IMG/VR virus record: IMGVR_UViG_3300041955_000444
Coordinates: 1 to 55,109 of that record
Reading direction: 5' to 3' (one strand)
From: a virus
Length of the DNA: 55,109 bases
Every line of letters begins with the position of its first letter. Positions within the stretch are counted from its first letter, which is position 1. The notes beneath the pieces were generated by a model that was not told the origin of the DNA, ran no database searches, and saw only the letters and a list, made by a program, of their open reading frames with translations. Position numbers and translations under genes: made by a program. Below are positions 1 through 55,109 of this stretch, in pieces.

Positions 1-294
1 ATCGACTGGGACGCTGAACCTCGTCCTCGGCGGCGGCGTCACCGCAGCGAGCCTCGCGACCCCGAGCTCCAATATCGCCGGGACAATCTGTGCGACTTCG
101 GCTGGGGTTTTTCTCTATAATGCCGGGGCGAACTGCTATGCCGGTGGCGGCACCGCGGGCGGCTCGACGACACAAGTCCAGGTCAACACATCCGGAAGCC
201 TAGCAGGCATCACGGGTGTCACGTCCAACGGCACGACGATGACGTTCGCCGACGGCGACGCAATATTGTCCGGGTCGGGGTCGGGAAGCTCCGC
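1..294. repeat. Left copy of imperfect terminal redundancy
   Basis: These 294 bases recur at 54816-55109 at a constant offset of 54,815. I see six mismatches, at 128, 217, 223, 232, 236 and 271. Four fall at third codon positions of the tail-appendage frame and are silent; 128 and 236 change an amino acid. The reading frame continues in phase across the join. The simplest reading is a circular or circularly permuted genome whose two contig ends derive from slightly different strains. A real in-gene duplication is the alternative. Confidence 0.93.
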
Positions 295-952
295 GCTTCA
301 CACCTCGGCGACTGGGGGCGGCGCAATCACATTCCAGGCCGGAGCGCATACCGTCGCTTCGACGACGCTGCAAGATCAGACGCTCTCCGGCGGGGCGACC
401 GTCACGGCGTACAATCCGACTGCGGGCAACGTCACGGTCGACTGCGGCAAATCGCCGCTGCAATACATCCTCAACACCGGGGCCTTCATCATCACCGCGC
501 CGACGAGCGTGAGTTCGAACTGCGCGCTCGAAGTGATCAACGGCACGACGGCGACCAATGCCGGGGCAGTGACGTTGACGAACTTCTCGGGCAAATCGCC
601 CGCCGGCGCGACCTTCGCGACGACCGCAACCATCAGCGCGGGGACGTGCAGCTACACCAGCAGCTCGGCAAATATCACCTGGACGGCCTCGACGACGGTC
701 CTGCCGATCGGGTCGATGGTGTTTTTAGTCACGTCGGGCAGCTTACCGACGAACTTTGCCGTGGCGACGATCTATTACGTTGTGAGCAACAGCGGCACCG
801 TGGTGACTGTCGCGGCGACGCCAGGGGGTACGCCGATTGTGGCGGGCAGCGCCGGGTCGGGTACGCAGACTTGCTATGAGCCATCGGTTTACGATCTCGT
901 GCTGTTGCAGATCGATGGGCCGGTGCTGGCAACGTGGGTGCCGGTGCAATGA
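1..952 (+). CDS. Tail appendage protein, C-terminal part (continues from 53371-55109)
   Basis: This open frame enters from the left edge (first full codon at base 2) and stops at 950-952. It is the continuation of the gene that starts at GTG 53371; joined across the circle the protein is about 798 residues. The sequence is rich in Gly, Thr, Ser and Ala with short beta-type repeats, as in phage fibre or decoration proteins, and has no enzyme motif that I recognise. It overlaps the next gene by ATGA at 949-952, so the two are probably translationally coupled. The fibre role is inferred from composition and from position among other appendage genes. Confidence 0.75.
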   Translation, partial: STGTLNLVLGGGVTAASLATPSSNIAGTICATSAGVFLYNAGANCYAGGGTAGGSTTQVQVNTSGSLAGITGVTSNGTTMTFADGDAILSGSGSGSSALHTSATGGGAITFQAGAHTVASTTLQDQTLSGGATVTAYNPTAGNVTVDCGKSPLQYILNTGAFIITAPTSVSSNCALEVINGTTATNAGAVTLTNFSGKSPAGATFATTATISAGTCSYTSSSANITWTASTTVLPIGSMVFLVTSGSLPTNFAVATIYYVVSNSGTVVTVAATPGGTPIVAGSAGSGTQTCYEPSVYDLVLLQIDGPVLATWVPVQ

Positions 953-1755
953 TCTTCCGCCGCCGCCATCTCGCCGCCCTCGCGCTTCTCGCGTCAGCCG
1001 GGCTGACGTTCGCCCAAGTCGGGCCGATCCCCGGCATGGGGCCGCTGCCATTTGGTGGCGTCACGTGCTCTGACACCTCGCTGCACACCATCACCGCGAG
1101 CGGGGCGGGCAGCTACGTGGTCCCCGCCGGCTGCGGTCATGTCACGCCCTTGGCTTGGGGCGGCGGCTCAGCAGGCTCGGGGTGGAGCGGCACGAGCAAC
1201 GGAGGCAATGGCGGCGGGTTTGCGACGAACTCGGCTTATGTCGTCACGCCGGGCAACACCATCTACTATAGCGTCGCTGCGGCAGTAACAGGAACAACAG
1301 GCGAAGGGTCGGCCGGCAACAATTCATGGTTCAATATTTCAACCAATGCCCAGCCGAGCGCGATCGCCAACGGAATATACGCTACGGGAGGGTTTACGAG
1401 TTCGGTTTCAACTGGCGGTTCATATGCACCAACTGGGGCGACGGGCTATTCCGGGGGTATTGGCGGCGTGCAGGCCGGCCATGCCGGCGGCGGCGGCGGC
1501 GGTGCAGGTTCCGGCGGCCCCGGCGGCGCAGGCGCGGCGAGCGGGACGGCTGGATTGGGGGGAACGCCCGATGGTGGCCCCGGAAGCGCCGGCGTGACAA
1601 CCAACGCCGGCCCCGGCACGGCTCCGGGCGGCGCGGGAGGCGCCGCGAGTGGCTCGGGGCATACCGGCGGTAACGGCGCGGCGGGGCAGGTCGGCTTCTA
1701 CTTCTCCGCTTTCCTCGACCTTCCCCCCGCCAACGACCTTGTGGAGACTGCATGA
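949..1755 (+). CDS. Glycine-rich appendage protein with signal peptide
   Basis: The product has 268 residues. The ATG at 949 overlaps the previous stop (ATGA) and puts a basic-hydrophobic leader at the N-terminus (MIFRRRHLAALALLASAG, then TFAQ), which looks like a Sec signal peptide. A beta-type segment with scattered Cys follows. The last 130 or so residues are Gly/Ala-rich (GGGGGGAGSGG-type runs), like the glycine-rich tip domains of some phage fibres. An upstream in-frame start at 934 would hide the leader and is less likely. It belongs to the run of appendage genes crossing the contig junction. Receptor binding is inference. Confidence 0.7.
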   Translation: MIFRRRHLAALALLASAGLTFAQVGPIPGMGPLPFGGVTCSDTSLHTITASGAGSYVVPAGCGHVTPLAWGGGSAGSGWSGTSNGGNGGGFATNSAYVVTPGNTIYYSVAAAVTGTTGEGSAGNNSWFNISTNAQPSAIANGIYATGGFTSSVSTGGSYAPTGATGYSGGIGGVQAGHAGGGGGGAGSGGPGGAGAASGTAGLGGTPDGGPGSAGVTTNAGPGTAPGGAGGAASGSGHTGGNGAAGQVGFYFSAFLDLPPANDLVETA

Positions 1756-1820
1756 CCATCGCGCTCATCGTCACCGGCTCGCAGCCGGCGGCTCCCTCGC
1801 AGCCGGCGGCTCCGAAGTGA
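1752..1820 (+). CDS. Very short coupled ORF with an 18-bp tandem repeat
   Basis: A 22-codon frame starts in an ATGA overlap with the glycine-rich gene and has GGAG six bases upstream. It ends in a GTGA overlap with the next small membrane ORF. Residues 9-21 are a repeated SQPAAP unit, encoded by two 18-bp tandem copies at about 1779-1814. It may only relay ribosomes to the following ORF. I recognise no function. Confidence 0.35.
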   Translation: MTIALIVTGSQPAAPSQPAAPK

Positions 1821-1903
1821 ACTGGTTCGGCACAGTTGCGGATTGGTGGTTCACGCTTATCGTGATTGCCGGCGTATTTCTCGTGATAATAAATTGGGGT
1901 TAA
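1817..1903 (+). CDS. 28-residue single-pass membrane peptide
   Basis: The start is GTG at 1817, inside a GTGA overlap with the preceding ORF. The product is nearly all one membrane segment, about residues 10-26 (WWFTLIVIAGVFLVIINW), with a short polar N-terminus. It lies just before the endolysin at the left end of the lysis cassette, so a small holin, pinholin or antiholin role is possible. The sequence alone does not show this. Confidence 0.5.
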   Translation: MNWFGTVADWWFTLIVIAGVFLVIINWG

Positions 1904-1946
1904 AGGGGGTTAAGGATGGTTGCGGAATCACAAGGAGTGAATCGAA

Positions 1947-2411
1947 ATGACTTTTCCTGCTGATGTAGTTGCCGCAGCGCAGTCGAGTGAAAAGGCGTTC
2001 TATCCCAAAGGTCCATTCGCATCGGTTAGCCTCGCGCAATGGGCACTAGAATCAGCATATGGTAGTGCAGAGCCAGCTGGAAGTAACAACCCTTTTGGAA
2101 TCAAAGCTGTTTCAGGTCAAGCCGATGTAGTCGCCTGGACGCATGAAACGCTACATGGGCAATATGTCGCGTTGCCGCAGCACTTTGCTAAATATGTCAC
2201 TTTGGCAGATGCATTCAACGCGCACGCCAAGTTACTTGCAACTGCGCCATGTTATCATGCGGCCCAGGCTGCCCAAACGCCTGATGACTATGCCATGGCA
2301 CTCCAGGGAATATATGCCACTGGTATTCCGGGGCATCCTTACGGTCTAGCATTGATCGCGATTATGAAGAGCGCAAATTTGTACCAATACGATGTCGGAC
2401 ATACGGTGTAA
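1947..2411 (+). CDS. Endolysin, glucosaminidase (FlgJ/GH73-like) domain
   Basis: The product has 154 residues, essentially one glucosaminidase domain that would cleave the peptidoglycan glycan chain. The segment AQWALESAYG at 30-39 carries the expected catalytic Glu (E35), followed by the family NPFGIKA motif (residues 48-54). An AAGGAG ribosome site precedes ATG 1947. There is no signal peptide, so export would depend on the holin. Holin, lipase and spanin-like genes follow directly. This stretch to about 4334 is visibly richer in A and T than the flanking structural genes. Confidence 0.85.
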   Translation: MTFPADVVAAAQSSEKAFYPKGPFASVSLAQWALESAYGSAEPAGSNNPFGIKAVSGQADVVAWTHETLHGQYVALPQHFAKYVTLADAFNAHAKLLATAPCYHAAQAAQTPDDYAMALQGIYATGIPGHPYGLALIAIMKSANLYQYDVGHTV

Positions 2412-2433
2412 GTGACAGGCTTCCGCGCGGCGG

Positions 2434-2476
2434 GTTCCGGTCGGTCAGCTGCGCGGGTATTCCTCCCGACCGGAAC
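2434..2476 (+). terminator. 11-bp perfect hairpin between endolysin and holin
   Basis: GTTCCGGTCGG at 2434-2444 pairs perfectly with CCGACCGGAAC at 2466-2476 across a 21-base loop. No T-run follows. It could be a weak or factor-assisted terminator, an RNA processing site, or a block to translation of the holin 18 bases downstream. Confidence 0.5.
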
Positions 2477-2493
2477 ACTGAGGAACTTAAGCC

Positions 2494-2697
2494 ATGAATC
2501 CTGATGAAATCGGTAGCGTCGTGCGACAAGTCATCACGCTTGTATTGTCGTCAGCAGCCGCATCGGCATACGTCAATAATTCGCAGGCGGTCGCCATCGC
2601 AGCCGGCCTCGGCGCTATGGCCAGTGTAGTGTGGTCGATCTTTGCACATTGGAATCTCAAAAAGGTTCCTGAGAATGCTAAGGTCATTGGTGGATGA
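2494..2697 (+). CDS. Putative holin (small two-segment membrane protein)
   Basis: The product has 67 residues. A short acidic N-terminus (MNPDEIGSVVRQ) is followed by two hydrophobic stretches (about 13-28 and 33-50) and a charged tail. This resembles the small holins often annotated near Gram-negative phage endolysins (Pam3 gp28-like). It would permeabilise the inner membrane to release the glucosaminidase encoded upstream. The ATG at 2494 has GAGGAA 10-15 bases upstream. Family assignment rests on layout and neighbours. Confidence 0.65.
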   Translation: MNPDEIGSVVRQVITLVLSSAAASAYVNNSQAVAIAAGLGAMASVVWSIFAHWNLKKVPENAKVIGG

Positions 2698-2747
2698 CTT
2701 GGCCCGAGCCCCGGCGGTTTCCGGCGCAAATTGAGGAGAAAACAAAA

Positions 2748-3080
2748 ATGGCAGTCAATTGGGGCAATATCGGGAGCGCGCTCTCTGGTGTAGCATCGAC
2801 CTTGGCTACGCTCAATATCAGCGGCGCATCGGCGCAGCAGATTCTGAGTTCCATTGGACTTTCTGCCAATCCGAATATGAACGAGGAACTGTCGATCTGC
2901 TCGCAGATTCTCCAAGCTACGGGCAATGTTGGGCTGCAAAATGCGCTCGCCATGAAGCTCGCAACCGAACAGGGTATTCCGATTGCTGCCGCTGCGTTAG
3001 CGTCGGCTCTCGGGGCGCCTGGCACCGACATCGCCGCTCGTATCTTGCAGATCGAACAGATCATCAAGCAAGGCGGTTGA
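2748..3080 (+). CDS. Hypothetical protein in lysis cassette (110 aa)
   Basis: I chose ATG 2748 because GAGGAG lies ten bases upstream; an earlier in-frame start at 2694 lacks a ribosome site. The protein is Ala, Ser, Ile and Leu rich and mostly helical in character, with few charges and no clear membrane anchor. The next gene starts inside its stop codon (TGATG at 3078-3082). I do not recognise a family. Position suggests a lysis or envelope accessory role. Confidence 0.6.
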   Translation: MAVNWGNIGSALSGVASTLATLNISGASAQQILSSIGLSANPNMNEELSICSQILQATGNVGLQNALAMKLATEQGIPIAAAALASALGAPGTDIAARILQIEQIIKQGG

Positions 3081-3322
3081 TGGCGGCGCATCTTGCAGTC
3101 TTCGCTGTGGCGGCGTGCGTGATTGGAGACCCGGTGATGGACAAGATCGCCGGGGCCTTCCCGCAAATCTTACCACTCGCTATCGCCGTAACTGTTACTG
3201 ATGTAGGATGCACTATCTTGCTGAGAGCTCCAACATATATGAACATCCTGCAAATTATATCAGATGCGGCAACTGTGACAAGTGACGTGCGCCAGATGTG
3301 TGGGGGTCGATCACGATGCTGA
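3080..3322 (+). CDS. Small hydrophobic protein (80 aa), lysis cassette
   Basis: The ATG at 3080 shares its A with the previous stop codon. The product has an N-terminal hydrophobic stretch (about 3-16) and a second one (about 30-50), ending in a short Cys-containing tail. It overlaps the lipase start by seven bases, so the genes are probably coupled. It may be an accessory membrane protein (second holin or antiholin); no family was recognised. Confidence 0.5.
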   Translation: MAAHLAVFAVAACVIGDPVMDKIAGAFPQILPLAIAVTVTDVGCTILLRAPTYMNILQIISDAATVTSDVRQMCGGRSRC

Positions 3323-3918
3323 CTCACGCTGAAATCTGCACACTCGTCGCAGCTAGCTACACACAGAAGCCAACTTGGCAAGTAGCAGATGACATTCGCG
3401 CGGTCGGGACGCGAGTCGGCAACGAGTTTGTGGTAGCAATTCCTGGCACTGATGATATTGCAGGCTGGCTGGACGATTTTTCATTTTGGCCTAATCGGTT
3501 TCCAACCATTGGGATTTATCACGATGGCTTTGGTAGGTGGGGCCTAGCATTAGCGGCTCTGATTATCCCGAAAGTACCACAGGATGTCCGTCTCATTATC
3601 AGCGGCCATTCACTGGGTGGAGCGCTCGGTCTTGTGTTTGCCGCTGTTTGGGCGGCCGCAAAGAACCCCCCAGCAAGGGTGATATTATTTGGTTGTCCTA
3701 GGGGAGCTTTTATCGGCAACATCGTCGCCGGACCATTGCAACGCAGCGCTCTCGAACTTGTTGAATATAGAACATATGGTGATCCAGTTCCCAGCCTTCC
3801 GCCGTATCCGTTGTGGAAACACGCAAAGCGAGGAACTATGGTAGGAGCGCCAATCCACGCGTTAGCACCATCGGTCGCTGACCACAACATAGCTCTGTAT
3901 CAAACCGTTTTAGCTTGA
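3316..3918 (+). CDS. Lipase class 3-like esterase in the lysis cassette
   Basis: The product has 200 residues and looks like a compact alpha/beta hydrolase of the lipase_3 type. The nucleophile elbow is GHSLGGA, with Ser99. A plausible acid is Asp156 in YGDPVP and a plausible base is His190 in ADHNIALY, the usual order. An N-terminal PGTDD...WLDDF segment is also typical. There is no signal peptide. Among endolysin, holin and spanin-like genes it probably attacks envelope lipids late in infection, as LysB does for mycobacteriophages, but the substrate is unknown. ATG 3316 is chosen over 3298 because it gives the tighter overlap with the gene before. Confidence 0.82.
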   Translation: MLTHAEICTLVAASYTQKPTWQVADDIRAVGTRVGNEFVVAIPGTDDIAGWLDDFSFWPNRFPTIGIYHDGFGRWGLALAALIIPKVPQDVRLIISGHSLGGALGLVFAAVWAAAKNPPARVILFGCPRGAFIGNIVAGPLQRSALELVEYRTYGDPVPSLPPYPLWKHAKRGTMVGAPIHALAPSVADHNIALYQTVLA

Positions 3919-3938
3919 AATTGGGCCTAGGTGACAAT

Positions 3939-4334
3939 ATGATAAATGGCGAGCGCATCTATAAGTTCGTTGACTGGCATTGGGTGGCGATCGCCTTGGC
4001 GACGGTTCTCACTGCAATCCTGGGGTTCTGGGGCAAAACCACAAACGATCGACTGTGGGATTTTTCTTCAATGCTATCGCAACAGACAAAAGCGCTAGAG
4101 CATCTTGCCACGGCTTTTGATAACCAAACCGAGGCGATCAAACAGGTCCGTGGTGTTACTGATGAATTGGCACGCGATCAACACCAAGACGAGAAAGAAA
4201 CCAATGCAGTTGCGGGACAGCTTACGGCACTTGGCGCTAAGGTCACGGCGGATCGGGCTGATTTAGACAGCTATATGGTTCGCACTGACAACAGGCTTGA
4301 GCAAATTGAGCGTGGTTCGGGAAGTCGAAAATGA
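3939..4334 (+). CDS. Spanin-like membrane-anchored coiled-coil protein
   Basis: The product has 131 residues. One membrane segment (about 12-30, WVAIALATVLTAILGFW) is followed by a long helical, Gln/Glu/Lys/Asp-rich region expected to form a coiled coil in the periplasm. This is the topology of inner-membrane spanins (Rz type). I found no convincing overlapping outer-membrane lipoprotein (Rz1), so the assignment is tentative. ATG 3939 is preferred to TTG 3915, which overlaps the lipase stop. Confidence 0.55.
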   Translation: MINGERIYKFVDWHWVAIALATVLTAILGFWGKTTNDRLWDFSSMLSQQTKALEHLATAFDNQTEAIKQVRGVTDELARDQHQDEKETNAVAGQLTALGAKVTADRADLDSYMVRTDNRLEQIERGSGSRK

Positions 4335-4401
4335 GTGCGGGGGCGGGGTTCGGGGCGACCCCCGGGGCGACAGCCCCGACGGGGCGAATTGGGAGGCATT
4401 A

Positions 4402-6294
4402 GTGGCGTCCGCTATTATGAGACTTATGGGATTTGCCGTCGTCATCGCCGCAGTGGCGTCCGCTTCGCCCTTGAGCGCCCAGACCCAAGCAGTGATGCCG
4501 GGTGGGATGGAGCAGTTCAACGACGGCAACGGCGCTCCGTATGCGGGGGGGAAGGTGTATATGTATGTTCCGTACACTACGACTCCGAAAGTGACATATC
4601 AGGACCCTTACGGGACTGCGTCCAATCAGAACCCCATCGCGCTCGATGCGAACGGCCGGGCGATTATTTGGGGCAACGGGGTGTATCGGCAGGTGCTCCA
4701 AGACCTCAACGGGGTCGAAGTGTGGGATCAACTTACTTATGCGAGCCCCGCAACTGCGGGCGGAAGCGGCACCGGGACGTTGTGGTACGGAACGGCAGTT
4801 GGAACCGCGAACGCGATCACCCTGACGGGGCCAACGGGCTTCGCCGCGGGGGACGGCCAAAGCGTAGGGTTCATCGCAAATGTCACTAACACGGGGGCCA
4901 CGACAATCAACGCCTCAGGGTTCGGAAGTGTTGTCGTTGAGAAGAATACCATACAGGGGTTGGCTGTCCTATCGGGAAGTGAAATCGTAGCAGGGAATCT
5001 CGAATACGCGACGTATTCTGCGTCGGTGAATGCGTTCATCCTTACGACGTGGCCGCCGAATCAGGCTTTTGGAGCCCAGGTGTCGCTTGCATCGGCGGCC
5101 ACGGCGGACCTTGGAACGGTGTTGTCGCGAAATGTGTCGGTGTATGGGACTACGACGATTACGTCGTTCGGATCGTCGGCGTCGATGTTGAGTCCGGTGT
5201 ATCTGGTGCAGTTTACAGGAGCCCTCACAATCACCGAGTCCACGGCGTTGCTGACGCCCAACTTGCAGAGCATCGTGACGGCGACGGGCGACAGCGCGTT
5301 AGTGATTTATCTTGGCTCAGGCAACTGGCAAATCGTGGCGTATTTTCCGGCAACGCCAGCGCCGCAGTTCGTTCAACCGCCGCAGTTTCGCTTGACAACG
5401 ACGTCGGGTAATCCAATCTCGCCGGCTTCGGCAACCGGTGTTAATACGGTTTACGAAACGCCTTACAACGGCAACCTGATTCCACTTTGGAACGGTACGG
5501 CGTTCATCCCGACTGCTTGCGCTGAGATGTCGAATGTTCTGGCGAATTCTTCGAGCGGGAATGCCGGGCCTGCGGCGGCAGTTGCGGCGAGTGTGTATGA
5601 TTTGGTGGCGTGGAACAACGCCGGGACCTGCACGTTGACCCGGGATGTCGCGTGGTCGACCGTGACAGCTCCGGCGGCGGGCGATGCATTCGCGAGGGTT
5701 CGCGGGATCTTGGTGAACTCGGTCAGCATCGCTAATGGCCCCGCGGCGGGGTACGGAACGTTCTTGGGGACCATCACCACTGACGCCGGCGGGGTGACCG
5801 TGACGTTTAATCCGACGCCGGCGGCGGCTTCGGCGGGTCCGACGAACGGGGCATGGGTCGGGTTGTGGAACTACTACAACCGTGTGACAGTCGGTGCGAC
5901 GGCGCAAGACAGTAAAACAAGCTGGTCGGATGGAGGAACGGGCTCGTGGGAGACCGCCGACGCGAGTGTGAAAAACCGTATTACTTATGTAGCCGGGGTA
6001 GCCGAGGACGGTGTCGTTGCAAGTTATCTTGATGCAGGCGGGGTGTCAGTATCCTCGTCGATTTCTATGGTTGGCGTTGGAGTGGATAGCGCGACAGTGC
6101 AAAGTGCGGCGGCGGCGCTTCCGGTCGGGGCGAGTGGTGGCGGAAACGGAAGCGCAACAGCGACGTATCTGGGGGTTGCTGCTATTGGGCAGCATTACTT
6201 CCAGGCGTTAGAATACGCGGCGAGTGCTGCGACGTTTTACGGAACGAACGCAAGTGCGCAAATCATGCAACTTTCTGCGCAGTTGAAGTACTGA
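4402..6294 (+). CDS. Tail fibre/tailspike-type protein with signal peptide
   Basis: The product has about 630 residues. GTG 4402 has GGAGG five bases upstream; in-frame ATG 4417 is the alternative. Both give a Sec-like leader (MRLMGFAVVIAAVASASPLSA, cleavage before QTQ). Next comes the widespread phage fibre head-binding pattern: PGG.EQFNDGNG.PYAGGKVYMY, TTTPKVTYQD, NPIALDANGRAIIWG, YRQVLQDLNG. The rest is Ser/Thr/Gly/Ala-rich beta-type sequence. It should be the receptor-binding fibre or spike attached to the short tail. A signal peptide ahead of a head-binding domain is odd, since virions assemble in the cytoplasm. Confidence 0.78.
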   Translation: MASAIMRLMGFAVVIAAVASASPLSAQTQAVMPGGMEQFNDGNGAPYAGGKVYMYVPYTTTPKVTYQDPYGTASNQNPIALDANGRAIIWGNGVYRQVLQDLNGVEVWDQLTYASPATAGGSGTGTLWYGTAVGTANAITLTGPTGFAAGDGQSVGFIANVTNTGATTINASGFGSVVVEKNTIQGLAVLSGSEIVAGNLEYATYSASVNAFILTTWPPNQAFGAQVSLASAATADLGTVLSRNVSVYGTTTITSFGSSASMLSPVYLVQFTGALTITESTALLTPNLQSIVTATGDSALVIYLGSGNWQIVAYFPATPAPQFVQPPQFRLTTTSGNPISPASATGVNTVYETPYNGNLIPLWNGTAFIPTACAEMSNVLANSSSGNAGPAAAVAASVYDLVAWNNAGTCTLTRDVAWSTVTAPAAGDAFARVRGILVNSVSIANGPAAGYGTFLGTITTDAGGVTVTFNPTPAAASAGPTNGAWVGLWNYYNRVTVGATAQDSKTSWSDGGTGSWETADASVKNRITYVAGVAEDGVVASYLDAGGVSVSSSISMVGVGVDSATVQSAAAALPVGASGGGNGSATATYLGVAAIGQHYFQALEYAASAATFYGTNASAQIMQLSAQLKY

Positions 6295-6321
6295 GGAGCG
6301 GAGTGGGCTTTGCTCCTCATG

Positions 6322-6400
6322 TGAGCTTCGGGGGAATGGTCCCCCAAAGAGCGGGAGCGTAAGCCCCCGAGGATAGGGCGCGCAGCGCCCCAGGAGAGTG
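6322..6400 (+). other. Intergenic hairpins before the 6403 gene
   Basis: The spacer contains GGGGGAATGGTCCCCC and GGCGCGCAGCGCC, both able to form short stable hairpins, then an AGGAGAG ribosome site. The second belongs to a hairpin type that recurs elsewhere in the genome. No T-run follows either one. Confidence 0.4.
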
Positions 6401-6402
6401 AA

Positions 6403-7878
6403 ATGAGGTTCAAGAGCAAAATCCTCGCGGGGGTTCTCGCGACGGCGATGACAGGGGGCGCGGTGATTGCGCTCGCTGCGGGGTTCTTCCCCAACGTGCC
6501 GATAGTCGGCGGTCCGCAGTATTGTTACAACACGGTGAACGGGGCCTGTCAGGGTTATGTGCCGGCAGGTGCGCCGGCGTTGACGGGCTCCGAGACCGTG
6601 GCGGCGGACACCGGGCTGGCGTCGGGGCAGTTTCCGCAAACGGAGCTGGTGCCGACGAGCGTGTTGGGGCTTCCGTTCGGCGTGAACCGCCTCGTTGGCG
6701 GGGACTTCGATACGAACCTGGGCCAGCGGCTCAGCACGACCAAGGGCCTCGCGACGCTCGCGGGCATCACTGCTACCGCGGCGGTGGTAAGTGCGGATGG
6801 ATGGTGGCTCTACGGCAAAGGCACCACCAACAACACCGTGACGATCGCGTCGGGGTCGACGGAGGTGTTGCCGGCGCTCGGATCAACCCATGCGCTTAGG
6901 GTCGCCCGCACGTCGTCGGCGACTGGGGCTCTGGAATGCGTCGGTCAGACGCTTGATCAGCTCCAGAGTGCGCCGCTGATCGGGCAGAACGCGGTGTTCT
7001 CGTTCTACGGCCTCAATGGGGCCGGCATGAGCGCGACGGGTGGCGCGGTGACGGTGGAGATTTCGTACTCCTCCGCTGCTGCGGCCGCCGCGACGCAATC
7101 GACGCTCGGGTACGCGGGGTCGCAGGGCTCGAAGTATGCCATCGGCACCAACGCGACGACGTTCGGGTCGTCCGGCCCGACGAACCAGACTGCGGGAGCG
7201 CCGGTGCTCGTCGCGGGGACTTCGGGGACGATCGGGACGAATGGGTTCGTTACGATCCCCCTGAGCACTACTTGGGCTCGCTACGCGGTTGCGACGCCAA
7301 TCCCGGCGAACATCCCGGGCACGACGACTGCGGTGACGGATGTCTCGGTGCAGGTTTGTTTCACCCCCACCGTGGCGACCTCGATCACGACGGACTGGTT
7401 CGAGGTCCAGGGGCTTCAACTCGAGGCGAAGCCTTCGACGGTGACGCCGTCGCTGCCGAGTGGCGTGATCACCCCGACGGCGTTTGAGCGCCGGCCGGCG
7501 TCGATCGAAGCAGTCATCGAGTACTCCTATTGGTACTTCAACTACGAAAACCAGTCCCTCGTCACGACAGTCGCGTCGTGCGAGAACACCTCGACGTCTG
7601 TGGCGAACTGCCTTGTGGTGTTTCCGGTGCCCATGAGGATCGTGCCTGCGGTTTCGTACACGAACGGGTTCCAGGCGTTTGTGCAGGTTGCAGAGACTGG
7701 CGTCGGGGCTTGTACTACGTTATCGGCGGCTGCGTCGTATGCAGCGGTGCCGAGCAATACGTCGGTGCTGGTGAACTGCACTGCCACGACAGTTGGTGCG
7801 GCGGGTACGGCGAATCAGTTGACGACACTTGGTACGTCGTCGTCGGCGGGGATTATCTCCGCCTCGGCGTTGCCGTAA
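6403..7878 (+). CDS. Virion appendage protein with signal peptide
   Basis: The product has 491 residues and an AGGAGAG ribosome site before ATG 6403. The N-terminus (MRFKSKILAGVLATAMTGG, then AVIALAAG) looks like a Sec leader. The body has the layout I associate with phage capsid or tail decoration proteins: an NRLVGGDFDTN segment, then ADGWW, beta-rich jelly-roll-like sequence, FEVQGLQLEA and FERRP...EY.YWYF near the C-terminus. It lies last in the appendage run, before a promoter-like element and the terminase. The role is inferred. Confidence 0.7.
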   Translation: MRFKSKILAGVLATAMTGGAVIALAAGFFPNVPIVGGPQYCYNTVNGACQGYVPAGAPALTGSETVAADTGLASGQFPQTELVPTSVLGLPFGVNRLVGGDFDTNLGQRLSTTKGLATLAGITATAAVVSADGWWLYGKGTTNNTVTIASGSTEVLPALGSTHALRVARTSSATGALECVGQTLDQLQSAPLIGQNAVFSFYGLNGAGMSATGGAVTVEISYSSAAAAAATQSTLGYAGSQGSKYAIGTNATTFGSSGPTNQTAGAPVLVAGTSGTIGTNGFVTIPLSTTWARYAVATPIPANIPGTTTAVTDVSVQVCFTPTVATSITTDWFEVQGLQLEAKPSTVTPSLPSGVITPTAFERRPASIEAVIEYSYWYFNYENQSLVTTVASCENTSTSVANCLVVFPVPMRIVPAVSYTNGFQAFVQVAETGVGACTTLSAAASYAAVPSNTSVLVNCTATTVGAAGTANQLTTLGTSSSAGIISASALP

Positions 7879-7912
7879 GCGACGGAGGTGAAGCTTTAGT
7901 GTAGTAAAGTCC

Positions 7913-7951
7913 GCCCCGGCCGTTGTGGTATAATGCCCCTTTGGCCGGGGC
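7913..7951 (+). promoter_or_regulatory. Promoter-like dyad element (copy A) before terL
   Basis: GCCCCGGCC (7913-7921) and its reverse complement GGCCGGGGC (7943-7951) flank 21 bases that contain a perfect TATAAT (7929-7934) followed by GCCCC. The element at 47693-47731 has the same spacing and the same TATAAT. It lies between the appendage block and the terminase gene. TATAAT overlaps the first in-frame ATG (7933), which argues that terL begins downstream at 7978. Confidence 0.65.
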
Positions 7952-7977
7952 AACCTGCCCCTCCTACCGAGCCCCCC

Positions 7978-9408
7978 ATGTCCGGTCCCATCACATTCCC
8001 GGCCCCATTCATCCCGCTGTTTGTGCCGAAGCGGTACAAGGTGTTCTGGGGAGGCCGCGGCGCCGCGAAGTCGTGGGATTTTGCTCGGGCGTTGCTGATC
8101 CTCGGGATGTCCCCCCAGATTCTCTTTCCAACTAAAACCAAGCTCACCATCCTCTGCGTTCGTGAGTTGCAGAAGTCGATTGACGACAGCGTGCACAAAC
8201 TGTTGGAGCAGCAAATCCTTGCCCTTGGACTCAGTGGGTTCTATAAGGTCGAGAAGGCAAAGATTTACGGCGCCAACGGGACGACGTTCTCGTTCGAGGG
8301 GATCAAGAACAATGTCTCGTCGATCCGATCGTATGAGGGGGTTGATATTTGTTGGGCGGAAGAAGCCAATAACATCTCAAGGTACTCTTGGGGGGTGCTC
8401 ATTCCGACCATCCGGGCAGACGACAGCGAAATCTGGCTCTCGTTCAATCCCGAACTCGAAACCGACCACACGTACAAGCACTTCGTGAAAGACACTCGAT
8501 TGGTGAAAGTTGAGGACCCTGTGCGGCGCTTTGGGAGCGAAGCTACACTAAAGCGCCTCTTTGGGGCGGATTTCACTCTTGCGCCAATCACTTGCCCTGT
8601 GATGGAATCCACGGACATTCTCTCCATTAAGGTCAGTTGGCGCGACAACCCGTGGTTTGGGGCGGTCCTGCAAAGAGAGCGGGAGAAATTGAAGGAGGAG
8701 GACTATGATTCGTACCTTCATGTCTATGAGGGTGCCACGATCCAGAACCTTGAAGGGGCGGTTTACGCGAAGGAACTCCGCACGGCGCAGCTAGAGGGCC
8801 GGATTTGCAGCGTGCCGTATGAACCCGATGTTCCAGTGGACGTGTTCTGGGACCTTGGCAAGACAAACAATACGTCGTTGTGGTTTGTGCAGCGGGTTGC
8901 GATGCAGTGGCGGGTTCTGTACTATTACGAGGCGAACCGGGAAGAACTGTCACATTACTTGAAGTACTGCCAGGGTCGAGGGTACTTCTACGGGAGCATG
9001 TTCCTGCCGCATGACGCGAAGCACAAGCGACTGGGGTACTCGCGAAGCATCGAGGAGCAAGTGCGGACTTCGGGCTATAACGTCCAGATTGTCCCCGCGA
9101 CGAACGACAACGACGGCATCAATGCGGCGAGGGTGGTGTTTCCGAATTGCTACTTCGACGAAAGCGGCTGCGAGGACGGCCTCAACGTCCTGAGGCACTA
9201 TTGCTTCAAGACCGACCAACGGGGCCAACTGACAGTTCTGATGAACTCCGACGGCGCCGACGCATTTAAGTACTTTGCGGTTTCGACGAAAGTGAAACGA
9301 GCGGGGCAGGCGAAAGCTCCGCAAGGGGACTCCCTGGCTGGTCGCCTTGCGAAGGCCACGTCCGCCGCGCTCGAGCGAGTTGAAGGGGGTCTGGGATGGA
9401 TGAGATGA
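7978..9408 (+). CDS. terL: Terminase large subunit
   Basis: The product has 476 residues. It is the packaging motor ATPase and headful nuclease, of the Terminase_3/PBSX-like group. The Walker A segment is GGRGAAKSW at 25-33 and the Walker B with catalytic Glu is GVDICWAEEAN. The C-terminal half, with VFWDLGKTNNTS and later conserved Asp residues, fits the RNase H-like nuclease. I prefer ATG 7978 because 7933 lies within the TATAAT of the upstream element. No strong ribosome site precedes 7978. It overlaps the portal gene. Confidence 0.93.
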   Translation: MSGPITFPAPFIPLFVPKRYKVFWGGRGAAKSWDFARALLILGMSPQILFPTKTKLTILCVRELQKSIDDSVHKLLEQQILALGLSGFYKVEKAKIYGANGTTFSFEGIKNNVSSIRSYEGVDICWAEEANNISRYSWGVLIPTIRADDSEIWLSFNPELETDHTYKHFVKDTRLVKVEDPVRRFGSEATLKRLFGADFTLAPITCPVMESTDILSIKVSWRDNPWFGAVLQREREKLKEEDYDSYLHVYEGATIQNLEGAVYAKELRTAQLEGRICSVPYEPDVPVDVFWDLGKTNNTSLWFVQRVAMQWRVLYYYEANREELSHYLKYCQGRGYFYGSMFLPHDAKHKRLGYSRSIEEQVRTSGYNVQIVPATNDNDGINAARVVFPNCYFDESGCEDGLNVLRHYCFKTDQRGQLTVLMNSDGADAFKYFAVSTKVKRAGQAKAPQGDSLAGRLAKATSAALERVEGGLGWMR

Positions 9409-11732
9409 GCCGCCGGGGCGAACGCCACCGAGGGGCTTCGCCGGACCTAGACGAACCGTCGCCGGATGTGTTGTCGGATGATCCCGTGGTCCGGGAAGCC
9501 CGGAAGAGGTTCGATCGGTGCAACGAGTGGGAAGGCGAGTGGCGGCAGCGCTTCTTGCGCGACATCAAGTTTGCTTACGGGGACTCCGAGAATGGCTTCC
9601 AGTGGCCTAACGAGATCCGCAACGCCCGCGAGAACACTGCGAGGCCGTGCTTGACGCTCAATCTTATCCGCGCGCACAATAAGATGATCTCGAACGAAAT
9701 GCGGAAGAACAAATCCGAGGTGAAATTCATCGGAATGGGCAATGGGGCTTCGCAGGACTCCGCGGATGTGATGCAGGACCTCTTTAGGCACACTCAGCAG
9801 ATCTCGGATGCCCAGCACCTTGCGCTCCCCGTTGCTCGGTCGTGGGCGGTTGATGGCGGCATCGGCTATGCCCGCCTCGTCACCCGCTATGAGGCCGACG
9901 ATTCGTTCGACCAGGAAGTTTACGTTGACCCGGTCGATGACCCGATGCAGGTGTTCATTGACCCGGACATCCATGTCGGCGGCAACGCGCTTGATGCGAA
10001 GTTCGCGTTTGTGTTCGATGACGTGCCGCGGCAGGACTTCCGGGAGGCGTATCCGGACTTGGTGTCGCGAGTGCGGGGCACCGAGCCCCTCGGCTTGGGA
10101 GGGTCCCCCGGCGATCGACGAGGCGAAAGCCACATTCGGGTTTGTGAGTACTTCCGTAGAGTACCGAAGCGATCGGAGTTGGTGAGTTTCCTCCACGAGG
10201 GCCAACGGTTTAACTTCCCCCGGGATCGGTTCGAGAGGCTCATCCGGAAGAAAGAAGCTCGAGATGGCATTCTCGATCGGGAGACCACTCGCTTGCGCGA
10301 GGTGACGTCGGACGAGGTTGAGTGGTACCTCATCGTCGGTTCAGAGGTGATCGAACAAACTGTTTGGCTCGGAAAGTACATCCCCATCATCCGTTGCATC
10401 GGCGAAGAAACCGTGATCGAAGGCCGCCTCGATCGCAAGGGCCACACTCGGTATATGCTGGACGCTCAGCGAATGTTCAACTATTTTTCCAGTTGTCAGA
10501 TTGAGGGGCTTTCGCTCCAAACCAAGGCCCCGTGGTTGGCCCCAGCGAAAGCAATCGAGGAGCACGAGGCGATTTGGCGAATGTCAAACATCGACAACCC
10601 TGCGGTGCTTCCGTACAATCACGTGGACCCCGAAGGCAATCCCGAAGTGCCGATTCCGCCGCCGATGCGGATTGATCCCCCTGCGGCGTCCGCAGGGTTT
10701 CAGCAAGCGATGGAAAACTCGCGCCAACAGATCATGATGGTATCGGGACAATACGAGAACCAACTCGGCGAGCCAGGGAATGAGCGTACCGGGGCGGCTA
10801 TTAACGCTCGGCGATCGCAGAGCGCCACGGCGAACTTTCACTTCCAAGACAACTACGAAGCGATGCTGATTGCGCTCGGGAAGCAACTACTCGATCTTTA
10901 TCCTAAGTTGTATGACACGAAGCGGATCAAGCGGATCGTGGCGTCGGACGGGCTGGAGTACGATCTTGTAATCGACCCGTCGCTCCGGGCGGGATTCGCG
11001 CAGGAGCAGAACTTCCGCGGCGAGGTCATCAAACGGGTGATGAATCCGCTCGTAGGGAAGTACGAAGTCGGTGCGACGGTCGGACCCTCGCACGACACCC
11101 GCCGCGAAGAGACCGTGGAGAACATGACGCTTATCCTGACCCAGGCGCCGGGGCTTATTCCGATCTTAGGGGACGTATTGCTGAAGAACATGCAATTTGA
11201 GGGGGCGGCGGAAGCGTCGCTGCGGCTTCGGAGGATGGTTCCGCCGGTTGCACTGGGTCAGGGGCCGACGCAACAAGAGCAAGCGTTGCAGGCGCAGTTG
11301 CAGGCGATCCAAGGGGCGCTCATCAAAGAGATGGACCTTCACGCGCGGGACCGCATCAAGCTGAACAACAAAGACGACCTCCGTGAAGTCGAGGTGTATG
11401 ACGCGGAGACGAAGCGCATCGGAGCGCTGGCGAAGCTGCTTCCGACGGATCCGGCGGGGCTTCAAGCACTGATCGCCCAGGCCGTGCAGGACTCGCTCCA
11501 GACATCCATTGGGGGGATTATGGACTCCATTAAGGTGAACGCGAAGGGGGACGGTGCGGTGTCGGAGGCTCCGATGCCGGAGCCCGAGTCTCCTCCCATT
11601 CCGGGGGCCGCGAAAGCCCCCGATGGCGAGTGGTACTTGACGGATCCGACGCGGAAGGGGAAGTACTTGAAGGTCGCGCCACTGGCGCAACTGCATAAGG
11701 TGCCGGGGGCGAACTTGAGGAGTCCAATGTGA
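9396..11732 (+). CDS. Portal protein (P22 gp1-like)
   Basis: The product has 778 residues, close to the P22 portal in length (about 725). It forms the ring at the DNA-entry vertex. Family features include the N-terminal W...FLRDIKFAYGD.ENGFQWP segment, RPCLTLNLIRAHNKMISNEMRKNK, and the GQYENQLGEPGNERTG...ARRSQS stretch in the stem/crown region. The C-terminal part is helical and Gln-rich. ATG 9396 overlaps terL; ATG 9405 in an ATGA overlap is an alternative. The order terL-portal-scaffold-coat supports the call. Confidence 0.92.
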   Translation: MDEMSRRGERHRGASPDLDEPSPDVLSDDPVVREARKRFDRCNEWEGEWRQRFLRDIKFAYGDSENGFQWPNEIRNARENTARPCLTLNLIRAHNKMISNEMRKNKSEVKFIGMGNGASQDSADVMQDLFRHTQQISDAQHLALPVARSWAVDGGIGYARLVTRYEADDSFDQEVYVDPVDDPMQVFIDPDIHVGGNALDAKFAFVFDDVPRQDFREAYPDLVSRVRGTEPLGLGGSPGDRRGESHIRVCEYFRRVPKRSELVSFLHEGQRFNFPRDRFERLIRKKEARDGILDRETTRLREVTSDEVEWYLIVGSEVIEQTVWLGKYIPIIRCIGEETVIEGRLDRKGHTRYMLDAQRMFNYFSSCQIEGLSLQTKAPWLAPAKAIEEHEAIWRMSNIDNPAVLPYNHVDPEGNPEVPIPPPMRIDPPAASAGFQQAMENSRQQIMMVSGQYENQLGEPGNERTGAAINARRSQSATANFHFQDNYEAMLIALGKQLLDLYPKLYDTKRIKRIVASDGLEYDLVIDPSLRAGFAQEQNFRGEVIKRVMNPLVGKYEVGATVGPSHDTRREETVENMTLILTQAPGLIPILGDVLLKNMQFEGAAEASLRLRRMVPPVALGQGPTQQEQALQAQLQAIQGALIKEMDLHARDRIKLNNKDDLREVEVYDAETKRIGALAKLLPTDPAGLQALIAQAVQDSLQTSIGGIMDSIKVNAKGDGAVSEAPMPEPESPPIPGAAKAPDGEWYLTDPTRKGKYLKVAPLAQLHKVPGANLRSPM

Positions 11733-12622
11733 CCGACGAAACCGACGGCCTTGCGGGGTCCGCTCCGCCTGTGGGATGGCTGCCTCGGGCGGGTGAGCCT
11801 TCGGCACTAGCGGCACTGGCGGGAGCCTCGATCCTGGATACCCCTTCGTCATCTGCCGCGTCGCAAAGTCCGCTTGTGGGAGCTTCGCCTCGCGGCAACG
11901 TTGCTCCACCCGCTGCGGCCGCTCCGTCGCTACTGACATCCGCGACGGATAAGTTCCTCGTCGGACGCGAGTCTGGCGGGAAGTTTGATGCGACGAACCC
12001 TACGTCGAGCGCGTATGGGCTCGGCCAGTTCACGCCCGATACAGCGAAGACTGTCGCCGCGAGACACCCGGAACTTCCGCCCCTCGGTGACTTCTATTCG
12101 GGCGACCCGAAGGTCGCGGTGCCGGCGCAGCAGGCATACATCCACGCCCATGCGCTCGATCAGGCGAAAGTGCTCACCGAAGCAGGCATCGCTCCGACGC
12201 CACAGAACATCCATATGAATTGGTTCCTCGGGGAGTCGGGGGGTCCGAGGTTCCTAAAGGCGATGCAGGCGAATCCTAACGTGGCAGGCATCGCGCTGGC
12301 GCAGCCGGACCAAGTGGCGGCGAACCGAGGAGTGTTCTTCAAGCCTGATGGAACCCCGCGAACGGCTTCGGAGGTCTATGGAGCGATTAACGGCGGGCGC
12401 GCAGCGCCTCAAGGAGCGACACCGGTGGCGGAAGCTTCGCCTGCTCCGGCCGCCCCGACCGCCCCGCCGCAGCCCGGCGAGACCTTCCGCGATGAGATGA
12501 AACTGAAGCTTCTCCAAGGGATGTTTCCGCAGCACGCGATTACGCCCGTGGAGTATGATCCGTGGAAGTTGGTGCCGAAAGTGTCCACCGCGAAGGTCGA
12601 TGTGAATCAGGGGGTTTCGTGA
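11729..12622 (+). CDS. Virion-associated lytic transglycosylase-like protein
   Basis: The product has 297 residues and starts at GTG in a GTGA overlap with the portal gene. After a Pro/Ala/Ser-rich leader of about 70 residues comes an SLT-like core: GRESGGKFDATNP..SAYGLGQFTP, with Glu of RESGG as likely catalytic acid and GLGQF as substrate-cleft motif. The C-terminal third is again Pro/Ala-rich. Its position between portal and scaffold suggests a packaged enzyme that opens peptidoglycan during DNA entry, separate from the lysis endolysin at 1947. Confidence 0.8.
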   Translation: MTDETDGLAGSAPPVGWLPRAGEPSALAALAGASILDTPSSSAASQSPLVGASPRGNVAPPAAAAPSLLTSATDKFLVGRESGGKFDATNPTSSAYGLGQFTPDTAKTVAARHPELPPLGDFYSGDPKVAVPAQQAYIHAHALDQAKVLTEAGIAPTPQNIHMNWFLGESGGPRFLKAMQANPNVAGIALAQPDQVAANRGVFFKPDGTPRTASEVYGAINGGRAAPQGATPVAEASPAPAAPTAPPQPGETFRDEMKLKLLQGMFPQHAITPVEYDPWKLVPKVSTAKVDVNQGVS

Positions 12623-12978
12623 TGGCCGGACTTATTTCAAAGGGTGGCGGGCTGCGGAAGCTCCACGCGCACGAAGCGGTCTACGCCCAAGCGAAGGAAC
12701 TCTGCCTGTCGGCGTATGAGGCCCTGATGGGGGAGAACGAAATCTTCGCGGCCTGGCGCGCGAGCCATCCTGGATTTTCCCGGCGTCACCTCGAACTTGC
12801 GTTCCTGCAGGCTTTCACGTTCCGGTTTGTCCCGGCTGCGCGGGCCATGATGGCTGCGCGCCTGCAAGCCCCCCTTGACGCGGCGACAAAGGATGCTCTG
12901 TATGAGGCACTCTTACTTGACGCTACCCTTTTGCGCGGGCGGGGACGGCCGCTAGCGCCACCTCAAACCAAGGTCTGA
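12622..12978 (+). CDS. Hypothetical head-module protein (118 aa)
   Basis: ATG 12622 shares a base with the preceding stop (TGATG). The protein is helical with many Ala, Leu and Arg (AFLQAFTFRFVPAARAMMAARLQ) and no membrane segment. It lies between transglycosylase and scaffold, so it is probably a minor head or assembly protein. I recognise no family. Confidence 0.7.
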   Translation: MAGLISKGGGLRKLHAHEAVYAQAKELCLSAYEALMGENEIFAAWRASHPGFSRRHLELAFLQAFTFRFVPAARAMMAARLQAPLDAATKDALYEALLLDATLLRGRGRPLAPPQTKV

Positions 12979-12982
12979 CCAC

Positions 12983-13852
12983 ATGGGTATTACACCGAAT
13001 CCCCTGGCGCAGACGCCCCCGCAGGGCGGGGCTGACGAGGCCGACGAGACCCTCAAAGCCGCCACCCTCGCCGCGCCTCCGGAGCCCGTAACGACCGCTA
13101 CGTCGCAGCCGGACGAACCAACGTCGGCCGAGGCCGCCGCGACCGAAGCCGCCGCAAAAGCTGCGGCGGCGGCGAAAGTTGCTGCTGCACCTGCGAAGCG
13201 CGACTACGCCGCAGAGCGCAAGCAAGAACGCATTGACAAACTAACCGCGGAGAAGTCCGCGCTGGAGCGCGAAGTAGCGAAGCTGAAGTCCGGTCAGTCT
13301 GCGGATGCGGTAGCAGTCCAGGCGGAGATTAACGAGAAGGCCGCGAAACTAGCCGGTGAGAAGGCTACCGAGATCGCGGCGTGGAATACGTTCACTGGGG
13401 CGCTAAACGGTGCCATCGCGGAGGGCCAAAAGGAATTCGGCCCCGAGAAGTTCGATAAGGCCGTGGAAGCGATTCGGGGCGTCCGGGACCACACGAACCC
13501 CGAGGAGGAATCCAAGTACCTCGGCATGTTGCAGGCGATCCTGGACACTGGGGCTGCGCCGAAGCTGATCGCGGCGTTGGGTGAGGACCCAAACGAAGCT
13601 GCTCGTATCATGGGGCTCACCCCGACGAAGATGGGGGTGGAGCTTGGGAAGCTCGCTTTCCGTGATGTCGAAGGCGTCTCGAAGGTTCCGAAGCCGGTGA
13701 CGCCGATCACTGGGGTCGGGCGAACCCATGTAGCGATCGAGGCGGAGGATCCTGAACGCTCCGACTCCATCGACATGCGGGTTTGGATGGAACGTCGTTC
13801 GCAGCACGTCAACGAGGTCAACAAACGTGCGGGACGAAGAGTCATCCCATGA
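12983..13852 (+). CDS. Scaffolding protein
   Basis: The product has 289 residues. The N-terminal 70 residues are low-complexity Pro/Ala/Thr, then a strongly charged helical region (RDYAAERKQERIDKLTAEK...EREVAKLK) that should form a coiled coil, a helical middle, and a basic C-terminus (MERRSQHVNEVNKRAGRR) suited to contact the coat protein. Composition, size and position between portal and coat match P22-type scaffolds, which guide procapsid assembly and leave before DNA packaging. It overlaps the next gene by ATGA. Confidence 0.85.
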   Translation: MGITPNPLAQTPPQGGADEADETLKAATLAAPPEPVTTATSQPDEPTSAEAAATEAAAKAAAAAKVAAAPAKRDYAAERKQERIDKLTAEKSALEREVAKLKSGQSADAVAVQAEINEKAAKLAGEKATEIAAWNTFTGALNGAIAEGQKEFGPEKFDKAVEAIRGVRDHTNPEEESKYLGMLQAILDTGAAPKLIAALGEDPNEAARIMGLTPTKMGVELGKLAFRDVEGVSKVPKPVTPITGVGRTHVAIEAEDPERSDSIDMRVWMERRSQHVNEVNKRAGRRVIP

Positions 13853-14241
13853 GTGAAACTGAATTCATTCTTTCGTCGCGCCGGGGATTCCTCGGTGGGT
13901 TGTTGGCCCTTGTAGCGGCCCCGGCGATCGTGCGGGCGAGTTCGTTGATGCCGGTGAAGGTGTTACCGCCCAAAGAAGTTCTGGATGGGTTGTTTGTTGA
14001 TGAGGTCTATCCTGTCACTGAAAACACCCTACTCACTGTTCGACAGATCACCCGCGAAGCGATTCGGTTGTGGAAGAACTCCAATCTGTACATGGAAAAC
14101 ATCGAAGGAGAATACGGGAGAGTATTTGGCCCCGACGATGTGAAAATCGGAACGAGATTACGAATTCGTCAGCCGTTGGAACAACAGATGGCCGATCGGA
14201 TTCCTGATGCGCTCCGCCAGAACTTTGCCTTTCGGTCCTGA
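13849..14241 (+). CDS. Tat-type signal peptide fused to a copy of the coat protein N-terminal arm
   Basis: The product has 130 residues. Residues 10-32 look like a twin-arginine leader: SSRRGFLGG, a hydrophobic core LLALVAAPAIV and an RAS cleavage region. From about residue 60 the sequence matches coat protein residues 4-51: both share LLT, ITREA, RLWKNSN, KIGT and LRIR at equal spacing, about 29 identities in 48. The DNA also shares ATCACCCGCGAAGC and TGGAAGAACTCCAAT with the coat gene. The last residues (RQNFAF) resemble RKNFAF near the coat C-terminus, perhaps a remnant of an internal deletion. Function unknown; coat-like Tat proteins are not something I can name. Confidence 0.8.
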   Translation: MSETEFILSSRRGFLGGLLALVAAPAIVRASSLMPVKVLPPKEVLDGLFVDEVYPVTENTLLTVRQITREAIRLWKNSNLYMENIEGEYGRVFGPDDVKIGTRLRIRQPLEQQMADRIPDALRQNFAFRS

Positions 14242-14378
14242 GTCCCGTCTGACTCTGCGGGCACGGGGAGGCCCTTAAACTCTCTCGATCCTGCGCTTCG
14301 TGAAGCGCTGCGTTGGCCGCATCGGGGTTCGCCACCCTGCCGGAGCGCTTCTGCTCCAATCCCGAAAGGACTTTGGCC
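14242..14378 (+). other. Spacer before coat gene with hairpins
   Basis: The spacer holds GCGCTTCGTGAAGCGC and GGAGCGCTTCTGCTCC, which can fold as short hairpins, and an AAAGGA ribosome site before the coat GTG. The next long open frame extends upstream through here without a plausible start, so I treat it as non-coding leader. Confidence 0.4.
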
Positions 14379-15602
14379 GTGGCCAACTCCCTACTTACCA
14401 TCAATATGATCACCCGCGAAGCAGTCCGGCTCTGGAAGAACTCCAATGCGTTCGTCCAGAACGTCGACATGCAGTATGACGACAGCTTCGCCCTTGGTGG
14501 CGCGAAGATCGGCACTGCGCTTCGCATCAGGCTCCCAAATGACTACACTGTGGCGACGGGTCCGGCGCTGAGCGTACAGGATACCGTGGAGCAGAGCACG
14601 ACGCTGGTCATCTCGACCCAGAAGAACGTCGGGGTGAGCTTCACCACGCTCGACCGAACGATGAACCTCGACGACTACTCCCGACGGGTGCTTGCGCCCG
14701 CAGTGAATAACCTCGTTGGCTCCGTTGCGGTGGACATTATGTCCGGCAGCGAAGGTGGCATTTCCAACTTCGTGGCGAACCAGGATGCCAACAACAACAT
14801 CCTGACGCCCAACGCCGCGACGTACCTCAATGCCGGTGCGTCGCTCTCGATTAACTCGGCGCCGACAGCGAACTGGAAGATTGTCAACGGGCCGCGAACA
14901 GAAGCCCGGGTGGTTGCTTCGCTTAGCGGCCTACTGAATCCCCAAACCGAACTGAGCGGCCAGTATATCACTGGGCGGATGTATGACGCGCTGGGGTTTA
15001 TCTGGATGCGGGATCAGACCGCCATCATCCATACGACGGGCACGTTAGCACAGGGCTCGGCGACAGTGAACGGCGCAGGCCAAACCGGACTCAATCTCAC
15101 CGTCAACGCCCTTGCAGGATCGATCAATATTGGTGATATTTTCACTGTCGCCGGGGTGTATAAGGTGAACAAGATCACCAAGCAAAGCACTGGCGAACTC
15201 TGCCAGTTTGTCGCCACGGCGAACGTAGCGATCAATGCGGTGGTGATTCCGCTCTTCCCAGCGATCATCCCTGCTGTAGCAGGCAACGCGGTGCAGTTTC
15301 AGACTGTCACGGCTTCGCCGGCGGCTGCTGCGGCGGTCAACCCCTCCAACGGCCTCGCCGCGAGCACGTCGTATCGCAAGAACTTCGCGTTTGCGCCGGA
15401 GGCGGTCACCTTGGCGGTGGCGGACCTGGAGATCCCGAGGGGCGTCCACGAAGCTTCGCGGGCCGAGTTCGATGGCATCTCGGTGAGGATGTTGACGCAG
15501 TATATTATCAACACGGACCAGATGCCGACGAGGTTGGACGTCCTTTACGGGTACTTGTGGATACGCCCAGAATGGGCTGTTGCGGTGGCAGATGTGGTGT
15601 AA
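14379..15602 (+). CDS. Major capsid protein (P22 gp5-like)
   Basis: The product has 407 residues. GTG 14379 is eight bases after AAAGGA and gives the family N-terminus MANSLLTINMITREAVRLW. The next segments, QYDDSFA..GAKIGTALRIRLPNDY and EQSTTLVISTQKNVGVSFT, are typical of the P22 coat family (HK97 fold with inserted domain). A Gly/Ala/Thr-rich beta region fills the middle, consistent with an insertion domain. A much longer open frame upstream from 14313 has no ribosome site. It lies in the scaffold-coat-adaptor order and has a truncated, Tat-fused relative immediately upstream. Confidence 0.93.
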   Translation: MANSLLTINMITREAVRLWKNSNAFVQNVDMQYDDSFALGGAKIGTALRIRLPNDYTVATGPALSVQDTVEQSTTLVISTQKNVGVSFTTLDRTMNLDDYSRRVLAPAVNNLVGSVAVDIMSGSEGGISNFVANQDANNNILTPNAATYLNAGASLSINSAPTANWKIVNGPRTEARVVASLSGLLNPQTELSGQYITGRMYDALGFIWMRDQTAIIHTTGTLAQGSATVNGAGQTGLNLTVNALAGSINIGDIFTVAGVYKVNKITKQSTGELCQFVATANVAINAVVIPLFPAIIPAVAGNAVQFQTVTASPAAAAAVNPSNGLAASTSYRKNFAFAPEAVTLAVADLEIPRGVHEASRAEFDGISVRMLTQYIINTDQMPTRLDVLYGYLWIRPEWAVAVADVV

Positions 15603-15701
15603 GCCACAAAGAGCTTATCGGGGCGAAGGGAACCTGCATTAGTTCCTTTGGGTGCCAGCCGGCAAGGGGGTGTAAGGCCCCCACTTCTCAGGAGAACCAA
15701 G

Positions 15702-15824
15702 ATGAAGAAACCCTCCCCCCACCCCGATGAGCGCGAAGACAAGGCCCTCATCCGGAAGATGGTAAAGTCTGCCGACCTAAAGAAGGGAGCGAAGCCTTTG
15801 CCCCCGAAACCGAAAGGGAAGTAA
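15702..15824 (+). CDS. Small basic protein (40 aa) after the coat gene
   Basis: The ATG is preceded by AGGAGA at optimal distance. The product is Lys/Pro-rich (MKKPSPHPDEREDKALIRKM...), without membrane segment, and the next gene begins five bases after its stop. Short basic proteins of this kind often sit beside phage coat genes. I cannot assign a function. Confidence 0.65.
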   Translation: MKKPSPHPDEREDKALIRKMVKSADLKKGAKPLPPKPKGK

Positions 15825-15829
15825 CTCCA

Positions 15830-16378
15830 ATGACCCTCAAAAACGGCGATCGCTTCACCGTCTACGACGCTATGGAAGCCTCGGGGTATTTCAGCCGAAA
15901 TCCCGCGAATGCTGGGGCTCGCGACGCCGACGGCAGATCGCTCTACGCCGGCCCTGTGAAGTTCCCGATGATGTTGTACCATCCGCGGGGCGAAGAGCGG
16001 GTACTGGTGCCGGGTACCAAAGAGCGCACGACGTACGGCACCGTCGAGACGTTCGGGGAGCAGTGGGAAATCATCTCGCAAGTCGTGACGACCGAGGTGG
16101 CCCTGGCTGAAGCTCTCGCCGAAGGCTGGCATAAGCACCCGGCGATGGCGATCAAGGTGGCCAACGAAACCTGGCGAAAGGAGCGTGGGCTCGCTCCGAT
16201 GCCGGTTCCACCTATTAGTGCCGGCACTCGCATCGCGGACTTGGAGGAACAAAATCGGCTGCTCACTGAGGCGCTCGAAGAAGCCAAGCGCGTTCAGGCC
16301 GCATTGGACGACGACGCGAAGCCCTTCGTGCCAACTTCGCGTGCGGGTTCGGCGGTTGCGAAAGCCGGATTGATCTAA
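15830..16378 (+). CDS. Hypothetical head-module protein (182 aa)
   Basis: The N-terminal part has a pattern I associate with conserved phage head-region proteins (MMLYHPRGEERVLVPG, then TYGTVETFGEQWEI). The C-terminal part from about residue 135 is a helical, Glu/Gln-rich coiled coil (IADLEEQNRLLTEALEEAKR). It lies between coat and adaptor. It may be a capsid-associated or assembly protein; no domain was recognised with confidence. Confidence 0.65.
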   Translation: MTLKNGDRFTVYDAMEASGYFSRNPANAGARDADGRSLYAGPVKFPMMLYHPRGEERVLVPGTKERTTYGTVETFGEQWEIISQVVTTEVALAEALAEGWHKHPAMAIKVANETWRKERGLAPMPVPPISAGTRIADLEEQNRLLTEALEEAKRVQAALDDDAKPFVPTSRAGSAVAKAGLI

Positions 16379-16406
16379 GGGGCTTTGCCCTGGAAGGATT
16401 GTCCAA

Positions 16407-17237
16407 GTGAGCACCCAGAACCCCGTAGCAACTACCTGGGGCGACCTTCTCACTGCGGCGCTTCGCGACAGCGGAGCGTTGGGGATTGGTCAGATCCCGC
16501 TGAGCGAGGATCTCCTGGACGCTTCCGCCCGTGGGATGTGGCTACTCCAGCAGTGGGAACGCAAGAGATGGCTCATCTGGCACCTCAAGACCCTGACGGT
16601 GCAAGCGACGGGGCAATCGATCGACGGCTCCGGGAACCCCGTTCCGTACACAGTCGGACCGACGGGGCTTCCGGGACCCCCGCCCCAGATTGCCGTCGGC
16701 CCCGAAGGCTTCGCGACGAGGCCGAATCGCATCGAGAGTGCGTTCTTCCGGCAGCTAATCGCCGCGCCGAATGGCCCCGTGGACTATCCGCTTCGGGTGC
16801 TGCCGGCGCTGGAAGACTACAACATGATTCGGATGAAGGGGCTGACGAATTTCTCCCTGATCGCGTACTACGACGCCGCGTGGCCCTACGGGAATCTCTT
16901 CGTTTGGCCATGGCCCCAGGCGGGCATCTACGCCATCGGGATCACGGTTCGGGAGCAACTTCCGCAGGCGTTCTCGTTGGCGGGGAACCCCCTGGCGGTG
17001 ACGCTGGACATTCCGTTCGAGTACTACCGGGCGCTTGTGAAGAACATCGCGATGGAAGTCCGACCGAAATACGGCATCGGCATGACCCCCGGCGATATCC
17101 TGGCAGCGCAAGCCCGCGACTCGCTCGAAACGATCCGCCGGAGCAACACGCAAATTCCGTTGCTGAGCGTTCCGCCTGGCTTGTACCCGCGGCCTGGAAT
17201 GTATAACATCTTCTCGGACCAGTCCGGTCCGACCTAA
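16407..17237 (+). CDS. Head-tail adaptor (P22 gp4-like tail accessory factor)
   Basis: The product has 276 residues. GTG 16407 follows GGAAGGA. The helical N-terminus with LLQQWERKRWLIW, and the later sequence AYYDAAWPYGNLFVWPWP plus FEYYRALVKNIAMEVRPKYG, fit the gp4-like adaptors that sit under the portal in P22-type phages. Position directly after coat and before the gp10-like gene matches P22 order. It is longer than P22 gp4 (166 aa), mostly through a Pro/Gly-rich insertion around residues 70-105. Confidence 0.75.
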   Translation: MSTQNPVATTWGDLLTAALRDSGALGIGQIPLSEDLLDASARGMWLLQQWERKRWLIWHLKTLTVQATGQSIDGSGNPVPYTVGPTGLPGPPPQIAVGPEGFATRPNRIESAFFRQLIAAPNGPVDYPLRVLPALEDYNMIRMKGLTNFSLIAYYDAAWPYGNLFVWPWPQAGIYAIGITVREQLPQAFSLAGNPLAVTLDIPFEYYRALVKNIAMEVRPKYGIGMTPGDILAAQARDSLETIRRSNTQIPLLSVPPGLYPRPGMYNIFSDQSGPT

Positions 17238-17279
17238 CCGGCACTACGTAGCCTACGTTAACTTGAAAGGAACTTCCTC

Positions 17280-17732
17280 GTGGCAATCACCCTGACTAGC
17301 TTCCTCAGCTTCTTTGGCAAAACTGGCGCGCAACTCATCGACGCGCTCGACCTTACCAAACTAACCAATTACACCCTTGGGGCTAATATCTCCGTGATCG
17401 CGCTTCCGGGTGGCGCCCAAGCAGGTTCGCCAGTGCTGGCATACGCAAACAACGAACTTGACACAGTTGCCACGACGAACGATTCAGTGCAGTTGCCTCC
17501 GGCGATTCCGGGGGCCTGGGTGGCAATCAACAACAACGGCGCGTCGACCGCCCGAATCTATGCCGGCATCGCACCGAACGTGGCGAATGCCTATGTGGTC
17601 GATCAGATTGTCGCCAACGCGACAGTGGCGCTTACAGCGAATGGAACCTCCCTGACACTGGCGTCGGGCTATACTATGGAGTTTATCTGCACGACTATTG
17701 GGATTTGGAAGCGTCAGACCGCGGCGTCGTAA
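17280..17732 (+). CDS. Hypothetical structural protein (150 aa)
   Basis: GTG 17280 is preceded by AAAGGA. The product is beta-rich in character with many Ala, Thr, Val and Asn (e.g. AWVAINNNGASTARIYAG, TLASGYTMEFIC) and resembles small phage decoration or head-completion proteins. It lies between the gp4-like and gp10-like genes. Family unassigned. Confidence 0.6.
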   Translation: MAITLTSFLSFFGKTGAQLIDALDLTKLTNYTLGANISVIALPGGAQAGSPVLAYANNELDTVATTNDSVQLPPAIPGAWVAINNNGASTARIYAGIAPNVANAYVVDQIVANATVALTANGTSLTLASGYTMEFICTTIGIWKRQTAAS

Positions 17733-17753
17733 GCAACCCAAGGGGCTTCGCTG

Positions 17754-19298
17754 GTGTTGCTGGAACTCATCGGCGGATCTTACGCAACCCGGTCCGTGCT
17801 GGGGTCCGCCGAACGTTGTGTGAATTTATTTCCCGAACCCCTAAAGGGAAACCCGAACAAACAAACACATTATCCGACTGCGGGGCTAAAGAGCCTTATT
17901 GTGCCGCCGAGCGTCGGCGCAGGAAGAGGAATCTTCAGAGCCTCTAACAACAACGGCTACTGCGTTGTTGGGACGAATGTCTACGCGGTTCTTCCGAATA
18001 ATCGCTTGCAACTCCTCGGAGCGTTGAGCGAAAACTCGTCCTATATGTGTTCCATGCGGGACAACGGCGTGCAAGCGCTGCTGGTTGATAACTCCGCCCA
18101 GGGCTATTCGTGGGACATCCAGACCAACACAGGGTTCGCAAAGATTGTGGACCCCACAGGGGCGTTCTTTGGGGCCACCCGAGTCGACTTTCTGGATGGC
18201 TACTTGCTGTGGAACTATCCGCTGACGAACGAATACGCCTGCACAACGCAAGGCGCATTGGCATTCAATAACACCCTCGTCGGCGTAAAGGATGGCTACC
18301 CAGACTTCATCAACACTTTCGTTGTGTCGCAGCGGGAAATTGTGCTACTCGGAAACACTCGGGGCGAAATCCACTACAACGCCGGGAATCCGCTGTTTCC
18401 TTTCGCCATCCTCCCCGGCGCCTACATCGAGTTCGGCTGCATTGCGCCCTACAGCATCGCCTTTATCGACAAAGGCGTGTTTTGGCTTGGTCAGAGCGAA
18501 CTCGGCGCTGGGATGGTGCTCCGCCAGTCGGGGTACCAAACCCAAATCGTGTCGAACTATGCGCTCTCTTATGCCATCCAACAGATGACACAAATCTCCG
18601 ACGCGGTGGGGTTTGTGTTCATGCGGGATGGGCATATGTTTTACGGGCTGACGTTCCCGGCGGGAAACCAAACCTGGGTGTTTGATGTGACGCTAGGGAG
18701 TCCCGAAACTGGTTGGCACCAAGAGGCATTTCAGTTTCCTGACGGCACGTTAGGGCGTTCTCGCATCAGCGCGATGGCGTGGGTGAACGGGGTTAACATG
18801 GGGCAGGACTGGCAGAACGGCACCATCTACAACGTCACCCCGGACTACTTCGCGGCGGATGTTGACTTGGGTGACGGCCAGGGTCCCATCGCTCGGTCTA
18901 TTCCACGCATTCGGACGTTCCCAAAGGTCGAGGTGGTCGGCGGGGGCTTTGGTGGCTCGGGACAGGGCGCGGCTCTGGCGGACGGCAAGGGCATCAAACT
19001 AAACGGCTTCATGGCGGAGTTCCAGTGTGGCGACGGTCCTGTGGGGCCGAACAACGCCCCACCTGAACTTGCGCTGCGGGTTAGTTTCGATCGGGGACGA
19101 ACGTTTGGGCAGAACATCCTCCAAACTACGGGCGACGTTACGCAAAGGGGCGATGCGATCGAAGCGTCCTATCGCATCCAGCCACAGTGGCGGAATCTAG
19201 GCGTCGGAAGGTGGCCAGTGTTTGAGTTGAGTTGGTCCTTTGCAGGGCCTTCGGCTCTGAATGGGGCGTTCTTGGACGCCCAGATTTTGGCGGTTTGA
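17754..19298 (+). CDS. Packaged-DNA stabilisation / tail hub protein (P22 gp10-like)
   Basis: The product has 514 residues, close to P22 gp10 (472). The N-terminus has the family layout: RSVLGSAERCVNLFPEP, then THYPTAGLKSL, RGIFRASNNNGYCVVGTNVYAVL. A long beta-rich region follows with aromatic repeats (WNYPLTNEYACT, VFWLGQSELGAGM), consistent with a beta-propeller-like hub. It would plug the adaptor after packaging and hold fibres. GTG 17754 starts right after a GGGGCTTCGCT motif. Confidence 0.82.
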   Translation: MLLELIGGSYATRSVLGSAERCVNLFPEPLKGNPNKQTHYPTAGLKSLIVPPSVGAGRGIFRASNNNGYCVVGTNVYAVLPNNRLQLLGALSENSSYMCSMRDNGVQALLVDNSAQGYSWDIQTNTGFAKIVDPTGAFFGATRVDFLDGYLLWNYPLTNEYACTTQGALAFNNTLVGVKDGYPDFINTFVVSQREIVLLGNTRGEIHYNAGNPLFPFAILPGAYIEFGCIAPYSIAFIDKGVFWLGQSELGAGMVLRQSGYQTQIVSNYALSYAIQQMTQISDAVGFVFMRDGHMFYGLTFPAGNQTWVFDVTLGSPETGWHQEAFQFPDGTLGRSRISAMAWVNGVNMGQDWQNGTIYNVTPDYFAADVDLGDGQGPIARSIPRIRTFPKVEVVGGGFGGSGQGAALADGKGIKLNGFMAEFQCGDGPVGPNNAPPELALRVSFDRGRTFGQNILQTTGDVTQRGDAIEASYRIQPQWRNLGVGRWPVFELSWSFAGPSALNGAFLDAQILAV

Positions 19299-19311
19299 GG
19301 GAGCTTCGCTG

Positions 19312-19566
19312 ATGGCAGCCGCACAACAAGCCGGGATTCCGCTCAACCAGGGGGTTGTAAGTGACATTGCGAACCCGGACTCCACTTTTACTTTTGCCCA
19401 GCCGTGGTTTTATTTGTTCCAACAGTTGTGGCGGAAGCTGGGTGGGCAGTATTCGGCCCCGCAGAACATGGTCTTTGCGCAACAAACCTCGGCGGGGCCG
19501 CCGGCTGTTGTGACGTTCTACAATGTAAACACAGGGGCGGCGGTTGGGCATGTTACTCTCACCTGA
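19312..19566 (+). CDS. Small tail-module protein (84 aa)
   Basis: ATG 19312 begins MAAAQQAGIPLNQGVV. The short N-terminal Pro/Val region followed by FTFAQPWFYLFQQLWRKLGG matches a common small phage tail-region protein pattern (hydrophobic segment with PW.....F..LW). It overlaps the following sulfotransferase-like gene by 17 bases. Function unknown. Confidence 0.6.
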   Translation: MAAAQQAGIPLNQGVVSDIANPDSTFTFAQPWFYLFQQLWRKLGGQYSAPQNMVFAQQTSAGPPAVVTFYNVNTGAAVGHVTLT

Positions 19567-20134
19567 CGGGGGGCCGCCGAGGCCGTTCGTGGTATTTGCA
19601 CTTCCGCGAAGTCGCACAGCATGGCTTGCGCATTGGCTTACTGCACCAGATCATCCAGTAGGGCACGATACTATAATCGAGTGCAATCGGCTTAGTGATT
19701 TTGCGGAAAACTTTACAAATGGAATGCGCGGAACAATTGAAACTGGCGCAGTGGAAGGATGGAGACAAATTATCGCCGCGTTTCCACAAGGAAGGTTTCT
19801 TACAATTCGGCGACCACTTGAGGAAGTACACCAGAGTCTTATGCGGTTTGGGTTGGATGTGAAATTGGAACTTCTTCAACGTGAAGCGTTGCTAAACGAA
19901 ATTGAGGCAGAAGGGTTTGCTGAAAGAGTAGACTTCGTAGACTTGCGCCAGCATGGATGTAGAAAATGGATCTGGAATTACTTGCTACCGGAGTTTCCTT
20001 TTGACGTAGAACGTGATATAATGCTTGCGCAAGTAAACATCCAAGTTGATATGCAAGCTCGTTTGGTGCAACTTGCTGGGCGAGCTGCTGCGATGGTTGT
20101 GTTAAAAGAGGAACTTCTTTGTGCCACAAATTGA
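19550..20134 (+). CDS. Sulfotransferase-like protein
   Basis: The product has 194 residues from ATG 19550 (TTG 19544 is possible). FVVFALPRSRTAWLAHWL resembles the 5'-phosphosulfate-binding P-loop of sulfotransferases, and FLTIRRPLEEVHQSLMRFG resembles the 3'-phosphate-binding RxP...S segment. I infer PAPS-dependent sulfation, possibly of a sugar or virion component; the substrate cannot be read from sequence. Base composition is clearly more A/T-rich than the neighbouring structural genes, which suggests a cargo gene inserted among them together with the GNAT-like gene downstream. Confidence 0.6.
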   Translation: MLLSPDGGPPRPFVVFALPRSRTAWLAHWLTAPDHPVGHDTIIECNRLSDFAENFTNGMRGTIETGAVEGWRQIIAAFPQGRFLTIRRPLEEVHQSLMRFGLDVKLELLQREALLNEIEAEGFAERVDFVDLRQHGCRKWIWNYLLPEFPFDVERDIMLAQVNIQVDMQARLVQLAGRAAAMVVLKEELLCATN

Positions 20135-20606
20135 TTTTCGTGTCGAGCATTGGGACGAATTTTGGCCCGATGCGGCGGGACTTGTGCAGGAGGAATTTGA
20201 CGAACATGCGGTCGAGTTGGGACTGCGGAATCCTCCGGTGCCGGATACTGCCATACTAAGCGCTATTGAACAACAAAGACGACTTATACTAACTACCGCG
20301 AGAGTGAATGGTGCGATTGGAGCATACTTGGCATGGATAGTCGATGTAGATCTGGAAAGCAAAGGTCATACGGTTTATCGTCAAGGGCCTTTTTATTCCT
20401 CTAAGAGATTTACGAAGTACTCCCTCGGAGTGCGGCTTTTACGGAAATCACTAGAGCTTATTCGACATAACTCGCTAGAGGCCGTTGAAATTGAATTGCA
20501 CCATCCTCCTGTAGGCCGTGGCGCTAAACTGCGAGGAGTGTTTACGGCATTAGGGGCAATTGAAGTCGCGGTACATTATCGACTCAGAGTTTCACGAAAG
20601 GACTGA
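20121..20606 (+). CDS. GNAT-type acetyltransferase-like protein
   Basis: The product has 161 residues. GTG 20121 follows GAGGAAC and overlaps the sulfotransferase-like stop. The order ILTTARVNGAIGAYLAWIVDVDL, then QGPFYSSKRF, KYSLGVRLLRKSLELIR and VEIELHHPP.GRGAKLRGVF fits the GNAT fold, with GRGAKL near the expected acetyl-CoA loop. Such genes are often found beside tail genes in podoviruses of Proteobacteria. It shares the A/T-rich composition of the gene upstream. Target unknown. Confidence 0.68.
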   Translation: MPQIDFRVEHWDEFWPDAAGLVQEEFDEHAVELGLRNPPVPDTAILSAIEQQRRLILTTARVNGAIGAYLAWIVDVDLESKGHTVYRQGPFYSSKRFTKYSLGVRLLRKSLELIRHNSLEAVEIELHHPPVGRGAKLRGVFTALGAIEVAVHYRLRVSRKD

Positions 20607-20608
20607 AT

Positions 20609-21430
20609 ATGCCCAGTATTTCGCTTCCTGCAGCAGCTATTGGAGCAGGGGTCCTCGGAGCAGGGGCTTCGATTTACGCCGGGTCCGAGCAGGCTTCCGC
20701 GGCAAAGTCCGCCGCGAATACGTCGCTTGCTGAGGCGAATAACTCCAACGCACTCATTCAGGGCATTTATGACTCCAACAAAGCCATGATGAGTCCGTTC
20801 GTCAACGCCGGAACGTCCGCGTTGACGCAGCTTCAAGGGCTCACTGGGACGAACGCCGGAGGAAACCCCCTCACGGCGTCTCTGACGGCCCCGTTCGCGA
20901 GCACGCCGGGGGGCCAGTTGTCCGCGCTCCAGCAGACCCCTGGGTATCAGTTCACGCTTCAGCAAGGTGAACTTGCGACGCAGGCGGGCTCGTCCGCCCA
21001 GGGGATGGGCTCCGCAGTCGCGGGGGTGGGGTCCGGACAGACGCCGGGGATCGGTCCGTCGGGTCCACTCGGAAAGTCCCTCGCGAACTACGCCAGCGGC
21101 CTTGCTGCGACGACGTACCAGCAACAGTATTCGAACTATCTGACGCAGAACCAACAAATCTACAACATGCTGGCGGGGCAAGTGACGCAAGGCGTGAACG
21201 CTGGGAGTACAGTCACACAAGCCGGCACCGCCGCAGGGGGCCAGAGCGCAAATGCGCTGCTAACGGGTTCGGCGCAGTCCGGTTCGTTCGCCACTGCCGG
21301 AGCAGCGGCGACCGCAGCGGGGGTCACTGGCGCGGCAAGTTCGCTCGGAAACTCCGCGCTGCTTTATGGGATTCTGGGAGGGGGCTCCGGTAGCGGTACT
21401 AACTCCACCAGCTCCAACGCGCTCACCTAA
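20609..21430 (+). CDS. Ejection (pilot) protein, gp7-like
   Basis: The product has 273 residues starting two bases after the GNAT-like stop. The N-terminal hydrophobic Ala/Gly stretch (AAAIGAGVLGAGASIYAG) followed by Ala/Ser/Asn/Gln-rich helix (SANTSLAEANNSNALIQ) and Gly-rich low complexity is typical of small internal proteins that enter the cell with the DNA in P22-type phages. Conserved GYQFTLQQGELATQ and YQQQYSNYLTQNQQIYN segments are also common in such proteins. Inferred from composition and order. Confidence 0.65.
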   Translation: MPSISLPAAAIGAGVLGAGASIYAGSEQASAAKSAANTSLAEANNSNALIQGIYDSNKAMMSPFVNAGTSALTQLQGLTGTNAGGNPLTASLTAPFASTPGGQLSALQQTPGYQFTLQQGELATQAGSSAQGMGSAVAGVGSGQTPGIGPSGPLGKSLANYASGLAATTYQQQYSNYLTQNQQIYNMLAGQVTQGVNAGSTVTQAGTAAGGQSANALLTGSAQSGSFATAGAAATAAGVTGAASSLGNSALLYGILGGGSGSGTNSTSSNALT

Positions 21431-21445
21431 CAGGAGCTTCGTTCG

Positions 21446-22039
21446 ATGGCATCAAATTCTCCTCTACTAGGCGGGACTCCTCCAGAGGGGGTTCCGGCAG
21501 TTCCATCGCAGGGGGCTTCGCAAGCTGGGCCGACGGCCCCCTCGCCGCCACCTTCGCTGCCGACTCAGATGCTTTCGCAGGCCCAGGGTCGCTACGACGC
21601 GATGAAAAAGGCCGCAACTCAGCTCGCTCGGACCCGCAAGGGCCTCGATGCCCTCGTCGCAAAGGGCGACTCCGTGACGTCCGACGACGTGCTTGATGAG
21701 ATGGCGGACTTGGTCGCCCACGGCGCGGACCCGAAGGCCCTTGCGGCGATGGTCGCCGGAAATACCCAAGCGGGCGTCGGCCCAATGCCGCCGAGCGGGG
21801 AGCCCCTTGCGGGGTGGCTACGAAACGCCGAGCAAAGCATCATCGCCCCGGCGGAAGCCCAGTTTCGCCCGGCGCTGGCGCTGGCGCAGCACCAGCTGGG
21901 CGTTGCAGCGATGCATCGGCTTATCGAGGCGCACGTGAAGTCGGGAGCGACGAACGCCGGGGCGGCATCCCCGGCGCTTGCCAGCGGAGGCTCTGTCGTC
22001 CCGCAGCCGAATACTCCGGCGCCGGCGTTGCTCCAGTAA
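21446..22039 (+). CDS. Hypothetical internal/ejection-module protein (197 aa)
   Basis: The product is Pro/Ala/Gly-rich at both ends, with a helical middle (LSQAQGRYDAMKKAATQLAR..LDALVAKGDSVT) and a second helical segment. It lies between the gp7-like gene and two large ejection-protein candidates, so it is probably packaged or assembles with them. No domain recognised. Confidence 0.6.
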   Translation: MASNSPLLGGTPPEGVPAVPSQGASQAGPTAPSPPPSLPTQMLSQAQGRYDAMKKAATQLARTRKGLDALVAKGDSVTSDDVLDEMADLVAHGADPKALAAMVAGNTQAGVGPMPPSGEPLAGWLRNAEQSIIAPAEAQFRPALALAQHQLGVAAMHRLIEAHVKSGATNAGAASPALASGGSVVPQPNTPAPALLQ

Positions 22040-22093
22040 CCGCGGCGAAGTTCGCTCGGGCTTCGCCCCCCTCCTGTAGAAGGCCCTGCCACG

Positions 22094-23671
22094 ATGGTCG
22101 ATGGCGCAAACCCCACAATTGATACGAATCTCGGCCCGGCTCCGATGGGAGCTGCTGGTGCGGTTGGCCTGATGAGCGACCTTGCTGAGATGCGGAACCG
22201 ACAGAACACTAATGTGCTGTTCCAGCAGCAGATGTCTGCGAGGCACCAACTTGGCGAAGATCTTGCGGTTTGGAGTGCGCAGGGACTTTCACCTGAAGAA
22301 CAAACTAAACGAGCGCAGCAGCAACCATATTCGGTATTTGTCACTCCCGAGATCAGTAACATAAGCGGGGTACAGAAGAACCAAGTTGAGATTGCGGAAG
22401 CTCGCGAACGAATGATTAACAACGGTCTTGGTCCTCTTGCCCAAGCACTTAACGCATCGGGAGGTGATCCAAAGTTGTTGGATACTTTGCTCGGTTCGGT
22501 AATGAAGAGCTATCCGCCTGATGTTCAGAAATCCTTGCAACCAGCATATGATGGAATGAAAGCTAGTCTTAACGATGGGCTTCCAACAGATCCTGATGCT
22601 GCGAAGGCAGCACAAAAAGCCCGTGCGGCACGTATCGGGGCTGCGTTTGGGGTACCATTAGATACAGCTTACAGCAACGTAGATACTGTGAAACCGCAAA
22701 CGGTAGTGATGCCGGGAGGTGGTGTTAGTCTTATTGGTGGAGTGCCGGGGCAGACTTCTCCGCCGCTAGTGCCAGTGGGAAGTCCTCTCACGACTGCGCC
22801 GCCGGCGACGAAGGCTCTGGACGGATCGCCCCTGTTTGCACCGGATTCTGCGCTTCCGCCGCAGTTCAAAACGAACCTCACAGGGACCAAGGCGTTTCAG
22901 TCAACGCAAGCTGAAGCGGTCGCGAACGAAGCCGCGAAGCAGTGGCAAACAGACCAGCCCCGCTACGAACAAGTCGCCCAATCCAATGCAACAATCGGAA
23001 ACATGCTTGATGAGTTCCGAACCACCTCGAAGGGTGGTGGGGTACTTACGCCGGGATTCGCAGGTGAGTCACGTGCTATGTTGGCTAACGCGGTCAATAC
23101 ATTTTATGCCGTATTTAACCCTGGTGCTCCACCTCCAGTGGACCCTGTAAAGATGGCAGCGTCTGACGCAGAATCCAAGAATGCACATCAGTTGGCGTTC
23201 CAGGTTGTATCGCTAGCGACAGGACAAAGCCGCGAGGCATTAGGAACCCTCCAAATGGGCTACAATAGCGTTCCAAATATGGATAAAACGCCGCTGGGCA
23301 ACGTCGTCGTCGGCGAGGTAATGCAGGCAACCGGAAACTGGTTGCTTCAAAAGCAGCAATTCGAACGTGATTGGATGTCACGAACTGGCGGGGACCTCAC
23401 GAATGCCGCCGCAGAGTATCTGAAAGAACATCCTCCTGAGAAGGTAATGGATGCCGTGTTAGGGACTCACGGCATTGGCCCCAACGGGTATACGTCCCAC
23501 GCTGCGTTCCTCCGCGATTTCCACGATGGGTTGCTGACGTCTGGCAAAGAAGCACCATTGGAAACCGCTGCCACAATCGCGCATGATAAGGGCTGGATCA
23601 CCGACAACCAGTTCAAAGCCTTGAAATCAGGAGGGTTTAAGCCCTCCGGCGAGGGGAGTATTGTTAAATGA
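22094..23671 (+). CDS. Large internal virion protein candidate (525 aa)
   Basis: The protein is helical, Gln/Ala/Asn-rich, with a Pro-rich linker around residues 215-245. It has no enzyme motif that I recognise. The size and place at the distal end of the morphogenesis operon fit a P22 gp20/gp16-type ejection protein. Base composition is more A/T-rich than the genes on either side. It overlaps the next gene by ATGA at 23668-23671. Confidence 0.6.
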   Translation: MVDGANPTIDTNLGPAPMGAAGAVGLMSDLAEMRNRQNTNVLFQQQMSARHQLGEDLAVWSAQGLSPEEQTKRAQQQPYSVFVTPEISNISGVQKNQVEIAEARERMINNGLGPLAQALNASGGDPKLLDTLLGSVMKSYPPDVQKSLQPAYDGMKASLNDGLPTDPDAAKAAQKARAARIGAAFGVPLDTAYSNVDTVKPQTVVMPGGGVSLIGGVPGQTSPPLVPVGSPLTTAPPATKALDGSPLFAPDSALPPQFKTNLTGTKAFQSTQAEAVANEAAKQWQTDQPRYEQVAQSNATIGNMLDEFRTTSKGGGVLTPGFAGESRAMLANAVNTFYAVFNPGAPPPVDPVKMAASDAESKNAHQLAFQVVSLATGQSREALGTLQMGYNSVPNMDKTPLGNVVVGEVMQATGNWLLQKQQFERDWMSRTGGDLTNAAAEYLKEHPPEKVMDAVLGTHGIGPNGYTSHAAFLRDFHDGLLTSGKEAPLETAATIAHDKGWITDNQFKALKSGGFKPSGEGSIVK

Positions 23672-25746
23672 CTGAACCCCCTATGAGCGGGATGGACCCC
23701 CCAGCGTCATCCGACGACATATGGAGTGCGCTCCAGAGTGGTCCACAGGGATGGAAGGCCCGAGCTGGTGGAACTGGCGAAGCTCCACCAGACGCCACGA
23801 ATGACGACGTTATGAAGGCCCTCCAGAATGGCCCCCAAGGTGCTCCTGCGATCGCGTCGGCTCCGTGGTACGAACACTACCCAGCGATGGGCCTACAAAC
23901 TGTAACAAACGCATTAACGAGCGTTCCAAACACTGCAATTGGTGGTTTCAACTGGCTTAATCAGTCCGGGGGGCTTATGGGGGGCAGCATTGGCGGTGAA
24001 CCGTGGAAGCCTATACAAATTCCCGAAATCCCTCAGATGAACCTCGGCAAAGTTGCCGAGCCACAGGGGGCCCTAGAGCATCTTGCAACGGCTGGGCTCG
24101 GGGGCACCGCTACCGCGCTTGAGTTAGGGGGAGCTGGTGATATCCCGGCGATCCTGGAGGGCTCCGGGAAGGAACTTCTTAGCGAAGTTCCGGCACTGTT
24201 GCGCCAAGCAGGGATTCTGGGAGCCATTCCAGGGGTCGCCGCGGAAGGAGCAGACCAGCTTGGGTTAAAGGACGCCCCGCCGTCGATTCGTCAGGGCCTC
24301 GAAATCGCCACCGGAATGGTTGCCGCAATTGCGGCGCATCGATTCGCGGGGGCTAATCCCTTCGAAACTGTCGCAGCGAAGTTGGGGTCTTCTGAGACTG
24401 CTGAGCACGCTGGCGACATCGCGCAGCAAGCAACTCGGGATTGGCGGGCAGCACTGCCAGACAAGATCGAGGCCCTCAAAGGGATCACTCGGGGGCCAAT
24501 CACGCCAGACGGCGATGTTATCGGGGATAAACTCTTCGGGAAAATCCCGCTCGACACTGCGACGGCGGATATGTCTGAGACGATGAAAATCGCGGCTTCG
24601 TTGAATTCGAAGTTGGGGATTTTCGGAGGTTCGGGGGGGTTTCCCGAAGTCTTTGGCGATAACATGCCTCCGAGGGTGAAGTCGTTGCTGGACCGCCTTG
24701 CGGTAAAGAACAACCCCATTGTGGAGTATCCGTCCAAGGCGGAAGTTCCTGGCGGGGTCAAGTCCGCCGGCCCCGTGAACGAAGTTCCGCCCCAGATGAC
24801 TGGCGGTCCGATGCCGCCTTATGGGCCAACGACGCCGACCCGAGCAGACACGTTGCAGGGCCTCCAAACTGTGCCAGGGCCTTCGGACACTGGCGCTCGG
24901 GCGGTCGGCCCTGCCTTGCCGCCAATGTGGGAGCCTCCGAAGTTTGAGATCCCCCAGGGCACTATCACGGGCTTCAAGGCCCCGATCAAAGATGTCATGG
25001 CGCTTCGGTCATACATCGGCGAGATGACTTCGCGAGGGGTTTTCAAGGGTTCCGAGGCCGTGCAAGTTGACGCGCTCTATAAGGGCCTTACGGCGGACCT
25101 AGGCAACACCGCGAAGAACTACGGTGCCCTGCCGGAGTTTAACGCTTACAACACCGCAGCGTCGCAGTATTACGCCGATGGCGCAAAACTTAGCAAGTTC
25201 TCCAACGACGATAACCCGATCAAAGATACCGCGAAGCCTGGCGAGGTTGTGTCGAGCCTCTGGGGCCGGATGGCCAAAGACTCTGGGGACATTGCGACGA
25301 TTCGGAAGCAACTTTCGCCAGTGGCGGATGAAATCGGTGCGGCGTATTTGAGACAGAATCCGTCCGGATTTTTGAAGCTCCTTAAAACAAATCCCGACGC
25401 CGCGAAGGCGTTGGTGCCAAATCCGTTTGACCGTCTGGCGCTTAGTTCTGCTTCGCCGGAGACGTCTGCGTTGCTTGCTGAGACCAAGAAAACCTCACAC
25501 TACGCTGAGACTTCGACTTGGGGTGGTGCGGGGTTTATGCTTGGAAACCTACTGGAGTCTTACAACGCTACTCACACAGGAACCCCGCTGATGGGACCTT
25601 ACGCAGCCGCCGTGACTTCGGCAGTTGCGCCTACGGTGCTACGCGGTATCGGGTCGATTGTGAAGAACCCCCGCGGGTTGAAGATCCCAGCATCCGGCGC
25701 TGCCGCGGTATCGCCGCTATTGAGCCAACCAGATACCAAAGAATGA
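23668..25746 (+). CDS. Large internal virion protein candidate (692 aa), last of the rightward unit
   Basis: The product has an N-terminal duplicated pattern (SDDIWSALQSGPQGW and NDDVMKALQNGPQGA at about residues 15-50), then long Ala/Gly/Pro-rich and helical segments and a hydrophobic region near residues 600-650. The SDD.W.AL..GPQG repeat type is common at the N-terminus of phage ejection or internal core proteins. It ends the rightward unit beside a possible bidirectional terminator. Exact role unassigned. Confidence 0.62.
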   Translation: MTEPPMSGMDPPASSDDIWSALQSGPQGWKARAGGTGEAPPDATNDDVMKALQNGPQGAPAIASAPWYEHYPAMGLQTVTNALTSVPNTAIGGFNWLNQSGGLMGGSIGGEPWKPIQIPEIPQMNLGKVAEPQGALEHLATAGLGGTATALELGGAGDIPAILEGSGKELLSEVPALLRQAGILGAIPGVAAEGADQLGLKDAPPSIRQGLEIATGMVAAIAAHRFAGANPFETVAAKLGSSETAEHAGDIAQQATRDWRAALPDKIEALKGITRGPITPDGDVIGDKLFGKIPLDTATADMSETMKIAASLNSKLGIFGGSGGFPEVFGDNMPPRVKSLLDRLAVKNNPIVEYPSKAEVPGGVKSAGPVNEVPPQMTGGPMPPYGPTTPTRADTLQGLQTVPGPSDTGARAVGPALPPMWEPPKFEIPQGTITGFKAPIKDVMALRSYIGEMTSRGVFKGSEAVQVDALYKGLTADLGNTAKNYGALPEFNAYNTAASQYYADGAKLSKFSNDDNPIKDTAKPGEVVSSLWGRMAKDSGDIATIRKQLSPVADEIGAAYLRQNPSGFLKLLKTNPDAAKALVPNPFDRLALSSASPETSALLAETKKTSHYAETSTWGGAGFMLGNLLESYNATHTGTPLMGPYAAAVTSAVAPTVLRGIGSIVKNPRGLKIPASGAAAVSPLLSQPDTKE

Positions 25747-25795
25747 GTCCCTTCGCGATATAGGGGACTGCGACGAATGCGAGGATGATGATCAT
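25631..25795 (-). CDS. Possible 54-aa membrane peptide, end of leftward unit
   Basis: The ATG overlaps the preceding leftward stop as ATGA (25792-25795). The product starts MIIILAFVAVPYIAKGL, a plausible membrane segment, then turns basic and Ser-rich. It runs antisense into the 3' end of the rightward ejection-protein gene for about 116 bases, so the C-terminal half may be coincidental. Confidence 0.3.
   Translation of the reverse strand: MIIILAFVAVPYIAKGLILWYLVGSIAAIPRQRRMLGSSTRGGSSQSTRYRVAP
25746..25769. terminator. Possible bidirectional terminator between convergent units
   Basis: AGTCCC (25746-25751) pairs with GGGACT (25764-25769) across a 12-base loop. It lies just after the last rightward stop and before the leftward DUF3467-like stop. 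There is no T-run, so it is weak evidence. Confidence 0.4.
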
Positions 25796-26109
25796 TGCAT
25801 CCTCCCACCTTCGGTTTCCGGCATCACCGTCGCGGCGCTTTCGCGGACTCCCTCCGCGACGCGGTTGAAGAAGCCGCCGAACTCCCGCAGGAAGTCCGAT
25901 ACGACCGCCGGGACCATCGTGACGGACGTCCGGGGGACCAGAATTTCCATTGCCTCGTTCGTCCCGTCGCCCTTCGGGACGAGTTGTTGTTCGAAGAATG
26001 TGACACGAAAAACCCCATTAATGTAGGTGAACCGAATGCAGTTCACGTATAGCGACGGGACTTGGAACGCTAGGGGAAGTTGTGCAAGCGGCACTGCGTT
26101 GGGTGGCAT
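25792..26109 (-). CDS. DUF3467-like small protein (105 aa)
   Basis: The chosen ATG (26109) has AAAGGA ten bases upstream; an earlier in-frame start falls inside the upstream gene. The core YVNCIRFTYINGVFRVTFFEQ...ILVPRTSVTMVP..V.DFLREFGGFF resembles the DUF3467 pattern (YxNxVxVxHxxxEFxLxF ... P..A..L...L). That family has no firm function. Assignment is by pattern only. It is the last well-supported leftward gene. Confidence 0.6.
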   Translation of the reverse strand: MPPNAVPLAQLPLAFQVPSLYVNCIRFTYINGVFRVTFFEQQLVPKGDGTNEAMEILVPRTSVTMVPAVVSDFLREFGGFFNRVAEGVRESAATVMPETEGGRMQ

Positions 26110-26114
26110 CTGGG

Positions 26115-26510
26115 TTAGTCCTTTTTTGAGTCCGCAGGATTGGGCTCGACCTTGAAGTCTTTGGGGAATTTTATCCGCAGTTGTGTACCTACTTTCCACT
26201 GCGGGTCCTCCACGTACTCCAGACTACGTATAAGTTCGTCTTGTTCTTCGGATATTCGTGCGAGACTCTCATGAAAGAGTCTCTCAGCGATTCGGCTTCG
26301 CAACGTTGTCGCCTCTCTGATCAACTTGCGCTCGGGTTCGCTTAGTTGCGAGAGACGCCACTCACGGTCGTCGGGAAGTTCAGGAGGTACCTTGCGTTGG
26401 ATTTCTTCGATCAATCCTTCGAGCGCTGTGATCTCGTCACGGAGCCCTTCGATCTTTGTGTCGGCTTTAGCAATCGCCGCTGCACGTAATTGGCGGGTTT
26501 CTTCAGTCAT
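26115..26510 (-). CDS. Hypothetical coiled-coil protein (131 aa)
   Basis: The start at 26510 (MTEETRQLRAAAIAKAD) is preferred to one 42 bases further upstream, which lies in the leader. The product is almost wholly charged helix (KIEGLRDEITALEGLIEEIQRK; LSEPERKLIREATTLRSRIAERL), so a coiled coil is expected. A promoter-like element (26554-26583) lies upstream. Function unknown. Confidence 0.65.
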   Translation of the reverse strand: MTEETRQLRAAAIAKADTKIEGLRDEITALEGLIEEIQRKVPPELPDDREWRLSQLSEPERKLIREATTLRSRIAERLFHESLARISEEQDELIRSLEYVEDPQWKVGTQLRIKFPKDFKVEPNPADSKKD

Positions 26511-26553
26511 CGTAGGGGAGGTCCTTTCGGGGGTGTGGGGGCTTGCCCCCACC

Positions 26554-26583
26554 AGGGGGTTATGGTGCCACTTTGGCCGGGGC
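26554..26583 (-). promoter_or_regulatory. Promoter-like element (copy E), degenerate
   Basis: On the minus strand GCCCCGGCC (26583-26575) is followed after seven bases by CACCAT in the -10 position. It matches the other copies in the 9-mer and spacing but lacks a good TATAAT and the right-hand repeat. It sits between the DUF3987-like gene and the coiled-coil gene. Confidence 0.4.
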
Positions 26584-26592
26584 GTCTGTCAC

Positions 26593-27813
26593 TTACTCCG
26601 CTGTTCGGAACTGTTTTGCAAGGGGCTTCCAGAGGTCCGCTCCTTGGTCGACACATTCGATCGCTCGGGTGCGGACGGCCAGCGCGAGGGTCCGTTCGAC
26701 CTTGTCCGCCGTGATGCGCTCGCCGATGAACTCGATGATGCGGCCGCCGGGAATGGGCTTCGCGGACTTGCGGTAAGCCCCGACGATCCAGTGGTAGAGC
26801 TCTTCAACTATAGCCCAGTCGTTCTTCCCCTGCATAGCCCTGAAAACCTCGGGCATTTTGCCTTCGATCTCAAAGAGCCACTCTAGTGCCCGTTCGATGT
26901 CGATTTTGTCGATCCCGCTGAGGTCGATCTTGCGGGACACTGCGGAAATGCCGGCCAACTTTTGGATGAATCGGGCCCGTTCGGTGTTATAAGGTATCAT
27001 CCGCGAATGCGTTGGCACCGGCGGCTCGCCTGCGAGGACCCATTCCTGGAAGTACTTCCGGGCCTCGGGGCTCCACCGCAGTTCGCCCCACATGACACTG
27101 ACGCGGGCGAGCTTTTCGAGGATCCTCTTGCGGAGCACAAAAGGGTCCGGGTACTCAGTGAAAGGATCACGTATCCTCCGTTCGGCTGAGTAAACCATCA
27201 CAATCCTCCGCGCAAGTCCCGTTGCCCAGACTTCTTCCGGGAACACCGTCGCGAAGTACGAGGGCTGGACCCCTGCGAGGATGTTTAGTTGGGGCTTCTC
27301 AATCTCGACCAACTTCACGTTGAACCGGCGTTCCTCGACGTGCCGCGGCGGGGAGTTCCAGATGCGCTCTAGCGTCCCGATGTATTCCATATCGTAAGCC
27401 GGGAGCAGGACCTTGAACTCCTCCGACGCCACCAAGAGCGAATGGTACTCGACTGTTTCGCCCTTCTCGTCAAGCTTCACTTGGCGTGCTCGCCCGAGGG
27501 CGTCGATGAGGCTCGCCTTAGTGAGGGAGTCCGACGCTACGTGAAACGACTTCGCTTGCGTGAAGGGATCCCGCGTGGTGTTCCAGAATTCGCGTACGGT
27601 TTCCACAATGAACTTCCCGGTGCCGGACGGTCCGACGAGGAGGACGTAGAGATTGCAGTACGTCCGGTTCATCCCGGTTCGGACCCATATCTTGCGTTCC
27701 ATCGCGCCGGCGACAAGTGCGATGCCGGACCACTTGCGGTAAATTTCGGGCGACCTGTCGTCCTGCGTGGCGGACGTGTAGGCGAACCAATCCGTGATGA
27801 GATCATCCGACAC
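26593..27813 (-). CDS. DUF3987-like P-loop ATPase, putative replication helicase
   Basis: The product has 406 residues with GTG start (27813) after GGGGAGA. LYVLLVGPSGTGKFI at 55-69 is a Walker A loop, and SLLVASEEFKVLL (about 124-136) is a plausible Walker B with paired Glu. The layout, with LARRIVMVYSAERR downstream, matches the DUF3987 group of phage and plasmid ATPases linked to replication. The base after the P-loop Lys67 encodes Phe68 instead of the usual Ser/Thr (TTC instead of TCC), which is unusual for an active ATPase. It follows the polymerase gene. Confidence 0.7.
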   Translation of the reverse strand: MSDDLITDWFAYTSATQDDRSPEIYRKWSGIALVAGAMERKIWVRTGMNRTYCNLYVLLVGPSGTGKFIVETVREFWNTTRDPFTQAKSFHVASDSLTKASLIDALGRARQVKLDEKGETVEYHSLLVASEEFKVLLPAYDMEYIGTLERIWNSPPRHVEERRFNVKLVEIEKPQLNILAGVQPSYFATVFPEEVWATGLARRIVMVYSAERRIRDPFTEYPDPFVLRKRILEKLARVSVMWGELRWSPEARKYFQEWVLAGEPPVPTHSRMIPYNTERARFIQKLAGISAVSRKIDLSGIDKIDIERALEWLFEIEGKMPEVFRAMQGKNDWAIVEELYHWIVGAYRKSAKPIPGGRIIEFIGERITADKVERTLALAVRTRAIECVDQGADLWKPLAKQFRTAE

Positions 27814-27830
27814 ACTACTTCGTCTCCCCC

Positions 27831-29432
27831 TTAGCGGAACCTCAGCATCACGTCACCGTCGCCCGCACCTGCTCCGAAGCCCATCCCAGGGAACCTAACG
27901 CGGATGCGGGGGTCCTTCGTTCCGAGTTTCCACTTACGAAGCCCATCGGGGTTAGTAGGAGTTTCGACGCCCCAGTTCCATCCGACTTTCGCATCGCCTG
28001 GCACGACATAACGGCGACCGCTGGGCGACCGAAGCTCTACCTTGATGAGTTCGAGCACGTGGGACATGATTTCGTCCTCGACCTTTGGGCCCTCGTCACG
28101 GAACTGGAACACAATACTGTCGAATCCCTGCGCGAGGAGGCCTGCCCTCGGCTCGCGACACCAAACGCGCCACATTCCGAGGTTCATCCGTTGCGCGGTG
28201 GTTCCTTGGGGTTGAAACGCGATCGCTTCGCGGTGCGTCGCAGGGTCGTTAGGGCGGCCCAGGAAGGTCCGGCGGAACCCAAAGAGCGTCTGCAACGTGC
28301 CTCGTGTCTGAAGCTCTGTGATCGTCCAAGCCCACCACCTCGGAATGCAGCCGAACGCCGGGGACACGGAAACCCCATTCACCAACCCCCCGCGACAGTA
28401 TCGGACCTGAAACTCCTCAACTAGGTGGAGGGGAATTTTGAGCCTCTTCGCAAGTGTGTAAGCGGTTCCCATATAGTTTGAGCCGTGCCCTCCGCGCTTT
28501 GCAACATCACGGTAAGTAAAATTACGATAATAGATTGTATCAGCAAGCGCTCGGTCGTGGCGGGGGTCCCCTGTCCATGCTAGCTCGGGCCAGACCTTGC
28601 GAGCGTTGTTCGTGTGGAAGTCACTCGACTCCGTCGCGTCGAGCAGGCTCCAATCATCGAAAAGGCACCCACAAATAAACCCCACGTCGCGAGCCTCGAC
28701 TTGTTCGAGGTCTACATAACCGAGTCGGAATCCGGGGTCGGCTTGGAACACGTGGCGGAGCGAGGGATCGATGTTCTGAGCATTCCGGCCGATGCCGAAG
28801 GCGTTGGCGCTGCTGGAAGGTCGTCCTGTTTCAGTTCCAACAATGTTGTAACCTGCCCTGAACCGTCCGTCATTGTCAAGGTCACACTCGAAAACCTCGA
28901 GTTGCTTGGTGAGGTCTCGTATCGACAGGATAATATTGATGAGGGGGGTTGCGTGGATGTAGTTCTCCGAAAGTTTCTCTAGCGCTTCGCGATCGACGGC
29001 CACATGCCTCGCTCCTTTGACGGACTTCCATTGCTCCGGGAGGTGCATCACATCGTAGAAGAGCGTCTTGAGTTGCTTGGTCGAGGCGTGGTTCAGTGAC
29101 GGGAGCCCGAACCCCCCAGTGACAACCCGTTCGAACTGGGCGCCGAGGGTGGCAATTCGGCTTCGCAACGCTGTTGCTTCCTCGTACCGCCCAAACGCAT
29201 CGACGGCGAATCCCCGGCACATCATGTCGAGGTAGGGTGCTTGCAAGGCGCGCGTGAACGCATACTGGGGTTCCCACGTCGAGGCGGTCGGAGCGTAAGT
29301 CCGCTTCACCTCGGTCAGGATTTCCGCCGTGAGGCAACAATCCAGACCGTTGTATATCTGTGCGGTCTCGCTCGGAGTGAACCCGGCGTTGCTTTGGTCG
29401 ATTGTCGAGGTGTCAACTAGTCGGGAGGTCAT
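27831..29432 (-). CDS. Family A DNA polymerase, with only the ExoIII part of the proofreading domain
   Basis: The product has 533 residues. YNGLDCCLT at 27-35 is exonuclease motif III (Tyr27, Asp31); motifs I and II are missing and lie in the gene at 30014-31207. Polymerase motifs follow: TETGRPSS (200-207), motif A LGYVDLEQVEAR with Asp241, motif B RDVAKRGGHGSNYMG (308-322), and motif C QGFDSIVF with Asp438. Motif C has Phe and Ser where HDE usually stands, so the second acidic residue is replaced. The start overlaps the upstream TSCPD-like gene as ATGA. It is the replicative polymerase candidate. Confidence 0.9.
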   Translation of the reverse strand: MTSRLVDTSTIDQSNAGFTPSETAQIYNGLDCCLTAEILTEVKRTYAPTASTWEPQYAFTRALQAPYLDMMCRGFAVDAFGRYEEATALRSRIATLGAQFERVVTGGFGLPSLNHASTKQLKTLFYDVMHLPEQWKSVKGARHVAVDREALEKLSENYIHATPLINIILSIRDLTKQLEVFECDLDNDGRFRAGYNIVGTETGRPSSSANAFGIGRNAQNIDPSLRHVFQADPGFRLGYVDLEQVEARDVGFICGCLFDDWSLLDATESSDFHTNNARKVWPELAWTGDPRHDRALADTIYYRNFTYRDVAKRGGHGSNYMGTAYTLAKRLKIPLHLVEEFQVRYCRGGLVNGVSVSPAFGCIPRWWAWTITELQTRGTLQTLFGFRRTFLGRPNDPATHREAIAFQPQGTTAQRMNLGMWRVWCREPRAGLLAQGFDSIVFQFRDEGPKVEDEIMSHVLELIKVELRSPSGRRYVVPGDAKVGWNWGVETPTNPDGLRKWKLGTKDPRIRVRFPGMGFGAGAGDGDVMLRFR

Positions 29433-29737
29433 TTTGGGGTCCCCTCGATCAGTGCCAACGCAGCCCCGAGTGGCCCTAACATCGTCCCGTCGAGTTCCTG
29501 CGAGAGTGCTGCCATAATCTCGCTTGATGGAACCCCGTGCTGCAACGCTATGCTTGCCAGAGTCGCCATGTCTTTCGCGATGAGGTTCATCGGATCTCCT
29601 GGCTTCGCCACGTCGATGAAGAATTCCGCAAGCGCCCCGTCGAGCTGTCGGGAGTACGTCACGATGTATGTTAGGTTGTCATGCACAAACTCAATTGTTT
29701 CCGCTAGTCGGCAATTTGGGAGTTTCACTCGGGGCAT
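29429..29737 (-). CDS. TSCPD/NrdJ C-terminal-like small protein (102 aa)
   Basis: The pattern RLAETIEFVHDNLTYIVTYS, DGALAEFFID, then ASIALQHGVPSSEIMAAL and GPLGAALALI resembles the TSCPD-type domain found at the end of B12-dependent ribonucleotide reductases and as stand-alone proteins in Rhizobiales. The Cys residues of a metal-binding version are absent. The stop overlaps the polymerase start (ATGA), so it is co-translated with the polymerase. The function of stand-alone members is unknown; a link to nucleotide supply is speculative. Confidence 0.6.
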   Translation of the reverse strand: MPRVKLPNCRLAETIEFVHDNLTYIVTYSRQLDGALAEFFIDVAKPGDPMNLIAKDMATLASIALQHGVPSSEIMAALSQELDGTMLGPLGAALALIEGTPK

Positions 29738-29743
29738 TGGGGT

Positions 29744-29974
29744 TTACATCCTGTGTTTAACAGGGTGTTGCATACAGTTCCAAGTCCACCCAATACGCCG
29801 GACGGCGAGGCCGTCGAGTGGCCCAAGACCACAAATGCGACAAACAATCTTACGTGGGAGTGGTTTACGATACTTCTGTGAAGCTTTAAATCTGGCCTCA
29901 ATTACACTCCACTCGGCGGACTCGGTGGAGGCGGAAGTAGAACGCATAAACTCAGCCCCGACGAACTCATCCAT
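29744..29974 (-). CDS. Hypothetical protein (76 aa) with one CxxC
   Basis: GGAGG stands six bases before ATG 29974. The product contains one CRIC pair (IVCRICGLGPLDGL) and a C-terminal Cys, not enough for a confident zinc finger. It lies between the two halves of the split exonuclease-polymerase. No family recognised. Confidence 0.55.
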   Translation of the reverse strand: MDEFVGAEFMRSTSASTESAEWSVIEARFKASQKYRKPLPRKIVCRICGLGPLDGLAVRRIGWTWNCMQHPVKHRM

Positions 29975-30013
29975 CTTGCCCTCCTCACTTTCGCCCTCCT
30001 CGCCCTCGATCGC

Positions 30014-31207
30014 TTACTCATCCGTTTTCGCCTCCTCGTCTTTCCCTCGCTTCCGCATGAGCTTCCACGAAGGCTCGTTCGTGTAGAGCGACCCTAAAAA
30101 CCCCAAGCCCTTCCGCATTTCAGGGTGAATCGCGTGGTGGAGTAGCATTGTGTCGTCCGCGGCGTTCCGCACGGCGAAGCCGTCCCGAAGGAGCCACTGA
30201 ATGTCGTAAAGGCCGTTCTGGAAGAGCTTCGGCCACGGCGACGCAAGGATCACTCGGACGAGGTGGCGTGCCGCTAGTTCGTCCGCCGCGGTGCGCCAGT
30301 AGGAGCGATACAAAGGGGCGTCCCCAGCGACCTCGACGAACGGGACCACGAGGCCATTCGCCCGGCCAACGGCAAACCCGACGGAGGTGATTTGGCCACC
30401 CTTGGTTTCGATGTCGCACGAGACATGCAACCCCCGCTGGCGCAACGTGGCTTGTGCGTGGTTCCACCATTCGCAGATGTCGTCTAGCTCGGGAGAGATG
30501 AGAACGTGGCGCGACGGGCGGGCGAACGCTGGAGTTGCGCTCTCCCTCCACGCCTTAATGAGGTCTGCAACGGTCACACTCCGAGCGCTCCATTGGCGCA
30601 AGACGTAAGCAGGATGAAATGTCGTGATCAGTTTTGGCGGCCCGGGCATAACGGTCCCGCGCACGGCGCTATGTGTCGCCGCTTGGTCTTGTGGCAGGCG
30701 TAGGGCGGCCGTCAGGCCCCAAAGGGACGCGGCCCCCAGCGCCACTACCAGATTCGGCGACGCCGCTGTAACCTCGTCCCTGAGGCGGGCTAAGTGTCCG
30801 CAGAACTCCTCCCTCACGTAAAGGTGCCTCGGACTTCGGACGAGGGGCGGTAACACTCGCCCGGCGAACACCAGCCCCTTCCCGGTCGGCCCACACAGTG
30901 CGTCGAGTTTGTTGTCTGCCGGTCGGAGGTTGAACACATTCGTCAGGGCAATCCCCGCCCCGCGGAGCCATTCTTCGCGCTTAGTGAGGAACAGGGAGTC
31001 GTTCGCGTAAAGCACCCGCTTCACGGCATCGTAGTCCGGTCCCGGCGCTATGCGGGCGTCGCCCAGCATCCGGAAGAACTCCTTCCCGGAGTGCCCGATG
31101 AAAGGCGCCTGGAGGAGTTCTTCGGACTGGCCCCACGCCTCTCCGACGAAGAGGATACGCGGCTTGCGCGAGCCACACCAGGCGGCAAAGGGTTCGGAGG
31201 GGCTCAC
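30014..31207 (-). CDS. Uracil-DNA glycosylase fused to the N-terminal half of a 3'-5' exonuclease
   Basis: The product has 397 residues. Residues 17-205 are a family 4/5-like uracil-DNA glycosylase: VGEAWGQSEELLQAPFIGHSG, TNVFNLRPADNK, and FHPAYVLR as the HPxxxxR loop. Residues 260-375 are a DnaQ-type proofreading domain with ExoI SCDIETKGG (Asp265, Glu267) and ExoII FQNGLYDIQW (Asn331, Asp335), ending at DTMLLHHAIHPEMRKGLGFL. ExoIII is absent here and begins the polymerase at 27831-29432. A UDG-like domain joined to a polymerase is known in some phages (SPO1-type). Here the chain is split. It overlaps the methyltransferase gene by ATGA. Confidence 0.85.
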   Translation of the reverse strand: MSPSEPFAAWCGSRKPRILFVGEAWGQSEELLQAPFIGHSGKEFFRMLGDARIAPGPDYDAVKRVLYANDSLFLTKREEWLRGAGIALTNVFNLRPADNKLDALCGPTGKGLVFAGRVLPPLVRSPRHLYVREEFCGHLARLRDEVTAASPNLVVALGAASLWGLTAALRLPQDQAATHSAVRGTVMPGPPKLITTFHPAYVLRQWSARSVTVADLIKAWRESATPAFARPSRHVLISPELDDICEWWNHAQATLRQRGLHVSCDIETKGGQITSVGFAVGRANGLVVPFVEVAGDAPLYRSYWRTAADELAARHLVRVILASPWPKLFQNGLYDIQWLLRDGFAVRNAADDTMLLHHAIHPEMRKGLGFLGSLYTNEPSWKLMRKRGKDEEAKTDE

Positions 31208-32697
31208 TTTCCGAGACTTTCGGTCGCCGCCGCCGCCCCGGTCGCCCGCCGCAGAGCCCTCGCCCTTAGAAGCGCGGTGTTTGCCGTCCGGGCCATCTCG
31301 GGCGAAACTTCAAGCCCCAGCACCCGTTCCGCCCGCAACGCCTCGGCGGCCCGGAGTGCGCTTCCGGAGCCGCAAGTGGGATCGAACACGCGGGAATGCT
31401 CATCGCAGAACATCCCCATGAAATACCTCAGCATCGGCTCGGGCTTCGCGCTCATGTGGAGGGAGTTGTCTGTTGGGGCGGAGTAAACATCCGAGACGTA
31501 CTTCACGATGGGGCGGTCTCCACGGCCGCCCACTAGGCAGGTTTCATAAATATGGCGGGGAGTTCCGGGCGTCATGAACCCCGCGTTGTCGGACTTGTGC
31601 CAAACGAGCGGGAACCGCAAGAAGGCGAAGCCGGGAACCCGGCCAAAGGCCGCGCGCGTCATGGCGTCAATCTCGACCCGGTTCGAGTACCAAAACATCA
31701 CATGGCAGCTTTCGCTGGCGAAGCGGTCGAAATGCGTCACTAAAGCTTCAAGTAGCGCCGTATAAATCTCGGGGGTATCGGAGTAAAGTTCCCCTACCTC
31801 GCGGTGGAGCGCGTTGGATCCCGACTTATGTGTCAACTCCCCGAGCGCAATGCCGTAAGGGAAATCGCAGTGAATGAGGTTGAACCGAGGGCCGGAGTAT
31901 GTTGGAACCCATTCCAGGAAGTTGGTGTTCAGGATTGGGAGTGTTGGTGTTGGTAGAGTTCCTCCAGCGCCGCCGATGCTATTTCGTTGCGTTTGCGGAG
32001 GTGGGAGTTCAGTTCCTGGAGTTCCTTGATGATCATTACTAACATAACTCCCGTTGGAAATAGCCCCAATAACAAAGTCGTTAGTTCCATTGGCTTCGCC
32101 TTCCTCCTCCGTCGGGGTCGCCTCGCCCAACCACTCTTCGAGTTTGTTCGATTGCGCCCGTTTCTGGCGTCGCTGGAGCATGTTGTATGCCTCGTTCACG
32201 GTGCCGCATCTGCGGACGCCGTCGTCGTGCCAGAACTCGTTGATGAAATGATACTTCGCTACAAGCGACCCGTCACCCCACCCCAGCGACAGCCCGGTTT
32301 GTTCGAACGTCTGTGATGGGTCCTCTTCGGTGAAGAGCGTATGGAGCTTGCAGACGCTCTGGCAGGTCTCCTGCCATGTGAGATCGCAGCGTTTCGCGTT
32401 CTCTTCGAACTCGATGATTTGGACTTCACTCGCCGAAGGCGAGCGCGCAAAGCGAAACGGAATATCCGCCAGCCCCAGCATCAACGATGCTGCGTACCTG
32501 CGTTCGCCGGCATAGAGGGTATGGTAGCCCCGAGCGTCCGGCACTTCTTCGAGGATCACCGGTGCGAGGACCCCCCGCAGGGCTATGCTCTGCAAAAGTC
32601 CCCCCGCTTCCGGGTTCGGGTCGCGACGCTGGCGTTCGTCGCGTTCAACCCAAACGCGCTCAAGGGGCATTCGGCCGAAGATGTTGGTGATAGGCAT
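31204..32697 (-). CDS. ParB-domain / DNA methyltransferase fusion
   Basis: The product has 497 residues. Residues 1-110 are a ParB/Srx-like N-terminal domain with the GERRYAA box (64-70). Residues 265-480 are an amino-methyltransferase with the beta order of motifs: catalytic motif IV HCDFPYG (277-282, a DPPY variant) before the SAM-binding motif I FDPTCGSGSALRAA (438-451). A low-complexity Pro/Thr/Asn linker (about 220-255) joins them. The likely product is N6-adenine or N4-cytosine methylation that hides phage DNA from restriction or marks it. The specificity is unknown. Confidence 0.83.
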   Translation of the reverse strand: MPITNIFGRMPLERVWVERDERQRRDPNPEAGGLLQSIALRGVLAPVILEEVPDARGYHTLYAGERRYAASLMLGLADIPFRFARSPSASEVQIIEFEENAKRCDLTWQETCQSVCKLHTLFTEEDPSQTFEQTGLSLGWGDGSLVAKYHFINEFWHDDGVRRCGTVNEAYNMLQRRQKRAQSNKLEEWLGEATPTEEEGEANGTNDFVIGAISNGSYVSNDHQGTPGTELPPPQTQRNSIGGAGGTLPTPTLPILNTNFLEWVPTYSGPRFNLIHCDFPYGIALGELTHKSGSNALHREVGELYSDTPEIYTALLEALVTHFDRFASESCHVMFWYSNRVEIDAMTRAAFGRVPGFAFLRFPLVWHKSDNAGFMTPGTPRHIYETCLVGGRGDRPIVKYVSDVYSAPTDNSLHMSAKPEPMLRYFMGMFCDEHSRVFDPTCGSGSALRAAEALRAERVLGLEVSPEMARTANTALLRARALRRATGAAAATESLGK

Positions 32698-32738
32698 ATG
32701 CGTGTTATCCCCTCTTGCGGAGCTTCGCTGGAAAAGGC

Positions 32739-32783
32739 CCCGAACGAAGCCACAAAAACACTACTTTCGTGGCTTCGTTCGGG
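32739..32783 (-). terminator. 15-bp perfect hairpin upstream of ParB-methyltransferase gene
   Basis: CCCGAACGAAGCCAC (32739-32753) pairs perfectly with GTGGCTTCGTTCGGG (32769-32783), loop 15 bases. It stands in the 173-bp spacer between the ssDNA-binding candidate and the methyltransferase gene. The T-run lies inside the loop rather than after the stem, so it may be an attenuator, a processing site or a factor-dependent terminator. Confidence 0.55.
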
Positions 32784-32870
32784 TAGTCACTCAGCGGGAG
32801 GGTTGGGGGTACAGTTCCCGCAGAGGAAGTTGGGGGCTTCGCCCCGAAGGGTGCCCCAAAGGGCGCCCCC

Positions 32871-33347
32871 CTAGTCGCTCCGACGCTCCGTGATCACCCG
32901 GCCGTCGATCACCAGCTTGACGTCGCTGGCTTCTTTCATCTCGCCGGTGCCCACTCCGTTGACTTTTCTCTCGTATTGCCGCCGAGTGTGCGAAAGCTCC
33001 GTTTCACGTCCGATGCACTCCGGAATGTACTCCGAGGGCCGCTTCCCGCGACGCTCCACCCCGCACGCATCAACGAACATGTTCAAGTAGAAGTACGAGT
33101 CAACCTTGCTCGGATCGACATGGAACTCCTTGAAAATTCGCCGCTTCGTGACGTCGAACTCGCCATCGACGCCATCGGGGAACCTCGTCGGCCGGGCTTC
33201 AATCGTGATGGTGCCCAGTTCGTCGCTCCACCGACACGGGCCGACCTTCCATCCCGCGACCATAACGGGGTAGATGCCATCGGGCAACTCAGGGGGTGCT
33301 TTCGCTTCGCTGGTATCGACGTTCGTTAGTGCAAGCATGTCAACCAT
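32871..33347 (-). CDS. Putative ssDNA-binding protein (DUF669-like)
   Basis: The product has 158 residues. The N-terminal PPELPDGIYPVMVAGWKVGP, then ITIEARPTRF, RRIFKEFHV and FYLNMFVDACG, follows the OB-fold-like DUF669 pattern of phage ssDNA-binding proteins that sit beside Sak4-type recombinases. The C-terminal part is charged. Here a Sak4-like ATPase lies about 900 bp upstream, which supports the call. The start overlaps the preceding small gene. Confidence 0.6.
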   Translation of the reverse strand: MVDMLALTNVDTSEAKAPPELPDGIYPVMVAGWKVGPCRWSDELGTITIEARPTRFPDGVDGEFDVTKRRIFKEFHVDPSKVDSYFYLNMFVDACGVERRGKRPSEYIPECIGRETELSHTRRQYERKVNGVGTGEMKEASDVKLVIDGRVITERRSD

Positions 33348-33510
33348 TTGAGGGGATTCCTTTTGTTGTCGCTGTCATGAAGTTGTAAAACTTTTCTGCG
33401 ATGATGACCAACTCTTCGGGGGTAAACTCCTTTCCGGCATTGCCTCTGTAGTTGCTGGCGTATTCGATCGCGAGGATCATGGCCTTTAGGCGACGTGTCT
33501 CTTCGTTCAT
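33340..33510 (-). CDS. Small helical protein (56 aa)
   Basis: AAGGAGG precedes ATG 33510 by about nine bases, a strong ribosome site. The product (MNEETRRLKAMILAIEYASN..., later TPEELVIIAEKFYNFM) is charged and helical. It overlaps the start of the DUF669-like gene by eight bases. It is too short for many gene callers; function unknown. Confidence 0.7.
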   Translation of the reverse strand: MNEETRRLKAMILAIEYASNYRGNAGKEFTPEELVIIAEKFYNFMTATTKGIPSNG

Positions 33511-33543
33511 TATGGGGTCCTCCTTCGGAGCGTGATGCTCCAG

Positions 33544-33801
33544 CTATCCGACCGAGGCCGAATTCTCCAAACTTTTCTCCAACGTATCTAGATCGCATTG
33601 GAGCTTCCGAATATAGCGAATATGTGCCTCGAATGACTCTAGCACATACAAATCCAGTGCAACGTAGTGATCGCCTTCCTCGCGCGGAGCCCGAAGAACA
33701 AGCTGAAACCCGTCGAACTTACAAAAAAGCCCATCACCGAGGTAGACTTCTTTAAGAGCCTCATTGACAATCTTTTCTCGGTCTGTGGTTTGACGTGTCA
33801 T
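33544..33801 (-). CDS. Hypothetical protein (85 aa)
   Basis: AAAGGA stands upstream of ATG 33801. The product has a mixed N-terminal domain (EVYLGDGLFCKFDGFQLVLRA) and a helical C-terminus. It overlaps the stop of the DUF6496-like gene upstream by ATGA. No family recognised. Confidence 0.65.
   Translation of the reverse strand: MTRQTTDREKIVNEALKEVYLGDGLFCKFDGFQLVLRAPREEGDHYVALDLYVLESFEAHIRYIRKLQCDLDTLEKSLENSASVG
33545..33583. other. Sample of GC-rich coding without repeats (control)
   Basis: No site is called here; the stretch is ordinary coding sequence of the 85-aa gene and holds nothing further. Confidence 0.1.
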
Positions 33802-33995
33802 CTGGAGTCCTTTCCGCCCTTGCGGGGGCTTCGTTTCGCGTCGGGGCTTCGCTCCGCGCCGTGCGCCTCTTCACTCGCCCGCTCGGACGCCGCGATTGCG
33901 ATCGCTTGCTTCGCCGACGTCACCACGGGACCCTTCACGGAGCCGCTATGCAAGCGGCCCTTGGTGAACTTCTTCATCACTTCGCTGGATGGCAT
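33798..33995 (-). CDS. DUF6496-like protein (65 aa)
   Basis: From ATG 33995 the product reads MPSSEVMKKFTKGRLHSGS, then GPVVTSAKQAIAIAASE, close to the DUF6496 pattern (V..F..G.LHSGS..GPVV....QAIAIA.SE). The rest is a basic low-complexity tail. Members are common in Proteobacteria and their phages; their function is unknown. The longer open frame upstream is a shadow of the adjacent gene. Confidence 0.8.
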   Translation of the reverse strand: MPSSEVMKKFTKGRLHSGSVKGPVVTSAKQAIAIAASERASEEAHGAERSPDAKRSPRKGGKDSR

Positions 33996-34273
33996 CACTT
34001 TGCTCCTTCGGGCTTCGTTTCGTCTCGTCGGATCAGCGTAGCTTCGAGAATGAGTTCCGCGCTGCGTTGAAGCCAAGGGGTGCTGCACACTATGCCAGCT
34101 ACGATGGCTCCGTTGCGAAGCAACGCCACCGCGGGCTTCGCCGAGACGTTCACCGCGGGCTTTGTGGAGTCGAAAGCGACCCCTTGAGCCCACCACCTCA
34201 CTCGAAGAAGCCCTTTGTCGTCGGCAACGTGAAGTGTTCGCTCGACTCGCTGCGGAGCGGAGGGAAATGTCAC
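33995..34273 (-). CDS. Hypothetical protein (92 aa)
   Basis: Start and stop are both in four-base ATGA overlaps with neighbours (34270-34273 and 33993-33997 region), a good sign of a real operon member. The product is mixed alpha/beta in character (RVRWWAQGVAFDSTKPAVNVS) with no motif. It follows the Sak4-like ATPase. Confidence 0.6.
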   Translation of the reverse strand: MTFPSAPQRVERTLHVADDKGLLRVRWWAQGVAFDSTKPAVNVSAKPAVALLRNGAIVAGIVCSTPWLQRSAELILEATLIRRDETKPEGAK

Positions 34274-35154
34274 GGCTTCGCGCTCGCGGGCGCGCCCTTG
34301 ACGTCCCTGAAATACTCCGCCAGCCCCGTTTCAAGCGGATACTCCGCCTTGACCCGTAGCGGAGCGGGCGTCATCAACTTCACCATCCCTCCGGCACTCG
34401 TCAGAATAACCCGGCGGTCCCCGACTTGCTTCGCCAGCAACGCATGGGAGAAGTACTGTCCGATCTTCGGGGCGAACTTCGACCCCACTGTTTGGGGGAA
34501 CCCCTCGGAGATGCCGACTTCGTTCGCCGTGAGGGCGATATGGCAAATCACAATAACATGGCACTTCACGGCGGAACTTTGAAGGGTCTGTAACAAGCGT
34601 GCTATCATGATTTGCGCGTTGTACGTGTCGGGTCGGTAGTCGCCTGACTTCGTACCGAAGTTCGCAAGGTTGCCCGAGATCGCAAGTTGCTGGTCCATCG
34701 CGGCCTGGGAGAGCCGTGAAAGCCCATCTAGCACCAGGACGTCTTGAGGCCCCCAAGTTCCGATGTTCCCGAAGGTCCGGTCCGGGCCGTCCTTCCAGTC
34801 GTTCATCTGTTCCATCGCCTTGGACCAAAGGTCGCCCTTGGGAACGTAGCGCTGCTTCCCCTGCGCGCCTGCGAGGACCATTGTTTCGTCCATCGACACG
34901 AACGAAAGCCGCGAGGCGACCGAGGCCGCTTGTTCCGCCGTCCAGAGCCCCTTCGCTTCGCGGCGGTAGATGCTCTGCGTGGCGTTCAGCATGTAGTCCC
35001 GGAGAATTTGGGTCTTTTTGTCGATGTCGAGGATTCGGACGTTGTAGCCCGCTGCGGCCAGCGACGCGAGGGAGCCCGTCTTTCCGGCGGCGTAGTGTCC
35101 AAGGTAAATTATCTTGTTCGGAAGGTCTTCTTGGGGGTCGTTGAACGTGGTCAT
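34270..35154 (-). CDS. Sak4-like RecA-fold ATPase (recombination mediator/annealing)
   Basis: The product has 294 residues. IIYLGHYAAGKTGSLASL carries the Walker A loop (GHYAAGKTG, 19-27), and QDVLVLDGLSRLS (137-149) is the Walker B. The compact single-domain layout, with a NAQIMIARLLQTLQ helix and VIVICHIALT strand, matches Sak4-type phage ATPases. These work with an SSB and an exonuclease in homologous recombination; a DUF669-like protein and a Cas4/RecB-like nuclease are close by on the same strand. Confidence 0.78.
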   Translation of the reverse strand: MTTFNDPQEDLPNKIIYLGHYAAGKTGSLASLAAAGYNVRILDIDKKTQILRDYMLNATQSIYRREAKGLWTAEQAASVASRLSFVSMDETMVLAGAQGKQRYVPKGDLWSKAMEQMNDWKDGPDRTFGNIGTWGPQDVLVLDGLSRLSQAAMDQQLAISGNLANFGTKSGDYRPDTYNAQIMIARLLQTLQSSAVKCHVIVICHIALTANEVGISEGFPQTVGSKFAPKIGQYFSHALLAKQVGDRRVILTSAGGMVKLMTPAPLRVKAEYPLETGLAEYFRDVKGAPASAKP

Positions 35155-35345
35155 CGAATGTGAATCTTTCTATTGATAAAATCAACAACATCGCTGATGT
35201 TTTTAAGGAGTGATGCTTTGCGCTTAACCAACAAACTCCCACACCAGTGACACGTTGTTGGAGGTTGCTGACCGCCGGCAGGCCAAAAACCACTCTGGCG
35301 GCCGCACTTTGGGCACCGAATGCTAAATACCGGACCTGATGCCAT
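35151..35345 (-). CDS. Small zinc-ribbon protein (64 aa)
   Basis: ATG 35345 gives MASGPVFSIRCPKCGRQSGF, with a second pair TCHWCGSLL about 20 residues on, so CPxCG and CxWC can bind zinc as a ribbon. The tail is helical. It overlaps the Sak4-like start by ATGA, so the two are co-translated. A role in nucleic-acid binding is plausible. Confidence 0.7.
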   Translation of the reverse strand: MASGPVFSIRCPKCGRQSGFWPAGGQQPPTTCHWCGSLLVKRKASLLKNISDVVDFINRKIHIR

Positions 35346-35431
35346 CTGTTTCTTCCCTTCGCGTGTCGCGTCAGCGAGAGGGGGTTGAACCCTCCACCTC
35401 CGGCGGGGCAAGAGCCCCAAACTTCGCGGGC
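35346..35431 (-). other. Spacer with short hairpins and a T-arm-like sequence
   Basis: On the minus strand this spacer holds GGGGCTCTTGCCCC and GAGGGTTCAACCCCCTC. The second (35378-35394) looks like a tRNA T-arm, but no acceptor or anticodon arm fits upstream, so I do not call a tRNA. Confidence 0.4.
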
Positions 35432-35629
35432 TTACGGCGTCGGTTGCGCGAACACGCTCTTGAAGGCCGCTTTGAGGGCGGCCTCAGCGGCCCCGAAGGC
35501 TTCGCGCGATCGCCCCAGCGCGTCCTCCGCCCTTGCGGACGCCTTGAGGTCGCTTTGGTAGATCGATTTGGCTTTGATGTAGGCGTCCTGCAATGCGCCG
35601 AGGTCAATGGGTTTTGATTTCGCGTTCAT
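35432..35629 (-). CDS. Small coiled-coil protein (65 aa)
   Basis: GAGGAAGGAAAG precedes ATG 35629. The whole product is Ala/Lys/Asp/Glu-rich helix (LGALQDAYIKAKSIYQSDLKA), probably a coiled coil. It lies between the Cas4-like nuclease and the zinc-ribbon gene. Function unknown. Confidence 0.65.
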   Translation of the reverse strand: MNAKSKPIDLGALQDAYIKAKSIYQSDLKASARAEDALGRSREAFGAAEAALKAAFKSVFAQPTP

Positions 35630-35650
35630 GGCTTTGCTTTCCTTCCTCTG

Positions 35651-36577
35651 TTAAAGCTTCGCTAACAAGCCTTCGCGTTCGGCTGACGAGGCCCCGCAGA
35701 CCCCGCGGAACCTGCACCCCCCGTACATCCCACACGCGGAGTCGTTCTGCGGCCACTCATTGCGCGCAAAGGCTTCGCTCAACCTGCGCAGATGCACCCT
35801 GGCGTCATCGAGCCATTCTTCGATGACCTCACGGGGCCGCGGGACGATCTCCCGGCGGAACGACGTGGCATTGGATCCAACTTCGATTCCGTCGAGGAGA
35901 ATGCCATCAGCTTCGATTCCGAAACACACGGAGGCCGCCGCGACGTATAGCGAAAATTGGCCGTCCGGGGTGTAGTTCTGAGCGGTCAAGTACCTCGCGT
36001 TCGACGAAGTCTTGGTGTCGGAAACAAGTAGCGCCCCGTTGAACCGCACGACCCTGTCGATTGTTCCGACGAAAGTGACTTGCTCGCCGCCGACCCCCGT
36101 GACGCCGGAGTCGAACTCGAACTGAACCTCGACTGCGGGCTTCCCCGACGGAAGTGCCGCAGTTTCGCAAGCGTCATCACGGTATTGGTCGATGTACCAC
36201 ACGAAGGTCCGTAGCAACGTGGCTCGGTTCTTCAGAGGGTCTTCGACGAACCCTGGCTTCGCTCGGGCGTGGTCCCAAGTTTCGCTTAGCAAGAAGCGAA
36301 AGGCCCCTTGGAGTGCAAGGTCATGATCCGCCCCTCTCGCCCGGTTGGTTTCGAAGATTGCTTTCGCTTGATGGATGAGGCTCCCGAAGCGCAAGTTGGG
36401 ATCGTCGGGGCGCTTCCCTTTCGCCAGGAGCACCTCATAGAGATACTTCCGGGGGCACGCCTTGAACACTTGGAAGGTCGAGGCGTTCACTCGGGTTTGT
36501 GCGCCCGGCGCGGCGGAGAATTGGTCCCCGTAGAAGGATTGTTTCGGCACGCGCGGGAGCGAAAGGAGGTTGGCCAT
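35651..36577 (-). CDS. Cas4/RecB-like PD-(D/E)XK nuclease with Fe-S cysteines
   Basis: The product has 308 residues from ATG 36577. STFQVFKACPRKYLYEVL starts the fold, with Cys41; GSLIHQA supplies His69. The catalytic core is FVGTIDRVVRF (Asp174) and VSDTKTSS (Asp187, Lys189), then GQFSLYVAA as the helical Q...Y segment. The C-terminal CGMYGGCRFRGVC gives Cys282, 288 and 294, which with Cys41 can hold a 4Fe-4S cluster as in Cas4 and AddB. It is probably the exonuclease that feeds the Sak4-like recombination system. Confidence 0.85.
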   Translation of the reverse strand: MANLLSLPRVPKQSFYGDQFSAAPGAQTRVNASTFQVFKACPRKYLYEVLLAKGKRPDDPNLRFGSLIHQAKAIFETNRARGADHDLALQGAFRFLLSETWDHARAKPGFVEDPLKNRATLLRTFVWYIDQYRDDACETAALPSGKPAVEVQFEFDSGVTGVGGEQVTFVGTIDRVVRFNGALLVSDTKTSSNARYLTAQNYTPDGQFSLYVAAASVCFGIEADGILLDGIEVGSNATSFRREIVPRPREVIEEWLDDARVHLRRLSEAFARNEWPQNDSACGMYGGCRFRGVCGASSAEREGLLAKL

Positions 36578-36581
36578 GGGA

Positions 36582-36848
36582 TTAGAACTCCACGTCGCTG
36601 GCGTCTGCGCCGAAGGCCCCATTGAGGATCACTTTCGCGGTAGGGCCTGCGGCGCGGCGGGTCGTCGCTTTCGCCGGCTTCGCTCCCAGCGCTCGTTCAT
36701 AGCGCTCTCGATACTGTCGCAACTCTTCGATGTATGCCAGCTCTGCCGCGGGGGACATTTCCTCGGGCGACATGAGCGACAGATCGCTCAGCGAAAACGC
36801 ACTTGCTTCTGCAAGCACTTCAGGTGAAGTGGGAAACTCATTTGCCAC
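36582..36848 (-). CDS. Hypothetical acidic protein (88 aa)
   Basis: The N-terminal half is acidic and helical (SPEEMSPAAELAYIEELRQY), the second half basic Ala/Lys/Thr-rich. It lies directly before the Cas4-like nuclease and overlaps the upstream gene. No family recognised. Confidence 0.6.
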   Translation of the reverse strand: MANEFPTSPEVLAEASAFSLSDLSLMSPEEMSPAAELAYIEELRQYRERYERALGAKPAKATTRRAAGPTAKVILNGAFGADASDVEF

Positions 36849-37074
36849 GGGGAGTTCCTTCCGGGAGGGTCGAGTTGTTTTTTATGTACGTTGCGAAGGC
36901 TTCGAGTTCCTCTGCGGTGAAGTCCCCGTCGCTACCGGGTGCCCATGATATCCAACGTTCACCGAGGGCGAAGCTGTTGTCAGCTCCACTAATGATACCG
37001 AAATCGCTGTAGTGTAAATTCCCGTTCTCATCAAGATAATCCTTGAGGAATTCCTTTGCTTTGTCATAGGTCAT
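36838..37074 (-). CDS. Hypothetical acidic protein (78 aa)
   Basis: The product (MTYDKAKEFLKDYLDENGN..., then GDFTAEELEAFATYI) has the look of small phage proteins of mixed fold. Its ends overlap both neighbours by about ten bases, consistent with a tightly packed operon. Function unknown. Confidence 0.6.
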   Translation of the reverse strand: MTYDKAKEFLKDYLDENGNLHYSDFGIISGADNSFALGERWISWAPGSDGDFTAEELEAFATYIKNNSTLPEGTPRGK

Positions 37075-37345
37075 TGGTGCTGCTCCCGCTGTCGCTCCCG
37101 CTGTCGCTTTTGAAGAACTTGTCTAGCGCCGGCAGGGGCTTCGCCTCGGGCCGAAGCCGGTCCAGTCTTCGTGCGATGCGTTCTTGGTAGTCCCGAACGC
37201 CCTTTCGGATCATCTGTCGGATTGCGACGGAAACCCCGAGCTTCGCTTCGGATTGACGGCCGAAGTGCTGCTGGAGGAAGTCCCAGTCGGTTTCGTATAG
37301 CTCTAGGTGGCGCGACACCACAGGCTCATCGTGCTTCCGGGACAT
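37064..37345 (-). CDS. Possible ribbon-helix-helix-type small protein (93 aa)
   Basis: ATG 37345 gives MSRKHDEPVVSRHLELYETD, followed by LGVSVAIRQMIRKGVRDYQERIARR, a beta-then-two-helix layout that could be a ribbon-helix-helix DNA-binding fold. The C-terminus has an SDSGSDSGS repeat from a short tandem DNA repeat (about 37083-37103). A regulatory role is possible but unproven. Confidence 0.5.
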   Translation of the reverse strand: MSRKHDEPVVSRHLELYETDWDFLQQHFGRQSEAKLGVSVAIRQMIRKGVRDYQERIARRLDRLRPEAKPLPALDKFFKSDSGSDSGSSTNDL

Positions 37346-37736
37346 CTCGGCGAGTCTCCTTCGTCGGCAGTGATGCGAGCCATTGTGCGTGTTGCTCTGC
37401 GGCGATTTTTGTGGCGTGTTCCGCGTCGTGTGCCCAGACGTTATAGACACCTCCGCCCTTCCAATGAAATCCATCATCCGTGAAGTTTTTTAACTCATTC
37501 ACAGTGACGGAGTTATCCGCATAACGAAATGACACGCTGAAACAGCGTAAGCCCTCGTTTAACTCGTCGATTCCGGGGTCCAGAACCTTCTCACGGATCA
37601 AAGGCTCCGACCATTCATTCTCCGGGTCTCTTATAAACGCTAAGATCCTTTCGGCATTCTCTTTCGTCGAGAAAATCCCCACGACTCGGTAGTCGGAGTA
37701 TTCACCTTGTTCGATAATCCAACATGAATGCGCCAT
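37326..37736 (-). CDS. Hypothetical protein (136 aa)
   Basis: The product begins MAHSCWIIEQGEYSDYRVVG, with FSTKENAERIL, a pattern seen in small phage proteins of DUF7336-like type, but I cannot confirm it. A Trp/Gly-rich middle and helical tail follow. It starts in an ATGA overlap with the upstream gene. Confidence 0.55.
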   Translation of the reverse strand: MAHSCWIIEQGEYSDYRVVGIFSTKENAERILAFIRDPENEWSEPLIREKVLDPGIDELNEGLRCFSVSFRYADNSVTVNELKNFTDDGFHWKGGGVYNVWAHDAEHATKIAAEQHAQWLASLPTKETRRDVPEAR

Positions 37737-37975
37737 CAGAAAAGATCCTCTCCCAAAGCCGCGGACGCTCGGTCGCCCCGCAGGATCACAAGGTTCCCCT
37801 CGGGATGCCCCGAAAGCTCCCTAAACCGCACCGGCGGAAGCTCCGCATCGGGGTGTTCTTCGCGGGCTCGTGCGAACGCCTGCATGGCACGAGATGGGTC
37901 GGACGTCCGAATGAGCAACCCGTGTTCCGCTTGCGACGCTCGGAACATGATATTGAGAAGGTCCGTAAGGGTCAC
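37736..37975 (-). CDS. Hypothetical protein (79 aa)
   Basis: GTG 37975 start. MTLTDLLNIMFRASQAEHGL, then LLIRTSDPSRAMQAFARAREE resembles small conserved phage proteins of proteobacterial phages with an LLIRTSDP.RA motif. Overlaps the next gene by ATGA. Function unknown. Confidence 0.6.
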   Translation of the reverse strand: MTLTDLLNIMFRASQAEHGLLIRTSDPSRAMQAFARAREEHPDAELPPVRFRELSGHPEGNLVILRGDRASAALGEDLF

Positions 37976-37977
37976 TC

Positions 37978-38076
37978 TTAGTCACCCCAACTATGGCACC
38001 AAATCCATCCAACGCCCAACAGTCCTATTGAGAGTTTGCGGAACAGCGGGGCGTCCCCGAAGATTTCGAGTTCCAT
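37978..38076 (-). CDS. 32-aa hydrophobic peptide
   Basis: AAGGGAGAC precedes ATG 38076. MELEIFGDAPLFRKL is followed by SIGLLGVGWIWCHSWGD, which may be a short membrane-associated segment. It starts right after the upstream stop (TAAAATG) and stops three bases before the next GTG start. Too short for most gene callers. Confidence 0.5.
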   Translation of the reverse strand: MELEIFGDAPLFRKLSIGLLGVGWIWCHSWGD

Positions 38077-38077
38077 T

Positions 38078-38311
38078 TTAGTCTCCCTTCGCTCTGTTAG
38101 CTGAGGCTTCGTCGAACATCTTGTCGAATTCGTCGTCGTCGCCGCCGCATCGCCATCGTTCGATGGCATCACCCCAATCCTGCATACAGCTTTCACAAAC
38201 ATATTCGTAGTAATAGAGTTCCTCTTCCGTCAGGATACAACCGCAACCCGGAAGCGGGGATTCTCCTAAACAAATGAACGTTTTGGGGCCTGACAGCCAC
38301 CCTTTAGACAT
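38078..38311 (-). CDS. Cys-containing acidic protein (77 aa)
   Basis: The product has five Cys (FICLGE, GCGC, YVCESCMQDW) in the first 45 residues and an acidic C-terminus (GGDDDEFDKMF). CGC plus CESC could form a zinc-binding site. No family recognised. Confidence 0.6.
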   Translation of the reverse strand: MSKGWLSGPKTFICLGESPLPGCGCILTEEELYYYEYVCESCMQDWGDAIERWRCGGDDDEFDKMFDEASANRAKGD

Positions 38312-38386
38312 CTTCGTAGCCCCTCGCTCCTTCGTAGCCCGTAGCCCGTAGCCCCGCAGCCCCTCGCCCTGCTTCGCCTCGCTTCA
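38312..38386 (-). repeat. Short CGTAGCC repeats in a spacer
   Basis: The spacer between two leftward genes contains several copies of CGTAGCC or CGCAGCC, partly in tandem (TTCGTAGCCC twice, then CGTAGCCCGTAGCCC). I see no ORF. The source of the repeat is unknown. Confidence 0.5.
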
Positions 38387-38923
38387 CTAGAAAAGTTCCG
38401 ATAACATCCGTGCGCGCTCTGCCGCCGACGCTTCGACTCGCACTCGCGCCGCTTCGCGTAGGAGGGGATCTTCCTGAAGCGCCACGGTTGCTTTCGCGCG
38501 TTGCTCAGGCGTAAGTGTCATTCCCCTGGCGGATTCTTCCGCCGCCACGCGAAGCACTACCAACCTCGCTACTTCCGCGTCAAACTCGCCCGTGCCAAGT
38601 TCAGGGGCGGCGTCATCGGCGCCAAGCCTCGTCGGTCGGTCCGATTGCACCCCACGTGGATCGGGAAGCCTCTCTAGGCCCACTTCGCGGTCAAACTCCG
38701 CAACTTGCGTCGTGAGGTGCCTTAGTTCGCCTTCGCTAAGTGTTCGCCGGCCGGACTTCGCTCGGAGCTTCTCTAGCACCTTGAAGCCCTTCTTACGAAC
38801 CCGCTCCGCGCGCGCCACGTCGAGCACTTCGCGCTCCGCGACGCCGACGTCCCCGCCTTCGCTGTAGCGGGGCGTGATGGGGAACGAATATGGGCCAATG
38901 TTCACTGAGCGGGGAGGTGACAT
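38387..38923 (-). CDS. Hypothetical protein (178 aa) after tandem promoter-like elements
   Basis: The product starts MSPPRSVNIGPYSFPITPRY and is then mostly charged helix (RAERVRKKGFKVLEKLRAK; AEESARGMTLTPEQRAK). It is the first gene downstream of two promoter-like elements (38953-38979 and 39001-39034), which suggests a sub-operon start. No domain recognised. Confidence 0.6.
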   Translation of the reverse strand: MSPPRSVNIGPYSFPITPRYSEGGDVGVAEREVLDVARAERVRKKGFKVLEKLRAKSGRRTLSEGELRHLTTQVAEFDREVGLERLPDPRGVQSDRPTRLGADDAAPELGTGEFDAEVARLVVLRVAAEESARGMTLTPEQRAKATVALQEDPLLREAARVRVEASAAERARMLSELF

Positions 38924-38952
38924 GGGGCGAGGTTCCGGAGAGGGGTGGTTAT

Positions 38953-38979
38953 GGGGCAGTGTGGCATAGTGGCCGGGGC
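38953..38979 (-). promoter_or_regulatory. Promoter-like element (copy D)
   Basis: On the minus strand GCCCCGGCC (38979-38971), seven bases, CACACT, then GCCCC. The spacing equals the other copies; the -10 match is poor. It stands 30 bases upstream of the gene at 38923. Confidence 0.45.
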
Positions 38980-39000
38980 GGCGTCAAGGGGACTTGCGTA

Positions 39001-39034
39001 GGCCAGGGGGGCATTATGCCACTATGGCCGGGGC
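39001..39034 (-). promoter_or_regulatory. Promoter-like element (copy C)
   Basis: On the minus strand GCCCCGGCC (39034-39026), seven bases ending GTGG, CATAAT (39018-39013), GCCCC, and GGCC at the position of the right repeat (39004-39001). It matches copies A and B in spacing, and CATAAT differs from TATAAT by one base. It would drive the sub-operon beginning at 38923. Confidence 0.6.
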
Positions 39035-39050
39035 AAACTCTCCCCCGCCA

Positions 39051-39740
39051 TCACTTCCCCTCCTTAGCTGAACGGGCACGGATGGCAGCGGCGATGTCGC
39101 GTGTTGCGATGTTATAGCCGGAGAGCATCGCGCCGTTATTATAGGAAGAGCTTGGTCCTTTGCCAAACTGGTTCCCAGCGATCTTCGCACAAGCCTCGCG
39201 CTCGGCCGCAATTTCGTTCGCCACAGTTTCGTCAATGTTTGCTTTAACGAGGGCGGACAGAGGTGGCGCGTCATCGAGCGCGGTCTTGGCGAGTACGGTG
39301 TCGATCTGGGCAAGATGCGACGCGTAGCCTTCGTTCCTGTCGACAACGCAGCGCTTAACGTATCTGCGGGCTTGCATGAGCGCCGCGACGAGTTCGTCAT
39401 GGATATCGGCTCGGCTCCGGGAAGGCGGATGCGAGGGCGGCCTCACAAGATGGCTGTGCCAGATCATTTCCCGATAGTAATCGAGGACATCTTTTGCCGA
39501 ATCTAGCCCCTCCCTTGCCATCACAAGGGCGTTGGTGAGACGGGTGATGGCGACGTCGCGCTGGTGAAGCGCGAATTGACGATGCGGCCTAGCTTGCGAA
39601 GCCCGGAGGGCAGCAAGGATAGCTGCTCGATCAGCTCGATTCAGTCCCATTAAGATAGCTGACGGTCCTTCATCGAGACCTTGCGCGCTTGATTGAGCGT
39701 TTTCGAGTGTTTTGGCAAATCGTTCCATCAGCTTTCTCAT
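39051..39740 (-). CDS. Hypothetical phage protein (229 aa)
   Basis: AAGGAGG precedes ATG 39740. The product is helical. Its C-terminus, AEREACAKIAGNQFGKGPSS... then GYNIATRDIAAAIRAR, carries a motif common at the end of uncharacterised phage proteins (REACA.IA ... IAAAIRAR). The segment LTNALVMAREGLDSAK resembles LLATLVMAREGLDGMI in the next protein upstream, so the two may share a repeat or ancestry. Confidence 0.6.
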   Translation of the reverse strand: MRKLMERFAKTLENAQSSAQGLDEGPSAILMGLNRADRAAILAALRASQARPHRQFALHQRDVAITRLTNALVMAREGLDSAKDVLDYYREMIWHSHLVRPPSHPPSRSRADIHDELVAALMQARRYVKRCVVDRNEGYASHLAQIDTVLAKTALDDAPPLSALVKANIDETVANEIAAEREACAKIAGNQFGKGPSSSYNNGAMLSGYNIATRDIAAAIRARSAKEGK

Positions 39741-39985
39741 TGCTTCCCCTCCTTGAGCGCGGCGTCGACCTGAGCTAGGGCGAAGCGGGCGCGGCCCAAC
39801 TGTTCGTTTGCGCCCTTAGCCAGCGGCGAGCCGTATTGCGTCATCTTCTCCCACTCAGCAATCATGCCGTCTAGCCCCTCCCTTGCCATCACAAGGGTGG
39901 CGAGGAGGCGGACGATAGTGGCGTCGCGCAGATCGGGCGCTGGTACGTAATCAGGCTGGTTCATGAGGTCTGTTATTTCACTCAT
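39737..39985 (-). CDS. Hypothetical protein (82 aa)
   Basis: ATG 39985 follows AAGGAAG in a leader that is nearly repeated before the gene at 40475. MSEITDLMNQPDYVPAPDLR precedes a helical body with LVMAREGLDGMIAEWEKM, related to a segment of its downstream neighbour. Function unknown. Confidence 0.6.
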   Translation of the reverse strand: MSEITDLMNQPDYVPAPDLRDATIVRLLATLVMAREGLDGMIAEWEKMTQYGSPLAKGANEQLGRARFALAQVDAALKEGKQ

Positions 39986-40058
39986 CTCGCTTCTTCCTTT
40001 AGAGGGATTAGGAGGCGACGCCACGCTCGCGTCGTCTTGGCGCGATCTTGGGGGACGG

Positions 40059-40475
40059 TCATTGGAAACACTCCATGACGCGTATCCAGCCATCGGGCAC
40101 TTTTTGCGGATAATATACAGCACCACTACCCCTACTTCCGCCTCCGCCTCCGCCTCCGCCTCCGCTTGAAGTGATCATTGCCTTAAGTTCGGCCTCAGTT
40201 GGCCATGGATACATATATCCATCTTGCGAGATTGAAAATCGCATAGATTGTGGTGTTGGGAGTTTAGCAACCATTTGATCACATTCATCCTTGGTAAGCC
40301 CTTTAATTAAAGAGACGGTGCCACCAAAGGTAACGGTCAATAGTTTCCAGTCGGGGCTACCGCCTCGAACCCCGTTTGCATCATCAGCCATAACTGTCGA
40401 ACTCCACAGGGTAATTGCGACGATAGCGGAGAATCCCGCGCGCCAGCGACGAGCCAAGCTTTGCGGGTTGCTCAT
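40059..40475 (-). CDS. Exported protein with glycine run (138 aa)
   Basis: The ATG at 40475 gives a Sec-like leader (ARRWRAGFSAIVAITLW, SSTVMADD). A mature domain of about 70 residues follows, then a run of nine Gly (from CTCCGC repeats at about 40136-40165) and a short Trp/Tyr/Cys tail. This is an exported protein in the early leftward cluster, so it may act in the periplasm or envelope of the infected cell. No family recognised. Confidence 0.6.
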   Translation of the reverse strand: MSNPQSLARRWRAGFSAIVAITLWSSTVMADDANGVRGGSPDWKLLTVTFGGTVSLIKGLTKDECDQMVAKLPTPQSMRFSISQDGYMYPWPTEAELKAMITSSGGGGGGGGGSRGSGAVYYPQKVPDGWIRVMECFQ

Positions 40476-40867
40476 CTCGCTTCTTTCTTTGGAGGGGTTG
40501 GGGGGATTCCGTTCATAAGAATTGTGATTGGTGTCGGCTGTCTCGCAGCCCAATCGGTGACGACTTTTTGATAGTGTTCAAGTTGTGCCATGATGTAGAC
40601 GTGCTCGTGGTGAAACCTTTCGCGCGCTTGTTTGATTTCACGCTCAGCACGATCTTGTTCATCGTCAAGACGGTTGCCTAACCATTCGTTATCCTTCCGC
40701 AACGCGGCTACTTCGGCAAGAGCGGCATCGCGTTCCTCGATTACCGCCAGATGAGCTTGTCCCTCTCGCGTGAGGGCCACGTTAAGCGCGTCACGGTCCT
40801 GCTCCGCCGCGATGAGCGCCTCCATCGCTTCGTCACTCGCGTTCACCTTCTCTCCGTCGATCGTCAT
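40472..40867 (-). CDS. Coiled-coil protein (131 aa)
   Basis: GGAGGT eight bases before ATG 40867 fixes the start; the open frame upstream is a Pro-rich shadow of the Ala-rich gene. The product is a long charged coiled coil (IEERDAALAEVAALRKDNEW; DRAEREIKQARERFHHEHV). It overlaps the exported-protein gene by four bases. Function unknown. Confidence 0.65.
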   Translation of the reverse strand: MTIDGEKVNASDEAMEALIAAEQDRDALNVALTREGQAHLAVIEERDAALAEVAALRKDNEWLGNRLDDEQDRAEREIKQARERFHHEHVYIMAQLEHYQKVVTDWAARQPTPITILMNGIPPTPPKKEAR

Positions 40868-40901
40868 CACCTGACCTCCTGCGTTGCCGCTGCCATCCGC
40901 G

Positions 40902-41675
40902 TTACGCCACTTCGACGGTCGGCAGCGGACAATCTTCCGGCTCCTGGTCGCCGAACCACGCGACGAGGCGATCGGCCTGCCAATTTTCTTCGGCTGATTG
41001 AGCGGCGGCGTCGGCGGCAGCGGCGGCGTAGGCGTCGGCGGCGTCGGCGGCGTAGGCGGCGTCGGCGGCAGCGTGGGCGGCGGCGAAGGCGGCAGCGAAG
41101 GCGGCGGCTTCGGCGGCGTAGGCAGCGTGGGCGGCAGCGTGGGCGGCAGCGTTGGCGGCGTGGGCGGCGGCGTGGGCGACGGCGTTGGCGGCGTTGGCGT
41201 AGGCGTAGGCGGCGTAGGCGTCGGCGGCGTGGGCGACGGCGTTGGCGGCAGCGTTGGCGGCGGCGTTGGCAGCGAAGGCGGCGGCGTTGGCGGCGGCGTG
41301 GACGGCGTGGGCGGCGTCGGCGGCGTGGGCGTCGGCGGCGTGGACGGAAATCTCACCGCGCGCACAAGCGCGGGCGGCGATGATCGCCTTCCGCGGCGCA
41401 CTCGATTTGCCGTTCCTCTCGTAAAGATGCAGCACGTGTGCTGCGCAATCTGCGGCCCACAGGCGAATGCGCCTTCTCGCGTCGTCATTGTCTTTTGCCA
41501 ACGCCAAAGCGAGCCATTTCAGATCGTCGTATGGAACGCCGGCTGCGCGCAGATCGGCTATGCTCGCCGGCTTGGCGTTCCAAGCGACGATGCCGCCGAG
41601 TTGTCGAACGGCGGACCGCAGCCCAGACTCGCAGGGCCGGAGCGCCTTCACGTCGTCGTAAGAGACATTGATCAT
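40902..41675 (-). CDS. Alanine-rich repeat protein (257 aa)
   Basis: Residues 1-110 are an ordinary folded region; LWAADCAAHVLHLYERNG and APRKAIIAARACARGEI resemble the start of proteins annotated as Imm5-like putative immunity proteins. Residues 115-225 are almost pure Ala with single polar or aromatic residues (H, N, D, Y, F, V) every third or fourth position, from GC-rich short repeats in the DNA (about 41000-41345). A long, one-sided Ala helix is expected. The reverse strand shows long Gly- and Arg-rich frames that are artefacts of the repeat. Confidence 0.65.
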   Translation of the reverse strand: MINVSYDDVKALRPCESGLRSAVRQLGGIVAWNAKPASIADLRAAGVPYDDLKWLALALAKDNDDARRRIRLWAADCAAHVLHLYERNGKSSAPRKAIIAARACARGEISVHAADAHAADAAHAVHAAANAAAFAANAAANAAANAVAHAADAYAAYAYANAANAVAHAAAHAANAAAHAAAHAAYAAEAAAFAAAFAAAHAAADAAYAADAADAYAAAAADAAAQSAEENWQADRLVAWFGDQEPEDCPLPTVEVA

Positions 41676-41913
41676 CGAGATTCTCCTTGCCTCACCATCC
41701 TCGCCTTCGCAGGTAGGCGAGGCGAGCGAAGTGGACGCCAGCGGGTTGGTAGCTCATTGTAGGGATAGCGTAGCTCATTGAGCGTGGCTCATTGTAGGGA
41801 TAGCGTGGATAGCCTGGAGCCACTGCAAATCGAGTGCGCCGCGGACTGCATAAAAACTACCACGGTGCTTATTCCAGCGACAAGTTGTCATCCACGCTCC
41901 ACTCAGCGCCATG
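41676..41913 (-). other. Spacer with direct repeats, no convincing gene
   Basis: The spacer contains a 20-bp direct repeat, GCTCATTGTAGGGATAGCGT, at 41752-41771 and 41787-41806, plus a partial copy between them. A 45-codon minus ORF (41775-41912) crosses the repeats but lacks a ribosome site. GGAGAA precedes the downstream gene. Confidence 0.55.
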
Positions 41914-42303
41914 CTACACTGCGCCTGCGACGCCGGGTTCTTTGGCCAGCGCGCCCGACTTCGCGATCGGCGTCGCCGACGGCCATTGCAGACCCGTCGT
42001 GACGATGGGCTCCCCGTTGTGAAAAGCTTCCTCGATTTGATCGAGCGCCGATAGCATCTTGGCTTTGCGCGCTTCGAGCCCGGTCTGCATTTCCGCCGAC
42101 GCTTCGGCCTTGGCGACGGCAAGCGCGGTCAAGGCGTCCTTGCGCTCGGAGGCGAAGGCCTCTTCGGCGGCTCGCAGCCCGGCGTGGGCGGCGGCGGTCG
42201 CGGTCGCGTAGGCGGACGTAGCCGCAGTCATCCTCTCGCCGTAGGCGGCGTCCGCTGCGGCGATTGTCTTGGAGTGTTCGGTCAGAAGGTTCATTTCGGC
42301 CAT
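41914..42303 (-). CDS. Ala-rich coiled-coil protein (129 aa)
   Basis: AAAGGAG six bases before ATG 42303. MAEMNLLTEHSKTIAAADAA is followed by Ala/Glu helix (AEEAFASERKDALTALAVAK) and a Pro/Gly C-terminus. It may belong with the Ala-rich repeat protein downstream. Function unknown. Confidence 0.6.
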   Translation of the reverse strand: MAEMNLLTEHSKTIAAADAAYGERMTAATSAYATATAAAHAGLRAAEEAFASERKDALTALAVAKAEASAEMQTGLEARKAKMLSALDQIEEAFHNGEPIVTTGLQWPSATPIAKSGALAKEPGVAGAV

Positions 42304-42343
42304 GGTGGGCTCCTTTGGGGCGGCGCTGCGCGCAGCGCCCTGT

Positions 42344-42532
42344 TCACTTTCGGCTTGCTTGCGCGAGCAGATGAATTTGCTGGTCAATGTTATCCCGAAC
42401 CTTGCTGAGCGCTTCCGCTTGGGCTTTGAGCATATCCGCTTCGCGATATAGTCGCACGATGGTTTGGTTGATACGGTTGCTTTCGTTTCCCAACGCCAGT
42501 TGCGCTTGGGACTTTCGGGGTTGACGTGGCAT
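42344..42532 (-). CDS. Small basic coiled-coil protein (62 aa)
   Basis: AAGGAA precedes ATG 42532. MPRQPRKSQAQLALGNESNR is followed by helix (LYREADMLKAQAEALSKVRD). The basic N-terminus could bind nucleic acid. No family recognised. Confidence 0.6.
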   Translation of the reverse strand: MPRQPRKSQAQLALGNESNRINQTIVRLYREADMLKAQAEALSKVRDNIDQQIHLLAQASRK

Positions 42533-42550
42533 CAGTGTGGTTCCTTCCAC

Positions 42551-42910
42551 TTAGAAGAGGTCACTTGCGGCGTCGGTTGTGTCGTCGGTTGTGTCGCCGA
42601 GGCTTAAGATTGGATGTGGGAGCCGCGCAAGGGCGGCGCGGCGGTGTACTTCGCGCCGCTCGGCAAGTTCCGCTGCGGGGCGCTGCGCGCCGAAGGTCGG
42701 GCCTTCGAGCGCTTTCGCGAAGGCTGCGCGAAAGGCCCCTTCGAGCGTCTCTGCGGTCGCCATCCCCGTTCGGGTATTTCGGGTGTTTCGTAAATACACC
42801 TGCCATTGTGGCCCCCTTCCGAACGCCTGGGGGTCGCCTTCGCCGACTTGGAAGGTATTCGACACAACAAACCCTTGGGAGGCCATCTCGGCGAGAATAT
42901 CCTCAATCAT
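42551..42910 (-). CDS. Hypothetical protein (119 aa)
   Basis: ATG 42910 overlaps the upstream stop by four bases. The first 60 residues (IEDILAEMASQGFVVSNTFQ..., QWQVYLRNTRN) look alpha/beta and the rest helical and charged. The C-terminus has a DTTDDTTDA repeat. Function unknown. Confidence 0.6.
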   Translation of the reverse strand: MIEDILAEMASQGFVVSNTFQVGEGDPQAFGRGPQWQVYLRNTRNTRTGMATAETLEGAFRAAFAKALEGPTFGAQRPAAELAERREVHRRAALARLPHPILSLGDTTDDTTDAASDLF

Positions 42911-43110
42911 GAGCTTCGCTCCGCTTCGGCGCGCAGCGCCTCCCGAAGCAACTCGTCCAACTCCTGCCGGGTTCGTTCGATGTCGCCTTCGGCGTTGCGG
43001 ACCAAGACGTCGAGCCACCGCAACTCGGCCTCTGGTGCCGCTTTCGCGCCTTCGGTCGCTTCGTCGGCGAGCAGGCGCAGTAGCGCCGCGATGCTACTTC
43101 GGGTGGCCAC
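42907..43110 (-). CDS. Small helical protein (67 aa), GTG start
   Basis: GAGGAGG nine bases before GTG 43110 fixes this start; the longer ATG frame would run deep into the upstream gene. The product is helical and charged (IAALLRLLADEATEGAK; EGDIERTRQELDELLREAL). It overlaps the upstream gene by 17 bases. Confidence 0.65.
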   Translation of the reverse strand: MATRSSIAALLRLLADEATEGAKAAPEAELRWLDVLVRNAEGDIERTRQELDELLREALRAEAERSS

Positions 43111-43366
43111 CGTTCGGGGCCTCCTCGGGTTCGGGCCGTAAGGCCCCGATGGGGCCGCTTGCGATCCGCACAATGTCGCAGAAGTGATCAAACATCTCGG
43201 GATCCCATGTATGAACGGTAAACGTCACAGGGTCCGTGGTGCTGTATTCGTTCTTCCCGGTTCCGACTGTCACGGAGAACCACCCGCCCTTGTGGTTCGT
43301 GGTGTGAGGCACCGCACGGAACTCGATCGTTTTGGCGTCATGGGTGCTGACCGAAGTATTCGTCAT
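43094..43366 (-). CDS. Hypothetical protein (90 aa)
   Basis: The product has a beta-type core (TIEFRAVPHTTNHKGGWFSV; PVTFTVHTWDPEMFDHF). It overlaps the HIRAN-like gene by ATGA. No family recognised. Confidence 0.6.
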   Translation of the reverse strand: MTNTSVSTHDAKTIEFRAVPHTTNHKGGWFSVTVGTGKNEYSTTDPVTFTVHTWDPEMFDHFCDIVRIASGPIGALRPEPEEAPNGGHPK

Positions 43367-43764
43367 GGCGTTACCTCCACGAGGTTGGACCCGTTAGGGT
43401 GCTGGATGAGCCTTCCGGCGCTTCGGGCTTCGCCTCCTAGCGAATGCCACTCCGCGCAGAGCGCGAACGAGTGCCCCTCGCGCAGCGCAGCTTTCGCGGC
43501 CTTCGTTTCGGATTTCGCTCCGAGGTGGCCGAGGGGAAACGGAAACTCCATCGACTCAAGCGTCAGGGCGAATGCGGCGAGCGCCTCGTGGAGTTCGGGC
43601 GACTCAATCACGGAGTCCCGAGGTACCAGAACTCGCACCGCAAGGGCGTCGTAGGGGTTCTCAGGCTCTGCCTGGAGGATGACCCCCGCGTACTGGGGGA
43701 GCCCCTTCGCTATGAGGGCGGCTGCCCCGGGCGTGAACACCGTGCCGACTAGGAGAAATTTCAT
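43363..43764 (-). CDS. HIRAN-like domain protein (133 aa)
   Basis: MKFLLVGTVFTPGAAALIAK and especially VILQAEPENPYDALAVRVLV match the HIRAN signature (LxxEPxNPYDxxAVxV), a DNA-end or damaged-DNA-binding domain usually fused to helicases. Here it stands nearly alone with a C-terminal extension. A link to replication or repair is inference. Confidence 0.68.
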   Translation of the reverse strand: MKFLLVGTVFTPGAAALIAKGLPQYAGVILQAEPENPYDALAVRVLVPRDSVIESPELHEALAAFALTLESMEFPFPLGHLGAKSETKAAKAALREGHSFALCAEWHSLGGEARSAGRLIQHPNGSNLVEVTP

Positions 43765-44165
43765 TTGGTGGGGTTCCTTTCGTTTCGTAGTTCGCTCGGG
43801 TTGGTAGGGCTTCGTATGGTCGTGATGCGTCCCGATGCTTCGCGATACTTTGCTATGGTTAGAAACGTCCTAGCAGATGTCAGTTGCATCGACGTCATTA
43901 GTTCGACTGCCGCAGGGGTTTCGCCCATCGCTACTTGCAATGCTGCGGTTGCTGCGTGGAGATTGTTTAGAATTTCGTCCAACATCTCCTCGAACCCACA
44001 GGTTGATAACACCCGAAGATACCTTATGTATTCCCGCGTGATGCCGGGTTTCGGGTCATCAGGGTTCGTCTCCGCTAGGTCCGCTATGAGCGCGTCGAGT
44101 CTCTCGCGGGACCAAATGGGTCTTCGGTGAAGGCCGCCCCCACCCCGGTCGGTTTCGGTTTGCAT
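43761..44165 (-). CDS. Hypothetical protein (134 aa)
   Basis: ATG 44165 shares its A with the upstream TAA. The product starts MQTETDRGGGGLHRRP, then mostly helical (LDALIADLAETNPDDPK; EEMLDEILNNLHAATAALQV). It overlaps the HIRAN-like gene by ATGA. Function unknown. Confidence 0.6.
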   Translation of the reverse strand: MQTETDRGGGGLHRRPIWSRERLDALIADLAETNPDDPKPGITREYIRYLRVLSTCGFEEMLDEILNNLHAATAALQVAMGETPAAVELMTSMQLTSARTFLTIAKYREASGRITTIRSPTNPSELRNERNPTK

Positions 44166-44641
44166 TAGGTTTGCTCCGTTCCGGCGGCTCTTGCCGCTTG
44201 CGCCCCCGCAATGTCCCAAATGATTTCATCGCAAAGCTCGATGGTTTCGTAACCATCATATTCTGTGATGCGGTAGCGCGTGCCTGGTACAAGTTCGGCA
44301 ATCATCAGAGTCGCAGCAAGGCCGCTCGCAGCTTTGCCGAGTTCCTCGATCACTTGCACCAGCGTCTGATCCTCCCGGTCGAACTCATAAGGGCCGAGTA
44401 CCATCGCTTTGTGTGCCTTGTTGGATTGCATACGTTCATCCAACGATGCGTGGTACCAATCTTCCCCTTCGAGAATTCCCTTACGGGCTTCTGGTGGAAC
44501 AATCCAGTATGTCGTGAATATGTCGTTGCTCTCCGGATACAAAATGAAGCCTTTCAATTCCGCGTAGCGTTTGATCGCTATGTCGGAGACGTTAAACCCA
44601 CCGTAAGCGGCGTTATAAATCACCTTGATTGTTGTTGTCAT
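44165..44641 (-). CDS. Conserved phage protein of unknown function (158 aa)
   Basis: ATG 44641 gives MTTTIKVIYNAAYGGFNVSD; the YNxxYGGFxxS...Y motif recurs in many uncharacterised phage proteins. LVQVIEELGKAASGLAATL and YRITEYDGYE near the C-terminus also belong to that pattern. It is probably an early protein; no activity is known to me. Confidence 0.68.
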   Translation of the reverse strand: MTTTIKVIYNAAYGGFNVSDIAIKRYAELKGFILYPESNDIFTTYWIVPPEARKGILEGEDWYHASLDERMQSNKAHKAMVLGPYEFDREDQTLVQVIEELGKAASGLAATLMIAELVPGTRYRITEYDGYETIELCDEIIWDIAGAQAARAAGTEQT

Positions 44642-44670
44642 GCGCCTGATGCTTTCCTCTTTGGGTTTTG

Positions 44671-45150
44671 TTAGAACCAAACTCCTTCGGTGTCGCGTCC
44701 CACTTTCACTCCGTTGAGCCGCGGCAACTTGCGAAGGCGTTCCGCTTCGCGCTTCGCGGCATGTTCGAATGCACGTTCGCCCGCTGCGCCGGTAGCCCCT
44801 GTACGTAGCACCGTCACTTGCGGGGGCTTTGCGCGATCACGTTGCTCGCGCTCCGTGAGCCTGCGGCGCCCCTCTGCCGCCAGGATGCGTCCTTGAAGCT
44901 TGCAGAACTCGCATTTTGCGTCGGGCCGCGCCGAAGGCGCGAAGTGTCCTGTTAGGTGGCTTCGCAGACCTGATGTCACCTCGCCACGCGTCGCCGCAAG
45001 AAGTAGCGCGATGTCGCTGAGGCCCCTCGCGAGGCGGTTCGGAGTGAGCGCAACGCGAAGCTCCCCGGGCGTCCCCCCGGGCGTCGTGGCGATCACTTCG
45101 AAGCCCGTTTCGCCGACTTCGACCAAGATACGGTTTGAGTTCGTTTGCAT
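44671..45150 (-). CDS. Hypothetical protein (159 aa) with CxxC
   Basis: GGGAGAG precedes ATG 45150. The first half is a mixed domain (RILVEVGETGFEVIATTPGG); then KCEFCKLQGR and a basic helical C-terminal half (AAEGRRRLTEREQRDRAK). One Cys pair may bind metal in a dimer. The second, longer upstream frame is GC-rich shadow. Confidence 0.55.
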   Translation of the reverse strand: MQTNSNRILVEVGETGFEVIATTPGGTPGELRVALTPNRLARGLSDIALLLAATRGEVTSGLRSHLTGHFAPSARPDAKCEFCKLQGRILAAEGRRRLTEREQRDRAKPPQVTVLRTGATGAAGERAFEHAAKREAERLRKLPRLNGVKVGRDTEGVWF

Positions 45151-45197
45151 AAGCTTCTCTCCCTCCGCGAAGGGCGCCCCTTGCGCCCCTTGCGCCC

Positions 45198-45392
45198 CTA
45201 GCCCCCTGACACCCACACTGCCGCGACGACCCCCAGGCCGAAGCAAATCAGCCCCGCCATGAACGCCAGCGCCACGTCGGGCCAACAAACCTTCGGCAAT
45301 GGAGGCTTCGTGGGGCGGCGTGGAACGTCCGGGGGGGCGTTATGCGCCGAAGGCCGCGCTACGAAGTCCGAGGCTAGATTGTGGTGAAACAT
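45198..45392 (-). CDS. Small single-pass membrane protein (64 aa)
   Basis: The N-terminus is Pro/His-rich (about 30 residues), then VALAFMAGLICFGLGVVAAVW, one clear membrane span near the C-terminus. It overlaps the upstream gene by 19 bases. It could act on the host inner membrane early in infection; function unknown. Confidence 0.6.
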   Translation of the reverse strand: MFHHNLASDFVARPSAHNAPPDVPRRPTKPPLPKVCWPDVALAFMAGLICFGLGVVAAVWVSGG

Positions 45393-45859
45393 CTGTGAGG
45401 TTCCTTTTGGCTTCGCCCCGCTTGCGGTCGCCCGCCCCGAGGGAAGCGTCGGCGAAAGTTACATGACATTCCCTCACCGAGCCCGCGTCCGGTGTAGTCC
45501 ACCCCGTTCACGGTGGCGTAAATTTGATACATCCGCGCGCCGTAGGCCAGGCGGTTGCCGCCGGTCCAAGACGACGATAAGAAACACGTTCCAATCTGCT
45601 TCCCTGCCCAAGTCGTTAGTCGCCTTCGCAAGCGACGCTCGGGTTTGTCGAAGTCCGTTCCGTCGCCGAGTTTCTCACCGATGTACGCTGTGAAACGATC
45701 TGGCTTCGTGGCAAGGAAAGCCAATTCAGCTTCTTCCACGCGGTTGTTGTGTGCTTCGACTTCGCTGGGATCGGGTGACGTTTGGTTCGGCGTGAATACA
45801 CGCCCGTTGTGAACGCTTGCGTAGTCGCTCTTTTGGGGCTTCGCCCCCTCCCCGCTCAT
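45374..45859 (-). CDS. Conserved phage protein of unknown function (161 aa)
   Basis: The segment FTAYIGEKLGDGTDF, RRLTTWAGKQIGTC, then GARMYQIYATVNGVDYTGRG and GEGMSCNFRR follows a pattern I know from uncharacterised phage proteins with a beta-sandwich-like C-terminus. Overlaps the upstream gene by ATGA. Role unknown. Confidence 0.62.
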   Translation of the reverse strand: MSGEGAKPQKSDYASVHNGRVFTPNQTSPDPSEVEAHNNRVEEAELAFLATKPDRFTAYIGEKLGDGTDFDKPERRLRRRLTTWAGKQIGTCFLSSSWTGGNRLAYGARMYQIYATVNGVDYTGRGLGEGMSCNFRRRFPRGGRPQAGRSQKEPHRCFTTI

Positions 45860-46053
45860 TTCACAACCCTCCCGTCTCGTGTGATGTAGTCGAACCGGCC
45901 GTTGCGCCCTTCGTACAACGTCAGTTCGCCCCGCACGTAAAGCGCATCCGCGCGGGGCTCGACGAGGAAGTAGTCCTGTGTGGCGTCGGCGGGATCGCGG
46001 ACGATCCGGACTAGGTGGTCGGCGCGTAGCGCCACTAGGCGTTCGGTTGTCAT
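45856..46053 (-). CDS. Hypothetical protein (65 aa)
   Basis: ATG 46053 (MTTERLVALRADHLVRIVRD). The product has alternating basic and acidic beta-type segments (YFLVEPRADALYVRGELTLY). It overlaps the next gene by ATGA. Function unknown. Confidence 0.58.
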   Translation of the reverse strand: MTTERLVALRADHLVRIVRDPADATQDYFLVEPRADALYVRGELTLYEGRNGRFDYITRDGRVVK

Positions 46054-46250
46054 TATGTTGGTCCCCGGTTCGGACTTCGTCTTTGGTGCGCTTGCGGCGC
46101 AGGGGGCATGATTCCCCCTAGGCGTAAAGTAGCACGTCCTGGTGGGGGTGGCGCGCATAAAAAATAGGTCCCTTGGTAGCTAAAAAAGGCATGACGGCCC
46201 CTTGAGGCGCTTTGCGCCCTGCGCGCCCTGCGCGCGCTGCGCGGCCCCGG
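46054..46250 (-). other. Spacer without convincing gene
   Basis: This 197-bp spacer contains tandem GCGC-type palindromes (46207-46245) and two A/T-rich runs. A 24-codon minus ORF (MPFLATKGPIF...) is possible near 46190 but is too short to support. Confidence 0.5.
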
Positions 46251-46370
46251 TCACTGACGTCTCTTCGGCCGCGAAATCGCGAAGGACCATTCACTAATTG
46301 TCACTTTGGCGAGCAGAGTGAGGCCTTGGAACAGATACACAAACTCATGATCGATTTCGATGCGGAACAT
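46251..46370 (-). CDS. 39-aa peptide with good ribosome site
   Basis: AAAGGAG stands seven bases before ATG 46370. The product (MFRIEIDHEFVYLFQGLTLL, then AKVTISEWSF and a basic tail) has a hydrophobic middle. It overlaps the gene upstream by 26 bases. Function unknown. Confidence 0.5.
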   Translation of the reverse strand: MFRIEIDHEFVYLFQGLTLLAKVTISEWSFAISRPKRRQ

Positions 46371-46677
46371 TTAGTGGCTCCTTTGGCGCGCAGCGCCCCG
46401 CGCCTCGCGTGCGCTTCGCCGCTTCGTCTTGCCAGACGCCCTTGATCGCTGCGCCCCTGGTATATGCCTGGAACACTAAGCGCGGATTGTGTCCCCAGTG
46501 GAGGATTGTTTTGTCAGCCCAGTCTTCGATCTCAAGGTCTTCGTCGTGAAGCCACTCGCGAAGTTGGGTTTCCATTTCGGCATATTCTTGGGGGTGTGCT
46601 AGTTCGTGTTCGTATTGTCGCTTGACGCGGATTCGCTCGGCAAGTCGGGTGTCGTAGGTGTTAGGGGGTTCGGTCAT
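46345..46677 (-). CDS. Hypothetical protein (110 aa)
   Basis: AGGAG precedes ATG 46677. The product is charged and helical (RLAERIRVKRQYEHELAHPQ; LREWLHDEDLEIEDWADK) with a basic tail. No family recognised. Confidence 0.58.
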   Translation of the reverse strand: MTEPPNTYDTRLAERIRVKRQYEHELAHPQEYAEMETQLREWLHDEDLEIEDWADKTILHWGHNPRLVFQAYTRGAAIKGVWQDEAAKRTRGAGRCAPKEPLNVPHRNRS

Positions 46678-46707
46678 GTGAAGGTCGCTCCTGGGAAGGT
46701 CGCCTCG

Positions 46708-47217
46708 TCACACTAGGCCGGACTTCTTGTAGCCTGCGTTGTCGGGCGGAAGGCCCGTTCGTTCGGCTTTGTACTTCGCCAGCGAAGCTTTCGTGGCGTC
46801 GGGGATGATGGAGGCGTCGGTTGCGGGGCCTGCGGCGCTCGGCCCGAAGGTGAAATCTTCGTAGGCATTGTCGAGCTTCGCCCCGTCGAGCTTTGCCCCG
46901 CAGCGCCCCTTTGGAAGCTCGTCGAGGTAATTCCGGGGGAGCGCCTCTTCGCTCGCCCGTTTCGCTGCACGGGCTTCGCTCTGCTTGCGGGCGGCATAGT
47001 GTAGCTTTGCGGAGCGCTGTTCCCAGGAAATGATCTCCCGATCGATCTCGAGCATTGTGGTGTAGAGTTCCGAGGTGATTTTGCCATCTGCGGCGATGAA
47101 GGCGTTGTGTAGGGTTCGGTAGGCATAGCAGACCTTTAAGATGCGCTCATGCGAGAGGGGGTTCTTGGGAGTGCTACGGAGGCTGTGGGAGTGGAATTCG
47201 TGGGGGATTGTGGACAT
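46708..47217 (-). CDS. First gene of the leftward unit, hypothetical (169 aa)
   Basis: The product starts MSTIPHEFHSHSLRSTPKNP, then helical (ILKVCYAYRTLHNAFIAADG; LEIDREIISWEQRSAKLHYA), with a Gly/Lys/Asp tail. It follows the divergent control region and a promoter-like element at 47259-47282, so it is probably the first early leftward transcript. Function unknown. Confidence 0.6.
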   Translation of the reverse strand: MSTIPHEFHSHSLRSTPKNPLSHERILKVCYAYRTLHNAFIAADGKITSELYTTMLEIDREIISWEQRSAKLHYAARKQSEARAAKRASEEALPRNYLDELPKGRCGAKLDGAKLDNAYEDFTFGPSAAGPATDASIIPDATKASLAKYKAERTGLPPDNAGYKKSGLV

Positions 47218-47258
47218 GGCGGGAGGGTTCCGTGAAGGGGGGCGGTTTTGCGGTTGTG

Positions 47259-47282
47259 GGGGCAGTGTAACATGGACGGGGC
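47259..47282 (-). promoter_or_regulatory. Promoter-like element (copy F) for leftward unit
   Basis: On the minus strand GCCCCGTCC (47282-47274), four bases, TACACT, GCCCC. It is a variant of the GCCCCGGCC element with shorter spacing. It lies about 40 bases upstream of the first leftward gene. Confidence 0.45.
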
Positions 47283-47288
47283 GAGGTA

Positions 47289-47314
47289 GTAAGGTCTGCC
47301 CCGGCCAGACTTAC
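47289..47314. promoter_or_regulatory. Operator-like hairpin with GCCCCGGCC in its centre
   Basis: GTAAGGTCTG (47289-47298) and CAGACTTAC (47306-47314) are near-perfect inverted repeats (one bulge) around CCCCGGC. The GCCCCGGCC 9-mer of the promoter-like elements sits at 47298-47306. It may be an operator. Confidence 0.45.
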
Positions 47315-47327
47315 CGTCTTGCGTAGG

Positions 47328-47352
47328 CGTTTGTGCGGGTCGTTTGTGCGGG
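47328..47352. repeat. 13-bp direct repeats, left set
   Basis: CGTTTGTGCGGG occurs at 47328-47339 and again at 47341-47352, period 13. Possible iterons or protein-binding sites. Confidence 0.6.
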
Positions 47353-47354
47353 GC

Positions 47355-47628
47355 GTAAATGACCCTGCATCCCGACCCCCGGTAGTGCGCGCGGGGGGAT
47401 TTCGTTCCATCCGACTTCGGGCTTCGCGCAACGGGACGCTCCCTTCCCCCTCTACCCTATCCCTTTATATATATATATTTTTTTATAGGAAGTATCCAAA
47501 CGTAGTATACCGTCACCTGGACAGGGCAACGGGAGAGGAGCGAAAGGGTTGGGCGGGTGTGCAGCGCCTCAGATGGGGCAGGGTAGGGGCGTGCGCACTA
47601 CCGGGGGGCAAGATGCAAGGGCATTAAG
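47355..47628. repeat. Imperfect inverted repeat flanking an AT-rich core
   Basis: CCCCCGGTAGTGCGC (47376-47390) is the exact reverse complement of GCGCACTACCGGGGG (47593-47607). The similarity continues outward through a GATGCA and CATT block, about 28 of 34 positions. The symmetry centre (about 47491) falls at the edge of the A/T run 47464-47486. Each arm points at a promoter-like element 65-75 bases further out. Confidence 0.75.
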
Positions 47629-47636
47629 CGTTGGGG

Positions 47637-47671
47637 GGGACGGTTGGGAGGGACGGTTGGGGAGCACGGTT
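47637..47671. repeat. 13-bp direct repeats, right set
   Basis: ACGGTT recurs at 47640, 47653 and 47666, exact 13-bp period, in the contexts GGGACGGTTGGG, GGGACGGTTGGG and GAGCACGGTTTAG. Possible iterons; the period equals that of the left set. Confidence 0.55.
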
Positions 47672-47692
47672 TAGTGGCATGTTAGCGCGCGC

Positions 47693-47731
47693 GCCCCGGC
47701 CAGGGGGGTATAATGCCCCTACGGCCAGGGC
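47693..47731 (+). promoter_or_regulatory. Promoter-like dyad element (copy B) for rightward unit
   Basis: GCCCCGGCC (47693-47701), then TATAAT at 47709-47714 followed by GCCCC, and GGCCAGGGC (47723-47731). Spacing and -10 are identical to copy A before terL. No recognisable -35 box is conserved between copies; the GCCCCGGCC box occupies about -30 to -21. Confidence 0.65.
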
Positions 47732-47749
47732 GTGCCCCGCTGGCGCGGT

Positions 47750-47796
47750 CAACGGGGCCGCTGGCGCTCGCCCCGTTGCCCCGTCATGCCTTTTTT
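47750..47796 (+). terminator. Terminator-like hairpin after the rightward promoter
   Basis: CAACGGGGC (47750-47758) pairs with GCCCCGTTG (47770-47778); TTTTTT follows at 47791-47796, 12 bases after the stem. It lies just after promoter copy B and before the first gene, as an attenuator would. Confidence 0.5.
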
Positions 47797-47821
47797 GTAT
47801 GGCGAATTGATCGCTTTTGGG

Positions 47822-47850
47822 TTGACTTTGCCAAGCGGGGCGATTAGGTT
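47822..47850 (+). promoter_or_regulatory. Sigma70-like promoter before the 47895 gene
   Basis: TTGACT (47822-47827), 17-base spacer, TAGGTT (47845-47850). Good -35, weak -10. Confidence 0.4.
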
Positions 47851-47894
47851 TGTCAGTGGGGCGCAAGCAGCGCCCGTCAAGGGGAGTCAAACAA

Positions 47895-48077
47895 ATGACA
47901 AAGACAGATTTGATCGAGGCCTTAGCCGAATTGCCAGGCGACGCCAAAATTTTTGTAGGTCGCGCGGCGAATCCGGGGATGCTATGCGACATTATCCACG
48001 TTGAAATAGACCTTAACGAATCAGGTGATGATCCGGTATTTGCGATTTTGGAATACGTACCAGACTCGCACGACTAG
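47895..48077 (+). CDS. Small protein of a duplicated family (60 aa)
   Basis: MTKTDLIEALAELPGDAKIF, later HVEIDLN and VFAILEYV. It resembles the product of 48179-48376 (MTKAELIAAM....AIVFI, NVEIGL, CIILQA), so the two are tandem paralogues. The pattern (MxKxELIxAxxxLPxDAxxFV) is common in small proteins of phages and Proteobacteria with unknown function. It is the first gene of the rightward unit. Confidence 0.7.
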   Translation: MTKTDLIEALAELPGDAKIFVGRAANPGMLCDIIHVEIDLNESGDDPVFAILEYVPDSHD

Positions 48078-48178
48078 GGGGGGCTTCGCAAGGCGCAAGA
48101 GCGCCCTTCGCAAATGGCAAAGTCAGATCACTACCAACCAGCGACGGCCCGAGTCGTTGTCAAAGAGGAATCACGCAA

Positions 48179-48376
48179 ATGACAAAAGCAGAGTTAATTG
48201 CCGCGATGGCAGGACAAGCTGACGACGCGATTGTGTTTATTTGCAAGAACGCCGGGGACGCGGTTATGCATAGTATTGTGAATGTCGAGATTGGGTTGGT
48301 AAACGCCAGCGACGGCCCGAATTGTATCATTCTACAAGCGAGCGAGGAGGCGAGCGAGGATGATCTCCGTGATTAG
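48179..48376 (+). CDS. Second copy of the duplicated small family (65 aa)
   Basis: MTKAELIAAMAGQADDAIVF, VMHSIVNVEIGLVNASDG, then an acidic tail. Paralogue of 47895-48077. The spacer before it and this gene share CCAGCGACGGCCCGA (15 bp) at about 48140 and 48306. Function unknown. Confidence 0.68.
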   Translation: MTKAELIAAMAGQADDAIVFICKNAGDAVMHSIVNVEIGLVNASDGPNCIILQASEEASEDDLRD

Positions 48377-48405
48377 ATCGAAACGGCGCAAAGGGAGCCC
48401 AGCAA

Positions 48406-48690
48406 ATGACAAACCTAGAGGCGCGTAGCGCCAAATTCTGGTTAGTGAAACGAGACACGTCGAAAGCCCCACATTACGACGTTGCAGATGGTTACGTGGT
48501 CGAGGCCCTTACACGAGAGGAAGCCTTACGCATCGCAATTGAAGATGCGGCCATAGCTCCTGTAGTGACTCTGGAATTGGACAACGGTACGGTGTTGTCG
48601 CGGAACCAAGACGCCCAGACGTGGTCTTGTGAGGAGTTGCAAATCACAGGTCAAAGCAGAATTATTCTGCAAGATTATCACCATGCCTAG
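48406..48690 (+). CDS. Hypothetical early protein (94 aa)
   Basis: MTNLEARSAKFWLVKRDTSK, then YVVEALTREEALRIAIEDAA and VTLELDNGTVLSRN. The start region contains the palindrome GGCGCGTAGCGCC, which recurs right after the stop at about 48688. Function unknown. Confidence 0.6.
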   Translation: MTNLEARSAKFWLVKRDTSKAPHYDVADGYVVEALTREEALRIAIEDAAIAPVVTLELDNGTVLSRNQDAQTWSCEELQITGQSRIILQDYHHA

Positions 48691-48813
48691 AGGCGCGTAG
48701 CGCCAAACGCCTAGATCGAAACGGCGCTCTAGCGCCGTCGGGCAGTGTCGCTGCCCCTGACGAGATCAGAACTCAAACTCGGGGCTGTCGCCCCGAACCC
48801 TTTGGAGGTTGCA
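48691..48813 (+). other. Spacer with three tandem hairpins
   Basis: CGGCGCTCTAGCGCCG (48722-48737), GGGCAGTGTCGCTGCCC (48740-48756) and GGGGCTGTCGCCCC (48781-48794) can fold one after another before GGAGG and the next ATG. GATCGAAACGGCGC also repeats a spacer motif at about 48378. Confidence 0.5.
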
Positions 48814-49578
48814 ATGATTGTCTCTCGCACGAATGGCTGGACCATTGACACTCAAGCCCGCACGATTGCGTGGCCCGGGAAGGCCGGCGAATCGGCGTTG
48901 CCGGATGTATCGCTGGCCGCGTTGACGTATTTCGGACTGGGCTACCTGGAGTCCCAGGCGGCTGCGCGGACTGTGAATGACACTTTCCGCAAAGCTTGGC
49001 TCGCCGCGCACGCTGGCGCGAAAGCCGCCGATGTTCCTAAGGACGCGGTCCCGGCGTCGGATTCGGCTGAATACCGCGCCGAGTTGGCCAAGGCGCACGA
49101 AGCGTTGTTCGCTAAGCTCGTCGCCGGTTACGAAGTTGGGGTGCGTGAAGGCACCGGCGATCCGCTCGCGGACGAGGCCGACAAGATTGCCCGCGATTGG
49201 CTGCAAAAACTCGTGACGCAGTTCACTATAAGCGTGGACAAACAGGGCAAGCCGCTCGTCGATGCTGCGGGCGAGCGGGCGGCGAGGCCGTGGTATACGT
49301 TGCCGGCGAAGCGCAAGGTCGCCCGGGACGAGGACCCCTACCACGGCCCCAAGTACACCACGTTTGGCGAAGCCCTTGCCGCGTTCAAAGTGTCCACGTC
49401 GCCAGCCGCCGGCAAGCTCGTCGGCAAAACTGCCGACGGCAAGGCTTGGCCGTTCAAGATGCGTCAGGGCCTCAGCGTGGCTGACGCCATTGCGACTGAG
49501 GCCGCGCGTCGGGTCGCCGAGCGCGCCGAGGCTAAGCCCGCTGTCACCTTGGCCGACGGCGAGGACGTGGCGTTCTAA
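48814..49578 (+). CDS. Hypothetical early protein (254 aa)
   Basis: GGAGG five bases before ATG 48814 fixes the start; an in-frame start at 48745 lies in the hairpin spacer. The product (MIVSRTNGWTIDTQARTIAW...) is mostly helical and Ala-rich with a central AKLVAGYEVGVREGTGDPLA segment and a basic C-terminal region (WPFKMRQGLSVADAIATEA). It is the largest protein of the early rightward cluster. Function unknown. Confidence 0.65.
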   Translation: MIVSRTNGWTIDTQARTIAWPGKAGESALPDVSLAALTYFGLGYLESQAAARTVNDTFRKAWLAAHAGAKAADVPKDAVPASDSAEYRAELAKAHEALFAKLVAGYEVGVREGTGDPLADEADKIARDWLQKLVTQFTISVDKQGKPLVDAAGERAARPWYTLPAKRKVARDEDPYHGPKYTTFGEALAAFKVSTSPAAGKLVGKTADGKAWPFKMRQGLSVADAIATEAARRVAERAEAKPAVTLADGEDVAF

Positions 49579-49609
49579 CCCAACGGCGCGCAGCGCCCCA
49601 ACATAACGC

Positions 49610-49643
49610 TTGACTTGGGGCAGGGTTCATGCAATCCTGCCCC
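49610..49643 (+). promoter_or_regulatory. Promoter with overlapping inverted repeat
   Basis: TTGACT (49610-49615), 17 bases, AATCCT. GGGGCAGG (49617-49624) and CCTGCCCC (49636-49643) form a perfect 8-bp inverted repeat over the promoter, as an operator or hairpin would. Confidence 0.4.
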
Positions 49644-49687
49644 TTGAGGCGCTGCGCGCCTGCCCCTTGTCGTATTAGGAGGTTGTC

Positions 49688-49873
49688 ATGCAAGAACGAA
49701 TCGCCCAGGCCACTTGCGCAGAGCTAGACGCTCGCAAGGCTGCCTGGCGTGCCTTGGGCGAGGCGTTCAAGTCACCTAACGTTCATGTTGATCAGGCCAC
49801 CGTGTTAGGCCACTTGCCTGAAGGTGAAACCTTGCGCCGGTGCGAATATGAATTGAAACAACTCAGGCGTTAG
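49688..49873 (+). CDS. Small protein (61 aa)
   Basis: AGGAGG precedes ATG 49688. MQERIAQATCAELDARKAAW and EGETLRRCEYELKQLRR give a helical, basic protein. GGCGCTACGCGCC follows the stop. Function unknown. Confidence 0.6.
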   Translation: MQERIAQATCAELDARKAAWRALGEAFKSPNVHVDQATVLGHLPEGETLRRCEYELKQLRR

Positions 49874-49911
49874 GCGCTACGCGCCACTCAGGCGTTAAGG
49901 GGAGAACGAAC

Positions 49912-49992
49912 ATGGGCGGCAAGAGCCGCAATACGGGCTTAGCCCGTGCATACCGTGACGTGCGTGTTGAGTCGTGGGAGCTCAACACTTAA
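49912..49992 (+). CDS. 26-aa basic peptide
   Basis: GGGGAGAAC precedes ATG 49912. MGGKSRNTGLARAYRDVRVE is followed by SWELNT and a stop. It is short but has a ribosome site and its own terminator-like hairpins. Function unknown. Confidence 0.4.
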   Translation: MGGKSRNTGLARAYRDVRVESWELNT

Positions 49993-50356
49993 ACCATCCG
50001 CGAAGGGCGCTCTTGCGCCCCACGTTACTTACGTCGGGGCGGGCTTCGGTCCGCCCTTCTTCGTTGGGGCTTCGCCTCGCCCCACCACGTTCGCCCAAGC
50101 TCCGAGCAACTGCTCACGCTCGGCCGCAGCGAGGCCAGGCTGGGAAGGTGGCGAAGCCGGGGGACCGGCCGAGAGGGAGATCCTAAGCGAGGTCGAATTA
50201 GCATCCCACGTACTTTCCAAAAATCACTCTGGCTTCGCGGGGTGTGGGGCGGCAGCCGCATCGGCGAAGCGAAATCCGCCCCCCACGCGCGATTTCACCC
50301 TTGACATCCGCATCGCCCCGTGCTACCACGGGACCAACAAACCCGTGGAGCCTACC
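49993..50356 (+). other. Intergenic region with hairpins and a promoter
   Basis: Just after the small gene come GGGCGCTCTTGCGCCC (50005-50020) and GGGCGG...CCGCCC (50037-50056), which may terminate. GGGGCTTCGCC motifs follow. TTGACA (50301-50306), 17 bases, TACCAC (50324-50329) is a sigma70-like promoter 28 bases before the next ATG. An antisense ORF (50029-50220) is Pro/Gly-rich and not supported. Confidence 0.5.
50301..50329 (+). promoter_or_regulatory. Sigma70-like promoter before the 50357 gene
   Basis: TTGACA, 17-base spacer, TACCAC (3 of 6 to TATAAT). The -35 is perfect. Confidence 0.45.
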
Positions 50357-50581
50357 ATGACTAACCTGACCCCGCTAAACGACAACCGCCTTGACGCCGC
50401 GACCACGTGGCTCCAGGCCACTTTCGCCGCCCGCGTCGCGCCGACTCTGCGAGAGCAAACGCTGTTTCTGACCCATGGGACGCCTGTTACGTTCCTGTGG
50501 GGCGTTGCCCCGCACACCCCGAGGGCTTCGCCTCCCGCACGCCCACACTTCCTCTTGACCCGCGCCCGCGCGTATGCGTAA
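50357..50581 (+). CDS. Hypothetical protein (74 aa)
   Basis: ATG 50357 follows a sigma70-like promoter. MTNLTPLNDNRLDAATTWLQ, then TLREQTLFLTHGTPVTFLWG and a Pro/Arg-rich tail. The start is chosen from promoter position; longer open frames upstream are GC-rich shadow. Function unknown. Confidence 0.5.
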   Translation: MTNLTPLNDNRLDAATTWLQATFAARVAPTLREQTLFLTHGTPVTFLWGVAPHTPRASPPARPHFLLTRARAYA

Positions 50582-50704
50582 CGTAGTCCCCGAGGCACCG
50601 AGGCCCCTTCCCCCTCGTCTGCCCCGAGGAGGGTCCAGGTCGCGTCCGATCAAAGCAGGGGGCTTCGCCCCCTCCCCTCCTCGCTTCAAACATAGGCTTC
50701 GCCG

Positions 50705-51352
50705 GTGTTCGATGATCTTGCCTCCTCCACGACGCTCGACCTCGTGTCGGACGCCTTGGCGTTCCTCGACGAAGCGACTCCCCAGGCGTCCAGGCTTCGT
50801 CAGCCGCTCCGCATTGAGGTGGTGCGGACGCTCAGCGACGAGGACATCACCGGTGGGTTCCTGACGCCAGCGCCGCCTCCGACGCTCCGGGAGATCAAAT
50901 CCTCACACCATTCGTTGGCGAAGCTCCTCGCCCAGGGCCGGAGTCATATCGAGGCATCGCGCATCACGGGCTACTCTCCGGGGTACATCGGGCGCCTTGC
51001 GGCGGACCCGATGTTCCGCGAACTCATCCTACACTATACGACTGTGGACGAAATCGCCTCCACCGACTTCCTTGGCGCGATGCGGGAAGTCGGGCTCGAC
51101 ATGCTCAACGAGCTTCGGGACCGCGTAGAGCAGGATCCCAAGTCGCTCAGCGTCGGGCAACTTCACGAAGGTATCAAACTTTTGCTGGTCGAGCCGATGA
51201 AGTCCGAGGCGCTCCGGGGTGGTCTCGCGAGCGGCACCGGGCCAATCACAATCACTTTCGTCGCGTCGCAGACGCCTCAGGCGTCAGTCGAGCGCGAAGG
51301 GATCCTGATCGAGGGCGAACGGGCTTCGCCGAAGGTGAAGGACGCAGCGTGA
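50705..51352 (+). CDS. Small terminase subunit candidate (215 aa)
   Basis: GTG 50705. The middle has a helix-turn-helix-like DNA-binding segment: LAKLLAQGRSHIEASRITGY then SPGYIGRLAADP, as in phage small terminases that recognise packaging sites. The C-terminal part is helical (DMLNELRDRVEQDPKSL) and ends in a basic low-complexity tail, compatible with a ring subunit. It is separated from terL by about 12 kb of appendage and lysis genes on the circle, which is unusual. A transcription regulator is the alternative. Confidence 0.68.
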   Translation: MFDDLASSTTLDLVSDALAFLDEATPQASRLRQPLRIEVVRTLSDEDITGGFLTPAPPPTLREIKSSHHSLAKLLAQGRSHIEASRITGYSPGYIGRLAADPMFRELILHYTTVDEIASTDFLGAMREVGLDMLNELRDRVEQDPKSLSVGQLHEGIKLLLVEPMKSEALRGGLASGTGPITITFVASQTPQASVEREGILIEGERASPKVKDAA

Positions 51353-51368
51353 GCGGAGCTTCGCCCAA

Positions 51369-51932
51369 ATGACCCGTGAAGTCCAGGGGCTTACTTTCGT
51401 CCGGGTCCTGCGGGAGCGCCCGGAGTGCATCCCGCACGGACGCCCACGCGGCGCGAAAGCCGCAGGGGTCCGATATGAAGAGGCCCTTGCGGCTTCGCCG
51501 AGCTTCGCTACTGCGTCGCACGGGGTCTGGCTCGAATTTGGCGACGCCCGTGGCCACGGCTACGCTCAGGTGGACTTTCTCTTCGTGGCGGACGAACTCA
51601 TCGCTGTTGGTGAAGCCAAGTTGACCTGGACCCCTGCGGCGTATTCGCAGCTCCGGAAGTTGTACTTCCCACTGCTTCAGCGGTACTCGCCGAAGCCCGT
51701 AGGGGGCTTTATCGTCTGTCACAACCTGACGCGAGAGACCCCTCGGAACGAGGTCACTTGTGACCTCAGCGAGGCGCTTCGTCGAGTTGCGTTTGATCCA
51801 ACCAAAATTCCAACCCTCCACGTACCGCTGCTACTGAAGGAGCCCCGCCATGCCGCCCCGAAGCTCCGACTTCCGTCCTGGTGGCGAAAAGGGCAAGCTG
51901 CACCGCGAACTGGGCATCCCGGAGGGCACTAA
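51369..51932 (+). CDS. PD-(D/E)XK nuclease-like protein (187 aa)
   Basis: The layout VRYEEALAASP (Glu38), YAQVDFLFV (Asp69) and LIAVGEAKLTW (Glu82, Lys84), then AYSQLRKLY, is the motif order of the PD-(D/E)XK superfamily: E...D...ExK...Q. It lies between small terminase and appendage genes and overlaps the next gene by 83 bases. A role in packaging, recombination or host DNA attack is possible. No close family recognised. Confidence 0.65.
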   Translation: MTREVQGLTFVRVLRERPECIPHGRPRGAKAAGVRYEEALAASPSFATASHGVWLEFGDARGHGYAQVDFLFVADELIAVGEAKLTWTPAAYSQLRKLYFPLLQRYSPKPVGGFIVCHNLTRETPRNEVTCDLSEALRRVAFDPTKIPTLHVPLLLKEPRHAAPKLRLPSWWRKGQAAPRTGHPGGH

Positions 51933-52059
51933 GATCCCCCACGGACGCTTGCGCGAAGCGATGCATTCGAAGAACCGCGAAGTCCGCGATGACGCCATCC
52001 GGGCGAACACAATGTCGCATTGGGCGAAGTGGGGCCATGGTGGTCGCGATTCGCGCTAA
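51850..52059 (+). CDS. Conserved small phage protein (69 aa)
   Basis: AAGGAG seven bases before ATG 51850 supports the start inside the preceding gene. The product begins MPPRSSDFRPGGEKGKLHRE, then LGIPEGTKIPHGRLREAMHS and a basic helix. The GEKGKLHxELGIPxGxKIP pattern recurs in small phage proteins near terminase genes. Function unknown. Confidence 0.65.
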   Translation: MPPRSSDFRPGGEKGKLHRELGIPEGTKIPHGRLREAMHSKNREVRDDAIRANTMSHWAKWGHGGRDSR

Positions 52060-52095
52060 CGGGGCGAAGCCCCACAACACAGAAGGAACTTCGCT

Positions 52096-52416
52096 ATGAA
52101 GGGTATGATGAAAGAGCACGATCGCGCCTCGAAAGAGCGCGATCCCGCCGGAAAAGTCCTCCATGACCGCGACACTTCGTCGAAACCGAGCCCGCCTGCG
52201 GGGATCGGGAACGAGCGCCACGAGAACGTCCGCGGAGCGCAAGAAGGCGGCTCTCGGGCCGAGGCCGCCGGCCCTGGGCGAAGCCACATCGGACATGCCG
52301 TGGAAGAACTTCACCGGCAGCATCCGCATCACCACTCCGAAGGCGGGGTGCATCATACGACGGATCACATTCGGCATGAGCGGGCCGAAGTGAAGTACCA
52401 CGGGCACAAGGACTGA
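52096..52416 (+). CDS. Histidine-rich hydrophilic protein (106 aa)
   Basis: AAGGAAC precedes ATG 52096. The product is very charged; the C-terminal 40 residues hold about 13 His (EELHRQHPHHHSEGGVHHTT, DHIRHERAEVKYHGHKD). His-rich stretches bind metal ions or may bridge virion parts, as in some fibre tips, but nothing here proves either. It lies among appendage genes. Confidence 0.6.
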   Translation: MKGMMKEHDRASKERDPAGKVLHDRDTSSKPSPPAGIGNERHENVRGAQEGGSRAEAAGPGRSHIGHAVEELHRQHPHHHSEGGVHHTTDHIRHERAEVKYHGHKD

Positions 52417-52454
52417 CGGGGGCGGGACGAAGCGGAGCGGAGGGAGCGAAGCTC

Positions 52455-52703
52455 ATGGCGAAGCGACTGAACGATACCAGGGGGCTCACTTCGCGGGGCC
52501 TCCGCGGCGGCGATACTCCGAGCCCCGAGGCTGGAGGGGCGTGCTGTCGACGCAGCGCGCGCCCCGGCGAAGCGTCAGTGGCGTTCAGCCCCGAAGGCAC
52601 CCCCGAAGTCCGCCTTCGCGAGCAGCCTTCTGTGGGGTCCGAGTCGCTCCGCGGCGCGACGGCGTACCTCGGGGAGCGCATCGGAACGAGGGGGCAAGAA
52701 TGA
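52455..52703 (+). CDS. Hypothetical protein (82 aa)
   Basis: GGAGGG upstream of ATG 52455, and the stop overlaps the next start as ATGA at 52700-52703. The product is Gly/Arg/Ser/Pro-rich without clear fold (e.g. LTSRGLRGGDTPSPEAGG). Coupling with the next gene suggests it is real. Confidence 0.5.
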   Translation: MAKRLNDTRGLTSRGLRGGDTPSPEAGGACCRRSARPGEASVAFSPEGTPEVRLREQPSVGSESLRGATAYLGERIGTRGQE

Positions 52704-53374
52704 GACGGGTTTGGGCGACTTTAGCGGGCTTCGCTGCCTTCGGGTTCGCTGCCCCTGCTGCTGCGACCGAGGCTGACGTATGGTGGAACTGCGCGAATCC
52801 AGCAACTTCGGGCTCCACAATGCCGCAGTGGTGCCCGGCCGGCACGACATACCCGCTTCCCGTTACTGTGACAAATGCATCCAGCATCACCATCGGCTCG
52901 GTGTATTTGCTCGACACTGGCGGGACGAACAAGGTTGCCATTAATGCCTCGGGGCAACTTGCAGTGCAGGCTCCGCCCTCGGTGCCATATCCGACCGGAA
53001 CTGCGGCGGACCCCTGCTTGTCACCGAGTGTAGTGAAGACGACAGTGCCGATCGCGGTCACGTCTGCGACGACGACGCAACTGGTAGCGCCATCGGGAAC
53101 CACTGCCACTTACATATGCGGCGGGGTTTTCACGATCGCTCCTAGCGCCACTAGTGCCGATACGGCGTTGTTCGAGTCCGGCACGGGCGCGACTTGCACC
53201 GGCACGTACGCGATGACGGGGACGTTCGGTAACGGCGACCTCACCACTGCGGCAGCGCCGATTGTTGTGCCGTTGGTCGGGGAGCTTGTGACTCCGGCGA
53301 GTCAAGGAGTCTGTGTTGTGACGGCTGGAACGGCCGTGAGCGTGCAGGGGTATGTCACCGAGGTTCAGCAGTGA
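52700..53374 (+). CDS. Appendage protein with signal peptide (224 aa)
   Basis: ATG 52700 in an ATGA overlap gives a Sec-like leader MRRVWATLAGFAAFGFAAPA, then AATEA. The mature part is beta-rich Thr/Ser/Val/Gly sequence with several Cys. A longer open frame from 52541 would bury the leader. Its stop overlaps the next gene's GTG by GTGA. It is one of the four consecutive signal-peptide genes spanning or near the contig junction. Confidence 0.68.
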   Translation: MRRVWATLAGFAAFGFAAPAAATEADVWWNCANPATSGSTMPQWCPAGTTYPLPVTVTNASSITIGSVYLLDTGGTNKVAINASGQLAVQAPPSVPYPTGTAADPCLSPSVVKTTVPIAVTSATTTQLVAPSGTTATYICGGVFTIAPSATSADTALFESGTGATCTGTYAMTGTFGNGDLTTAAAPIVVPLVGELVTPASQGVCVVTAGTAVSVQGYVTEVQQ

Positions 53375-55109
53375 AAACGCAGCGAAGCTTAGCGACACTT
53401 GCGGTGCTCGCCGCAGCGGCTTTCGCTTCGCCCGCAGTCGCCCAGACCCAATGCATCGCGAACGTTGCGGCCCAAGGGACCTCGGACGCCATCACGTCTG
53501 CGATGTTGCCCTGCGGGACGACGACGAACCTGGTCATTCTGACCGCCGCTGCGGCAAACGTGACGACCACCCCGACTTACGCGCCAGTGGGGTCGCCGCC
53601 ACTTCCGATCGTAAACTCAAATAAGGGTCCTATCCAGGTAGGTGACATTCGGCCCTCTTACGTCGCGTTGCTTACTTCAACCGGCTCGTCGTGGGTGCTG
53701 TTGAATCCGTACCACGGTATCGCTGGGAGTAGTTCGCTTACGCCAGGAGCTTCGGTGATTGCACCTTCGACTCCCGGCGGAGTGCTCTCGGACAACGCGG
53801 GGGTGTTGGCGGATTCGACGGCGCTGCCGAGCGGACTGACAATTCCGAGCCCGAACCTGACTGGGACGATCGAGGTTGGCGGCAACGTGATGACTTTCCC
53901 CGGCGTTCCGGCGACGCTGGCCAGTCAGGCTGGGCTCACTTTGGCGCTGGCAGCGGCCCTCCCCTCGCTGACGACCTCACAACTCTACGGCGGAACAGGC
54001 GCGGCGGGCGCGGCGCAGCATTTTCCGGCGGGAACTAACGTCGAGGCGTCGCTCGGCGTCGCCATGGGAGCCAACGGCGGCATGGCCGGCCTCGGCACGA
54101 TGGGGACGATCGCGTATGATGGCGATTGGTGGACGGCGGGCAACACCGACGTTAGCAAGGTTCACATCGGCGGGTTCGCTGCGGCCAGCGGGTCGCTTTA
54201 CACGCTACTCAATGGCGTGACAAGCGGGGATTTCTGCCATGACTATATCATCCACAACGTCCCGACCCCTGCGGGTGGCGTGTGGACCACGACGGACGAT
54301 TACACCTCGACGAGCTACGCAGTGTGTCTCGGGTCGGATCAAGGGCTGATGTACGCCTTTGAGGCCCCGGCAACGGGCGTGCTCGGCAACCCGCCGGTGT
54401 TCGTGACGACGCCGACGTTCGTGTTCAATTGGCTGACGGGGGCAGAGAAAGCCGCTTCGCTAGTGCTTGGCGCTGGTTCGGCGATCACGTCGAGCGGGCC
54501 AGGCGGCGCAATGGCGTCGGGGGCTTTTGCTTCGACCGGCACGACGGGGGCAACGATCCCGCTCAACAATGGCGGGTTCACGCAGTCCGGCGCGGCAATC
54601 TATAGCGGCACGCTTGCCGAGACCGACGCTGCATTGCCGGCCGTTGCTGCGGGATCACTCGGTCTGGCGGGCGGTCCTACGACTGCGCCGACGCTCGGGG
54701 CCAACGACGAAGGCGACATCTACCTCGCGACTGTCAACGGGCTCGTGCATATCGGCAAGGGCTCGACCTACGACGTGAGCCTGCTCGACAGCGCGGGTAG
54801 TGTGGCGCTCGGGGTATCGACTGGGACGCTGAACCTCGTCCTCGGCGGCGGCGTCACCGCAGCGAGCCTCGCGACCCCGAGCTCCAATATCGCCGGGACA
54901 ATCTGTGCGACTTCGGCTGGGGTTTTTCTCTATAATGCCGGGTCGAACTGCTATGCCGGTGGCGGCACCGCGGGCGGCTCGACGACACAAGTCCAGGTCA
55001 ACACATCCGGAAGCCTAGCAGGCATCACGGGCGTCACATCCAACGGTACGGCGATGACGTTCGCCGACGGCGACGCAATATTGTCTGGGTCGGGGTCGGG
55101 AAGCTCCGC
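53371..55109 (+). CDS. Tail appendage protein with signal peptide, N-terminal part (continues at 1-952)
   Basis: GTG 53371 overlaps the upstream stop (GTGA) and gives MKTQRSLATLAVLAAAAFAS then PAVAQTQC, a textbook-like Sec signal peptide. The frame stays open to the right edge and continues in phase at base 2 of the window to 952. Repeated Thr/Gly/Ser/Ala beta-type modules follow. Total about 798 residues. Role as fibre or decoration is inferred from composition and context. Confidence 0.78.
   Translation, partial: MKTQRSLATLAVLAAAAFASPAVAQTQCIANVAAQGTSDAITSAMLPCGTTTNLVILTAAAANVTTTPTYAPVGSPPLPIVNSNKGPIQVGDIRPSYVALLTSTGSSWVLLNPYHGIAGSSSLTPGASVIAPSTPGGVLSDNAGVLADSTALPSGLTIPSPNLTGTIEVGGNVMTFPGVPATLASQAGLTLALAAALPSLTTSQLYGGTGAAGAAQHFPAGTNVEASLGVAMGANGGMAGLGTMGTIAYDGDWWTAGNTDVSKVHIGGFAAASGSLYTLLNGVTSGDFCHDYIIHNVPTPAGGVWTTTDDYTSTSYAVCLGSDQGLMYAFEAPATGVLGNPPVFVTTPTFVFNWLTGAEKAASLVLGAGSAITSSGPGGAMASGAFASTGTTGATIPLNNGGFTQSGAAIYSGTLAETDAALPAVAAGSLGLAGGPTTAPTLGANDEGDIYLATVNGLVHIGKGSTYDVSLLDSAGSVALGVSTGTLNLVLGGGVTAASLATPSSNIAGTICATSAGVFLYNAGSNCYAGGGTAGGSTTQVQVNTSGSLAGITGVTSNGTAMTFADGDAILSGSGSGSS
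54816..55109. repeat. Right copy of imperfect terminal redundancy
   Basis: Matches 1-294 with six substitutions (54943, 55032, 55038, 55047, 55051, 55086). See the left copy for codon positions. Confidence 0.93.

Follow-up and report, generated by a model that had tools for sequence, protein, structure and literature searches.

A phage family A DNA polymerase with its proofreading exonuclease motifs divided between two genes

Introduction

The exonuclease that proofreads for a DNA polymerase is regarded as a self-contained domain. The closest described relatives of the polymerase studied here are single-chain proteins with UDG, exonuclease and family A polymerase (PolA) domains in that order (phrog_17), and are found in Microcystis phage Mel-JY34, in ctMlz233 and vir526, and in Pseudomonas phage PaBG, whose gp205 is a published one-chain example (PMC7412058). 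Several phage enzymes are known in split form. In T4-like phages such as Aeromonas phage 25 and 44RR, gene 43 encodes the replicative polymerase as two proteins, 43A and 43B, and those of Aeromonas phage 25 purify together and show activity (PMC2988022). NrdA of phage Aeh1 is broken at a functionally critical region, and its two products rebuild a fully functional enzyme (PMC2988022). The OM43 phages MEP401 and MEP402 and Vibrio phage VS-ABTNL-3 each encode a family A polymerase in two pieces separated by a small gene; there the polymerase domain itself is cut, which leaves the exonuclease site whole in the first protein.

Here we describe a podovirus-like 55-kb genome (IMG/VR record IMGVR_UViG_3300041955_000444; the whole stretch analyzed, 55,109 nucleotides, is called the window) in which a UDG-exo-PolA polymerase is encoded by two separate ORFs, and the cut falls within the exonuclease site. 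Unlike 43A/43B, which are family B and have no UDG, the window polymerase belongs to family A according to its Pfam match and PDB profile searches. Aeh1 NrdA differs in being a ribonucleotide reductase that was split by insertion of the homing endonuclease gene mobE, rather than a polymerase in a clade-wide, ancient split state. In the open-licence literature that we searched, split phage polymerases are cut elsewhere and none divides a family A proofreading site; a cut at this position is, apparently, unreported.

Two ORFs encode apparent adjoining pieces of one polymerase

Both ORFs lie on the minus strand. The first, UDG-exo (30014..31207; 397 aa, GTG start), contains a family-4-like UDG (residues ~1-225) and then the N-terminal half of a DEDDy exonuclease, with ExoI (SCDIETKGG, D265/E267) and ExoII (FQNGLYDIQW, D335). 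The second, Pol (27831..29432; 533 aa), begins with ExoIII (YNGLDCCLT, Y27/D31) and continues through the thumb, palm and fingers. The pair has all three DEDDy signatures (D-x-E in ExoI, N-x3-D in ExoII and Y-x3-D in ExoIII), with the first two and the third on different polypeptides. Our ORF and motif check agrees with an earlier note on this DNA in the coordinates and this division of the motifs.

Profile searches show how the two proteins fit together. UDG-exo matches Pfam UDG (PF03167, E 2.6e-13) and, below the model's cut-off, DNA_pol_A_exo1 (E 0.0014); its PDB profile matches are to TM0511 (1.8e-29), TtUDG (9e-25) and, weakly, Klenow. Pol matches Pfam DNA_pol_A (PF00476, E 4.4e-19) and the PDB profiles of Klenow and Taq. 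Both proteins match PHROG_17 (DNA polymerase, 1445 positions), with UDG-exo covering positions 557-798 and Pol covering 806-1234, and in Klenow fragment chain numbering the UDG-exo profile aligns to residues 16-121 and the Pol profile from residue 173. These alignments place UDG-exo and Pol side by side within one family, with hardly anything lost at the seam, and indicate that the pair differs from the one-chain phrog_17 members in carrying the UDG, exonuclease and PolA segments, in the usual order, on two chains. The polymerase part has the family A residues: the motif A and motif C Asp are present in all scorable rows of the alignment and the motif B Arg and Lys in 118/118, and position 762 in motif B is His, not Phe, Tyr or Leu. 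The glycosylase part resembles family 4 UDGs in its PDB profile matches and mostly keeps the GEAxG and HP motif residues. Family 4 UDGs have four Cys ligands for an Fe-S cluster; inspection of the window UDG-exo, the one protein examined for this feature, did not reveal the N-terminal Cys-x2-Cys of TtUDG.

The neighboring genes are closely packed. Upstream, the stop codon of a gene for a ParB-N / N4-N6 methyltransferase protein (31204..32697, minus strand; Pfam ParB_N, with N6_N4_Mtase just under its cut-off) overlaps the UDG-exo start, and downstream lies a gene for a DUF3987 / phage primase-like protein (26593..27813, minus strand; Pfam DUF3987, E 1.6e-9; phrog_14296 DNA primase, E 5e-29). 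The upstream gene keeps its place in most relatives, the downstream gene is a conserved neighbor too, and the closest one-chain relatives share the same neighborhood, with a methyltransferase upstream and a primase-like gene downstream. The earlier note placed two small genes between the halves. One of these is supported by its conservation in relatives: a TSCPD-like gene (29429..29737, minus strand; 102 aa; Pfam TSCPD, E 9.1e-5, barely past the cut-off), whose stop overlaps the Pol start (ATGA), is 81-86% identical in loci L005, L007 and L008 and is under purifying selection. The other, a 76-aa ORF with a CxxC...C-H pattern (29744..29974, minus strand), is doubtful as a gene; Pfam and PHROG searches gave no match, and elsewhere it was found in one contig alone, L002, which is identical to the window here.

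The split appears to have arisen once

A search for homologs in fused or split form, as the earlier note had proposed, identified the same split layout in about 125 distinct viral loci, a count that depends on the queries used. Caulobacter phage Kuura, which has been cultured, has it too, as do four contigs that are filed among bacterial genomes. In a tree, the 83 split rows left after dereplication make up a single clade, separated from 33 one-chain relatives by a branch with SH support 99, an arrangement that corresponds to one change; one-chain UDG-exo-PolA proteins, with ExoI to ExoIII in a single chain unlike the split clade, are its sister group. We saw no re-fusion or fused ORF inside the split clade, and no member with ExoIII in the UDG protein. 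VS-ABTNL-3 falls outside the clade, as does a distant relative, MW202554 (L048), which is split after ExoIII and represents a separate event. As judged from these sequences, the clade's split reflects a single ancient gene fission at the base of a large phage group, and has been stable since.

The window record is derived from a metagenome, where a frameshift or chimera could make a one-chain gene look divided. There is a negligible chance that the split is such an assembly or sequencing artifact: the arrangement recurs in relatives across the clade and is identical in the second contig, L002, and the Kuura genome assembly was verified by BamHI digestion (PMC9959647).

Across the split clade, the spacer between the halves spans -1 to 2793 nt, with a median of 510, and the genes in it belong to unrelated families from one locus to another. 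Four loci (L117, L116, L149 and L027) have no intervening gene, and in L117 the stop and start overlap by 1 base (TAATG). These properties bear on whether group I/II intron splicing, split-intein splicing or ribosomal frameshifting joins the halves again ahead of their function, yielding a one-chain mature enzyme. Phage polymerase genes often contain introns and inteins. In the one-chain relative L243, motif B is interrupted in frame by an intein-like insert, and an intron was proposed by the authors for the OM43-phage split (PMC10580990). Rejoining is nonetheless extremely unlikely here, given the variable spacers and their unrelated contents. An Rfam search of positions 26000-33000 for introns or other RNA elements returned nothing even at a permissive E<=1, we found no frameshift that would rejoin the halves, and reading both ends did not reveal intein motifs. 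The UDG-exo C-terminus is moreover conserved across the clade up to the stop codon.

All five exonuclease residues are invariant

The Asp and Glu of ExoI and the Asp of ExoII are invariant in 121/121 loci, and the Tyr and Asp of ExoIII in 124/124 loci. The UDG motif is kept less strictly, with His198 in 115/120 and Glu23 as Glu or Asp in 116/120. Both exonuclease halves are under purifying selection: dN/dS is about 0.10-0.17 for the half in UDG-exo and, in Pol, 0.11-0.22 over residues 1-60. The conservation of the ExoIII Tyr and Asp could in part have other reasons.

The earlier note left open that proofreading had been lost, in which case fission destroyed the exonuclease and the motifs are relics. 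A phage PolA with an inactivated exonuclease is known (divPolA1; PMC11348598), and the subthreshold Pfam exonuclease match of UDG-exo fits this idea. Relics would be expected to drift, yet none of the five residues varies in a deeply diverged clade, and they are held more strictly than the residues of the accompanying glycosylase. With dN/dS of about 0.1-0.2 as well, we consider loss of proofreading very improbable.

Modeled pairs adopt a Klenow-like arrangement

The earlier note also suggested predicting the complex. We ran AlphaFold2 on natural same-frame readthrough pairs, in which the halves are joined as one chain by the readthrough linker. The L143 pair was modeled with pLDDT 86 and pTM 0.82, with the linker disordered, and superposes on Klenow (TMt 0.74 over 604 aa) and on the one-chain viral protein A0A516L7M2 (TMq 0.70, TMt 0.77 over 823 aa). 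The L060 pair, a tree neighbor of the window, gave pTM 0.76 and a Klenow TMt of 0.71-0.74. The models support a Klenow-like arrangement that superposes on one-chain polymerases, with a lean towards that answer because the halves were joined in one chain and AlphaFold2 has seen Klenow.

The two proteins might instead act separately: UDG-exo would serve on its own in repair or as a nuclease, and Pol would retain the ExoIII helix mainly because the thumb region structurally begins with it. The UDG domain offers UDG-exo a possible role of its own, and stand-alone exonuclease domains exist, such as ExnV1 (PMC9629493). ExnV1, from Thermus phage G20c with its PolI, is not a case of a split at this point: it is a truncated polymerase that keeps ExoIII, which UDG-exo lacks. 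A DEDD site is expected, from its established mechanism, to be inactive once the last Asp is gone, and that is the residue UDG-exo is missing. D31 and Y27, for their part, are the exact catalytic residues and never vary, and the modeled pair docks as one chain does. Separate action is accordingly a reading to which we give little credence.

A proofreading site probably completed in trans

The reading we favor, and hold to be highly probable, is that one ancient fission left an exonuclease site that is assembled in trans from two polypeptides, with proofreading kept. A one-chain UDG-exonuclease-polymerase A gene would have broken once, in the clade ancestor, in the surface loop between ExoII and ExoIII, and the two pieces would be made as separate proteins from one operon and associate as a Klenow-like enzyme. 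UDG-exo would provide the Asp, Glu and Asp of ExoI and ExoII, and Pol the Tyr and Asp of ExoIII; with residues supplied by both proteins, the 3'-5' proofreading site would therefore be completed in trans at their interface. Small passenger genes would since have come to occupy the gap between the halves. Sequence comparison shows that the split is real, arose once and has been stable, and that no catalytic residue varies; modeling supports the Klenow-like arrangement, and association in the cell and exonuclease activity are what we infer. Completion in trans, as the earlier note had suggested, is favored by the invariant residues, the purifying selection and the superposing models. Since the cut passes through the error-correcting site, the two proteins very probably must come together to proofread.

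A whole phage clade keeping its DEDD residues in two genes, with no reversal observed, offers a natural test of how a catalytic site persists when it spans a protein interface, and of whether subunit association can control fidelity. The split also explains why annotation in such phages can give no more than "DNA polymerase" and "hypothetical protein", as for the Kuura polymerase (Kuura_026) and UDG-exo (Kuura_029), and it may provide a two-part polymerase to which proofreading can be added or from which it can be left out in vitro. More tentatively, and in our view doubtfully, UDG-exo could be a separable, exchangeable subunit for proofreading and uracil removal that binds and leaves Pol. Phages could then tune copying fidelity or swap the exonuclease. 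This would parallel DnaQ with Pol III, except that here the active site itself would be shared between two proteins.

Covariation and the UDG-exo C-terminal tail

Mutual information between the exonuclease half and Pol at first looked strongly enriched in N-terminal Pol; controls shared much of this bias, and we do not count it as evidence. Among the top 100 covarying pairs, 65% fall in Pol 1-170, a modest excess over 52% in a UDG-Pol control and 46% with permuted pairing. Q337-M71 stands out among these modestly enriched pairs (z 9.1; the control reaches 7.2 at most).

UDG-exo ends in a conserved tail, K-(K/R)-(D/E)-(D/E)-stop. We considered this tail as a docking tip and dropped the idea, as models show it disordered or nearly so and coupling to the next gene is possible. 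An ATG lies within the last 9 nt or the stop codon in 93/121 loci, and 73/121 have an ORF of at least 35 aa whose start overlaps the UDG-exo end. Because such starts are frequent, the tail may result from nucleotide-level coupling to the gene that follows.

The window encodes one polymerase family on two separate genes

The window (55,109 bases, an IMG/VR virus record) has head and packaging genes of podovirus type (terminase, portal phrog_156, major head protein and head closure Hc3), with a replication block on the minus strand at about 35-26 kb. The earlier note had described a polymerase divided between two ORFs in this block, and on re-inspection its ORFs and motifs proved exact in position. 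The first, UDG-exo (30014-31207, minus strand, 397 aa), combines a UDG domain (Pfam E 2.6e-13) with a partial exonuclease match (Pfam E 0.0014, under the curated cut-off); the second, Pol (27831-29432, minus strand, 533 aa), is a family A polymerase (Pfam E 4.4e-19). UDG-exo covers positions 557-798 of the DNA polymerase family PHROG_17 and Pol covers 806-1234. Because these segments adjoin, the two proteins are neighbouring pieces of one family, with the seam between ExoII and ExoIII. Profile matches to the Klenow fragment agree with this seam, placing UDG-exo on chain residues 16-121 and Pol from 173 onward. The start of UDG-exo overlaps a methyltransferase stop (31204-31207) and the start of Pol overlaps the stop of a TSCPD-like gene (29429-29432), suggesting that the tightly packed genes including UDG-exo and Pol form a single operon.

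The split is widespread among viral contigs

We scanned viral contigs with the window proteins, alignments of relatives, and one-chain relatives as queries, and recovered at least 273 loci, with ~550 relatives in each of the two split-member alignment scans. Both the fused and the split layout, which the earlier note had proposed looking for, were found (at least 65 one-ORF and at least 125 split-clade loci). Among the matches listed, both parts occur in at least 197 distinct loci, as one ORF in 65 and not as one ORF in 132, of which 125 were kept as the split clade once loci with other break types were set aside. The UDG-exo-to-Pol spacer in split loci ranges from -1 to 2793 nt among the matches listed (median 510); it measures 1, 26 and 56 nt in loci L116, L149 and L027, and in locus L117 the stop and start of the two halves overlap (TAATG).

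The same split is present in a cultured virus, Caulobacter phage Kuura, whose UDG-exo is annotated as hypothetical. Passages of the Kuura paper name only a DNA polymerase, and the phage's assembly was verified by BamHI digestion (PMC9959647). Four contigs assigned to bacterial bins (Acidobacteria, Terriglobia, Phycisphaerae and Actinomycetes MAGs) likewise have the two genes in the same order.

The divided exonuclease site is conserved

DEDDy exonucleases use Asp/Glu/Asp and Tyr/Asp residues, with two metal ions, to act on a DNA 3' end. Among the matches listed, the ExoI Asp and Glu and the ExoII Asp are present in 121/121 split-clade loci and the ExoIII Tyr and Asp in 124/124, while the UDG motifs show more variation (His198 in 115 of 120; Glu23 as Glu or Asp in 116 of 120). 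Comparison of the window with its closest relatives gave dN/dS values of 0.10-0.17 in the exonuclease half of UDG-exo and 0.11-0.22 across Pol residues 1-60; both are rough, since synonymous sites approach saturation. Together, conservation and dN/dS form the pattern that would be expected of a selected, working exonuclease site encoded by two genes. Loss of proofreading, one option in the earlier note, is strongly disfavoured because the exonuclease residues are invariant and dN/dS is low in both halves. At the UDG-exo N-terminus of loci L030 and L018, the GEAxG motif of UDG is gone and the exonuclease residues are kept; uracil excision may have been lost in part of the split clade.

The halves could instead be joined by an intron, intein or frameshift. 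We consider this very unlikely, because an Rfam search of window positions 26000-33000 gave no match, spacer gene families are unrelated between loci, and zero-length spacers occur. Spacer genes include DUF7768 (18 loci), DUF1937 type (15), TSCPD type, HNH/zinc-finger type and DUF7220 type (5 each), deoxyribosyltransferase-like (4), and a MazG-like type named by eye alone (3); some spacers hold no gene. Nucleoside deoxyribosyltransferase-like clusters (DUF7768, DUF1937, Nuc_deoxyrib_tr) provide a spacer gene in ~37/82 dereplicated loci (e.g. L014:4642-4983, L108:4666-5001, L013:3977-4396), and their position beside a uracil glycosylase possibly reflects linked nucleotide or base chemistry. UDG-exo ends in a K-(K/R)-(D/E)-(D/E)-stop motif conserved in split loci, which often holds the next gene's ATG and an SD-like stretch in another frame; in 73/121 split loci among the matches listed, the last codons of UDG-exo contain the start of an overlapping ORF that is 35 aa or longer.

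Structure predictions support a Klenow-like arrangement

For structure prediction, same-frame loci were read through their stops as one chain, with the natural spacer as a junk linker. The AlphaFold2 model of the L143 pair (alignment of 27 same-frame pairs) reached pLDDT 86 and pTM 0.82; the linker came out disordered, as did the C-terminal tail next to it. In Foldseek it matches E. coli Klenow (TMt 0.74 over 604 aa) and, at full length, the one-chain viral protein A0A516L7M2 (TMq 0.70, TMt 0.77, 823 aa, rmsd 5.1). The pair from L060, a tree neighbour of the window, gave pTM 0.76 and a Klenow TMt of 0.71-0.74. The rmsd to Klenow is large (8-11), and the start of Pol is a short strand in both models (410-413; 505-508). 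These predictions support a Klenow-like layout for the pair, but this support leans on the halves having been modelled as one chain and on AlphaFold2 already knowing Klenow.

We infer that UDG-exo and Pol associate and that the pair has exonuclease activity. The two proteins would be translated separately from one operon and then assemble, with Asp/Glu/Asp of one chain and Tyr/Asp of the other binding two metal ions and the 3' end. The UDG-exo subunit might be permanently bound or might come and go, in which case proofreading would be adjustable. The loop at the chain break is tolerant of change: G20c PolI has an extra structure there (S-beta-alpha-R, residues 158-223) near the exonuclease domain end (PMC9629493), by our own reading between ExoII and ExoIII.

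A single fission probably produced the split clade

In a FastTree phylogeny of 116 dereplicated polymerases, a branch with SH support 99 parts 83 split rows from 33 one-chain rows, and a single change is enough to explain the two layouts. Because one branch holds the split rows and other breaks are separate events outside the clade, we infer one ancient fission with no re-fusion among sampled members, in a sample shaped by the queries where rare re-fusions could be missed. At the level of sequence, the split, its residue conservation and its single origin can be regarded as demonstrated. The other breaks lie inside the palm (Vibrio phage VS-ABTNL-3, L265, L268) or after ExoIII (MW202554, a long branch of uncertain tree placement).

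Palm interruptions fall at about one position, close to QNIP (L043 polymerase residues 533-545), in L265:1575-1793, L268:5123-5858, L264:1596-1755 and L263:5168-6109, which points to a second site where breaks or insertions recur. In L012:2983-4421 the UDG part, exonuclease half and polymerase lie on three ORFs, a possible three-way split, and two loci of one-chain type (L248:757-3377 and L269:3540-6160) have a ~300 nt interruption between the UDG and exonuclease domains. One speculative cause of the original break is an HNH homing endonuclease, by analogy with mobE, which broke nrdA in Aeh1 (PMC2988022); HNH genes are a minority of present spacer passengers.

Comparison with known polymerases

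UDG-exo-PolA is known as one chain in PaBG gp205 (PMC7412058), whereas the split clade encodes two proteins. OM43 phages have a split family A polymerase, but its cut lies within the polymerase domain (PMC10580990) rather than through the proofreading site. The Aeromonas phage 43A/43B products, which co-purify and are active (PMC2988022), are likewise two proteins but belong to family B. In the open-licence literature we found no account of a cut running through the proofreading site of a family A enzyme. Split phage polymerases are thus already known; what is unusual here is the cut position and its fixed state across a large clade.

Polymerase motif B, RDVAKRGGHGSNYMG, lies at window 28460-28510. 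All 118 scorable split-clade loci among the matches listed have His at position 762 (E. coli numbering), and so do the one-chain relatives inspected visually, whereas this position in phage PolA has been described as Phe/Tyr/Leu (PMC6302109). The one-chain relative L243:3471-6746 carries an in-frame intein-like insert in motif B (HG|CVTAGHEV...VTGN|SNYGG).
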